Assembly: GCA_030019215.1 (NCBI GenBank)
Contig: JASEEZ010000019.1
Coordinates: 1 to 37,925 of the forward strand
Length of the DNA stretch: 37,925 nucleotides
Direction of reading: 5' to 3'
From: Actinomycetota bacterium
GTDB taxonomy: Bacteria > Actinomycetota > Aquicultoria > Subteraquimicrobiales > UBA9087
Shown here one piece after another: positions 1 to 37,925 of this stretch; within the stretch, counting starts at the first letter, position 1, and every line of letters begins with the position of its first letter. The notes beneath the pieces were generated by a model. That model saw only the letters and a list, made by a program, of their open reading frames with translations, was not told the origin of the DNA and did not search any database. Both the position numbers and the translations under genes were made by a program.

Positions 1-315
1 TAAGGCTCTAGACCTGATTAAGGAGCCAGCCTCTTTCCAACTGAATCATGTGCGAATGAGAGCACGGATAGATGACTGAAAAATGGTCCAAATGAGGCCG
101 CTTGAGGAAAGACATCTGGCCAACAACTTAACACCGGTTACTTGACAGGGGCAGCTTTTTCATAGATGACCCTATTCCTGTGTATTAGTGGTCTTTTGAA
201 CAAAGCATAGTTTTAGCCTTTTTAAGACAGAACTATAAAATCTGTTGTGTCATATAGGTCTTGGCGATAAAGGAGTTCACTGCAGGCGAATTTGGCCGCC
301 AGAAAGCAAGGTCTT
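1..315. other. Left-edge stretch without a supportable gene
   Basis: I see no convincing gene in these 315 bases. On the plus strand a frame is open from base 2 to a TGA at 80-82 and could be the last 26 codons of a gene cut by the window edge (it ends in ...RMRARIDD). So short an open frame is expected by chance and I do not recognise it. The composition is AT-rich, like the two genes that follow, and unlike the ribosomal cluster. No terminator-like GC hairpin with a T-run is visible downstream of the nuclease-like gene that ends at 316. Confidence 0.3.
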
Positions 316-1140
316 TTACATCATATTATCTGACGACGGCCATACCTTAACCCATTTGTTGTCACGGTGGCAATACTGTTCGTCGTCATCATCTGTAAAA
401 ATATCTATCGGCATTGGGCATACAGCATAAGGATTGTGAACTACTCTTAAACACATTGGTCGTTCTGATTTCATGTCGTCGTCAAAATATCTTACTTTTG
501 CCATATTTACAGCAACCGCACTTATATACGTATGCTGACTTTTAGTAAGCCGTCGGTCTTTTCCATGGAATAGTTGCATGGAGCCAACAACATTACCACT
601 CTTTGAATCAACTTTCCCTCGGAACTCGAGTGTGCCAAATATCTGTATCAATGCTACTACATCTGTAGGAATTGAAAATTGGCGCCAATTATCGAGAACA
701 ACAAGACACGGTATGTTCCGATCTTTATATGGCGAAAGCTGTTTTGCTGCAAGTTTCACTGGTCCCCTCAAACGGTCAAGAAACTCTTTAGGATTAACTG
801 TTCCCACTTTGCTTTGCCGACGTTCTACAGGGCCTGGCTTACTAATTGACTTAACTTCAACTAAAAGATTTCCCCAAGGCGTTTCCACAAAGAAATCCGG
901 TCGAGTTCCTTCTACCCTGATTTTTTGTTCAATCTGATCTTCAGACCAAAATTTGTAGCCTCTTTGATTCAGAAGCCAGCAGAACCTTTGCTCTGCCACA
1001 TCCATTATCTGCCTCTCCCAAGAATAGCTGTTTTCGCCTAATTCCGCTGTTTGTGAAGTCCGAAGGGTTTGAGCGAACGAATGAGCTACTGCAAACAGCG
1101 TGTTAGGCGACGTTTTGTTCTTTTTTAACTCATATTCCAA
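316..1140 (-). CDS. PD-(D/E)XK nuclease-like protein
   Basis: A 274-residue protein of unknown family. Around residues 46-97 it has the layout of the PD-(D/E)XK nuclease fold: a helix carrying Glu50 (DVAEQRFCWLLNQRGY), then RPDFFV with Asp82, a short turn, and LLVEVKS with Glu95 and Lys97. In restriction-type and repair nucleases these acidic residues and the Lys bind metal and cut DNA or RNA; activity here is inference. No signal peptide or membrane segment is seen. The longest frame opens with TTG, overlapping the stop of the gene transcribed just before it (1130-1693), and has no clear ribosome binding site. An ATG at 1003-1005 (residue 46) is preceded by a good GGGAGAGG, so the true N-terminus is uncertain. 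The gene is AT-rich next to a mid-GC ribosomal cluster, which suggests transfer. It may form a two-gene unit with its neighbour. Confidence 0.6.
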   Translation of the reverse strand: MEYELKKNKTSPNTLFAVAHSFAQTLRTSQTAELGENSYSWERQIMDVAEQRFCWLLNQRGYKFWSEDQIEQKIRVEGTRPDFFVETPWGNLLVEVKSISKPGPVERRQSKVGTVNPKEFLDRLRGPVKLAAKQLSPYKDRNIPCLVVLDNWRQFSIPTDVVALIQIFGTLEFRGKVDSKSGNVVGSMQLFHGKDRRLTKSQHTYISAVAVNMAKVRYFDDDMKSERPMCLRVVHNPYAVCPMPIDIFTDDDDEQYCHRDNKWVKVWPSSDNMM

Positions 1141-1693
1141 TTTTATATTTGCGCTTTATGTCGGTCATATAATCTATCATATCTTTAAGTAGGTATCCGA
1201 CCCAAAGCTGCATCTCAAGAATCGTCTTGCCCCACCGTTTACTGAATTCTTTCTTAAATTCCTCGATACCAGTTAAATCCTCAATCTTTTTACCAGAAAC
1301 ATTTCCGAGAAAGTCATATGGTAACTGGCGTATCAGGAATTTTGGCTCATTTTCAGTAAGTTTATAGTATTGCGCATATCTATTTCTAATTTGCTCTTCC
1401 AATTTTGTTAAATTTAAAAGCTGAGCTGGTAAATCTAATTTTTTCTCATATACATATTTATGGAAAGCGTCTAGAAGTCTTTCTGTAAATTCTTTATTTT
1501 CAGTAAACACCCTTTGACATACATAAGTCATAAGAAACATAAAGAGATAAAACAACTCTCGATTAAATGTCTCTATATCTTTTTCTATATTAAACTTTTT
1601 TCTAAATCCATTAATCTCGTTAGGTGCACACCATTGCAATATAACTTCAGCAAGTTCTTTGCCTATTTCTTCAGCAGTGATTTTTTGTCCCAT
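1130..1693 (-). CDS. Hypothetical helical protein paired with a nuclease-like gene
   Basis: A 187-residue protein I do not recognise. It reads as almost entirely alpha-helical and charged, with an aromatic-rich helix near residues 46-60 (ELFYLFMFLMTYVCQRV) that is amphipathic rather than a clear membrane span. There are no metal-binding or nucleotide-binding motifs. The start ATG (1691-1693) has a good site, GGAAGGA, 5-6 bases upstream. Its TGA overlaps the TTG start of the following nuclease-like gene, so the two are probably translated together. AT-rich codon use sets both apart from the ribosomal cluster. The 208-bp spacer to truA holds a 7-bp inverted repeat (TCCGCCA / TGGCGGA, about 1780-1800) but no promoter I would defend. 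A defence or toxin role would be guesswork. Confidence 0.55.
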   Translation of the reverse strand: MGQKITAEEIGKELAEVILQWCAPNEINGFRKKFNIEKDIETFNRELFYLFMFLMTYVCQRVFTENKEFTERLLDAFHKYVYEKKLDLPAQLLNLTKLEEQIRNRYAQYYKLTENEPKFLIRQLPYDFLGNVSGKKIEDLTGIEEFKKEFSKRWGKTILEMQLWVGYLLKDMIDYMTDIKRKYKIGI

Positions 1694-1901
1694 AAAAGTT
1701 CCTTCCTATTGATTCTATTACTCCGTTTTAAAATATCGCCTATCTCGTTTATATCTGAACTACTTCGTTTATGCTCCTCCGCCATAAAGCGCTGGCGGAC
1801 AAGCAAATTAGCATCATTCGCCCCTTACTATTTCCTTATCTGCCTGGTTTTTCCTCCGTATCTTTGTTGCTCAAAAAGGTATTTACACAAAATTGATTTT
1901 T

Positions 1902-2672
1902 TTAATAACTGATGTTGGTAAGGAAAAGAGCCTTGGCTGGAGCGGTCGGTCCGGCTTTTGTTCTTTCCTTCCCCTCGAGTATCTCCTTGACCGCTCCAGG
2001 GGTAAGATTTCCCAAGCCTACCTCCAACAAAGTTCCCACCATCGTGCGCACCATATTGTGAAGGAAAGCATTGGCTCGAACTCTGATGATCAGGAGTCCC
2101 TTTACCGGCTTATCCGTTCGCCTGCAGGCAAGCTCAAAAACTGTCCTTATTGGTCTCCCCAGCCCGCCGACGGTGGACTGCACACAGAAGGCGGAGAAAT
2201 CGTGGGTGCCCACAAGAAACTGGGCCGCCTCCCGCATCGCCTTTAGATTCAGCCGACGGGCCACAAAATGAGAGTATCTATCCAAGAAGGGCGAGGGATG
2301 GGATTGATTGAGGATAAAATACTCGTACTCCCTGGAGGTGGCACTCCTCCGGGCACAGAAGGAAGAATCAACGATCTCGATGCTCTTCACAGCTATATCC
2401 TTGGGGAGTAGACAGTTCAAAGACCACTGAAGCCGATCTGCTTCAAACAAAGCGTACGTCTTAAAGCTAACTACCTGATGAAGGGCATGAACTCCAGCAT
2501 CTGTCCTCCCCGCCCCCACCACCTTGATCTCCTCTCGAAGGATGATTGAGAGAGCCTTTTCCAACTCGCCCTGGATGGTCGGCTGATTGGGCTGCCTCTG
2601 GAAACCGGCATAGTTTGTGCCATCGTACTCCACAACCATCTTGATGCCACGCATATCAGCCTTCTCCGTCAT
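1902..2672 (-). CDS. truA: tRNA pseudouridine(38-40) synthase TruA
   Basis: TruA isomerises uridine to pseudouridine at positions 38-40 of the tRNA anticodon arm. The product is 256 residues, normal for the family. The catalytic signature GRTDAGVHA lies at residues 55-63 with the nucleophile Asp58; the N-terminal MVVEYDGTNYAGFQRQ and the C-terminal FLHNMVRTMVGTLLEVG blocks are also typical. I chose the ATG at 2670-2672, preceded by GAGGAG at 7-8 bases, rather than an upstream start that would add 25 non-conserved residues overlapping ecfT. Only 11 bases separate it from ecfT, so it is the last gene of the ecfA1-ecfA2-ecfT-truA unit, an arrangement known from Gram-positive bacteria. Confidence 0.96.
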   Translation of the reverse strand: MTEKADMRGIKMVVEYDGTNYAGFQRQPNQPTIQGELEKALSIILREEIKVVGAGRTDAGVHALHQVVSFKTYALFEADRLQWSLNCLLPKDIAVKSIEIVDSSFCARRSATSREYEYFILNQSHPSPFLDRYSHFVARRLNLKAMREAAQFLVGTHDFSAFCVQSTVGGLGRPIRTVFELACRRTDKPVKGLLIIRVRANAFLHNMVRTMVGTLLEVGLGNLTPGAVKEILEGKERTKAGPTAPAKALFLTNISY

Positions 2673-2683
2673 GTTTTTCTCCT

Positions 2684-3484
2684 CTAAAATCGCCCAACCA
2701 GAATCGCCAGCACCAGGAGCACGACCGTCGCCATCCCCATCAGCCAATCTTTGCCCTCCATCCGTAGAGCCCGCATTCTAGTCCTTCCCTCCCCTCCCCG
2801 ATAACACCGGGATTCCATAGCCAGAGCCAGTTCATCAGCTCTACGGAAGACATCAACGAAGAGGGGAACAAGTAAAGGCACGAGACTCCTGGCTCTCCTA
2901 AAGATGTTGCCCGATTCGAAGTCGGCTCCCCGGGCCATCTGAGCCTTCATTATCTTCTCCGTCTCGACCAGAAGCGTTGGTATGAACCTCAAAGCGATTG
3001 TCATCATCATCGCCAGCTCATGGGCAGGCACCTTGAATCTTCTGAAGGGGGAGAGAAGATACTCTATACCATCGGTCAGCTCGATGGGAGTAGTAGTGAA
3101 AGTGAGAAGCGACGTTCCAGAAACGAGCAGAACGAGCCTGGCACAAAAAAACAGGCCATTCTGTAGGCCTTCCTGGGTGATCCTGAGCGGTCCCAGCAAC
3201 AATATAACCAGACCGGGGGTGAACAACAGGTGCATCACCAGAGTGAAGAGAAGAATGTAGCGAAGGGGTTTCAGCCCCCTGAGAATCCAGCTCCAGGGAA
3301 GCTGCCCCACATAAACCACCAGACAAAGAAGAAGACCCAACGCCGCAAAGCCGGTGAAGCTCTTGACCATAAATATGGCCACCATGAGTAGCATGGTGAG
3401 ACAGATCTTCACTCGCGGATCGAGGTGATGAATTGGCGACTCGGCAGGAAAGTACTGTCCCACGGTCACCCTTAGCGCTTTCAT
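2684..3484 (-). CDS. ecfT: ECF transporter transmembrane subunit EcfT
   Basis: EcfT is the integral-membrane coupling subunit of energy-coupling-factor transporters. It joins the two ATPases to interchangeable vitamin- or metal-binding S components. The 266-residue protein has several hydrophobic spans (about residues 30-50, 55-75, 85-115 and a C-terminal span near 245-264). Two coupling-helix motifs are visible: ARG in MKAQMARGADF and the second in ESRCYRGGEG. These are the family's contacts with the ATPase grooves. The ATG overlaps the ecfA2 stop by 4 bases (ATGA), indicating coupled translation. No S component is encoded here, so the substrate cannot be told; this is normal for the shared (group II) module. 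Confidence 0.93.
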   Translation of the reverse strand: MKALRVTVGQYFPAESPIHHLDPRVKICLTMLLMVAIFMVKSFTGFAALGLLLCLVVYVGQLPWSWILRGLKPLRYILLFTLVMHLLFTPGLVILLLGPLRITQEGLQNGLFFCARLVLLVSGTSLLTFTTTPIELTDGIEYLLSPFRRFKVPAHELAMMMTIALRFIPTLLVETEKIMKAQMARGADFESGNIFRRARSLVPLLVPLFVDVFRRADELALAMESRCYRGGEGRTRMRALRMEGKDWLMGMATVVLLVLAILVGRF

Positions 3485-4338
3485 CTCACCATCTCCCCGA
3501 ACAGATCCAAAATGACATCAGCCGCCTGCTCTACCTCAAATAAACTGAAAGGAACCTTCATGCCTCTATCGATGAGGGACATAAAAAGAGAGGTCACGCG
3601 GGGAATATCCAATCCTATCTCCCTTAGTTTCTGCGCTTGAGAGAAGATTCGCCTCGGCTCATCATCGAAAAGGATATGTCCCTCGTTGAGAACGATCAGC
3701 CTATCAGCCAGATGAGCCACCTCATCCATATCGTGGGAAACCAGAACTATGGTCAGAGATTCGGTGTGATGGAGGTGCTCGAGACGGGACAGTATCTCCT
3801 CCCGCCCCTGGGAGTCCAGACCAGAGGTAGGTTCATCCAAAACCAGCATCTTGGGTTCCATCGCCAGGACGCCGGCGATGGCCACACGCCTCATCTCACC
3901 CCCACTGAGGGAAAAGGGAGAACGGTTCTTAAAAGAATCGTAATCGAGGCCCACGAACTCCAGCGACTTTTTCACTCTCACCTCGATCTCTTCCTCGGAA
4001 CACCCCAGATTGCGAGGTCCAAAGGCAACATCGCCAAAGACGCTTTCCTCGAAAAGTTGATTTTCGGGAAATTGAAAGACCAGGCCTATCTTCTGCCTGG
4101 CCTCGGCGGGCTTGATCTCAACACCCACCTCCTTGTCCTCCACAAAAACCTTTCCCTGGGTGGGGATCAATAGCCCATTGAAGTGTTGAATTAGAGTTGA
4201 TTTCCCCGAACCCGTGGGCCCAATTAGACCAATGAACTCGCCCTCCTGAATGGAAACACTTATATTCCTCAAGGCTGTCTGTGCCAGGGGAGTCCTCTCC
4301 ATATAGGTGAAGCTGACGTCCTCTAACTCAAGGAGCAT
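3481..4338 (-). CDS. ecfA2: ECF transporter ATPase EcfA2
   Basis: Second ATP-binding subunit of the ECF module, 285 residues. Motifs in order: Walker A GPTGSGKST (about residues 39-47), Q-loop FQFPENQLFE, ABC signature LSGGEMRRVAIAG, Walker B MLVLDEPTSGLDS, and the switch His in VSHDMDE. The family forms an EcfA1-EcfA2 heterodimer that powers EcfT and a bound S component. It overlaps ecfA1 by 16 bases and ecfT by 4 bases. The assignment of A2 versus A1 rests on gene order (A1-A2-T) and on similarity in layout to Gram-positive operons. Confidence 0.92.
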   Translation of the reverse strand: MLLELEDVSFTYMERTPLAQTALRNISVSIQEGEFIGLIGPTGSGKSTLIQHFNGLLIPTQGKVFVEDKEVGVEIKPAEARQKIGLVFQFPENQLFEESVFGDVAFGPRNLGCSEEEIEVRVKKSLEFVGLDYDSFKNRSPFSLSGGEMRRVAIAGVLAMEPKMLVLDEPTSGLDSQGREEILSRLEHLHHTESLTIVLVSHDMDEVAHLADRLIVLNEGHILFDDEPRRIFSQAQKLREIGLDIPRVTSLFMSLIDRGMKVPFSLFEVEQAADVILDLFGEMVR

Positions 4339-5153
4339 AAGGCTCTCACCATCTCTTCCACATCCAGAATGTCTTGGGGAACCTTCAATCCCCTCTTGGT
4401 CAGGTGGTGCGCCAGGATTGTCATGAGGGGAGGGGTGATCCCCAGAGACTTTACCCTCTCCACATCGCCTAAGGCAGCTCGAGGAGCACCATCCAGAGCC
4501 ACCCTTCCCTTATCCATCACGATAACTCGCTCAGCGTAAATGGCCTCCTCGACAAAGTGAGTGATGTGAACTACGGTAACCCCCTCCTTAACATTCAAAT
4601 TCCGGAGGGTTTCCATGACTTCCCTCCTCCCCCTGGGATCAAGTTGGGAGGTGGGTTCGTCAAGAACCAGGTATTTCGACTTCATCGCCAGGATGCCGGC
4701 GATGGCCACTCTCTGCTTCTGCCCTCCTGAAAGGAGGTGCGGTTCATACCTGGCATACTCTGACATATGAACAGCGGACAACGCCTCGTCCACCCTTTTT
4801 CGAATCTCGACAGGGGGAGCACCCAGATTTTCGGGGCCGAAGGCGACATCCTCCTCCACCACGGTTGCCACTATCTGATTGTCGGGGTTTTGGAAGACCA
4901 TCCCCACAAGTTGTCTTATTTTCCAGAGATCCTGAGGGTCTTTTGTCGAAAGCCCATCCACACTAACCTCACCCGCGGTGGGGAGAAGAAGCCCGTTGAA
5001 GTGCCTGGCCAGAGTGGATTTCCCCGAACCATTGCGACCGAGGACTACCACAAACTCGCCCTCTTTGACGGCCAGATTGATATCATTCAGGGCGAGAATT
5101 TCATCCTCCCGCCCCGGATTGTAGACAAAACTCAAGCCCGTTATCCTGATCAT
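4323..5153 (-). CDS. ecfA1: ECF transporter ATPase EcfA1
   Basis: First ATP-binding subunit of the ECF module, 276 residues. Walker A is GRNGSGKST, Q-loop FQNPDNQIVA, signature LSGGQKQRVAIAG, Walker B YLVLDEPTSQLDP, switch His in ITHFVEEA. The ATG at 5151-5153 follows AGGTGAGG. An intrinsic terminator ends only a few bases before this ribosome binding site (see 5162-5195), so expression must come from read-through of the ribosomal operon or from a promoter within the terminator region. In many Gram-positive bacteria this gene directly follows rplQ, as here. Confidence 0.92.
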   Translation of the reverse strand: MIRITGLSFVYNPGREDEILALNDINLAVKEGEFVVVLGRNGSGKSTLARHFNGLLLPTAGEVSVDGLSTKDPQDLWKIRQLVGMVFQNPDNQIVATVVEEDVAFGPENLGAPPVEIRKRVDEALSAVHMSEYARYEPHLLSGGQKQRVAIAGILAMKSKYLVLDEPTSQLDPRGRREVMETLRNLNVKEGVTVVHITHFVEEAIYAERVIVMDKGRVALDGAPRAALGDVERVKSLGITPPLMTILAHHLTKRGLKVPQDILDVEEMVRALCSLS

Positions 5154-5161
5154 TCCTCACC

Positions 5162-5195
5162 TAAAAATAAGGCAAAAGCATTGAGCTTTTGCCTT
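5162..5195 (-). terminator. Intrinsic terminator after rplQ, abutting ecfA1
   Basis: Read on the minus strand, an 11-bp perfect stem AAGGCAAAAGC / GCTTTTGCCTT with a 5-base loop is followed by ATTTTTA. It is the only strong intrinsic terminator I find between the str promoter and the end of the alpha operon. The T-run ends about 8 bases before the ecfA1 start codon, touching its ribosome binding site. Upstream of it (minus strand) lies a possible weak promoter: TTGATC at 5217-5222 and extended -10 TGTTAATCT with TAATCT at 5196-5201, spacing 15. Transcripts from that promoter would begin inside the stem and so escape termination. Confidence 0.85.
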
Positions 5196-5219
5196 AGATT
5201 AACATATTCCAATAACGAT

Positions 5220-5247
5220 CAACCACCCCGCCGTCGGGGGGTGGTTG
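5220..5247. repeat. GC-rich inverted repeat between rplQ and ecfA1
   Basis: A 10-bp perfect inverted repeat, CAACCACCCC / GGGGTGGTTG, flanks an 8-base GC-rich centre. It starts 3 bases after the rplQ stop codon and probably forms a 3'-end stabilising hairpin in the alpha-operon transcript. Its core CCCCGCC...GGGG resembles the palindromes at 12512-12530, 36647-36663 and 37813-37829. Confidence 0.7.
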
Positions 5248-5249
5248 CT

Positions 5250-5600
5250 TTACACCAACTCTATAAAAACCATGGGAGCGGCATCCCCTTGCCGGGGGCC
5301 GATCTTCAAAATCCGGGTGAAGCCACCCTGTCTCTCCTTAAAACGAGGGGCTATCTCCGAAAAAATCTTGTGGACAAGCCCTCTGTCCTCAATCATGGAA
5401 AGCACTTGACGTCGAGAAGGAACATCCCCTTTCTTCGCTAACGTCACTACCTCATCAATTAGGGAGCGAACCTCCTTGGCCCGCGCTTCGGTCGTTTTAA
5501 TCCGCCCATGCTCAAAAACCTGGGCAGCCAAACTTTGCAGGATTGCTTTCCTATGCTCAGCGTCGCTACCAATTTTTCTTCCCTTTTTGAGATGCCTCAT
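5250..5600 (-). CDS. rplQ: 50S ribosomal protein L17
   Basis: L17 of the large subunit, 116 residues, typical of the short bacterial form. The N-terminus MRHLKKGRKIGSDAEHRKAILQSLAAQVFEHGRIKTTEARAKEVR matches the conserved globular core that sits near the tunnel exit. It starts 5 bases after the rpoA stop, the usual last pair of the alpha operon. Confidence 0.97.
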   Translation of the reverse strand: MRHLKKGRKIGSDAEHRKAILQSLAAQVFEHGRIKTTEARAKEVRSLIDEVVTLAKKGDVPSRRQVLSMIEDRGLVHKIFSEIAPRFKERQGGFTRILKIGPRQGDAAPMVFIELV

Positions 5601-5605
5601 CTTCC

Positions 5606-6541
5606 CTACTCACTTTGTTTCAACGACAGATCGAGTGCAGCAAGCTTTTCTTTAACCTCTTCAATGGATTTCGTTCCAAAGTTCCTGATGTTGAGCAAGT
5701 CGGCCTCGGTATTATTTATCAGCTGTTGTAGGGTGTTTACCCCTTGCCTCTTCAGGCAGTTGTAGGAGCGCACCGAAAAATCCATGCCCTCGATGGGTAA
5801 ATCGAGGCTTTTGTCTTTCTGAAGTTCATCAGCGGCAAACACAACTTCCTCGGCTTTATCCGGAGACTGTTCCATGAACAAAGCCATATGGTCATTGACA
5901 ATTTTGGCAGCCAAACTCACCGCTTCCGCAGAGTCTATGCTCCCGTTGGTCTCCACCTCCAAAATCAACCTATCGTAATCCGTTCTCTGACCAACCCGGG
6001 CATTCTCAACGGTGTAGGAGACCCGTCTTATAGGGCTGAAAAGAGAATCTACGGGAATGGTCCCTATGGGGGCGGAGGGCTTCTTGTTGCGCTCCGCTGG
6101 AACATACCCTCTGCCCTTCTCCACGACCATTTCCATCTCTATCTTGCCCTCTTTATTAGCAGTGGCAATGTGGAGATTAGGATTGACCACCTCAACCTCA
6201 CCGGGAAGAATGATGTCCTTTGCCTTGACCTCCTTAGGACCTTTCGCCTCGATTCTTATGGTCGCCGGCTCATCATCTTGGAGCTTTAAGACTAACTCCT
6301 TCAAATTCAAAATGATATCGGCTACATCTTCTTTTACCCCTGGTATCGTCGAGAATTCATGGGCCACTCCCTCAATCCTTATTGAGGCTATTGCCGCCCC
6401 GGGGAGAGAAGAGAGTAACACTCTCCGAAGCATATTCCCCAGAGTATACCCAAAACCTCTCTCAAGGGGCTCCACGCTAAATTTAGCTGAAAAATCGGAT
6501 ACTTTCTCCATAGAGATGCGAGGTTTTAAAATTTCTAACAT
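5606..6541 (-). CDS. rpoA: RNA polymerase alpha subunit
   Basis: Alpha subunit, 311 residues. The N-terminal domain (about 1-225) dimerises and nucleates assembly of beta and beta'; conserved FSAKFSVEPLERGFGYTLGNMLRRVLLSSLPGAAI is seen. The C-terminal domain (about 240-305), which touches UP elements and activators, contains LKRQGVNTLQQLINNTEADLLNIRNFGTKSIEEVKEKL with its helix-hairpin-helix. The ATG follows AAGGAGG at 8 bases. It lies between rpsD and rplQ as in most bacteria. Confidence 0.98.
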   Translation of the reverse strand: MLEILKPRISMEKVSDFSAKFSVEPLERGFGYTLGNMLRRVLLSSLPGAAIASIRIEGVAHEFSTIPGVKEDVADIILNLKELVLKLQDDEPATIRIEAKGPKEVKAKDIILPGEVEVVNPNLHIATANKEGKIEMEMVVEKGRGYVPAERNKKPSAPIGTIPVDSLFSPIRRVSYTVENARVGQRTDYDRLILEVETNGSIDSAEAVSLAAKIVNDHMALFMEQSPDKAEEVVFAADELQKDKSLDLPIEGMDFSVRSYNCLKRQGVNTLQQLINNTEADLLNIRNFGTKSIEEVKEKLAALDLSLKQSE

Positions 6542-6601
6542 AGATGTGCCTCCTTAACATAACAGAGCATGGTGAGAAATGGGCGATTCCTCTTCAGCTC
6601 A

Positions 6602-7228
6602 CTACTTGGAGTAAAGTTCAACAACGAGTTTTTCTTGAATCGGAACGTCTATTTGTTCTCTGCTTGGTATCTCCAGTACTTTACCAGTGAAATTTTTGTA
6701 ATCCACCTCAAGCCAGATAGGCACTTGGGCCTTCGAGGAGGACTCGGCGCTTTCCTTGATGCGGGGCACATTCTGGCCCTTGGGGCTCAGGGTGATAACA
6801 TCCCCGGGTTCAACCCGATAAGATGGAATGTCAACAACCCGACCATTGACCATAAAGTGCCCATGTTTGACAAATTGACGAGCCTCACTCCTGGAAAAGG
6901 CGAAACCCAAACGGTAAACGACATTATCCAACCGGAGCTCTAAAAGCTTTAGAAGATTCTCGCCGGTAATGCCCTTCTGTCTCGCCGCCAAGGTGTAATA
7001 ACCTTTGAACTGCTTTTCCAGTAGGCCGTAGAATCGCTTGGCCCTTTGCTTCTCTCTCAACTGCTTGTTGTAGTCCGATTCTTTGGCGTACTTTTTGCCC
7101 TTCTCACCAGGAGGATAAGGATGCCTCTCCATGGCACATTTATCCGTGAGGCACCTCTCTCCCTTGAGAAATAACTTTTCACCCTCTCTTCGACAAAGCT
7201 TGCAACGAGGACCTACATATCTTGCCAT
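6602..7228 (-). CDS. rpsD: 30S ribosomal protein S4, zinc-binding form
   Basis: S4 is a primary 16S rRNA binder that starts assembly of the 30S body and often represses its own operon. The product is 208 residues. The N-terminal segment carries four cysteines (Cys9, Cys12, Cys26, Cys31: CKLC...CLTDKC), the zinc-holding form. The S4 RNA-binding domain ([31 protein letters not shown]) follows at about residues 98-130. The ATG start is 12 bases after the rpsK stop region. Confidence 0.97.
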
Positions 7229-7240
7229 ATCAGCTTGCTC

Positions 7241-7639
7241 CTAAACTCTCCTTCTCTTCCGTGGACGACAACCATTGTGGGGCACCGGAGTAACATCGGT
7301 GATGCTGCATACCTCCAAACCGGCAGCCTGGAGTGACCTGATGGCAGCCTCCCGACCAGCACCCGGTCCCTTCACAAAAACCTCGATCTTTTTCATACCA
7401 TGTTCGCGAGCTTTCTTGGCTGCCGACTCCGCCGCCAACTGAGCAGCAAAGGGCGTGCTCTTTCTGGACCCCTTAAACCCCATCGTACCAGCACTTTCCC
7501 AGACAACCACGTTACCTTCAAGATCAGTGATGGTAATAACCGTATTGTTGAAGGTGGACTTTATGCGTGCGGCACCACGAGCAATATTCTTGCGCTCCTT
7601 GCGTCTCACCTTGGACTTTGCGTTTTTCTTCCTTGCCAA
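7241..7639 (-). CDS. rpsK: 30S ribosomal protein S11
   Basis: S11 sits on the 30S platform next to S7 and the mRNA exit. The product is 132 residues and ends in the conserved [36 protein letters not shown] is also typical. The start is TTG (7637-7639), strongly supported by GAGGAGG 5 bases upstream and by the conserved MARKK start. Confidence 0.97.
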
Positions 7640-7650
7640 CTCAGCCTCCT

Positions 7651-8022
7651 CTACGCCTTACGCTTAACGCCAATTGCCTTTCGGGGACCCTTACGCGTAC
7701 GAGCATTGGTGTGGGTTCTCTGTCCTCTGACAGGAAGACCTCTTCTATGACGTAATCCGCGATAGCAACCGATTTCCATCAGGCGCTTTATATTTTGAGA
7801 AACCTCCCTCCGGAGATCCCCTTCCACCTTTAAATTCTTATCGATATAGGCACGAAGTCTCACCACTTCTTCCTCGGTGAGATCGCGAACTCGCGTAGCC
7901 GGGTCCACCTTCGCTGCGGTCAAAATCCGCTTCGCGCTAGAAGCCCCAACGCCATATATATAGGTCAGAGCGACTTCCACTCTTTTTTCTCGCGGAAGAT
8001 CAATCCCTGCAATTCGTGCCAA
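7651..8022 (-). CDS. rpsM: 30S ribosomal protein S13
   Basis: S13 of the 30S head, forming bridges to the large subunit and touching P-site tRNA. It is 123 residues; [26 protein letters not shown] and [28 protein letters not shown] are diagnostic. The start is TTG (8020-8022) with GGGGGTAGG just upstream; no nearer ATG fits the conserved N-terminus. Confidence 0.97.
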
Positions 8023-8067
8023 TTAACCTACCCCCAATCAAATCGGCGAATATTTTCCCGCCGCCTT

Positions 8068-8181
8068 CTACCCCTGCCTCTGCTTATGTCTGGGGTTATC
8101 ACAAATTACTATGACTTTTCCTTTGCGCCTTATTATCTTGCACTTTTCACATATCTTCTTAACAGACGGTTTAACCTTCAT
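8068..8181 (-). CDS. rpmJ: 50S ribosomal protein L36, zinc form
   Basis: A 37-residue protein, [19 protein letters not shown]..., found by direct translation between infA and rpsM. Cys11, Cys14, Cys27 and His32 form the zinc ribbon of the C+ type L36. Many bacteria also carry a zinc-free paralogue used in zinc starvation; none is in this window. The infA-rpmJ-rpsM order is the usual one. Confidence 0.97.
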
Positions 8182-8264
8182 CCCAATCAACTCATTGCTC
8201 GTGGTCCGTCATCGATGAGCAATTCTATAGCCTGTAACCCATCACTGTAGCCCATCGACGGTTT

Positions 8265-8486
8265 TTATTTAAACCTGTAAACGATCCTTCCCCTGGTAAG
8301 ATCATAAGGAGAAAGCTCTAAAGCAACCCTGTCGCCTGGCAAAATCCGTATATAGTGCATACGCATCTTCCCCGAGATATGTGCAAGGACAACATGACCA
8401 TTGTCCAACTCCACTCGAAACATGGCGTTGGGCAAAGTTTCAATCACTTTCCCCTCAACCTCAATTGCCTCTTCCTTCTTGGTCAT
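8265..8486 (-). CDS. infA: Translation initiation factor IF-1
   Basis: IF-1 occupies the ribosomal A site during initiation. It is a single S1-like OB-fold: [66 protein letters not shown], full length and without gaps. I place the start at the ATG 8484-8486 (73 residues), matching the usual N-terminus. A GTG three codons upstream (8493-8495) has a better spaced GAGAGGG and would give 76 residues, so the start is not settled. Confidence 0.96.
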
Positions 8487-8550
8487 AATCTTCACCCATG
8501 AGCCCTCTCAAGTCACAAGCGAATATTATACCAAAAAGAAACGGGCTCGT

Positions 8551-9297
8551 CTACAAGGACGTTAAGATCAACGGACCTTCCCGAGTGATGGCTACGGTAT
8601 GCTCAAAATGGGCGGATAGACTCTCGTCTAAAGTCACAACCCCCCACTTATCCGGCAAAACTTTTACCTCATGACTCCCGACATTTATCATGGGTTCGAG
8701 GGCAAAGGTCATCCCCTCCTCCAACCGAGGACCTCTACCCGGTTCACCGTAGTTGGGAATCTGAGGATCCTCATGCATGGATCGACCAATGCCATGGCCC
8801 ACAAACTCTCGAACAACCGAGTAGCCAGCCTCCTCCGCCGTCCGCTGAATGGCATGGGAGATATCCGAAAGATGGTTACCCACCTGGCACATATTTATTC
8901 CCTTTTCAAGAGCCCTCTTTGTGACTTCAATTAAACGCTTTGCATCCGGTGAAATGTTTCCTACGGGAAACGTAGCCGCTGCATCAGCGTAACAACCTCG
9001 ATGCTCCACTCCCACATCCACACTCACGATATCGCCCAACCTCAAACTCCGTGAGCCGGGGATTCCATGAACAACCCCCTCGTTGATGGAGATGCAGACG
9101 GAGGCCGGAAAGCCACGATAACCTTTAAAAGCCGGCCGCCCATCACGTTTTTTTATATATCCGTCCACCATCCGATCTAACTCAATTGTGCTCAGACCAG
9201 GTTTAATGGCCTTCTCGACCAACCCGAGGGTTTCGGCCACAATGCGACCGGCCTCACGCATCAGCTGTATCTCATCCGGAGACTTGCGTATTATCAT
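8551..9297 (-). CDS. map: Methionine aminopeptidase, type I
   Basis: Removes the initiator Met from new proteins. The 248-residue protein is a bare type Ia catalytic domain without an N-terminal zinc finger. Metal ligands are visible: Asp in SVDVGVEHRG, Asp in CYADAAATF, His in GHGIGRSMHEDP, Glu in ALEPMINVG and Glu near the C-terminus (HFEHTVAIT). Its ATG overlaps the adk stop by 4 bases, so the pair is translationally coupled. It is followed by infA, as in many Gram-positive spc operons. Confidence 0.97.
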   Translation of the reverse strand: MIIRKSPDEIQLMREAGRIVAETLGLVEKAIKPGLSTIELDRMVDGYIKKRDGRPAFKGYRGFPASVCISINEGVVHGIPGSRSLRLGDIVSVDVGVEHRGCYADAAATFPVGNISPDAKRLIEVTKRALEKGINMCQVGNHLSDISHAIQRTAEEAGYSVVREFVGHGIGRSMHEDPQIPNYGEPGRGPRLEEGMTFALEPMINVGSHEVKVLPDKWGVVTLDESLSAHFEHTVAITREGPLILTSL

Positions 9298-9947
9298 CCC
9301 CTAATACCCTCGAGTGCCCCTTGAATATGCTCAAAAACATCCGCCGCAGATTTTTCTCCCTGAACGTTCCTTAATAGCCCTCTCCTCTCATAAAAATCGA
9401 TGAGCGGCGCGGTCTGCTCTTTATAAACCTCCAACCTTCTCCTCACAGTCTCCTCGGTATCATCCACCCGCTGGTAAAGATCACCACCGCATACTTCACA
9501 AACCTCCCCTTTTTTTGAGGGATCAAAGAGGAGATGAAATATTCTTCCACACCTCTCACAGATTCGTCGACCGGTAAGTCGGCGAATGATTTCCTCGTCT
9601 TCAACCTCTATGTTCAGAACCACATTCAGACTCCTGCCCATCCCCTTCAAAGACTTCTCGAGGGACTCGGCCTGGGCTACAGTTCTGGGGAATCCGTCCA
9701 GAATGAATCCCCGTTCGCAATCTTTCTCCTGCAGGCATTCTTCCACAACACCGATTATTATCTCATCCGGAACCAGTTCGCCCCGGTCCATATACCCCTT
9801 GGCCTTCAACCCCAAACCCGTCCCGTCGGTCACAGCCTGGCGAAGGATATCACCCGTCGAGATGTGAGGAATTCCGTATCTTCCCGAGATCATAGCAGCT
9901 TGAGTTCCCTTGCCGGAACCCGGTGCTCCCAAAAGCATGATGTTCAC
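9294..9947 (-). CDS. adk: Adenylate kinase, zinc-LID type
   Basis: Adk balances AMP, ADP and ATP. The 217-residue protein has the P-loop GAPGSGKGTQ at residues 7-16, the AMP-binding region (STGDILR, GFPRTVAQAE) and a long LID with two CxxC pairs, ICERCGR and VCEVCGG, which bind structural zinc in Gram-positive and thermophile enzymes. The start is GTG (9945-9947) with GAGGGGG 8 bases upstream. It lies 48 bases after secY, the common secY-adk-map order. Confidence 0.97.
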   Translation of the reverse strand: MNIMLLGAPGSGKGTQAAMISGRYGIPHISTGDILRQAVTDGTGLGLKAKGYMDRGELVPDEIIIGVVEECLQEKDCERGFILDGFPRTVAQAESLEKSLKGMGRSLNVVLNIEVEDEEIIRRLTGRRICERCGRIFHLLFDPSKKGEVCEVCGGDLYQRVDDTEETVRRRLEVYKEQTAPLIDFYERRGLLRNVQGEKSAADVFEHIQGALEGIRG

Positions 9948-9995
9948 TCGCTCATCCCCCTCACGGGTCGTAGACCCTCCAATCTCAGAAGAAAT

Positions 9996-11285
9996 CTATT
10001 TCAAGAAACCTTCATAATGCCTCATGAGAAGCTGCGACTCAATTTGAATCATTGTCTCTAAGGCCACACCGACTATGATCAGAAGGGCAATTCCCCCGAA
10101 GTCCCTAAAGAAGGGAATGTTCAAACCCGCAATAAACAACGTGGGCAAAACAGCAACCGCCGCGAGAAAAACAGACCCAGGTAGGGTAATCCTGCTCAAA
10201 ATATGGTCAAGATGAGTAGCGGTGGGGCGACCCGGTCTTACCCCCGGAATGAATCCCCCATACTTTCTCATATTATCAGCGATATCTATGGGGTTGAAGA
10301 TGATCGCCGTGTAAAAGTAGGTAAAGAAGATGATCAGCAAGGCAAACAAGCTCAAGTATACGGGTGAGGTGGGAGTGAGAAAGTTCGCTACCGACGTAAA
10401 TATTTTGCCAGGGAAAAATTGAGCCAAAGTCATCGGGAAGAGCAAAACTGAGGAGGCAAAGATGATGGGTATCACGCCCGCCGAGTTAATTTTGAGGGGA
10501 ATATAAGTGCTCTGGCCACCGTACATCTTTCTGCCCACGATACGCTTGGCATATTGGACGGAAACCCTTCTCTGACCGCTCTCTACAAGCACAATCGCTG
10601 CTATAACCAGCAGGACAATGGTGATCAGGAGAAGTATCATGCCCATGGCCACAGCCGGGGAGGTTTGAACCTTATAGGTTTGGACGACGGCATGGGGGAA
10701 ACGAGAAATTATGCTCGCAAAAATTATCAGCGACATACCATTTCCGATTCCCTTCTGCGTTATCAGCTCGCCCAACCACATTATGAGTACGGTTCCCGCC
10801 ACCAGTGTGATGACAATCAAGGCTCTGGTCTGCCAGGAAAAAATTATGGGAATGCGAGCCTGCCGGAGTATCCCCTGCATGTAGAAGGTCAATGCAACTG
10901 ATTGAACGAGAGACAGACCCAAGGTCATATAGCGAGTCCACTGGGTTATCTTCCGTCGCCCAACCTCTCCCTCCTTCGCCCACTGCTGAACGGTGGGAAT
11001 CACGGCCGTCAATAGCTCCATGATGATGGCAGCGGTGATATAGGGCATTATGCCCAGGGCAAAAACGGCAAAGTGCTCAAAGAGTGCCCCACCGGAGAAA
11101 AGATCCAAGAAACCGAGCAGGCCGCCACGAGCGGCCTGCTCAGCCAACTGTCCAATGGCCTCCATGCTCACTCCAGGAACGGGAACATACGCACCAAGTC
11201 GATAAACGGTCAAGATGCTGAGGGTAAAGAGGATGCGCTTCCTTAAAACGGGAATTTTAAAGGCGTTTTTAACGGCCCCTATCAA
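9996..11285 (-). CDS. secY: Preprotein translocase subunit SecY
   Basis: Channel subunit of the SecYEG translocon, 429 residues with about ten transmembrane helices. Diagnostic stretches include the N-terminal [27 protein letters not shown], the plug region [28 protein letters not shown], and the cytoplasmic loop [24 protein letters not shown] that contacts ribosome and SecA. The start is TTG (11283-11285), overlapping the rplO stop (TTGA) with GAGG 7 bases upstream, which implies coupled translation with L15. Confidence 0.97.
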
Positions 11286-11725
11286 CTGATTACCTCAACT
11301 TTCCCACCAGCTTTTTCTATCTTTTCCACCGCCGCTTTACTAAAGGCGTGAGCTCGAACGGTAAGGGTTTTGGTAATTTCTCCCTCTCCCAATATCTTGA
11401 TGGGCAAACCCTTCTTCACCATCCCCCGCTGCAACATCACTTTAGGATTGACAACGGATCCGGCTTTGAAAACATCAAGCTTTCCCGCATTCACGGTAGT
11501 GAAAATCTTCCTGAAGGGGTTCTTGAAACCGGGGAGTTTGGGCAACCTCTGGTACAGAGGAGTTTGTCCACCCTCAAAACCAGGCCTTATGTTCCCCCCA
11601 GAACGAGCCTTCTGGCCCTTGTGACCCCGTCCTGAGGTTCCTCCGCGCCCCGACGCCTGACCCCGTCCAACTCGTCTCTCCTTTTTGACCGCATTCTTCG
11701 GCGGCCTCAACTCATGTAACCTCAT
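11282..11725 (-). CDS. rplO: 50S ribosomal protein L15
   Basis: L15 of the large subunit, 147 residues from the ATG at 11723-11725 (GAGAGG 8 bases upstream). The Gly/Arg-rich N-terminal arm [27 protein letters not shown] penetrates 23S rRNA; the C-terminal globular part ends ...[17 protein letters not shown]. It precedes secY with a 4-base overlap. Confidence 0.97.
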
Positions 11726-11774
11726 CACCACTGCCTCTCACCTTCTAGAATATCGCTCAACCCCATCGCCACAA

Positions 11775-11960
11775 TCATTCTATCTCCTCCACACGCACCA
11801 AGTGGCTAACCTTCCTCGCCATGCCCCTTATCTCTGGCCTATCCTCATGTTCAACACTCTGACCTATCCTCTTCAAACCGAGGGCACGAATGGTAAGTCT
11901 TAGGGATCTGGGTCTCCCTACTATACTTTTTACCTGGGTTATCCTCAATTTAGGAGCCAT
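11775..11960 (-). CDS. rpmD: 50S ribosomal protein L30
   Basis: A 61-residue L30: LRITQVKSIVGRPRSLRLTIRALGLKRIGQSVEHEDRPEIRGMARKVSHLVRVEE. Length and the GRP..R.T..ALGL core match bacterial L30. It starts 3 bases after the rpsE stop, in the usual rpsE-rpmD-rplO order. Confidence 0.96.
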   Translation of the reverse strand: MAPKLRITQVKSIVGRPRSLRLTIRALGLKRIGQSVEHEDRPEIRGMARKVSHLVRVEEIE

Positions 11961-11963
11961 TAA

Positions 11964-12467
11964 TTAACCACCGATAACTTCTTCGATCTTCTTCCCCCTG
12001 AGCCTGCCCACATCTTCCGCCGTCTTCAAGCTCTTGAGGGCTACCGCCGTTGCCTTGGCCACATTGATAGCATTGGGAGAGCCCAAGGATTTCGCCAGAA
12101 CATCCCTTACCCCACCCAACTCCAAGATGGCTCTTGCCGCTCCTCCGGCGATGACGCCAGTTCCTTTGGAAGCGGGTTTTAGTAAGACTTTGCCCGTTCC
12201 AAAACGACCGACGACCTCATGAGGGATGGTGGAGCCAGTGAGAGGAACGGTGAACAGGTTCTTTTTTGCTCTCTGAACCGCTTTCCGAATAGCGACGGGG
12301 ACCTCCCTCCCTTTGCCCATACCAACACCCACGTGGCCTTGGCCATCACCCACAGCCACCAAGGCACTGAGACTGAACCTGCGGCCTCCCTTTACGACCT
12401 TAGCCACCCTATTGATGTAAATCACCTTCTCATTGAGTTCCAGCTGATTCGGATCCAACTTTTGCAC
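11964..12467 (-). CDS. rpsE: 30S ribosomal protein S5
   Basis: S5 lines the mRNA entry tunnel and affects decoding accuracy. The 167-residue protein has the N-terminal dsRNA-binding-like fold ([49 protein letters not shown]) and the C-terminal part with [28 protein letters not shown]. The start is GTG (12465-12467) with GGGAGGG about 5 bases upstream. That ribosome binding site lies only a few bases from the end of the MITE-like insert at 12481-12718. Confidence 0.97.
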
Positions 12468-12480
12468 TCCACCCTCCCAA

Positions 12481-12718
12481 TTCTAGTGCCGTTACAATTA
12501 TTTCCTATGCCACCCCGCCATCGGCGGGGTAACACTTTTCATCCTTCAAGACTTCGACCGAGCTCAGTCGAGGTCCAAGCTCAGGACAAGCCTTTTGTTT
12601 ATCAGTTGACTGGCCTTTTGGAAGATCAGCCATTGCACCTTCTTTGTCTTTTTCTGCTAAAAAAGATGCAGGTTAGTTGACAAAGCATTCTTATCTTAAA
12701 ATTGTAACGGTACTAGAA
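12481..12718. mobile_element. MITE-like insert with terminal inverted repeats between rplR and rpsE
   Basis: The left end TTCTAGTGCCGTTACAATTA (12481-12500) is the reverse complement, at 18 of 20 positions, of the right end (12699-12718). Inside lie a GC palindrome (12512-12530) and an imperfect palindrome around TCGACCGAGCTCAGTCGA near 12554-12571. No transposase is present. The right end covers the rplR stop codon and the left end nearly touches the rpsE ribosome binding site, in a place where the two genes are usually a few bases apart. I cannot see a clear target-site duplication. A 42-codon minus-strand frame (12505-12633) exists but looks incidental. Confidence 0.6.
12512..12530. repeat. 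GC palindrome ACCCCGCC-N3-GGCGGGGT
   Basis: A perfect 8-bp inverted repeat with the 3-base loop ATC. The same CCCCGCC...GGCGGGG unit recurs in this window at 36647-36663 and 37813-37829, with a related form at 5220-5247. It behaves like a small dispersed palindromic repeat. Confidence 0.75.
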
Positions 12719-13081
12719 CTTGAGGCCCGCCTCGCGAGCCGCCTCCGCCAGCGCCTTCACACGTCCATGATAGAGATAACCTCCACGATCGAAGATGACC
12801 TCCTTTATTCCCTTAGCCAAAGCCCTTTCGGCGATCAAGGCACCCATCTTTCGGGCAGCCTGGATGTTCCCACCCCGATCAATTTCCTTCCTTAAAGTGG
12901 GGTCAAGCGTTGAAGCGGAAACCAGAACGTGACCTTCCATATCGTCCACTATCTGAGCATAGATATGAAGGTTGCTTCTAAACACGCATAATCTGGGCCT
13001 GCTGGGAGTACCAAAAATCCTTCTGCGTATCCTCTTGTGTCTCCTCAACCTCGCTACAACCGCTTTGGAAGTTTGCCCCAT
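12713..13081 (-). CDS. rplR: 50S ribosomal protein L18
   Basis: L18 binds 5S rRNA in the central protuberance. The product is 122 residues: a basic N-terminal arm ([37 protein letters not shown]) and the conserved end [26 protein letters not shown]. Its stop codon falls inside the right terminal repeat of the insert at 12481-12718; the C-terminus is still the normal family end, so the protein is intact. Confidence 0.97.
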
Positions 13082-13110
13082 CCAACTCCTCCAATGACTC
13101 TGAAATTCCC

Positions 13111-13647
13111 TTACGTTACAGCCTTACCAACTTTGCGTTTGATGCGTTCACCCACATATTTAATACCCTTGCCCTTATAGGGCTCCGGTTTTCGGACGCT
13201 GCGGATCCTGGCCGCAACATCACCAACCAGTTGCTTATCCGCTCCCTTAACCACAATCTTTGTGGGTGAAGGTAGCTCAATCTTTACTCCCTCAACCTTA
13301 GGGATAGTCACCGTGTGGGAATGCCCAACCTGGAGTTCCAGGTTCTCCCCTTTTTTAACGGCGCGATAGCCCATTCCAGTTATCTCCAAACTCTTCTCAA
13401 AACCAGAACTTACTCCCGTCATCATGTTCGCTATCAGTGTCCTGGTCAAGCCGTGAAGAGACTTGTGCCGCTCACTATCGGACTGTCTCTCCACATATAT
13501 TTTGTCTTCCTCTCTCCTGATAGTTAAGCCCTCGGGGATAACTCTGGACAACCCACCCTTGGGTCCCTTTACGTTGAGCGTGGAAACATCCATCTGAACT
13601 TCAACACCATCCGGAATGGTTATAGGAGTGTTGCCCACTCTTGACAT
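13111..13647 (-). CDS. rplF: 50S ribosomal protein L6
   Basis: L6 binds near the sarcin-ricin loop at the factor-binding site. I start it at the ATG 13645-13647, preceded by GGAGG 6 bases upstream and giving the conserved [17 protein letters not shown]; this yields 178 residues. The two related alpha-beta domains are present and the signature ending [25 protein letters not shown] is intact. Confidence 0.97.
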
Positions 13648-13723
13648 TCTTGCCTCCACTTCAGAAATCAGATTCAAGAAAAACTATCACCAACTCGGCT
13701 CAGATAACCAGCACTGAAGCCAA

Positions 13724-14122
13724 TTACCAAACAAAACAGATTACCTCTCCACCTACTCCTTCCTTGAGAGCACGTTTATTGGTCATCAAACCCTTTGACG
13801 TGGAGAGAATCGCAACCCCCAACCCACCTAACACTCGAGGAATCTCGTCCTTCCTGGCATAAACCCTCAAGCCAGGCTTGCTGATCCTTTTGATCCCAGT
13901 AATCACTCTTTCCTTATTCGGGCCGTATTTCATCTTGACACGAATTGCATCGTGATTATTCGCCTTCACAACCTGATAATCCCTTATGTAGCCCTCTTCC
14001 TTGAGAATCTTGGCAATCTCAGCTTTTATTTTCGAGGTGGGGATCTCCACCATTTCGTGATGAGCAGTATTCGCATTGCGAATTCTGGTGAACATATCAG
14101 CAATAGGATCAGTCATCCCCAT
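13724..14122 (-). CDS. rpsH: 30S ribosomal protein S8
   Basis: S8 binds the 16S central domain and, in many bacteria, represses the spc operon. The 132-residue product begins [18 protein letters not shown] at the ATG 14120-14122, with GGAGG 8 bases upstream. The C-terminal [35 protein letters not shown] is typical. Confidence 0.97.
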
Positions 14123-14187
14123 ATCAAATACCTCCAATCGTCACCGCATTGAAAAAGTTTTCCATGACCCTGAATCAATTTACGGGC

Positions 14188-14373
14188 CTACCAGCTCGCC
14201 TTGGCGAGACCGGGAATTTCTCCTCGATGAGCCAGCTCCCTCAAACAAATTCGGCATAGACCAAACTTCCTGAAATAACCACGTGATCTACCACAGCGGG
14301 CACACCGATGATAAGCGCGCACTCGGTACTTTTGTCCTCTTCGCTGCTTTTCCACTAGCGACTTCTTCGCCAA
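14188..14373 (-). CDS. rpsZ: 30S ribosomal protein S14, zinc form
   Basis: A 61-residue S14 of the short zinc (type Z) class: [39 protein letters not shown] with Cys pairs at residues 24/27 and 40/43. The start is TTG (14371-14373) with GGGAGG 5 bases upstream. It stands between rplE and rpsH, the usual position. Confidence 0.97.
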
Positions 14374-14404
14374 GTCTTCCTCCCGTCAAAAGTATCCGCC
14401 AATT

Positions 14405-15052
14405 TCACTTTCCCTTAAAGGGGAATCCCAATCTCTTCAATAATGCCTTTCCCGATTCATCGTCTTTGGCCGTAGTTGCGATGGTGATATCCATCCCCCT
14501 AATTTTTTGAACCTTGTCGTAATCCACCTCAGAAAATATCAACTGCTCATCTACACCAAACGTATAATTTCCTCTTCCATCGAATGATCTGGGGGAAAGC
14601 CCTCGAAAATCTCTGATCCTTGGCAAGGCGGTGGTAAGGAGTCTATCCACAAACTCGTACATCCTATCCCCTCGGAGAGTCACCTTACACCCTATGGGCG
14701 CACCCGCCCGAATCTTAAAACCAGCGATGGACTTTTTGGCTCTTGTGATCAGTGGCCTTTGCCCAGTGATCACCGCCAGGTCCTCCGCCGCCGCATCCAG
14801 AGCCTTCGAATCCTGGGCTCCCTCGCCTACACCCATATTCACGACCACCTTTTCCAGACGAGGAACCTGCATAGGATTTGAAAATGAGAGCTCCTTCATT
14901 AGAGCGGGGGTTATCTCCTTCCGGAATCTCTCCTGGAGACGGGGGACATACTTTTCCTCCCTCGTTCCCTCAGCTTTCCGGACGACCCTTTCCTCAGCTT
15001 TCGTTTTCGCTTTTGCCTTCGCTACCTTACCTTTTGCTTCCTTTGAGCCCAT
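14405..15052 (-). CDS. rplE: 50S ribosomal protein L5 with basic/acidic N-terminal tail
   Basis: L5 binds 5S rRNA and P-site tRNA in the central protuberance. The conserved protein begins near residue 34 ([44 protein letters not shown]) and runs to the end ...[14 protein letters not shown]. Before it lie about 33 extra residues rich in Lys, Ala and Glu ([20 protein letters not shown]). The ATG at 15050-15052 has GGAG/GAGGAG upstream and there is no in-frame start next to the conserved core, so the tail is likely real. Similar tails occur on L22, S3 and L7/L12 here. Confidence 0.96.
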
Positions 15053-15104
15053 TTGCTCCGTCTCCTCGGCACCCTTTCAATATCCCACGAAACATTAAAA
15101 TCTT

Positions 15105-15431
15105 TTAAGCTTTATCGGCATCCTCTCCACATTTCCTGCAGACTCTGACCTTCACACCCTTGGATGTCTCCCGATGACCAACTCTCGTCGGTTGGTTGCA
15201 GTTGGGGCATATCAATTGCACATTGGATGCGTGAACCGTTCCCTCTCTCTCCACTATCCCACCTTGAGGATCTTTTTGTGTGGGACGCATATGTCTCTTC
15301 ACCAGGGCAACGCGCTCCACGGTCACTCGCTCCCTTTTGGGAAAGACGGCCAGAATCTTGCCCTTTTTCCCCCTGTCCTTGCCGGCAACCACCAACACTT
15401 TGTCACCCTTTTTGACACTCAGTTTAGACAT
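15105..15431 (-). CDS. rplX: 50S ribosomal protein L24 with zinc-ribbon tail
   Basis: L24 helps start large-subunit assembly. The 108-residue product has the KOW motif (KKGDKVLVVAGKDRGKKGKILAVFPKRERVTVE) and a C-terminal zinc ribbon: CPNC at residues 75-78 and CRKC at 98-101, common in Gram-positive and thermophilic lineages. It starts at the base after the rplN stop. Confidence 0.97.
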   Translation of the reverse strand: MSKLSVKKGDKVLVVAGKDRGKKGKILAVFPKRERVTVERVALVKRHMRPTQKDPQGGIVEREGTVHASNVQLICPNCNQPTRVGHRETSKGVKVRVCRKCGEDADKA

Positions 15432-15800
15432 CTAAAGTACCTCCGGTGCCAATGAGATCAGCTTCACGAAATTCTTATCGCGCAATTCTCGTGCTACTGG
15501 ACCGAAGATGCGAGTTCCTCGCGGGTTTCTAGCATCACCGATGAGCACAACCGCATTTTCATCAAATTTTATATAGGAGCCATCCGAACGTCGCAATTCC
15601 TTCTTGGTGCGGACGACAACCGCACGAACAACATCACCTTTCTTGACAGCGCCACCGGGCATGGCCTCTTTCACCGTTCCCACTATGACATCCCCAACCC
15701 TGGCATATTTACGATTGGAACCCCCCAAAACCTTGATACACAAGATCTCTTTAGCTCCGGTATTATCCGCAACTTTAAGCCTTGTCTGTTGTTGGATCAT
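15432..15800 (-). CDS. rplN: 50S ribosomal protein L14
   Basis: L14, 122 residues, normal length: [68 protein letters not shown]. It forms an intersubunit bridge. The 103-base spacer between rpsQ and this gene is longer than usual and holds a 7-bp inverted repeat (AGCATCA 15819-15825 / TGATGCT 15839-15845). Confidence 0.97.
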
Positions 15801-15903
15801 CCTTTGACACCCCTGTCCAGCATCAAAAATCGAATGAATGATGCTCCGCTCTCACCCGCCGCAGAATTCGATGAACGGATGGATCGCATCAGCCAGATGA
15901 ACC

Positions 15904-16161
15904 CTACTTCGCCTTCTCGACTACGGAGACCAAACGCCACCTTTTATCTTTGCTCAAAGGACGGGTCTCCATTATCTTCACCAAATCTCCCACCTGACAT
16001 TCGTTTTTCTCATCATGGGTCTTGAGTTTTGAAACCTTCTTGACCGTCTTCTTATATAAAGGATGTCGGAATAAGGTCTCCACGGCGACCACGATTGTCT
16101 TGTCCATCGAATCACTAATTACTCTGCCGATCTTCACTTTTCGGCTCCCCCGCTGCGCCAT
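15904..16161 (-). CDS. rpsQ: 30S ribosomal protein S17
   Basis: S17, 85 residues, an OB-fold 16S rRNA binder: [71 protein letters not shown] is fully conserved. The ATG has GGAGG about 6 bases upstream. Confidence 0.97.
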
Positions 16162-16200
16162 TACAACCTCCTTAATCTCTTGGGATTAAAGATTCAAGCT

Positions 16201-16407
16201 CTACAGCTTGTCGGCCGCCTTGAGCTCCCTCTCCCTGAGTACGGTTTTAATCCGAGCTATATCCTTACGGACTTCCTTTATCTTCAGAGGGTTATCCAAC
16301 TGACCCGTGGCCAATTGGAACCGCAAATTGAAAAGTTCCATTTTGACCTCGTTCAATTTCTGTCTTAATTCCTCATCGGAAAACTCTCGAATCTCCTCAC
16401 CCTTCAT
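16201..16407 (-). CDS. rpmC: 50S ribosomal protein L29
   Basis: L29, 68 residues, a two-helix protein at the tunnel exit where SRP and trigger factor dock. [57 protein letters not shown] is typical. Its start overlaps the rplP stop by 4 bases (ATGA). Confidence 0.97.
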
Positions 16408-16832
16408 GAAACCTCGCCACCTAACTCCTCTCGTTTGATGAACCTCGTCTTGATGGGCAATTTATGGGTGGCCAACCTCATGGCCTCTCTGGCCACCTTC
16501 TCACCGATACCAGATAACTCGAACATCACTCTGCCCGGTCTGACCACGGCAACCCAGTATTCTGGTGAACCCTTGCCACTACCCATTCTGGTCTCTGCTG
16601 GCTTCTTGGTCACTGGTTTATCGGGGAAGATATTTATCCATACCTTGCCCCCCCTTTTGATATATCGAGTCATGGAAATTCGAGCCGCCTCTATCTGTCG
16701 GTTCGTTATCCATCCCGGTTCAAGGGCCTGAAGTCCATAGTCCCCAAAATGTACCTCGGTGCCACCTTTAGCCCCGCCCCTCATTCTTCCTCTCTGAACC
16801 TTGCGATGTTTTATCTTCCGAGGCAAAAGCAT
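16404..16832 (-). CDS. rplP: 50S ribosomal protein L16
   Basis: L16, 142 residues, positions A-site tRNA near the peptidyl transferase centre. The N-terminal arm [30 protein letters not shown] and the block [45 protein letters not shown] are diagnostic. The start lies 3 bases after the rpsC stop. Confidence 0.97.
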
Positions 16833-16835
16833 TCC

Positions 16836-17714
16836 TTAGGCCTCCTCAGAACCCTTTGTTTTCTCTTTCTTTGCTTTATCTTTCTTTGCCTTCTCTTTCT
16901 TTGCTTTCTTCCCTGTCTTTTTTGCCTTCGCCTTACTTTCTTGAGCTTGCTCCTCCGCCTTTTCCTTCACCTTCTCCTCTACCTTCTCTTCGGGTTCTTC
17001 GGCCGCGACTTTCTCCGGAGCTACTTCCTCTTTTGCTTCCTCCTCAAGCGATTTTTCCTTCGCTTCTTCCCTCGCCTCCTCCTTCGCATAGGGAAGGATG
17101 TCGCCCTTGTATATCCAAACTTTGACCCCAATGCACCCAAAGGTGGTATGAGACTCGGCAAACCCATAGTCTATATTCGCCCTGAGCGTGTGGAGAGGAA
17201 CCCTGCCCTCTCGATACCACGCGGTCCGAGCCATCTCCGCTCTACCCAATCTGCCCGCGCAGGATATTTTCACTCCCTGAGCCCCTGCCTCAAGGGCTGC
17301 GGTAACCGCTCTCTTCATGGCCCGTCTAAAGGAAACCCTCGCCTCCAACTGACTAGCCACACTCTGAGCAACCAGGCTGGCGTCCACCTCCGGTCTTCCC
17401 ACTTCCCGAATGTTTATTTGAACCTGCTTATCGGTCATCTTCTCAAGCTCAGCGCGGAGAATATTCACCTCCGCCCCCTTCCGACCAATCACAATGCCCG
17501 GTCGAGCGGTATAAATATCAACATTAACCCTGTCACCCGCTCGCTCTATCTCGATCTTAGAGATAGCAGCCTGCGAGAGTTTCTCCCCGACGTGGCTCCG
17601 AATGGCCATATCCTCCCGCAAGTTCTTACTGTAATCCTTGGTAGCAAACCAGCGGGATTTCCAGTCCTCCGTTATACCCAGGCGCAAGCCAACCGGACTA
17701 ACCTTTTGCCCCAC
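16836..17714 (-). CDS. rpsC: 30S ribosomal protein S3 with long charged C-terminal tail
   Basis: S3 forms the mRNA entry/helicase site. Residues 1-208 are the normal protein: [14 protein letters not shown], the KH GxxG (IGRKG, residues 76-80) and the C-terminal domain ending [11 protein letters not shown]. Residues 209-292 form an 84-residue tail: first Glu/Lys/Ala-rich ([19 protein letters not shown]), then almost pure Lys/Ala/Glu ([21 protein letters not shown]). Such tails occur in some actinobacterial S3 proteins but this one is long. It overlaps rplV by 17 bases. Confidence 0.97.
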
Positions 17715-18183
17715 GTTTTACCTCCCCTGTCTCCTGTTTCCCGAGAGCGACGGTGATGTGGCTGGTTCTCTTATGAATTCTGCTCGCCCTTCCCATCGCC
17801 CTGTGCCTGAATCGCTTGAGAGTTGGTCCTTGATTGACGTAGGCTTCCACGATGTACAAGCTCTCCCTCTTCAAACGATGATTCTTTTCAGCATTAGCCG
17901 CAGCGGAATTAACCACCTTAGAGATGATCTTCGCCGCCGTCTTCGGGGAGAATTGGAGAAGCGCCAGAGCCTCCTCCACCCCCTTGCCTCTAACCAGATC
18001 GATCACCTGCTGGGCCTTTCTAGGGGAAACACGAACATACTTCGCCACCGCCTTGGTTTCCTCCGTGGGAACCTTCGGTTTCTCAACGGGCGTGGTTTTC
18101 TCTTTTGCCTTTTTCGCCGGCGCTGCTGCCTTCGTTTTCCTTTTCCTCGGCGCCTTCTCAGCTTGCTCTTTAGCTCTAGCCAT
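17698..18183 (-). CDS. rplV: 50S ribosomal protein L22 with Lys/Ala-rich N-terminal tail
   Basis: L22 lines the peptide exit tunnel. The conserved domain starts near residue 48 ([32 protein letters not shown]) and includes the tunnel beta-hairpin [22 protein letters not shown]. About 47 extra residues precede it ([27 protein letters not shown]). I start at the ATG 18181-18183, with GGGAG 5-6 bases upstream, so the tail appears to be translated. Macrolide-resistance changes in the hairpin are not evident. Confidence 0.96.
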
Positions 18184-18202
18184 TAGATCTCCCAAGATAT
18201 AT

Positions 18203-18487
18203 CTACTTTAAAGTCGTCGATCTCTCGGTATGACGACCGTGCCCCCGAAATGTTCTAGTCGGTGCAAACTCACCCAGTTTGTGCCCCACCATATTCTCGG
18301 TTATGTAAATAGGCACGTGCTTTCTGCCATCATGCACAGCAATAGTGTGGCTAACCATCTGGGGAAATATCGCCGAATCTCGTGACCACGTCTTGATCAC
18401 CCTCTTTTCCCTCTTTTTGTTCATTTCCTCGATTCTCTCGAGAAGTTTTGGATCCGCATACGGTCCCTTTTTGAGAGATCTACCCAC
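18203..18487 (-). CDS. rpsS: 30S ribosomal protein S19
   Basis: S19 of the 30S head, 94 residues. The start is GTG (18485-18487) with a purine-rich GGGGGGGAG about 5 bases upstream, giving the conserved (M)[24 protein letters not shown]. Reading the frame further upstream would run into rplB and is not supported. The end [27 protein letters not shown] is typical. Confidence 0.96.
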
Positions 18488-18515
18488 CTTTACTCCCCCC
18501 CTAAATTCGGTGAAT

Positions 18516-19337
18516 TTAACCTTTCCTTCTCCGAATAATATACTTGTCAGATGGCTTCTTCTTTTTCCGGGTGCGATAGCCGATGGTCGGTTTTCCCCAG
18601 GGAGTAGTCGGCAAATGCCCCTTAGCCTTACCCTCTCCCCCACCATGAGGATGATCCACGGGATTCATGGCCGTACCGCGAACGTCTGGCCTTCTCCCTA
18701 GCCACCGGCTGCGTCCTGCCTTCCCCAGGGAAATGACTTCATGTTCAACGTTGCCGACTTGGCCAATGGTTGCCCGACAATCCAGTAGAACCATCCGCAC
18801 CTCACCGGAGGGAAGCTTAAGCTGAGCATAGTTTCCCTCCTTGGCAATCAGCTGAACTGCGGCCCCAGCAGAGCGAGCCAACTGGGCGCCTTTCCCGGGA
18901 GATAACTCAATGTTATGGACGACCGTGCCCACGGGAATCTTTCGAATCGGCAGAGCATTTCCCAGCTTTATATCCGCACCCGGCCCAGAGAGAACCTCAT
19001 CGCCCACCTTGAGCCCAACAGGCGCCAATATATACCTCTTCTCGCCGTCGCGATAGTGGAGAAGAGCAATCCGAGCCGACCTGTTGGGATCGTACTCTAT
19101 GGTCGCCACCTTGGCCGGGACACCGATCTTATCCCTCTTGAAATCAATGACCCTATACTTTCTCTTATGCCTCCCACCCAGGTGCCTAGTGGTTATCCGG
19201 CCATAAACATTTCGCCCAGATTTCCTGGGCAGGGGGGAAATCAAAGATTTTTCGGGTTCCTCTTTAGTTATCTCCTCAGATTGAGAGAAGGTGGCAAACC
19301 TCCTCCCTGGTGAGGTCGGTCTCACTTTTTTAACCAT
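18516..19337 (-). CDS. rplB: 50S ribosomal protein L2
   Basis: L2, 273 residues, is needed for subunit joining and peptidyl transfer. Conserved blocks: [22 protein letters not shown], the OB and SH3-like RNA-binding core, and the C-terminal [20 protein letters not shown] with the essential His. The N-terminus is somewhat divergent ([21 protein letters not shown]) but of normal length. Confidence 0.97.
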
Positions 19338-19363
19338 ACTCGTCTCTCACTCCATCGAAAGTG

Positions 19364-19651
19364 CTATTTAGTCTCGAAAAACTCTATACGTTGCCCCTCT
19401 TTGAGAGTGACGATAGCTTTCTTCCAATTTTTGGTCCTACCGGCCGTGTATCCCCGCCTCTTGGGTTTACCCTTGACAGAGATCGTATTCACATCAGTCA
19501 CGGCGACGTTGAAAATCTCCTCAACCGCCTGGCGAATTTCAGTCTTTTTGGCCTTTGGGTGAACCTCAAAGGTGTATTTATTCTGCTCGATCAGCCCATA
19601 GCTCTTCTCGGAAACGACCGGCCGAACGATGACATCCCTGGGATTCTTCAT
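19364..19651 (-). CDS. rplW: 50S ribosomal protein L23
   Basis: L23, 95 residues, sits at the tunnel exit and is the docking site for trigger factor and SRP. VIVRPVVSEKSYGLIEQNKYTFEVHPKAKKTEIRQAVEEIFNVAVTDVNTISVKGKPKRRG is typical. Its ATG overlaps the rplD stop by 4 bases. Confidence 0.97.
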   Translation of the reverse strand: MKNPRDVIVRPVVSEKSYGLIEQNKYTFEVHPKAKKTEIRQAVEEIFNVAVTDVNTISVKGKPKRRGYTAGRTKNWKKAIVTLKEGQRIEFFETK

Positions 19652-20274
19652 TCCTTTACTACCTCCGTTAGCGCACCCAAGGCATCACGGGTGAATATGA
19701 GAACCTCGTTGTCCAAAACATCGTAAGGGTTTACCTCCGAAACGTAAATGGTCTTGATCCCTGGAATATTCCGAAGCGATTTTTCCACATTCTCCTGGCC
19801 CTCCACGATCACGACCGTGGCCTTCTTTGAAACCTTCAAATTCCTCAATACTTCCAAGGCCAGCTTAGTTTTGGGTTCCTTGATATTGAAGTCATCCACG
19901 ACCAGCAACTCCGAGCTTTTCGCCTTCATGCTCAAGGCCGACCTCAAGGCTAATCGCTTGACCTTCTTGGGAACAGTAAAAGAATAATCCCTAGGGGTCG
20001 GACCAAAAACCACCCCACCGCCTCTCCAGAGAGGGGAACGGATGCTTCCGGCCCTAGCCCTGCCCGTACCCTTCTGTCTCCACGGTTTAGCTCCTCCACC
20101 CCGCACCTCACTTCGGGTTTTGGTGGAAGATGTCCCCAGCCGTGAGGCCGCCAACTGGGCTCTCACAACCTGATGGACCGCGGCCTCATTTACTTCGCTC
20201 TCAAAAATACGGGGCTCGAGCTTAACTTGGCCTACTTTCCTACCCATTGCATCAAGAACTGGGACTTCCATCAT
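19648..20274 (-). CDS. rplD: 50S ribosomal protein L4
   Basis: L4 reaches into the exit tunnel and, in some bacteria, represses the S10 operon. About 208 residues from the ATG at 20272-20274 (a second ATG follows directly). The loop RTRSEVRGGGAKPWRQKGTGRARAGSIRSPLWRGGGVVFGPTPRDYSF is diagnostic. The frame could extend to a TTG three codons upstream, but the conserved protein begins MEVPVLDAMG. Confidence 0.96.
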   Translation of the reverse strand: MMEVPVLDAMGRKVGQVKLEPRIFESEVNEAAVHQVVRAQLAASRLGTSSTKTRSEVRGGGAKPWRQKGTGRARAGSIRSPLWRGGGVVFGPTPRDYSFTVPKKVKRLALRSALSMKAKSSELLVVDDFNIKEPKTKLALEVLRNLKVSKKATVVIVEGQENVEKSLRNIPGIKTIYVSEVNPYDVLDNEVLIFTRDALGALTEVVKE

Positions 20275-20284
20275 TAGCAACAAC

Positions 20285-20920
20285 CTACCGCTTCGCCTTA
20301 ACCGATTGCTTCACCATGACCAAACTGCCCCGCGCTCCGGGCACGCTCCCCTTCAAGAACAACCAATTCCGCTCGGGATCAACCTTAACCACCTCTAAAT
20401 TCTGGATGTTCACCCGCTTGTTGCCCGTTTGGCCCGGCATCCTCTTACCCTTATAAACCCGCGAGGGAGTAGCGCAAGCCCCAATGGAACCAGGAGCTCT
20501 ATGGAAATGGGATCCATGTGAACCTGGTCCTCCCCTAAAACCCCATCTCTTAACCACTCCCGTAAAGCCTTTCCCTTTGGAGATGCCAACGACATCCGCC
20601 CGATCTCCCTGAGAAAAGATGTCCACCTTAATGACCTGTCCCGCTTTGTATTCCTCTCCCTCGGCTACGGCGATCTCCGCAAGATATCTCGTTGGAGAAA
20701 CCTTGGCCTTGGCAAAATGCCCCTTGAGGGGCTTATTGACCTGTTTCTCCTTGATATCCCCGTAACCTATCTGGATGGCCGAATAGCCATCCTCCTTCTC
20801 CTCTTTCACCTGAGTAACCACGCAAGGACCAGCTTCGATGACGGTCACTGGACTTAACCTGCCATCCTCGCCAAAAAGCTGCGTCATACCCAGTTTCTTT
20901 CCCAAAATTCCCTTCATCAT
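20285..20920 (-). CDS. rplC: 50S ribosomal protein L3
   Basis: L3 helps organise the peptidyl transferase centre. I start at the ATG 20918-20920 (GAGG 7 bases upstream), giving about 211 residues beginning [20 protein letters not shown]. The frame is open 14 codons further upstream, but that part is spacer repeat. The block [47 protein letters not shown] is conserved. Confidence 0.96.
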
Positions 20921-20942
20921 TCCCACGCCTCTATTCAGACCC

Positions 20943-21018
20943 AGTCGACAGTCCATAGTCAATAGTCGATAAATTCATTTCCTTTTTGAACTATTGGCTA
21001 TGAGCTATCATCTATCGG
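20943..21018. repeat. Palindrome with 7-base periodic arms between rpsJ and rplC
   Basis: On the plus strand the left arm is four heptads of the form AGTCNNN (20943-20970; AGTCGAC, AGTCCAT, AGTCAAT, AGTCGAT). The right arm is four heptads of the form CTATNNN (20991-21018; CTATTGG, CTATGAG, CTATCAT, CTATCGG). The arms are partly inverted copies (CATAGTCAATAGT against CATAGCCAATAGT, 12 of 13) around a 20-base AT-rich centre, so the transcript can fold into a long hairpin. A related structure lies at 22606-22702. Confidence 0.65.
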
Positions 21019-21024
21019 CTGCTT

Positions 21025-21333
21025 CTAGAGCTTAATTTCAATATCCACTCCCGCCGGCAAATCCAGCCTCATCAATGAATCCACCGTCTTTGGTGTTGGC
21101 TCTAGTATGTCGATCAGTCGCTTATGGACGCACATCTCAAACTGTTCCCGCGAATCCTTATCCACATGAGGAGATCGAAGAACGCAGTAGAGACTGCGCC
21201 CGGTGGGAAGAGGGATGGGACCCGATATCCTGGCACCCGTTCTCTTCACCGTATCCACAATTTTCTTGGCCGACTGATCAATGATCTCGTGATCGTATGC
21301 CTTCAGCCTTATCCTTATCTTTTGGACCGCCAT
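21025..21333 (-). CDS. rpsJ: 30S ribosomal protein S10 (NusE)
   Basis: S10, 102 residues, is both a 30S head protein and the antitermination/coupling factor NusE that binds NusB and Nus[74 protein letters not shown] is fully conserved. GGAGG lies 5 bases before the ATG. Only 32 bases separate it from tuf, so the str and S10 operons appear fused. Confidence 0.97.
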
Positions 21334-21365
21334 TGAAACCTCCGCTTACCACGGTCGCGTCCCAG

Positions 21366-22571
21366 TTACTGGAGTATCTTCGTGATGCTCCCGGCTCCCA
21401 CAGTGTGACCACCCTCTCTGATGGCGAAGCGCAAGCCCTCCTCCATGGCAATTGGGGTGATCAGTTCGACTTCGAGTTCGACGTTGTCTCCGGGCATGAC
21501 CATCTCCGTTCCCGATGGCAGGGTGGCCACTCCGGTGACGTCTGTTGTTCTGAAGTAGAACTGGGGTCTGTAGCCGGTGAAGAAGGGGGTGTGTCGGCCT
21601 CCCTCCTCCTTGGTAAGCACGTAGACCTGGGCCTTGAATTTCGTGTGGGGGGTGATGGAGCCGGGCTGAGCGAGTACCTGGCCTCGTTCCACCTCTGTTC
21701 GGCCAATTCCTCTCAAGAGGACACCGATGTTGTCCCCCGCCTGAGCGAAGTCCAGGAGTTTTCTGAACATCTCCAGACTGGTGGCCACGGTCTTCTTCAT
21801 CTCCGGTCTCATTCCGACTATCTCTATCTCATCTCCCACCTTTATCTTGCCGCGCTCGACGCGTCCTGTGACCACCGTTCCCCTCCCGGTGATGGTGAAG
21901 ACATCCTCCATGGGCATCAGGAAGGGTTTGTCCACATCCCTCTTGGGTTCGGGGATGTAGTCATCCACGGCCTTCATGAGTTCCAGGATGGAACTGCAGG
22001 CCTCGCACTCCTCCTTGCCGCAGCCGCACTCCATGGCCTTGAGGGCGTTCCCCTTGACTATGGGAGTGTCATCCCCGGGGAAGCCGTACTCGTTCAAGAG
22101 ATCCCGTATCTCCATCTCCACCAGTTCAATGAGTTCGGGATCGTCGACCAGATCCACCTTGCTCAGGTAGACCACGATGTAGGGGACGCCAACCTGCCTG
22201 GCCAAAAGGATGTGTTCTCTGGTCTGGGGCATGGGTCCATCGGCGGCCGAGACCACCAGGACGGCCCCGTCCATCTGGGCTGCGCCGGTGATCATGTTCT
22301 TGACGTAGTCAGCGTGCCCCGGACAGTCCACGTGGGCGTAGTGACGCTTGTCCGTCTGGTACTCCACGTGGGCGATGGCGATGGTAATGCCCCTTTCCTT
22401 CTCCTCGGGAGCATTGTCGATGGAGTCGAATGTCCTCTCCTCGACATCGGGAAATCTTTTGTGAAGACACTTGGTGATGGCCGAGGTGAGGGTGGTCTTG
22501 CCGTGATCGACGTGACCGATGGTCCCGATGTTCATATGCGGCTTTACTCTCTCAAACTTTTTCTTGGCCAT
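21366..22571 (-). CDS. tuf: Elongation factor Tu (copy 1), unusual G4/G5 motifs
   Basis: EF-Tu delivers aminoacyl-tRNA to the ribosome. The product is 401 residues from the ATG 22569-22571 (AAGGAGG upstream; conserved [27 protein letters not shown]). G1 is GHVDHGKT (19-26), G2 RGITIAIA, G3 DCPGH (82-86). The G4 motif reads SKVD (137-140) where EF-Tu normally has NKxD, and G5 reads GNAL (174-177) where GSAL is normal, so Asn and Ser are exchanged between the two guanine-contacting motifs. A four-cysteine insert (Cys182, 184, 189, 192: [13 protein letters not shown]) follows; inserts of this kind occur, as I recall, in some thermophilic clostridia. Its last ~18 codons match a second tuf copy at 37864-37925 almost exactly. 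Confidence 0.97.
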
Positions 22572-22605
22572 TGTACCTCCTTCTTTCAATCGGTAGTCAT
22601 CTTCG

Positions 22606-22702
22606 TGGTCGGGAGTCGCCAGTCTGTTAGCGATTAGTTTAAAGTCCAATTAAGAACTAAGAATGAAAAATCTCCTTTTTTCATTGACTCCTTGCTCCCG
22701 AC
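22606..22702. repeat. Imperfect heptad-periodic palindrome between fusA and tuf
   Basis: GTCGGGAG (22608-22615) is matched by the inverted CTCCCGAC (22695-22702), and the sequence between shows 7-base periodicity (AGTCGCC, AGTCTGT, TAGCGAT, TAGTTTA; and ATTGACT, CCTTGCT, CCCGACT, AATAGAC on the right). The centre holds a 7-bp A/T-rich stem TGAAAAA / TTTTTCA (22664-22683). The organisation resembles the spacer palindrome at 20943-21018. It sits in the fusA-tuf spacer; the tuf ribosome binding site lies outside it. Confidence 0.5.
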
Positions 22703-22716
22703 TAATAGACTATATA

Positions 22717-24819
22717 TTAACGGCTGGCAGCCAATTGCCACCCTCCCTGTGTCTTGCCCGCTATTTCCGGGGCGATGTTCGCCGGAACCTCCTCGTAGCG
22801 TTCAAACTGCAGAGTAAACGTACCGCGGCCCTGAGTTAGGGAACGGAGATCGGTGGCATAACCAAACATCTCTCCCAAAGGCACGTAACCCTTGATAACC
22901 TGAGCCCCGGCTCTGAGCTCCATACCCTCAATTCGAGCTCGACGCGAATTAAGATCTCCAATAACATCACCCATATATTCCTCGGGAACAACCACCTCTA
23001 TAGACATGATGGGTTCCAGGAGAACGGGACAAGCCCTTTTTATGCCCTCCCTAAAAGCCATGGAGGCCGCAATCTTAAAGGCAATCTCAGACGAGTCAAC
23101 CTCATGGAAGGAGCCATTGTACAGGACCACTTTAACATCCACAACCGGGTAGCCGGCTAGAACACCGGATTCCATGGCTTCTTGAACTCCCTTATCGACG
23201 GCGGGAATGAACTCCTTGGGGATCACCCCACCTCTGGTCTCATCGATAAACTTGTAGCCAGCTCCGGCCTCGTTGGGTTCCAGCTTGATCTCGACATGCC
23301 CATACTGACCTCGGCCTCCGGTTTGGCGAACATATTTGCCCTCTATATTAGAAACGGGTTTTCTGATAGTCTCGCGATAGGAAACCTGAGGCCTGCCAAT
23401 ATTGGCACCGACTTTAAACTCCCTAATCAACCTATCCGCGATGACCTCAAGGTGAAGTTCGCCCATCCCTGAGATGATTGTCTGTCCCGTCTCCTCATCG
23501 GTCTTGACCTTGAAGGTCGGATCCTCCTCAGTTAATTTCGCTAGAGAAGCGGCGAGTTTATCCTGATCAGCCTTGGTTTTGGGTTCGATGGCCATAGAAA
23601 TCACCGGTTCCGGAAAGACCATGGCCTCCAAGAGAATGGGATGACGGGGATCGCACAGGGTATCCCCGGTGGCCGTTCGCCTAAGCCCAACACCGGCCAC
23701 GATATCCCCAGCGCGAACTTCCTTCCTCTCCTCGCGGTGGTTGGCATGCATCTGCAGTATCCGCCCCACTCGCTCTCGCCCACCCTTGGTGGCATTGAGA
23801 ACCTGGGATCCGGTCTTAAGAAAACCTGAATAGATACGGAAGAAGGTGAGCTTCCCCACATAAGGATCCACCATGATCTTGAAAGCCAGTGCGGAGAAGG
23901 GAGCATCGTAAGAGGCAGACCTCTCCTCAAGCCGCTCGGTACCGGGAACTAAACCCGTAACGGGAGGGACATCCAGAGGAGAAGGCAAATAATCAACCAC
24001 GGCATCGAGCAGTGGCTGAACACCTTTGTTTCTGAAGGAAGCGCCACACAAAACTGGAGTGATAGCCACCTTAAGGGTTGCAATCCTGATGGTCCTCTTA
24101 ACACACTCGGTGCTGATCTCTCCCCCCTCAAGATATTTATGGAAGAGTTCATCGTCATATTCTGCAATGGCCTCCAGCATCTCCTGACGATACCCCTCGG
24201 CCAATTCCCTCATATCCTCGGGGATTTCCTGCTCCTCATACTTTGTGCCCAAATCATCGATATAAATGATCATCTTCATTCCGATCAGGTCAATCATGCC
24301 AATGAAATCATTTTCCCTTTTCACCGGCAATTGGATCGGCACGGGATGTGTCCCCAATCTCTCTTTCATCATCTCCACAACCCGGAAAAAGTCGGCCCCG
24401 ACCCTGTCCATCTTATTAACGTAGGCAATACGGGGGACTCGGTATCCATTGGCCTGTCGCCAGACCGTCTCCGATTGAGGCTCAACGCCACCAACACCAC
24501 AGAAGATGGCAATCGCGCCGTCCAAAACACGCAAGGACCTCTCTACCTCAACAGTGAAGTCCACGTGCCCTGGCGTGTCTATAATATTGACACGGTGATC
24601 TTTCCAAAAGCAGGTCGTAGCAGCAGAAGTGATGGTGATTCCCCTCTCCTGTTCCTGGACCATCCAGTCCATCACAGCAGTTCCCTCATCCACCTCACCG
24701 ATCTTATAGACCCTACCGGTGTAATAGAGAATCCGCTCTGTGGTGGTGGTCTTGCCGGCATCGATATGAGCCATTATCCCTATATTTCTTATTTTATCGA
24801 GCGTGTACGTCTTTCCCAT
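22717..24819 (-). CDS. fusA: Elongation factor G
   Basis: EF-G drives translocation. The product is 700 residues from the ATG 24817-24819 (GGAAGG upstream; conserved [35 protein letters not shown]). G motifs: [35 protein letters not shown] and CGASF. Domains II-V follow, including the domain IV tip region [12 protein letters not shown] and the domain V end [29 protein letters not shown]. The frame stays open about 30 codons upstream but that part is the spacer after rpsG. Confidence 0.98.
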
Positions 24820-24889
24820 TTTCATCCTTCCAATCGATGGTCGAAGCATCTCGCCCATCAACCATAGACAAAAGTCAAACCTTCTTATA

Positions 24890-25360
24890 CTACCACCTAT
24901 AATGAGCAAAAGCCCTGTTGGCTTCGGCCATCTTGTGCAAATCTTCCTTCTTCTTGACCGCAGAGCCGGTTCCCTTCGCCGCTTCCATCAACTCCGTCGC
25001 TAGCCGCTCGCTCATCCTCTTGCCGCTACGAGTGCAAGCAAACCCCACGATCCAGCGCAAAGCAAGGGTGGTCCCTCGCCTCATGGGAACCTCCACGGGT
25101 ACCTGATAAGTGGCACCCCCGACTCGTCTGGGCCTCACCCCCAGAAGAGGCCTCACATTCTCAACAGCCTTTTTCAATACGGATAGGGAATCTGTCTTGG
25201 TCCTCTCCTTAATTATATCAAACGACTCGTAAACGATGGATTCGGCCAAACTCTTCTTGCCCCCCCCCAAAACCTGATTGATGAGTTGGGCCACCAGCTT
25301 ATTGTTGTACGCTGGATCCGGCGCTATCTCTCTTCTCGGAGCCGGCCCCTTCCTGGGCAT
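24890..25360 (-). CDS. rpsG: 30S ribosomal protein S7
   Basis: S7 nucleates the 30S head and can repress the str operon. The product has exactly 156 residues from the ATG 25358-25360 with GGAGG 7 bases upstream. [44 protein letters not shown] and [55 protein letters not shown] are conserved. Confidence 0.98.
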
Positions 25361-25429
25361 TTCTCTACCTCCAAAAGCAGTAATCAAGTTACGAGTTTCC
25401 TTCAGTCTCCGACTCAAAATTCGCGACGA

Positions 25430-25801
25430 TTACTTCGGTGCCTTCGCCCCGTATTTCGAGCGGGCCTTCTTCCTATCTTCAACACCAGCAGCATCAAGAG
25501 TCCCTCGCACAATCTTGTAACGGACACCGGGCAAATCCTTCACCCTACCACCCCGAATGAGGACAATGGAGTGTTCCTGGAGATTGTGCCCTATGCCAGG
25601 AACATATACTGTAACCTCCATCCTATTGGTGAGCCTGACTCTGGTCACTTTCCTTAAAGCCGAGTTGGGCTTCTTGGGTGTGGTAGTGTATACCCTGGTA
25701 CAAACCCCACGCTTCTGGGGAGCACCCCTCAAGGCTGGTGTAGAAGCCTTCTTCGATATCTTTTTTCTACCTTTCCTGATTAACTGAGTTATAGTCGGCA
25801 A
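25430..25801 (-). CDS. rpsL: 30S ribosomal protein S12
   Basis: S12 monitors decoding at the A site. The 123-residue protein keeps the lysines in [19 protein letters not shown] and [15 protein letters not shown] that, when mutated, give streptomycin resistance, so it has the sensitive-type sequence. The start is TTG (25799-25801), with GAGAGG 8 bases upstream. That ribosome binding site lies inside the last codons of the broken L7Ae-like gene. Confidence 0.97.
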
Positions 25802-25806
25802 TCTAT

Positions 25807-26066
25807 CTACCTCTCACCGGTCTCGACAAGAGCAACCGCGTTCACCTTTATCCCGCGTGCACCCCTACCTCTTCCGTGGATGCCACTCCCATTACCGAAA
25901 CTCTCCTCTCACTACAGAGACGATAAAAAGGAGTTGTTATTCAAGAGTCAGCATCCCTGGCCATGAACATATGTCGGGCGGTGTCCTTCTTCACCGCCTC
26001 GACAGTTTGCTTGGTTCTCACCACTCTGGAAGCAAGCGTCTTGAGTCCCCAAAAAAGGACCCCCAC
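25807..26066 (-). pseudogene. Broken L7Ae-like ribosomal protein gene (YbxF / L7Ae family)
   Basis: Between rpoC and rpsL, where Gram-positive bacteria commonly keep an L7Ae-family gene, the minus strand encodes recognisable pieces of one: LASRVVRTKQTVEAVKKD followed by ARHMFMARDADS, then an in-frame TGA (25941-25943) where CGA (Arg) would fit, then ITTPFYRLCSERRVSVMGVA and STEEVG, then a one-base loss at about 25861-25865, and in the next frame [17 protein letters not shown] and a TAG (25807-25809). The order matches the kink-turn-binding fold of the family (TKQT, DAD, ELG-ACGI-V blocks). No good start codon or ribosome binding site is visible at the 5' end, and the usual CGI reads RGI. The pieces are still transcribed from the promoter at 26098-26126. 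Confidence 0.8.
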
Positions 26067-26097
26067 CCGCAACCACCAGTCAGAGCCACAGCAGGTA

Positions 26098-26126
26098 AAT
26101 ATAGCACCATTTCTTCTCGATGTCAA
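26098..26126 (-). promoter_or_regulatory. Promoter of the str operon
   Basis: Minus strand: -35 TTGACA (26121-26126), 17-base spacer, -10 TATATT (26098-26103). This is a near-consensus housekeeping promoter just after the rpoC stop (26182), predicting a start near 26091. It would drive the decayed L7Ae-like gene, rpsL, rpsG, fusA, tuf and, lacking terminators, the S10-spc-alpha run. Confidence 0.75.
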
Positions 26127-26181
26127 CGAATCCCCGCGCTTCTTCGGTTACGGAAATCTTCATCACCTATCCAATTTCCGC

Positions 26182-29100
26182 TCACCCGTCGGTGGACACG
26201 GTCTCTCGAGAAGCGGGGTCCCCCGCCTTGACCTCGGTTATTTCCTGAGGGACCTCTGCCTTCTCAACTGTCACTTCTCCTTCTTCTCGCAGCTCCACTT
26301 CTTCCAAGTGCTCAGTTTCTCCCCCTACAGAAATTTTGATACCTCTATAGCGACTCATGCCCGTACTAGCGGGAATAAGTTTACCAATGATGACATTCTC
26401 CTTAAGCCCAATTAACGGATCAACCTTCCCATTCATGGCCGCATCCGTGAGCACCCTCGTGGTTTCCTGAAAAGAGGCAGCTGATAGGAAACTGTCGGTA
26501 GCCAGAGAGGCCTTGGTTATCCCCAAAAGAACCTGCTTTGCCGTAGCTGGCTCACCACCCGCTGCCTTTACCCTCTCGTTCTCCTCCTGGAAAGCGTGGC
26601 GATCGGCCAGCTGTCCGGGGAGAAGATCGGTGTCACCGGGCTCCATCACCGTCACCTTGCGGAGCATTCGCTGGATGATGAGTTCGACATGCCTATCATC
26701 GATATCTACACCCTGCGACTTGTAGACCCGCTGCACCTCTCTCGTGAGATAAAGCTGTACAGCCTGGATGCCCTTTACCCTAAGAATATCATGAGGGTTG
26801 AGAGAGCCTTCCGTGAGCTGATCGCCAGCCCGTACCTTGTCCCCATCGGCAACCTTCAAACGTGCCCTCCGAGATACCTGGTAAACTTTCTCCTTGCCGT
26901 CCTCCGTGAGGATGATAATCTTCCTGAACTTGTCCGTCTCCTTAATGGAAGCAACTCCGCTGACCTCAGCTATCTGGGCTTGCCCCTTGGGCCTCCTGGC
27001 TTCAAAAAGCTCAACAACTCGGGGAAGACCATGGGTAATGTCTTCGCCAGCCACTCCTCCCGTATGGAAAGTACGCATGGTAAGCTGCGTGCCCGGCTCG
27101 CCAATCGACTGGGCCGCGATAATACCCATAGCTTCTCCAATGTCCACCATCCTTCCTTGAGCCAAGCTCCAACCATAGCAACTACGACAAACGCCATAAC
27201 GTGAATTACAGGTTAAAACCGATCGGACCATGATGCTATCGATCTTAGCCTTCACAAATTTCCCCAGGTCGCTCTCGCTAATTTCCCCATTGGCTTCGAC
27301 TAATACCTCCTTGGTCTTGGGGTTGATCACGGGCTCCAGAGCAAGTCTCCCTATAAGATTCCGATTGGGTTCCTCTTCCTCGTCTAAGACACTCATGGGA
27401 ATGCCCTGCTCAGTTCCACAATCATCCTCGCGAACGACTACTTTCTGAGCCACATCCACCAACCGTCGCGTGAGATATCCCGAATCCGCCGTCCTAAGAG
27501 CGGTATCCGCCAAACCTTTCCGGGCACCATGAGTTGAGATGAAGTACTCCAAAACCGTAAGTGCCTCGCGGAAGTTGGCCTTGATGGGACGATCAATGAT
27601 ATCTCCCCTGGGATTGGCAACCAACCCTCGCATGCCGGCCAACTGCCTTATCTGCTTAACACTTCCACGAGCCCCTGAATTGGCCATCATATAAACTGGA
27701 TTGAACTTATCAAAGTTGGCTTCCATCGCCTCAGTGACATCCTCGGTAGCCTTGGTCCAAATATCCACAACTCGCTGATGGCGCTCCTCGTTGGTGATGA
27801 GACCTCTCTTGTACTGCTGCTCTATCTTTTCAACGGCTTCCTCGGGAGCATTCAGGATCTTCCACTTATCGGATGGTATTACGATATCCTCAATACCCAA
27901 GGTGACACCGGCCTTGGTGGCATAGTGAAAACCTACAGCTTTGAGTTCATCCAAAACTTCGGTCGTCTTTACCACATCGTACTTTTTGCAACACTGTTCA
28001 ACAATAGAGGCGATTTCCTTCTTGCTCACCTCGGCATTCACAAAGGGATAATCATCGGGCAAAGCATCGTTAAAAATTATCCTTCCCACCGTCGTTTCGA
28101 GCCTCTTTTTCTTTCCCTTCATTCGAAGTTTAACCTTGGCATGGATATCCACCTCTCCACAATCGAAAGCAAATATGGCTTCCTCCGGGGTGCCAAAAAT
28201 CTTCCCTTCGCCCTTACAACCCTCTCGCTCACAGGTGAGATAGTAACATCCAAGAACCATATCCTGAGTGGGGGTTGCCAGAGGTCTTCCGTGAGCAGGA
28301 GAAAGAATATTGTTAGTGGACAACATCAAAATTCGGGCCTCCGCCTGGGCCTCCGCAGAGAGAGGTAGATGCACAGCCATCTGGTCACCGTCGAAGTCGG
28401 CGTTGAAAGCGGTGCAGACTAGGGGGTGAATTTGAATGGCCTTCCCCTCCACAAGAACCGGCTCAAAAGCCTGAATACCCAAACGGTGCAGAGTAGGTGC
28501 TCTATTGAGGAGAACGGGGTGCTCCTTGATCACTTCCTCCAGGACATCCCAAACTACCGCTTTGGCCCTCTCCACCATGCGTTTGGCGCTCTTGATGTTC
28601 TGAGCTTGCTCCAAATCAACCAAGCGCTTCATAACAAATGGTTTGAAAAGCTCCAGGGCCATGACTTTGGGAAGACCGCACTGGTGAAGTTTGAGTTCGG
28701 GCCCTATGACAATGACCGACCTTCCAGAGTAGTCCACCCTCTTACCCAGGAGATTTTGACGGAATCTTCCCTGCTTGCCCTTAAGCATATCGCTCAAGGA
28801 TTTGAGAGGCCTATTTCCGGGACCGGTAACAGGTCTTCCACGCCTTCCATTATCGAACAAGGCATCTACGGCCTCTTGAAGCATGCGCTTTTCATTGTTG
28901 ACAATGATCTCAGGAGCCCCCAAATCCAAGAGACGCTTCAGCCGATTATTGCGGTTGATGACTCTTCTATAAAGATCGTTCAAGTCTGAGGTGGCAAACC
29001 TGCCGCCGTCTAACTGAACCATCGGTCGAAGATCCGGAGGTATGACCGGAATGGCCTCCAAAATCATCCACTCGGGTTTATTCCCAGAACGCTTGAAGGC

Positions 29101-30036
29101 AGAGAGCACTTTCAATCGTTTGATGGTTCGGCTCCTCTTCTGTCCCCTGGATTTCTTGACCACCTTCTTCAAATTGCCTGTTTCCTTCTCCAAATCCAGG
29201 TTGACCAACAACTCCTTGATGGCTTCGGCCCCCATGCCACCCTGGAAATAATCGCCGTACCTGGTCTTTAAATCCCGATAGAGCTGCTCCTCAGGAATAA
29301 GTTGCGTTGGACGCAATCCCTGGAAGAGCTCAAAAACTCTATTAAGCCACCGCGTGTCCTGGGCAGCTTTCTTCTCAATGTTCTTCTTATCCTGCTTAAA
29401 CCGGGTTTCAATCTTCCTTGTCTCAGCGGCAACGGAGGGATTAGTGCTCACCTTCATCTTACCCTCCGCCCCTACACCCGTCTCGAGGGCCTGTATGCTC
29501 TCCTCTTTCTTGGCCTCTAACTGCTTGATGTCTTCGTCCCTCTGGCGCTCGATTTCAACTATCTCCTCTTGCAACTCCTCCTTGAGAAAGGACAGATCCT
29601 CCTTGCGCTTTTTCTCGTCAACCGAGGTAGCCATATGAGAAGCAAAATAAAGAACTCTTTCTAGATCCTTAGGATTGATATCCAGCAAATAGGCCATACG
29701 AGAAGGAACGCCCTTGGAGTACCAGATGTGAGCCACGGGAGCCGCCAGTTCAATGTGGCCCATGCGCTCCCTTCTCACTTTTGATCGAGTAACCTCAACC
29801 CCGCAACGCTCACAGATTATGCCCTTGAAGCGAACCCTCTTATACTTTCCGCAATAGCACTCCCAGTCCTTGGTGGGACCGAATATTTTTTCGCAGAAAA
29901 GACCATCCTTCTCCGGCTTAAGAGTTCGATAATTGATCGTCTCGGGTTTTTTGACCTCCCCGCTAGACCAAGTCCGAATCTGTTCCGAAGAAGCGAGTCC
30001 AATCCTCAGTGCACCGAAATCATTCATCTCCACCAA
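26182..30036 (-). CDS. rpoC: RNA polymerase beta' subunit
   Basis: Beta', 1284 residues. The N-terminal zinc site is Cys60, Cys62, Cys75, Cys78 ([20 protein letters not shown]). A long charged coiled-coil follows (about 140-235). The catalytic magnesium motif NADFDGD is at 545-551, then the bridge helix ([19 protein letters not shown]), the second zinc cluster (DDCGT...[12 protein letters not shown]) and the trigger loop ([30 protein letters not shown]). The start is ambiguous: TTG 30036, GTG 30033 or ATG 30027, all behind GGAGGGG; spacing favours TTG or GTG. It follows rpoB after 30 bases. Confidence 0.98.
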
Positions 30037-30066
30037 GCTAACCCCTCCAAATAAGCTCCTGGGAAA

Positions 30067-33000
30067 TTAGGCCTCGTCTTCGCCCATCTCCTCTTCGGCT
30101 TCGGCTACTTCCCCTCTAAGATCGATCCCCAGCTCCTCAGCGGTCTTGTAAATATCCTCCTCGGTCGCTTTCAATTCAATCTCCTTACCCTCACCCGAGA
30201 GAACCTCAACATCCAATGCCAGACTCTGCATCTCCTTGACTAATACCTTAAAGGACTCTGGAATGCCGGCTTCCGGAATGTTCTCACCCTTGACTATGGC
30301 TTCGTAGGCTCTGACACGACCCAGGACATCGTCGGACTTGACCGTGAGCAGTTCCTGAAGGGTGTAGGCAGCTCCGAAGGCTTCCAGCGCCCACACCTCC
30401 ATTTCGCCAAACCTCTGACCACCAAATTGCGCCTTTCCCCCCAGCGGCTGCTGGGTAACCAGGGAATAAGGACCCGTTGATCTGGCATGGATTTTGTCGT
30501 CTACCAAATGCAACAACTTCATCATATAGATATAACCAACGGTTATCGGCTGATCAAAGGGTTCACCCGTCTTGCCATCATAAAGGACAGTCTTGCCATC
30601 GATGGGGAGCCCAGCCCTGCCCAAAGCTTCCCTGATCTCAGTTTCCGTAGCACCATCGAAGATAGGAGAAGATACGTATATCGGTTCCTTCTTCGGTTCA
30701 CCATCGTCGCTCCAACCAACCATAGCCGCCCAACCAAGATGTGTCTCCAGCACCTGACCGAGGTTCATTCGGGAGGGAACACCCAGCGGATTGAGGACTA
30801 TGTCCACGGGGGTTCCATCGGCCAAGAAGGGCATGTCCTCTTCGGGCACAATTTTAGAGATAACGCCCTTATTGCCATGGCGCCCAGCCAACTTATCACC
30901 CTCGGACACCTTTCTCTTCTGGGCCACATATACTCTGACAAGCTCATTTACACCGGGGGAGAGTTCGTCTCCCTTATCCTTAGAAAAACACCTGACTCCA
31001 ATGACTATCCCCATCTCACCATGAGGAACTTTGAGAGATGTGTCGCGAACCTCGCGCGCCTTCTCACCAAAGATGGCCCGGAGAAGTCTTTCCTCCGCTG
31101 TGAGCTCCGTTTCCCCTTTAGGAGTAATCTTCCCCACCAGGATATCTCCAGAGCGAACCTCCGCTCCGCTGCGGACGACACCATCCTCATCTAGATCTTT
31201 GAGAACTTCTTCGCCAACGTTGGGAATGTCCCGTGTAACCTCCTCGGGACCCAGTTTAGTATCGCGAGCTTCGATCTCGTGCTCCTCAATATGAACTGAG
31301 GTAAGAATATCCTCCCTGACTAATCTCTCACTGATGACGATGGCATCCTCGTAGTTGTACCCTTCCCAGGGCATGAAAGCGACCAGAAGATTGCGACCGA
31401 GGGCGAGTTCACCTCGATTGCTACAGGGGCCATCGGCAATGATCTGACCAGCCTTAATTGAATTGCCCTCCTCAACGATGGGCTTGTGATTGATACAAGT
31501 CCCCTGGTTGGACCGCTGAAATTTCTGAAGATTGTAGGCGTCGATGCCATCTTTCGTTTTGACTCTGATCTCATCGGCGCTGACACTTACTACTTTTCCC
31601 TTGTTTCTCGCCGTCACAACCTCGCCTGTATCTCTCACAGCACGATGCTCCATACCCGTTCCCACCAACGGGGCCTCGGTGCGCAGGAGGGGAACAGCCT
31701 GTCGCTGCATATTGGAACCCATGAGAGCCCTGTTTGCATCGTTGTGTTCCAGGAAAGGAATAAGCGCTGTGGCCACGCTCACAGTCTGACGAGGGGAGAC
31801 ATCCATATATTCTACTTCTCGAGGATCAACAGCTTCAACGGTATCCATCCCACCCCGCTCATGCCGCCGCACCAGTATCTTTTCCTGAGTAAACTCACCA
31901 GTTTCTGGATCAAAGGGAGCATTGGCCTGAGCAATAATATATTTATCTTCCTCGTCGGCCGTTAAATACTCAATCTTATTGGTAACCTTGCCATTCTTGA
32001 CCTTGCGATAAGGGGTCTCGATGAATCCAAATTCGTTGATTCGAGCATAGGTGGAAAGCGAACCAATGAGACCAATGTTCGGACCCTCAGGGGTTTCTAT
32101 TGGGCACATTCTCCCATAGTGAGATGGGTGAACATCTCGCACCTCAAAACCCGCACGCTCACGAGAAAGGCCACCGGGCCCAAGGGCAGAAAGACGTCTC
32201 TTGTGGGTCAAGCCGGCCAGAGGATTGGTCTGATCCATGAATTGAGAGAGCTGGCTGCTGCCGAAGAATTCCTTGATGGCGGCCACTATAGGTCGGATAT
32301 TTATGAGAGTTCGCGGGGTAATGACCTCCACATCCTGAGTGGTCATTCTCTCTCGAACCACCCGCTCCATTCTGGCCAAACCAATGCGGAATTGATTCTG
32401 GATGAGTTCCCCTACCGGCCGAATTCTCCGGTTCCCGAAATGGTCAATGTCGTCTACCTCTCCTTCCCCACGAGAGAGACGAACCAGATATCGGACGGTC
32501 TCCAGAATATCCTCCTTGGTCAAGGTAGTGACCTTGAGAGGAATATTTAGGCTCAGCTTCTTGTTCATTTTATACCGCCCAACCTTGGCGAGATTATACC
32601 GATGGGGATTGAAAAAGAGTGTCTCGATTAGGTTTCTGGCACTTTCGATGGTTGGGGGTTCGCCCGGACGGAGTCGCTTATAAATTTCAATCAAAGCCTC
32701 CTCCTGAGTCTCACTGCAGTCCCTCTCCAAGGTTTCCTTGATCAAGACCGCGTCGCCGAAAAGCTTGAGAAATTCATCGTCTCCCCAAAAACCTAGGGCT
32801 TTGAGAAGGACGGTAACGGGTAACCTCCGTTTCCGATCGATCCTAACCGAGATGACATCCTTTTTATCCGTCTCCAATTCCAGCCAAGCACCTCGGCTCG
32901 GAATAATCTTGGCAAAATAGAGCATCTTATCGGTCTGCTTGTCCATCTCCTTGTTAAAGTAAGCTCCAGGTGATCTCACAAGCTGGCTGACAACCACTCG

Positions 33001-33381
33001 CTCGGTTCCATTGATGATGAAAGTGCCCCTTTCGGTCATGAGGGGAAAATCGCCCATGAAGACCTCTTGTTCTTTTATCTCACCAGTCTCTTTATTGATG
33101 AACCGGGCAGTCACAAACAGGGGAGCCGAATAGGTCATATCCCTCTCTTTACATTCCTCGACAGTATACTTGATCTCCCCAAACCTATAAGGGCCGAACT
33201 CAAGGGCTAAATTGCCGGTGAAGTCCTCAACGGGGGATATATCTTGGAAAGCTTCAGTCAGACCTTCCTTGAGCAACCAATCAAAGGAACCGCGCTGAAT
33301 GTCGATGAGATTGGGAAGTTCCAGAACCTCGGGGATCTTGCCAAAACTTCTTCGTTTTCTAATACCTGAATCCGCTTTCAT
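30067..33381 (-). CDS. rpoB: RNA polymerase beta subunit
   Basis: Beta, about 1104 residues, without large lineage insertions. The rifampicin pocket (about residues 370-410: [34 protein letters not shown]) keeps the Asp, His and Ser of sensitive enzymes. Other landmarks are [30 protein letters not shown] and the C-terminal [40 protein letters not shown] place the start at the ATG 33379-33381 (AAGGAG 11 bases upstream). A GTG four codons earlier sits directly on AAGGA and is less likely. It has its own promoter at 33436-33464. Confidence 0.98.
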
Positions 33382-33435
33382 CAGGCATTCCACTCCTTAG
33401 AAAGAGACGATTGAGGATATAACAGACAAAACAAC

Positions 33436-33464
33436 AAAATAGCATATTAAATAGGGAAAGTCAA
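33436..33464 (-). promoter_or_regulatory. Promoter of rpoBC
   Basis: Minus strand: -35 TTGACT (33459-33464), 17-base spacer, -10 TATTTT (33436-33441), in an AT-rich stretch of the rplL-rpoB spacer. The predicted start near 33429 gives a leader of about 48 bases before rpoB. A small inverted repeat CAGCAA / TTGCTG (33507-33521) lies between rplL and the promoter and may mark RNA processing or weak termination. Confidence 0.7.
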
Positions 33465-33573
33465 GGCTCCAGAAATGGCTTGATCAAACAGAAGGCAGGC
33501 AAAGAACAGCAACAATTGCTGATTCTTCGCCCGCTTAATCTGCCCGCGATGGAATCTTTTTCCACCGTTCAAG

Positions 33574-34059
33574 CTATTTGAGTTCAACAGTGGCCCCAGC
33601 CGCCTCAAGTTCAGCTTTGATTTTTTCAGCCTCTTCTTTAGCGACACCCTCCCTAACCGGCTTAGGGGCACTGTCCACCAGATCCTTGGCTTCTTTGAGT
33701 CCCAAAGTGGTAAAGCTGCGAACCGCCTTAATGACCTGAATCTTCTTATCTCCAGCGCTGGTCAAGATAACATCAAACTGCGTTTTCTCCTCCGCTGCCG
33801 GTGCAGCGGCGGGAGCCCCCGCTTGAGCAGGAGCCGCAACAGTAACCGGGGCAGCAGCACTCACACCAAAGATCTCCTGAAGTTCCTTTACCAATTCGGA
33901 GAGTTCAAGAACGCTCATCCCCTTAATGGCTTCGATGATGTCCCCGGTAGTCATTTTCACTTCCTTCTTCGTCTCTTTCTTATCAGCTTTCTTTGTTTCC
34001 CTCTCCTCGGCTTTCTTTTCGGCCTTCTTCTCAGTTTTTTTCTCCACGCTTTCTGGCAC
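33574..34059 (-). CDS. rplL: 50S ribosomal protein L7/L12 with charged N-terminal tail
   Basis: L7/L12 forms the flexible stalk that recruits translation factors. The canonical protein is the last 126 residues: dimerisation domain [31 protein letters not shown], Ala/Pro hinge, and C-terminal domain [67 protein letters not shown]. The frame is open upstream: a GTG at 34057-34059 has GAGGAGG 8 bases before it and would add 35 residues rich in Lys and Glu ([20 protein letters not shown]). The ATG at 33952-33954, behind AAGGA, would give the normal length. I favour the GTG because three other proteins here carry similar tails, but this is not settled. Confidence 0.9.
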
Positions 34060-34081
34060 CTCATTCACCTCCTCAACCGTT

Positions 34082-34618
34082 CTAAGATTTTCCCGTTTCA
34101 GGCAAGGTCTTCTGTTGAACAACAGCATTCAAAGTACCCGATAGATCTCGTATTGGCCCAGCGAGCACATTCACAAGACCACCAAGAGATAAGCCAAGGC
34201 TGCCAAGAAGCCCGGCCAAGAGTTCCTCCCTGGGCGGCAAACTCGCCAGCACCTCGATTCTAGCAGCATCGATTACCTCTCCTTCCAGAATACCTGCTTT
34301 GATCTGTAAGGCATCATGCTTGCTAGAAAAGTTCACGATGGTTTTAATCAAAGAGATGACATCACCGTAACCGAAAGCAAACGCGGTCGGTCCCACCAAA
34401 TATTTCTCCAGTTCTTCCTGCCTTGACTCCCTGGCCGCAATCCGGACCAAAGTGTTCTTGAAGATCTTGTATTCTGCACCCTCCTCCCCGACTTTCCTGC
34501 GCAAATCGTTGAGCTCATGAACATCAAGACCCCTAAAATCAGTCAATATCACTCCCTGAGCCCTTTGGAGCTTTTCCTTGATTTCCTTAACTATGGCTAT
34601 TTTTTCGGGTCTAGCCAT
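34082..34618 (-). CDS. rplJ: 50S ribosomal protein L10
   Basis: L10, 178 residues, anchors L7/L12 dimers to the stalk base. The N-terminal rRNA-binding domain [62 protein letters not shown] is typical; the C-terminal helix for L12 binding covers about residues 135-178. It follows a long leader (34640-34798) that should bind L10 or L10-L12 and feed back on its own expression. Confidence 0.97.
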
Positions 34619-34639
34619 GAGACACTCTCCTTACGCCAA

Positions 34640-34798
34640 CGCTGACGAAAAAGATAAAGACCTCCGTAGACAACAGAGGTCTGATAAGCTCGAAAAAATA
34701 ACTCCCAACCTCGGTAGGCGATTTTGAATCATTAAGCCCTTTCCAATATCTTCGCTGGTCGGGCACCTACTGTCTACGGCCTTAAACTATCTCCGATA
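34640..34798 (-). promoter_or_regulatory. L10 leader (ribosomal protein autoregulatory RNA)
   Basis: The 5' untranslated RNA of rplJL carries the hallmarks of the Gram-positive L10 leader. On the minus strand GGCCGTAGACAGTAGGTGCC lies at the 5' side, ACCGAGGT in the middle, and TTGTCTACGGAGGTC at the 3' side. CCGTAGACA (34771-34779) pairs perfectly with TGTCTACGG (34664-34672). That long-range pairing excludes the terminator hairpin at 34659-34681, so binding of L10 to the leader can switch between read-through and termination. Confidence 0.85.
34645..34681 (-). terminator. Attenuator hairpin in the L10 leader
   Basis: Minus strand: GACCTC, an 11-base loop, GAGGTC, then TTTATCTTTTT. The stem occupies 34659-34681 and the T-rich tail follows directly. 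It overlaps the 3' half of the long-range leader helix, the classical arrangement of a terminator and its competing structure upstream of rplJ. Confidence 0.75.
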
Positions 34799-34805
34799 GA
34801 AGGAA

Positions 34806-34834
34806 AATCTATCAGAGGAGAAACCCAATGTCAA
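34806..34834 (-). promoter_or_regulatory. Promoter of rplJL
   Basis: Minus strand: -35 TTGACA (34829-34834), 17-base spacer, -10 TAGATT (34806-34811), 22 bases after the rplA stop codon. The predicted start near 34799 places the whole L10 leader in the transcript. Confidence 0.75.
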
Positions 34835-34856
34835 TATCCACTAAGACGGCGAGGGA

Positions 34857-35573
34857 TCACACAGCTTCCCCTAAAGAATCCCTTGTCTTCGTGGGGTCGA
34901 TCTTAACTCCTGGACCCATCGTGGAGACAATCGTGATGCTCCTGATATACCTTCCCTTGGTCGCCGCTGGCTTAGCACGAATTATCTCTTCCAATAAAAC
35001 CGAGTAATTTTCGACGAGTGCTCGTTCCGGGAAGGAGGCCTTCCCCACGGGCACATGAATTACACCAAACTTATCCACCCTGTACTCGATCTTTCCGGCC
35101 TTGATATCCTTAACCGCCTTGCCAACATCGAAGGTGATCGTCCCCGCCTTTGGATTGGGCATGAGACCTCTGGGCCCCAATATCTTTCCCAGCTTGCCAA
35201 CGATACCCATCATATCGGGCGTGGCAATGGCAGATTCAAAATCCAGCCAGCCCTTTTGTATCTTCTCAGCGAGATCGTTTCCTCCCACCACATCCGCCCC
35301 CGCCGCCTCGGCTTCCTTGGCCTTCTCGCCTTGGGCAAAAACGGCGACCCTGACGGTTCTGCCCGTCCCATGGGGGAGCACCACAACACCCCTAACCTGC
35401 TGTTCCGCCTGACGGGGGTCGATTCCCAACCTGATGTGAACTTCCACAGTTTCATCAAAATTGGCCGAAGCGCTCTCTTTCACCAACTTAACAGCCTGCA
35501 AAGGAGAGTAGAGTTTACTCCTATCGATTTTTTTAAGGGCCTCCTGATACTTCTTTCCCCTCTTCATTGCCAT
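34857..35573 (-). CDS. rplA: 50S ribosomal protein L1
   Basis: L1, 238 residues, forms the mobile stalk that moves E-site tRNA and often represses rplKA. Conserved: [51 protein letters not shown] and [46 protein letters not shown]. It starts 54 bases after rplK. Confidence 0.97.
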
Positions 35574-35627
35574 TCCTCCTCGTGGTAACAGCGGTTTTAC
35601 CCTCCCACATATCGAATCTAAAACCGA

Positions 35628-36053
35628 TTAATCTTCTATCTCTATTCCCATATTTCTGGCTGTGCCCTCGATTATCCGCATGGCCGCCTCTAGGCTCCCG
35701 GCATTTAGATCGGGCATCTTGATCTGGGCTATCTCCTTGATCTTATCCCTCGATACGCTGCCCACCTTTTCGCGATTTGGTTCGCCAGAGGCAGTTTCAA
35801 CGCCAGCCGCTTGCTTGAGAAGAATCGACGCCGGAGGAGTCTTTGTTATGAAAGAAAAGGATCTATCCTCGTAGATGGTGATTTCTACGGGGACAATCGT
35901 TCCAGCCTGAGAAGCGGTCTTCTCGTTGTAGGCTTTGCAGAACTCCATGATATTCACGCCATGCTGACCAAGAGCGGGACCGACTGGGGGAGCCGGATTT
36001 GCTTGCCCAGCTGGAATCTGAAGTTTTACAACCGCGATGACCTTTTTCGCCAT
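35628..36053 (-). CDS. rplK: 50S ribosomal protein L11
   Basis: L11, 141 residues, forms the GTPase-associated centre. The N-terminal domain [34 protein letters not shown] carries the prolines contacted by thiostrepton. The C-terminal rRNA-binding domain ends [30 protein letters not shown]. It directly follows nusG. Confidence 0.97.
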
Positions 36054-36071
36054 TTAAGCCTCCATCCATCA

Positions 36072-36101
36072 AACTTTACCTGCCTGCCGGCAGGTAAAGT
36101 T
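36072..36101. repeat. Perfect 13-bp inverted repeat between nusG and rplK
   Basis: AACTTTACCTGCC (36072-36084) and GGCAGGTAAAGTT (36089-36101) are perfect inverted copies around the loop TGCC. The hairpin lies between the nusG stop and the rplK ribosome binding region, without a T-run, so it is more likely an RNA-stability or processing element, or a small palindromic repeat, than a terminator. Confidence 0.7.
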
Positions 36102-36110
36102 CGGCTATAG

Positions 36111-36635
36111 CTATAGTTTAGCAACTTGATCAAAGGAAAGTTCAACAGGAGTTTCTCGACCAAAGATGGAAACGAGCACCTTGAGCTTGTTCTGATCTAA
36201 ATTAATCTCGGAAATTGTCCCCGTGAAGTCGGCCAGTGGCCCTGAGGTCACTCGAATAGTTTGGCCCTCTTCAAACTCCGTCCTTGGCTTAGGCTTCTCC
36301 ACCCTAATCTTGTGCAGAATCTTTTCCACCTCTCCATCGGAGAGAGCAGAAGGACGAGCCCCGGAACCCACAAAGCCAGTGACCCCCGGAGTATTCCGCA
36401 CCACATACCACGACTCATCGTCGAGTTCCATGTGCACAAGGATATACCCCGGGAAAACCTTCTTCGGGGTAACGACCTTTCTGCCGCCCTTAATCTCCAT
36501 AATATCCTCGGTGGGAATGACCACATCAAATATCTTTTCCGTCACGCCCATTGAGGAAATACGCCGCTCCAAATTGGCCTTGACTTTGTTTTCATACCCC
36601 GAATATGTATGAACAACGTACCATCTTTCCAGCAT
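36111..36635 (-). CDS. nusG: Transcription termination/antitermination factor NusG
   Basis: NusG binds RNA polymerase through its NGN domain and Rho or S10 through its KOW domain. The product is 174 residues from the ATG 36633-36635: [25 protein letters not shown] at the start, [28 protein letters not shown] in the NGN core and [51 protein letters not shown] as KOW. The ribosome binding site GGGGGAG, 8 bases upstream, is partly the 3' arm of a GC palindrome (36647-36663). Confidence 0.97.
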
Positions 36636-36646
36636 ACCCAAAGCTC

Positions 36647-36663
36647 CCCCGCCATTGGCGGGG
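36647..36663. repeat. GC palindrome overlapping the nusG ribosome binding site
   Basis: CCCCGCC-ATT-GGCGGGG, a perfect 7-bp inverted repeat. On the minus-strand RNA the 3' arm GGCGGGG runs straight into GAG, so the G-run serving as nusG Shine-Dalgarno is part of the stem. The same unit occurs at 12512-12530 and 37813-37829. Confidence 0.7.
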
Positions 36664-36668
36664 AACTC

Positions 36669-36887
36669 TCACCCCCCAAAAAATTTAACTAAGCCCAACC
36701 TGAGTACCTGTGCAAAAAAGAAATCCAAACCACCGATGAACAAAGCAAAAAAAATTACCACTATCAATACGACGATGGTCGAGGCAACGATCTCCTGCTT
36801 GGAGGGCCAAGTGACTTTCTTGAGTTCCCTCCTCACCTCCCGCAGGTACTGGCTCAAACGGGTCAACAAACTTTTCTTCTCAACCAT
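36669..36887 (-). CDS. secE: Preprotein translocase subunit SecE
   Basis: A 72-residue, single-span SecE: amphipathic EVRRELKKVTWPSKQEIVAST followed by the membrane helix IVVLIVVIFFALFIGGLDFFF. The conserved KKVTWPSKQE clamps SecY. The ATG is at 36885-36887, with GAGGGTGG directly upstream. The open frame continues far upstream through the tRNA-tail repeats, but that part is not protein-coding. The secE-nusG order is universal. Confidence 0.96.
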   Translation of the reverse strand: MVEKKSLLTRLSQYLREVRRELKKVTWPSKQEIVASTIVVLIVVIFFALFIGGLDFFFAQVLRLGLVKFFGG

Positions 36888-36932
36888 CCACCCTCGTCCT
36901 TCGCCACAAAACAGATAAAGGGATTTTTCCTC

Positions 36933-36951
36933 GGGACGTATAGAACGTCCC
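36933..36951. repeat. Hairpin upstream of secE
   Basis: GGGACGT (36933-36939) and ACGTCCC (36945-36951) form a perfect 7-bp stem with a 5-base loop in the secE leader. There is no T-run, so it is not a typical terminator. It lies between the last tRNA-like tail and the secE ribosome binding site. Confidence 0.45.
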
Positions 36952-37010
36952 CTCGGAGTGGAACCCCCGAGGAGAGCCCATCCAGTACTTTCTGATAGCA
37001 CACAAAGAAG

Positions 37011-37195
37011 CAGGCCTGGAGGGATTCGAACCCCCAACCGCTTCGCTTCCAGGGGCTCTGCCCCTAGGACGCCCCCGATGAAATCGGGGGCTGTACCCCA
37101 AAAGCCTGGGGGAAATCCTTCCCCCAGCCCCCCCATGGGGTTGGGGCCCCAATCTTTTCCATCCGCCCAGCGCCTTCTGGTAACACACAAAGAAG
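37011..37195. repeat. tRNA-tail repeat, copy distal to tRNA-Trp
   Basis: A 185-bp unit. Its first 29 plus-strand bases (37011-37039) are identical to the 3' end of tRNA-Trp (T arm, 3' acceptor strand, discriminator). The rest is a chain of palindromes: AGGGGC/GCCCCT (37051-37065), GCCCCCGAT/ATCGGGGGC (37071-37091), CTGGGGGAA/TTCCCCCAG (37106-37127), CCCCATGGGG (37131-37140) and TTGGGGCCCCAA (37141-37152), followed by a 34-base link. It differs from the neighbouring unit (37196-37378) by only two missing bases in G/C runs. No protein is encoded. Confidence 0.85.
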
Positions 37196-37378
37196 CAGGC
37201 CTGGAGGGATTCGAACCCCCAACCGCTTCGCTTCCAGGGGCTCTGCCCCTAGGACGCCCCCGATGAAATCGGGGCTGTACCCCAAAAGCCTGGGGGAAAT
37301 CCTTCCCCCAGCCCCCCATGGGGTTGGGGCCCCAATCTTTTCCATCCGCCCAGCGCCTTCTGGTAACACACAAAGAAG
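37196..37378. repeat. tRNA-tail repeat, copy next to tRNA-Trp
   Basis: A 183-bp tandem copy of the unit at 37011-37195, with the same 29-base tRNA-Trp 3' end and the same series of palindromes. It ends exactly where the intact tRNA-Trp gene begins. The link sequence (CTTCTTTGTGTG... on the minus strand) is shared by both units and, in diverged form, by the single-copy sequence after the last tail (36982-37010). This shows that each unit spans from one tRNA 3' end to the next. Confidence 0.85.
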
Positions 37379-37453
37379 CAGGCCTGGAGGGATTCGAACC
37401 CCCAACCCCCGGTTTTGGAGACCGGTGCTCTAGCCAGTTAGAGCTACAGGCCT
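37379..37453 (-). tRNA. tRNA-Trp (anticodon CCA)
   Basis: A complete 75-base tRNA: acceptor AGGCCTG / CAGGCCT, D stem GCTC/GAGC, anticodon stem CCGGT/ACCGG with loop CTCCAAA (anticodon CCA, plus-strand 37416-37418), T arm GGGGG-TTCGAAT-CCCTC and discriminator G. The CCA tail is not encoded. It lies between rpmG and secE, a position where tRNA-Trp is common. The upstream leader holds a second AGGCCTG (in the minus-strand leader) and a small inverted repeat CTGCC-AATA-GGCAG (37460-37473). Confidence 0.96.
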
Positions 37454-37559
37454 GTCTGCCAATAGGCAGGCCTATCAGTCGCTCACAGTCTTCTTCAAAA
37501 TTATTTTTAAACCAGCCATTCCCAAATCTCAAAGCTTAAGACCTGCAACAATAGTATAT

Positions 37560-37709
37560 CTAGCGGGTCTCCTTGTGTAAAGTATGGCGCCGACACCACC
37601 TGCAGTACTTCTTCATCTCTATTCTATCAGGGTCATTGCTCTTATTCTTGGTGGTCGTATAGTTTCTCCGCTTGCACTCGGTGCAGGCCAAAGTGACTAA
37701 CTGTCTCAC
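37560..37709 (-). CDS. rpmG: 50S ribosomal protein L33, zinc form
   Basis: A 49-residue L33 found by direct translation: (M)[21 protein letters not shown] followed by a second pair in [17 protein letters not shown]. The two CxxC pairs (CTEC and CRWC) are the zinc-binding C+ form. The start is GTG (37707-37709) with AGGAGG 4-5 bases upstream. It precedes tRNA-Trp and secE as in many Gram-positive genomes. Confidence 0.96.
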
Positions 37710-37752
37710 CGCTCCTCCTACAATCCCCACTCCAGACTCAAGAACTTCAATA

Positions 37753-37781
37753 AGCTAACACTTTAGACTAAGTCTGTCAAT
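37753..37781 (-). promoter_or_regulatory. Promoter of rpmG-trnW-secE-nusG-rplKA
   Basis: Minus strand: -35 TTGACA (37776-37781), 17-base spacer, -10 TAGCTT (37753-37758) with an extended TG two bases before it. It lies between the tuf terminator and rpmG and predicts a start near 37746. Confidence 0.65.
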
Positions 37782-37801
37782 ACTGCGCCCTTCGGGCACC
37801 C

Positions 37802-37829
37802 ATTAAAAAGAGCCCCGCCGGCGGCGGGG
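37802..37829 (-). terminator. Intrinsic terminator of tuf copy 2
   Basis: Minus strand: CCCCGCC-GCC-GGCGGGG (37813-37829) followed by CTCTTTTTAAT. A strong GC stem with a T-run 34 bases after the tuf stop codon. The stem is a member of the CCCCGCC/GGCGGGG palindrome group seen elsewhere in the window. Confidence 0.9.
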
Positions 37830-37863
37830 TCTCCTTTATGGTAGGTACAGAGTTCAAGTAGGA

Positions 37864-37925
37864 TTAGGCCAGTATCTTCGTGATGCTCCCGGCTCCCACA
37901 GTGTGACCACCCTCTCTGATGGCGA
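37864..37925 (-). CDS. tuf: Elongation factor Tu (copy 2), C-terminal end only
   Basis: The last 19 codons of a second tuf gene, cut by the right edge of the window. Bases 37871-37925 are identical to 21373-21427 of copy 1 (55 of 55). The proteins differ at the last residue: copy 1 ends KILQ, copy 2 ends KILA. Duplicated tuf genes, one in the str operon and one before rpmG-trnW-secE, are common and are kept alike by gene conversion. Confidence 0.93.
   Translation of the reverse strand, partial: AIREGGHTVGAGSITKILA

Follow-up and report, generated by a model that had tools for sequence, protein, structure and literature searches.

Tandem units behind an actinomycetotal tRNA-Trp gene as probable members of a dispersed, RtT-type repeat at tRNA and tmRNA genes

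The window (the whole stretch of DNA that was analysed, 37,925 nucleotides of contig JASEEZ010000019.1, assembly GCA_030019215.1, from an Actinomycetota bacterium) carries on its minus strand a gene for tRNA-Trp followed by two tandem units, which lie, as a sequence-only reading of this DNA had stated, in the interval between trnW and secE. The features of this array, in the direction of the tRNA gene, are the following.

37378..37453, minus strand: tRNA-Trp with a CCA anticodon, the host gene (ARAGORN; Rfam RF00005)
37379-37407, minus strand: 3' part of tRNA-Trp, the segment that is repeated
37196..37378, minus strand: unit 1, 183 bp, consisting of spacer, degenerate inverted T-arm segment, hairpin core, H5 and tail
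37320..37337, minus strand: inverted T-arm segment of unit 1, GATTGGGGCCCCAACCCC, a weak match to the tRNA-Trp T arm
37232..37319, minus strand: core of unit 1 (G-run, H1, GGGGTACAG, H2, CGTCCTA, H3), a match to covariance model R1
37223..37235, minus strand: H5 mini-hairpin of unit 1, GGAAGCGAAGCGG, linking core and tail
37196..37224, minus strand: tail 1, an exact 29-base copy of the tRNA-Trp T arm and 3' acceptor strand
37011..37195, minus strand: unit 2, 185 bp, with two 1-bp indels relative to unit 1
37137..37154, minus strand: inverted T-arm segment of unit 2
37047..37135, minus strand: core of unit 2
37038..37050, minus strand: H5 mini-hairpin of unit 2
37011..37039, minus strand: tail 2, an exact 29-base copy
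36982..37010, minus strand: diverged copy of the start of the unit's spacer, 83% identity, past tail 2

The 29-base copy, GGTTGGGGGTTCGAATCCCTCCAGGCCTG, spans the tRNA from the variable loop and T stem to the discriminator and has three exact occurrences (37379-37407 in the tRNA itself, 37196-37224 and 37011-37039), a triple for which chance is excluded. The two units differ solely by the two 1-bp indels, both in homopolymers, and to this extent the description given by the sequence-only reading was accurate. It had also let the copied segment end with the tRNA, but the exact direct repeat measures 41 bases, 12 of them beyond the tRNA, and continues as a diverged copy to about 36982, so that the repeated target is longer than first described. 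The proposal of two insertions at the same tRNA is not supported, since direct repeats of 41 bases allow recombination or slippage at this site and two separate insertions are not needed; at the proK locus of E. coli, discussed below, the number of units varies. The copy number of two is as assembled and is uncertain in a draft genome in which a sister array behind tRNA-Gly is broken by an N gap. The reading frame of secE is open backwards across both units and the tRNA (287 aa, window positions 36669-37532, minus strand), and gene callers may therefore report a false long SecE or spurious proteins within the units. A ribosomal protein L10 leader (RF00557) lies at window positions 34644-34797 on the minus strand and is ordinary for the operon.

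Each unit contains the succession of palindromes that had been noticed before, namely H1 CTGGGGGAAGGATTTCCCCCAG, H2 CCCCGATTTCATCGGGGG, H3 AGGGGCAGAGCCCCT, the sequence GGGGCCCC and the small H5 hairpin GCGAAGC, and the array folds far better than its dinucleotide shuffles (z = -6.0). The general order of the core is a G-run, H1, a G-run followed by T(N)ACAG, H2, CGTCC(T)A, H3 formed from a G-run and a C-run, GGAA and the small H5. Pairing of the outer H2 arms averages 3.2, compared with 0.64 for shuffled H2 (maximum of 200 shuffles 1.15), and these arms frequently carry CGAG..CGAG, which would allow tandem G.A pairs. A tendency to equal length (4,4,4; 5,5,5; 6,6,6) is seen for the G-run that precedes TACAG and for the G-run and the C-run of H3, where the scripted count of the H3 G-run is one too low if the motif absorbed a G. 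When some of the units, and those of E. coli described below, are folded as single sequences, the T-arm copies close a loop of several hairpins.

The 1.63-Mb draft genome to which the window belongs (G000) was searched with the unit, a second subfamily and covariance models at E<=1e-6. It contains 11 full-length units behind nine tRNA genes [Trp (2), Lys-TTT (2), Val-TAC, Pro-TGG, Gly-TCC, Arg-TCT, Ile, Arg-ACG and Val-GAC], and none elsewhere at this threshold; behind Gly-TCC one unit is complete and at least one further unit is cut by the N gap. A search of the genome for the core had been suggested by the sequence-only reading, and it finds the core always behind a tRNA whose own 3' end has been copied. 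The tails match the 3' end of the preceding tRNA at 21-22 of 22 positions, from the T-loop GGTTC on. Many of the units open with an inverted T arm of their own tRNA (17/17 bases for Val-TAC, 17/18 for Lys, 18/20 for Pro); the inverted copy is weakly similar at Trp and absent in the subfamily behind Ile, Arg-ACG and Val-GAC. A duplication unique to the Trp site, which we had also considered, is ruled out by the units elsewhere in this genome and in other genomes. In the same genome, a gene for a Y1 (RAYT-like) transposase is found directly 3' of a unit-holding tRNA-Ser cluster (G000:C33:23598-23927; in L024 from 3065).

We sought relatives with covariance models R1-R3, which overlook divergent units such as one behind tRNA-Glu of G004, and the sample analysed comprises 80 units, drawn from 20 actinomycetotal and patescibacterial genomes. 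Within the bacterium's own class, 9 of 36 genomes have units; the figures are 9 of 31 for a second class of Actinomycetota and 2 of 287 for the sampled Patescibacteria. The same order is represented by Candidatus Subteraquimicrobium carltonvillense (Actinomycetota, Ca. Aquicultoria), and a genome of Candidatus Uhrbacteria provides patescibacterial units behind tRNA-Gln. The units are about 150-230 bp long, contain no gene and always have the same orientation behind genes with a T arm. Most begin with an inverted T-arm copy, which can pair with the direct copy and so close the core with its four to five hairpins. An intact tRNA or tmRNA lies within 300 nt upstream in 66/80 units, most of the others being located at contig starts, gaps or decayed genes, and only one (L072) is clearly away from any tRNA. 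The refuting checks set by the sequence-only reading, a core confined to the Trp site or found without a tRNA 3' end, therefore speak for it. Compared with 113 tRNA and tmRNA 3' ends, the tails of 50 of these 66 units match their own neighbour better than any other gene, where fewer than one would be expected by chance; the 16 whose own tail is not uniquely best have decayed tails or are two possible hybrids. There are 32 types of host gene, and these include tmRNA (in G088, G119, G158 and G329), from which it follows that the target is the T arm and not the tRNA as such.

One of the two candidate hybrids is L035 (G003:C117, around 1470-1600, minus strand). It lies downstream of a tRNA-Gly, with which its left inverted T arm agrees, and has the tail of tRNA-His; it reflects either recombination of two units with loss of tRNA genes or a chimeric assembly. 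The second possible hybrid is L094 (G337:C34), where, in a tandem that follows tRNA-Ala, the tail of the second unit is the 3' end of another tRNA (..TTCGAATCCACTCTCTCCGCC). Repeats of other kinds were seen near the tRNA genes as well. A separate MITE-like repeat of ~100 bp with inverted ends ctagtgccgttacaac ... gttgtaacggtactag is present twice in one tRNA cluster (L021, 2842-2940 and 3785-3880), and spacer repeats of the type actcccgactaacagactcttgact, found upstream of several tRNAs in L022, L024, L031, L038 and L058, precede many tRNA genes in several of the surveyed genomes.

Comparison of related genomes reveals sites with and without a unit. In a genome of the same genus (G001), tRNA-Gly-TCC and tRNA-Arg-TCT have none, and the flank that follows this tRNA-Gly matches the flank that follows the Gly tail in G000. 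The Ile, Lys and Val-TAC sites are empty in at least one of the genomes G002-G004, in which the Trp, Arg-ACG and Val-GAC sites are occupied by related or different unit types. In 34/47 comparisons a core is closer to the cores behind other tRNAs of its own genome than to cores behind the same tRNA elsewhere, and in one genome (G021) the three cores found at Pro, Arg-TCT and Arg-TCG are identical. The direct repeat has one fixed border, at the T loop, and one variable border downstream, which mostly coincides with the discriminator or CCA and extends to +6 at Arg-ACG of G002, to +11 at Trp of G003 and to +12 at Trp of the window, where the repeat is exact to this point and then diverged. The single orphan (L072, also L175; G003:C9, about 9690-9920) is of the Trp type and is flanked by rplK and rplA, no tRNA being nearby. 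It is circularly permuted, with the T arm first, and corresponds to one whole unit opened at the junction of core and tail. The rplK-rplA site of G002 and G004 has short, differing junctions, and in G002 the last bases of a unit are retained in the manner of a scar. Together, the orphan and these junctions suggest, from a single case, movement or loss of entire units in the form [tail-spacer-core].

The closest known system is the 178-bp repeat of the E. coli tyrT locus (RtT RNA, RF00391), reportedly described in 1978; its anatomy is shared by the units, and the earlier statement that no named family of this form is known is not supported. In E. coli MG1655, 3.1 copies of the 178-bp repeat lie behind tyrV and one unit lies between tyrT and tyrV (annotated RttR/RtT). 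The Tyr unit has the tail AATCCTTCCCCCACCACCA plus 6 nt and the inverted T arm GGGGAAGGATGAGAAGCTTCGA, and the unit at proK has the tRNA-Pro tail AATCCTCTATCACCGACCA plus at least 10 nt and an inverted arm of tRNA-Pro, the inverted copies matching their own T arm at 19/22 bases (Tyr) and 15/17 bases (proK). Like the units of the window type, RtT repeats stand in tandem behind a tRNA, end in a tail from its 3' end and contain its T arm in inverted form. A core of several hairpins closed by the T-arm copies is shared with most of these units, and a CGAG..CGAG hairpin and a GGAGCGAAGCGA hairpin with many of them. However, RtT does not have the G-run/TACAG/CGTCC signature, its tail begins on the 3' side of the T loop, and it has been seen at two host tRNAs only, the Tyr and Pro loci in the Enterobacteriaceae examined, compared with 32 gene types for the surveyed units. 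The RF00391 model gives no match at E<=5-10 in units of G000, G009, G017, G496, G329, G088, G119 and G337 (gathering threshold 45 bits; E. coli control 133-137 bits). In core sequence the resemblance appears marginal, barely above shuffles, as 0, 8 and 1 of 100 dinucleotide shuffles reach the observed mean for tyrT, tyrV and proK. The likeness is thus one of anatomy, and we describe the units as working like RtT repeats and do not file them as members of that family.

The proK array of E. coli is variable. In seven strains inspected, the number of complete units is none, one or two, and a one-unit proK query is matched over most of its length, at one place, in about half of 5,426 complete genomes; copy number varied and no new host tRNA was observed. 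Several strains have at this locus (L182-L187) a truncated unit with a REP-like end. Of the E. coli RtT matches in phage and plasmid collections, the four that were inspected are chromosomal tyrT or proK loci, and core patterns and blastn gave no relevant match to the surveyed units in viruses, phages and plasmids. The literature mentions in passing a 122-bp VNTR annotated as 'rtT RNA' in Salmonella (PMC2658671) and a tandem GA motif in RtT RNA (PMC7657543). In the open-access literature we found no account of repeats with own-tRNA tails at many tRNAs, and earlier descriptions elsewhere are possible.

We conclude, with a probability of about 0.62, that the units are a dispersed, non-coding repeat of the RtT type that has taken the T arm of tRNA and tmRNA genes as its insertion site and left the host intact, which follows from the presence of the stretch between the T loop and the 3' end, or slightly past it, on both sides of the insert. 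This reading takes in the observed anatomy, the specificity for the unit's own neighbour, the many hosts and the single orientation, together with the empty sites in relatives, the core similarity within genomes, the variable downstream border and the tandem copies. Counting against it are the single orphan, the 16/66 tails that are not uniquely best, the inverted T-arm copy that is poor at Trp and lacking in the Ile/Arg(ACG)/Val(GAC) subfamily, and the failure to find a mobilising gene: our surveys for reverse transcriptase and Y1 transposase yielded no partner gene or autonomous relative, and the Y1 family PF01797 is present in 28/36 genomes irrespective of units. Under the favoured reading, the near-universal T-loop sequence (GGTTCRAATCC) would be the place at which a copy enters a new tRNA gene, through pairing or strand invasion. 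Homology at the T loop would set one border, whereby the tail would become that of the new host, and the other end would be joined at a variable point downstream. Recombination or slippage between direct repeats of 25-41 bases would afterwards create and remove tandem units. The inverted arm may have been matched to its host through template switching in a quasi-palindrome formed with the tRNA, a step that we offer as conjecture.

As the route we prefer the copying or recombination of DNA, because most unit-bearing genomes lack a reverse transcriptase and because of the permuted orphan. In the RNA-mediated alternative, an RNA released at a tRNA 3' end would use its T-loop end to anneal to a tRNA gene that carries a nick, and would be inserted by target-primed reverse transcription. 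It would give one fixed and one variable border, as are found at the T loop and downstream of it, and several copies do start at or near the point of tRNA 3' processing. A class survey, however, did not find RVT_1 in the unit-bearing genomes G001-G004, G009, G017 and G021, and the orphan with its T arm first is not a copy of such an RNA. We regard this route as unlikely, while leaving it some weight.

A slightly poorer prospect is a vertically inherited structured RNA of tRNA 3' trailers, serving as a processed RNA or a processing aid, whose core similarity would stem from gene conversion and not from insertion. The pairing of the H2 arms far above shuffles and the co-varying lengths of the G-runs and C-runs are in agreement with it, as are the annotation of RtT RNA as an sRNA or cis-regulatory RNA and its adherence to two loci. 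Such inheritance is at odds with the sporadic occurrence of the units (9/36, 9/31 and 2/287 genomes), with host tRNAs that differ between related genomes and with empty sites within a genus, and we judge it rather unlikely.

The T loops of tRNA and tmRNA genes are classical att sites, and the sequence-only reading had favoured tiny non-autonomous integrative elements, moved in this case by a tyrosine recombinase acting at these 3' ends, or else an amplifying repeat. The behaviour of an inserted, tandemly amplified element is borne out, and an orphan that equals one whole unit opened at the core/tail junction speaks for such elements. Yet one given att site cannot provide some 30 different genes with the 3' end that each of them requires, and cores are common to different genes within a genome. 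Since each insertion carries the tail of its new host, which a fixed attP cannot give, a classical integrase element is not supported, and we consider tyrosine recombination improbable. An assembly artefact, to which draft metagenome-type assemblies, N gaps inside arrays and the possibly chimeric unit L035 might point, is refuted as a general explanation, since 20 independent assemblies and complete genomes of E. coli agree in this anatomy.

The units also differ from other elements with which they might be grouped. Integrative elements and genomic islands at the 3' ends of tRNA and tmRNA genes are alike in target class, in the intact host and in the direct repeat of its 3' end, but the units are geneless, have many hosts per genome and bear a host-specific tail; of the marks of such elements, we find the flanking direct repeat and the empty site in relatives, and no integrase inside the unit. 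REP/BIME and MITE repeats are likewise short, non-coding, palindromic and dispersed, whereas the units face one way behind T-arm genes and carry sequence of the host gene. In casposon or CRISPR-type integration at tRNA ends, a tRNA-end target of ~25 nt is duplicated; the duplication is similar, but the target copies of the units vary in length.

In Rfam, no unit reaches membership at a gathering score. Clostridiales-2 RNA (RF02937) gives sub-threshold full-length alignments, the best at 28.5 bits against a gathering score of 58.6, and its best matches in the genomes G000, G002, G397 and G496 are units. Sub-threshold matches of this model rank at or near the top on units of G000:C9, C12, C33, C1 and C5 and of G021, G002, G397 and G496. 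This similarity may be a further lead. Matches of the Clostridiales-2 motif pattern in viral contigs were dismissed as chance, there being no tRNAs in them.

We therefore deal with a real and dispersed kind of repeat that is so far barely described and whose sole familiar example is RtT of E. coli. The tyrT repeats have hitherto been treated as the curiosity of one operon. A distant variant is contributed by the window, and the survey broadens the picture to different phyla, many host genes and tmRNA. It is tempting, although the odds are somewhat against it, to see RtT, the present units and perhaps Clostridiales-2 RNA as a single class of minimal mobile elements, so far unrecognised and spread across phyla, that dock at the universal T loop of tRNA and tmRNA genes and have both ends rebuilt from each new host gene. 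In such a class, the direct copy would spare the gene and the inverted copy would serve as a guide or as one arm of a closing stem. If the same design is at work at more than 30 types of tRNA and tmRNA gene in Actinomycetota, Patescibacteria and Enterobacteriaceae, it would represent a general T-arm-targeted repeat that multiplies harmlessly beside essential genes. It would provide a testable model of an element that finds new targets by copying its host. It would also account in part for the variation of tandem repeats and the breaks of assemblies at tRNA clusters, and indicate where a function of rtT RNA should be sought. For the gain and loss of units, the proK locus of E. coli is a ready-made system.
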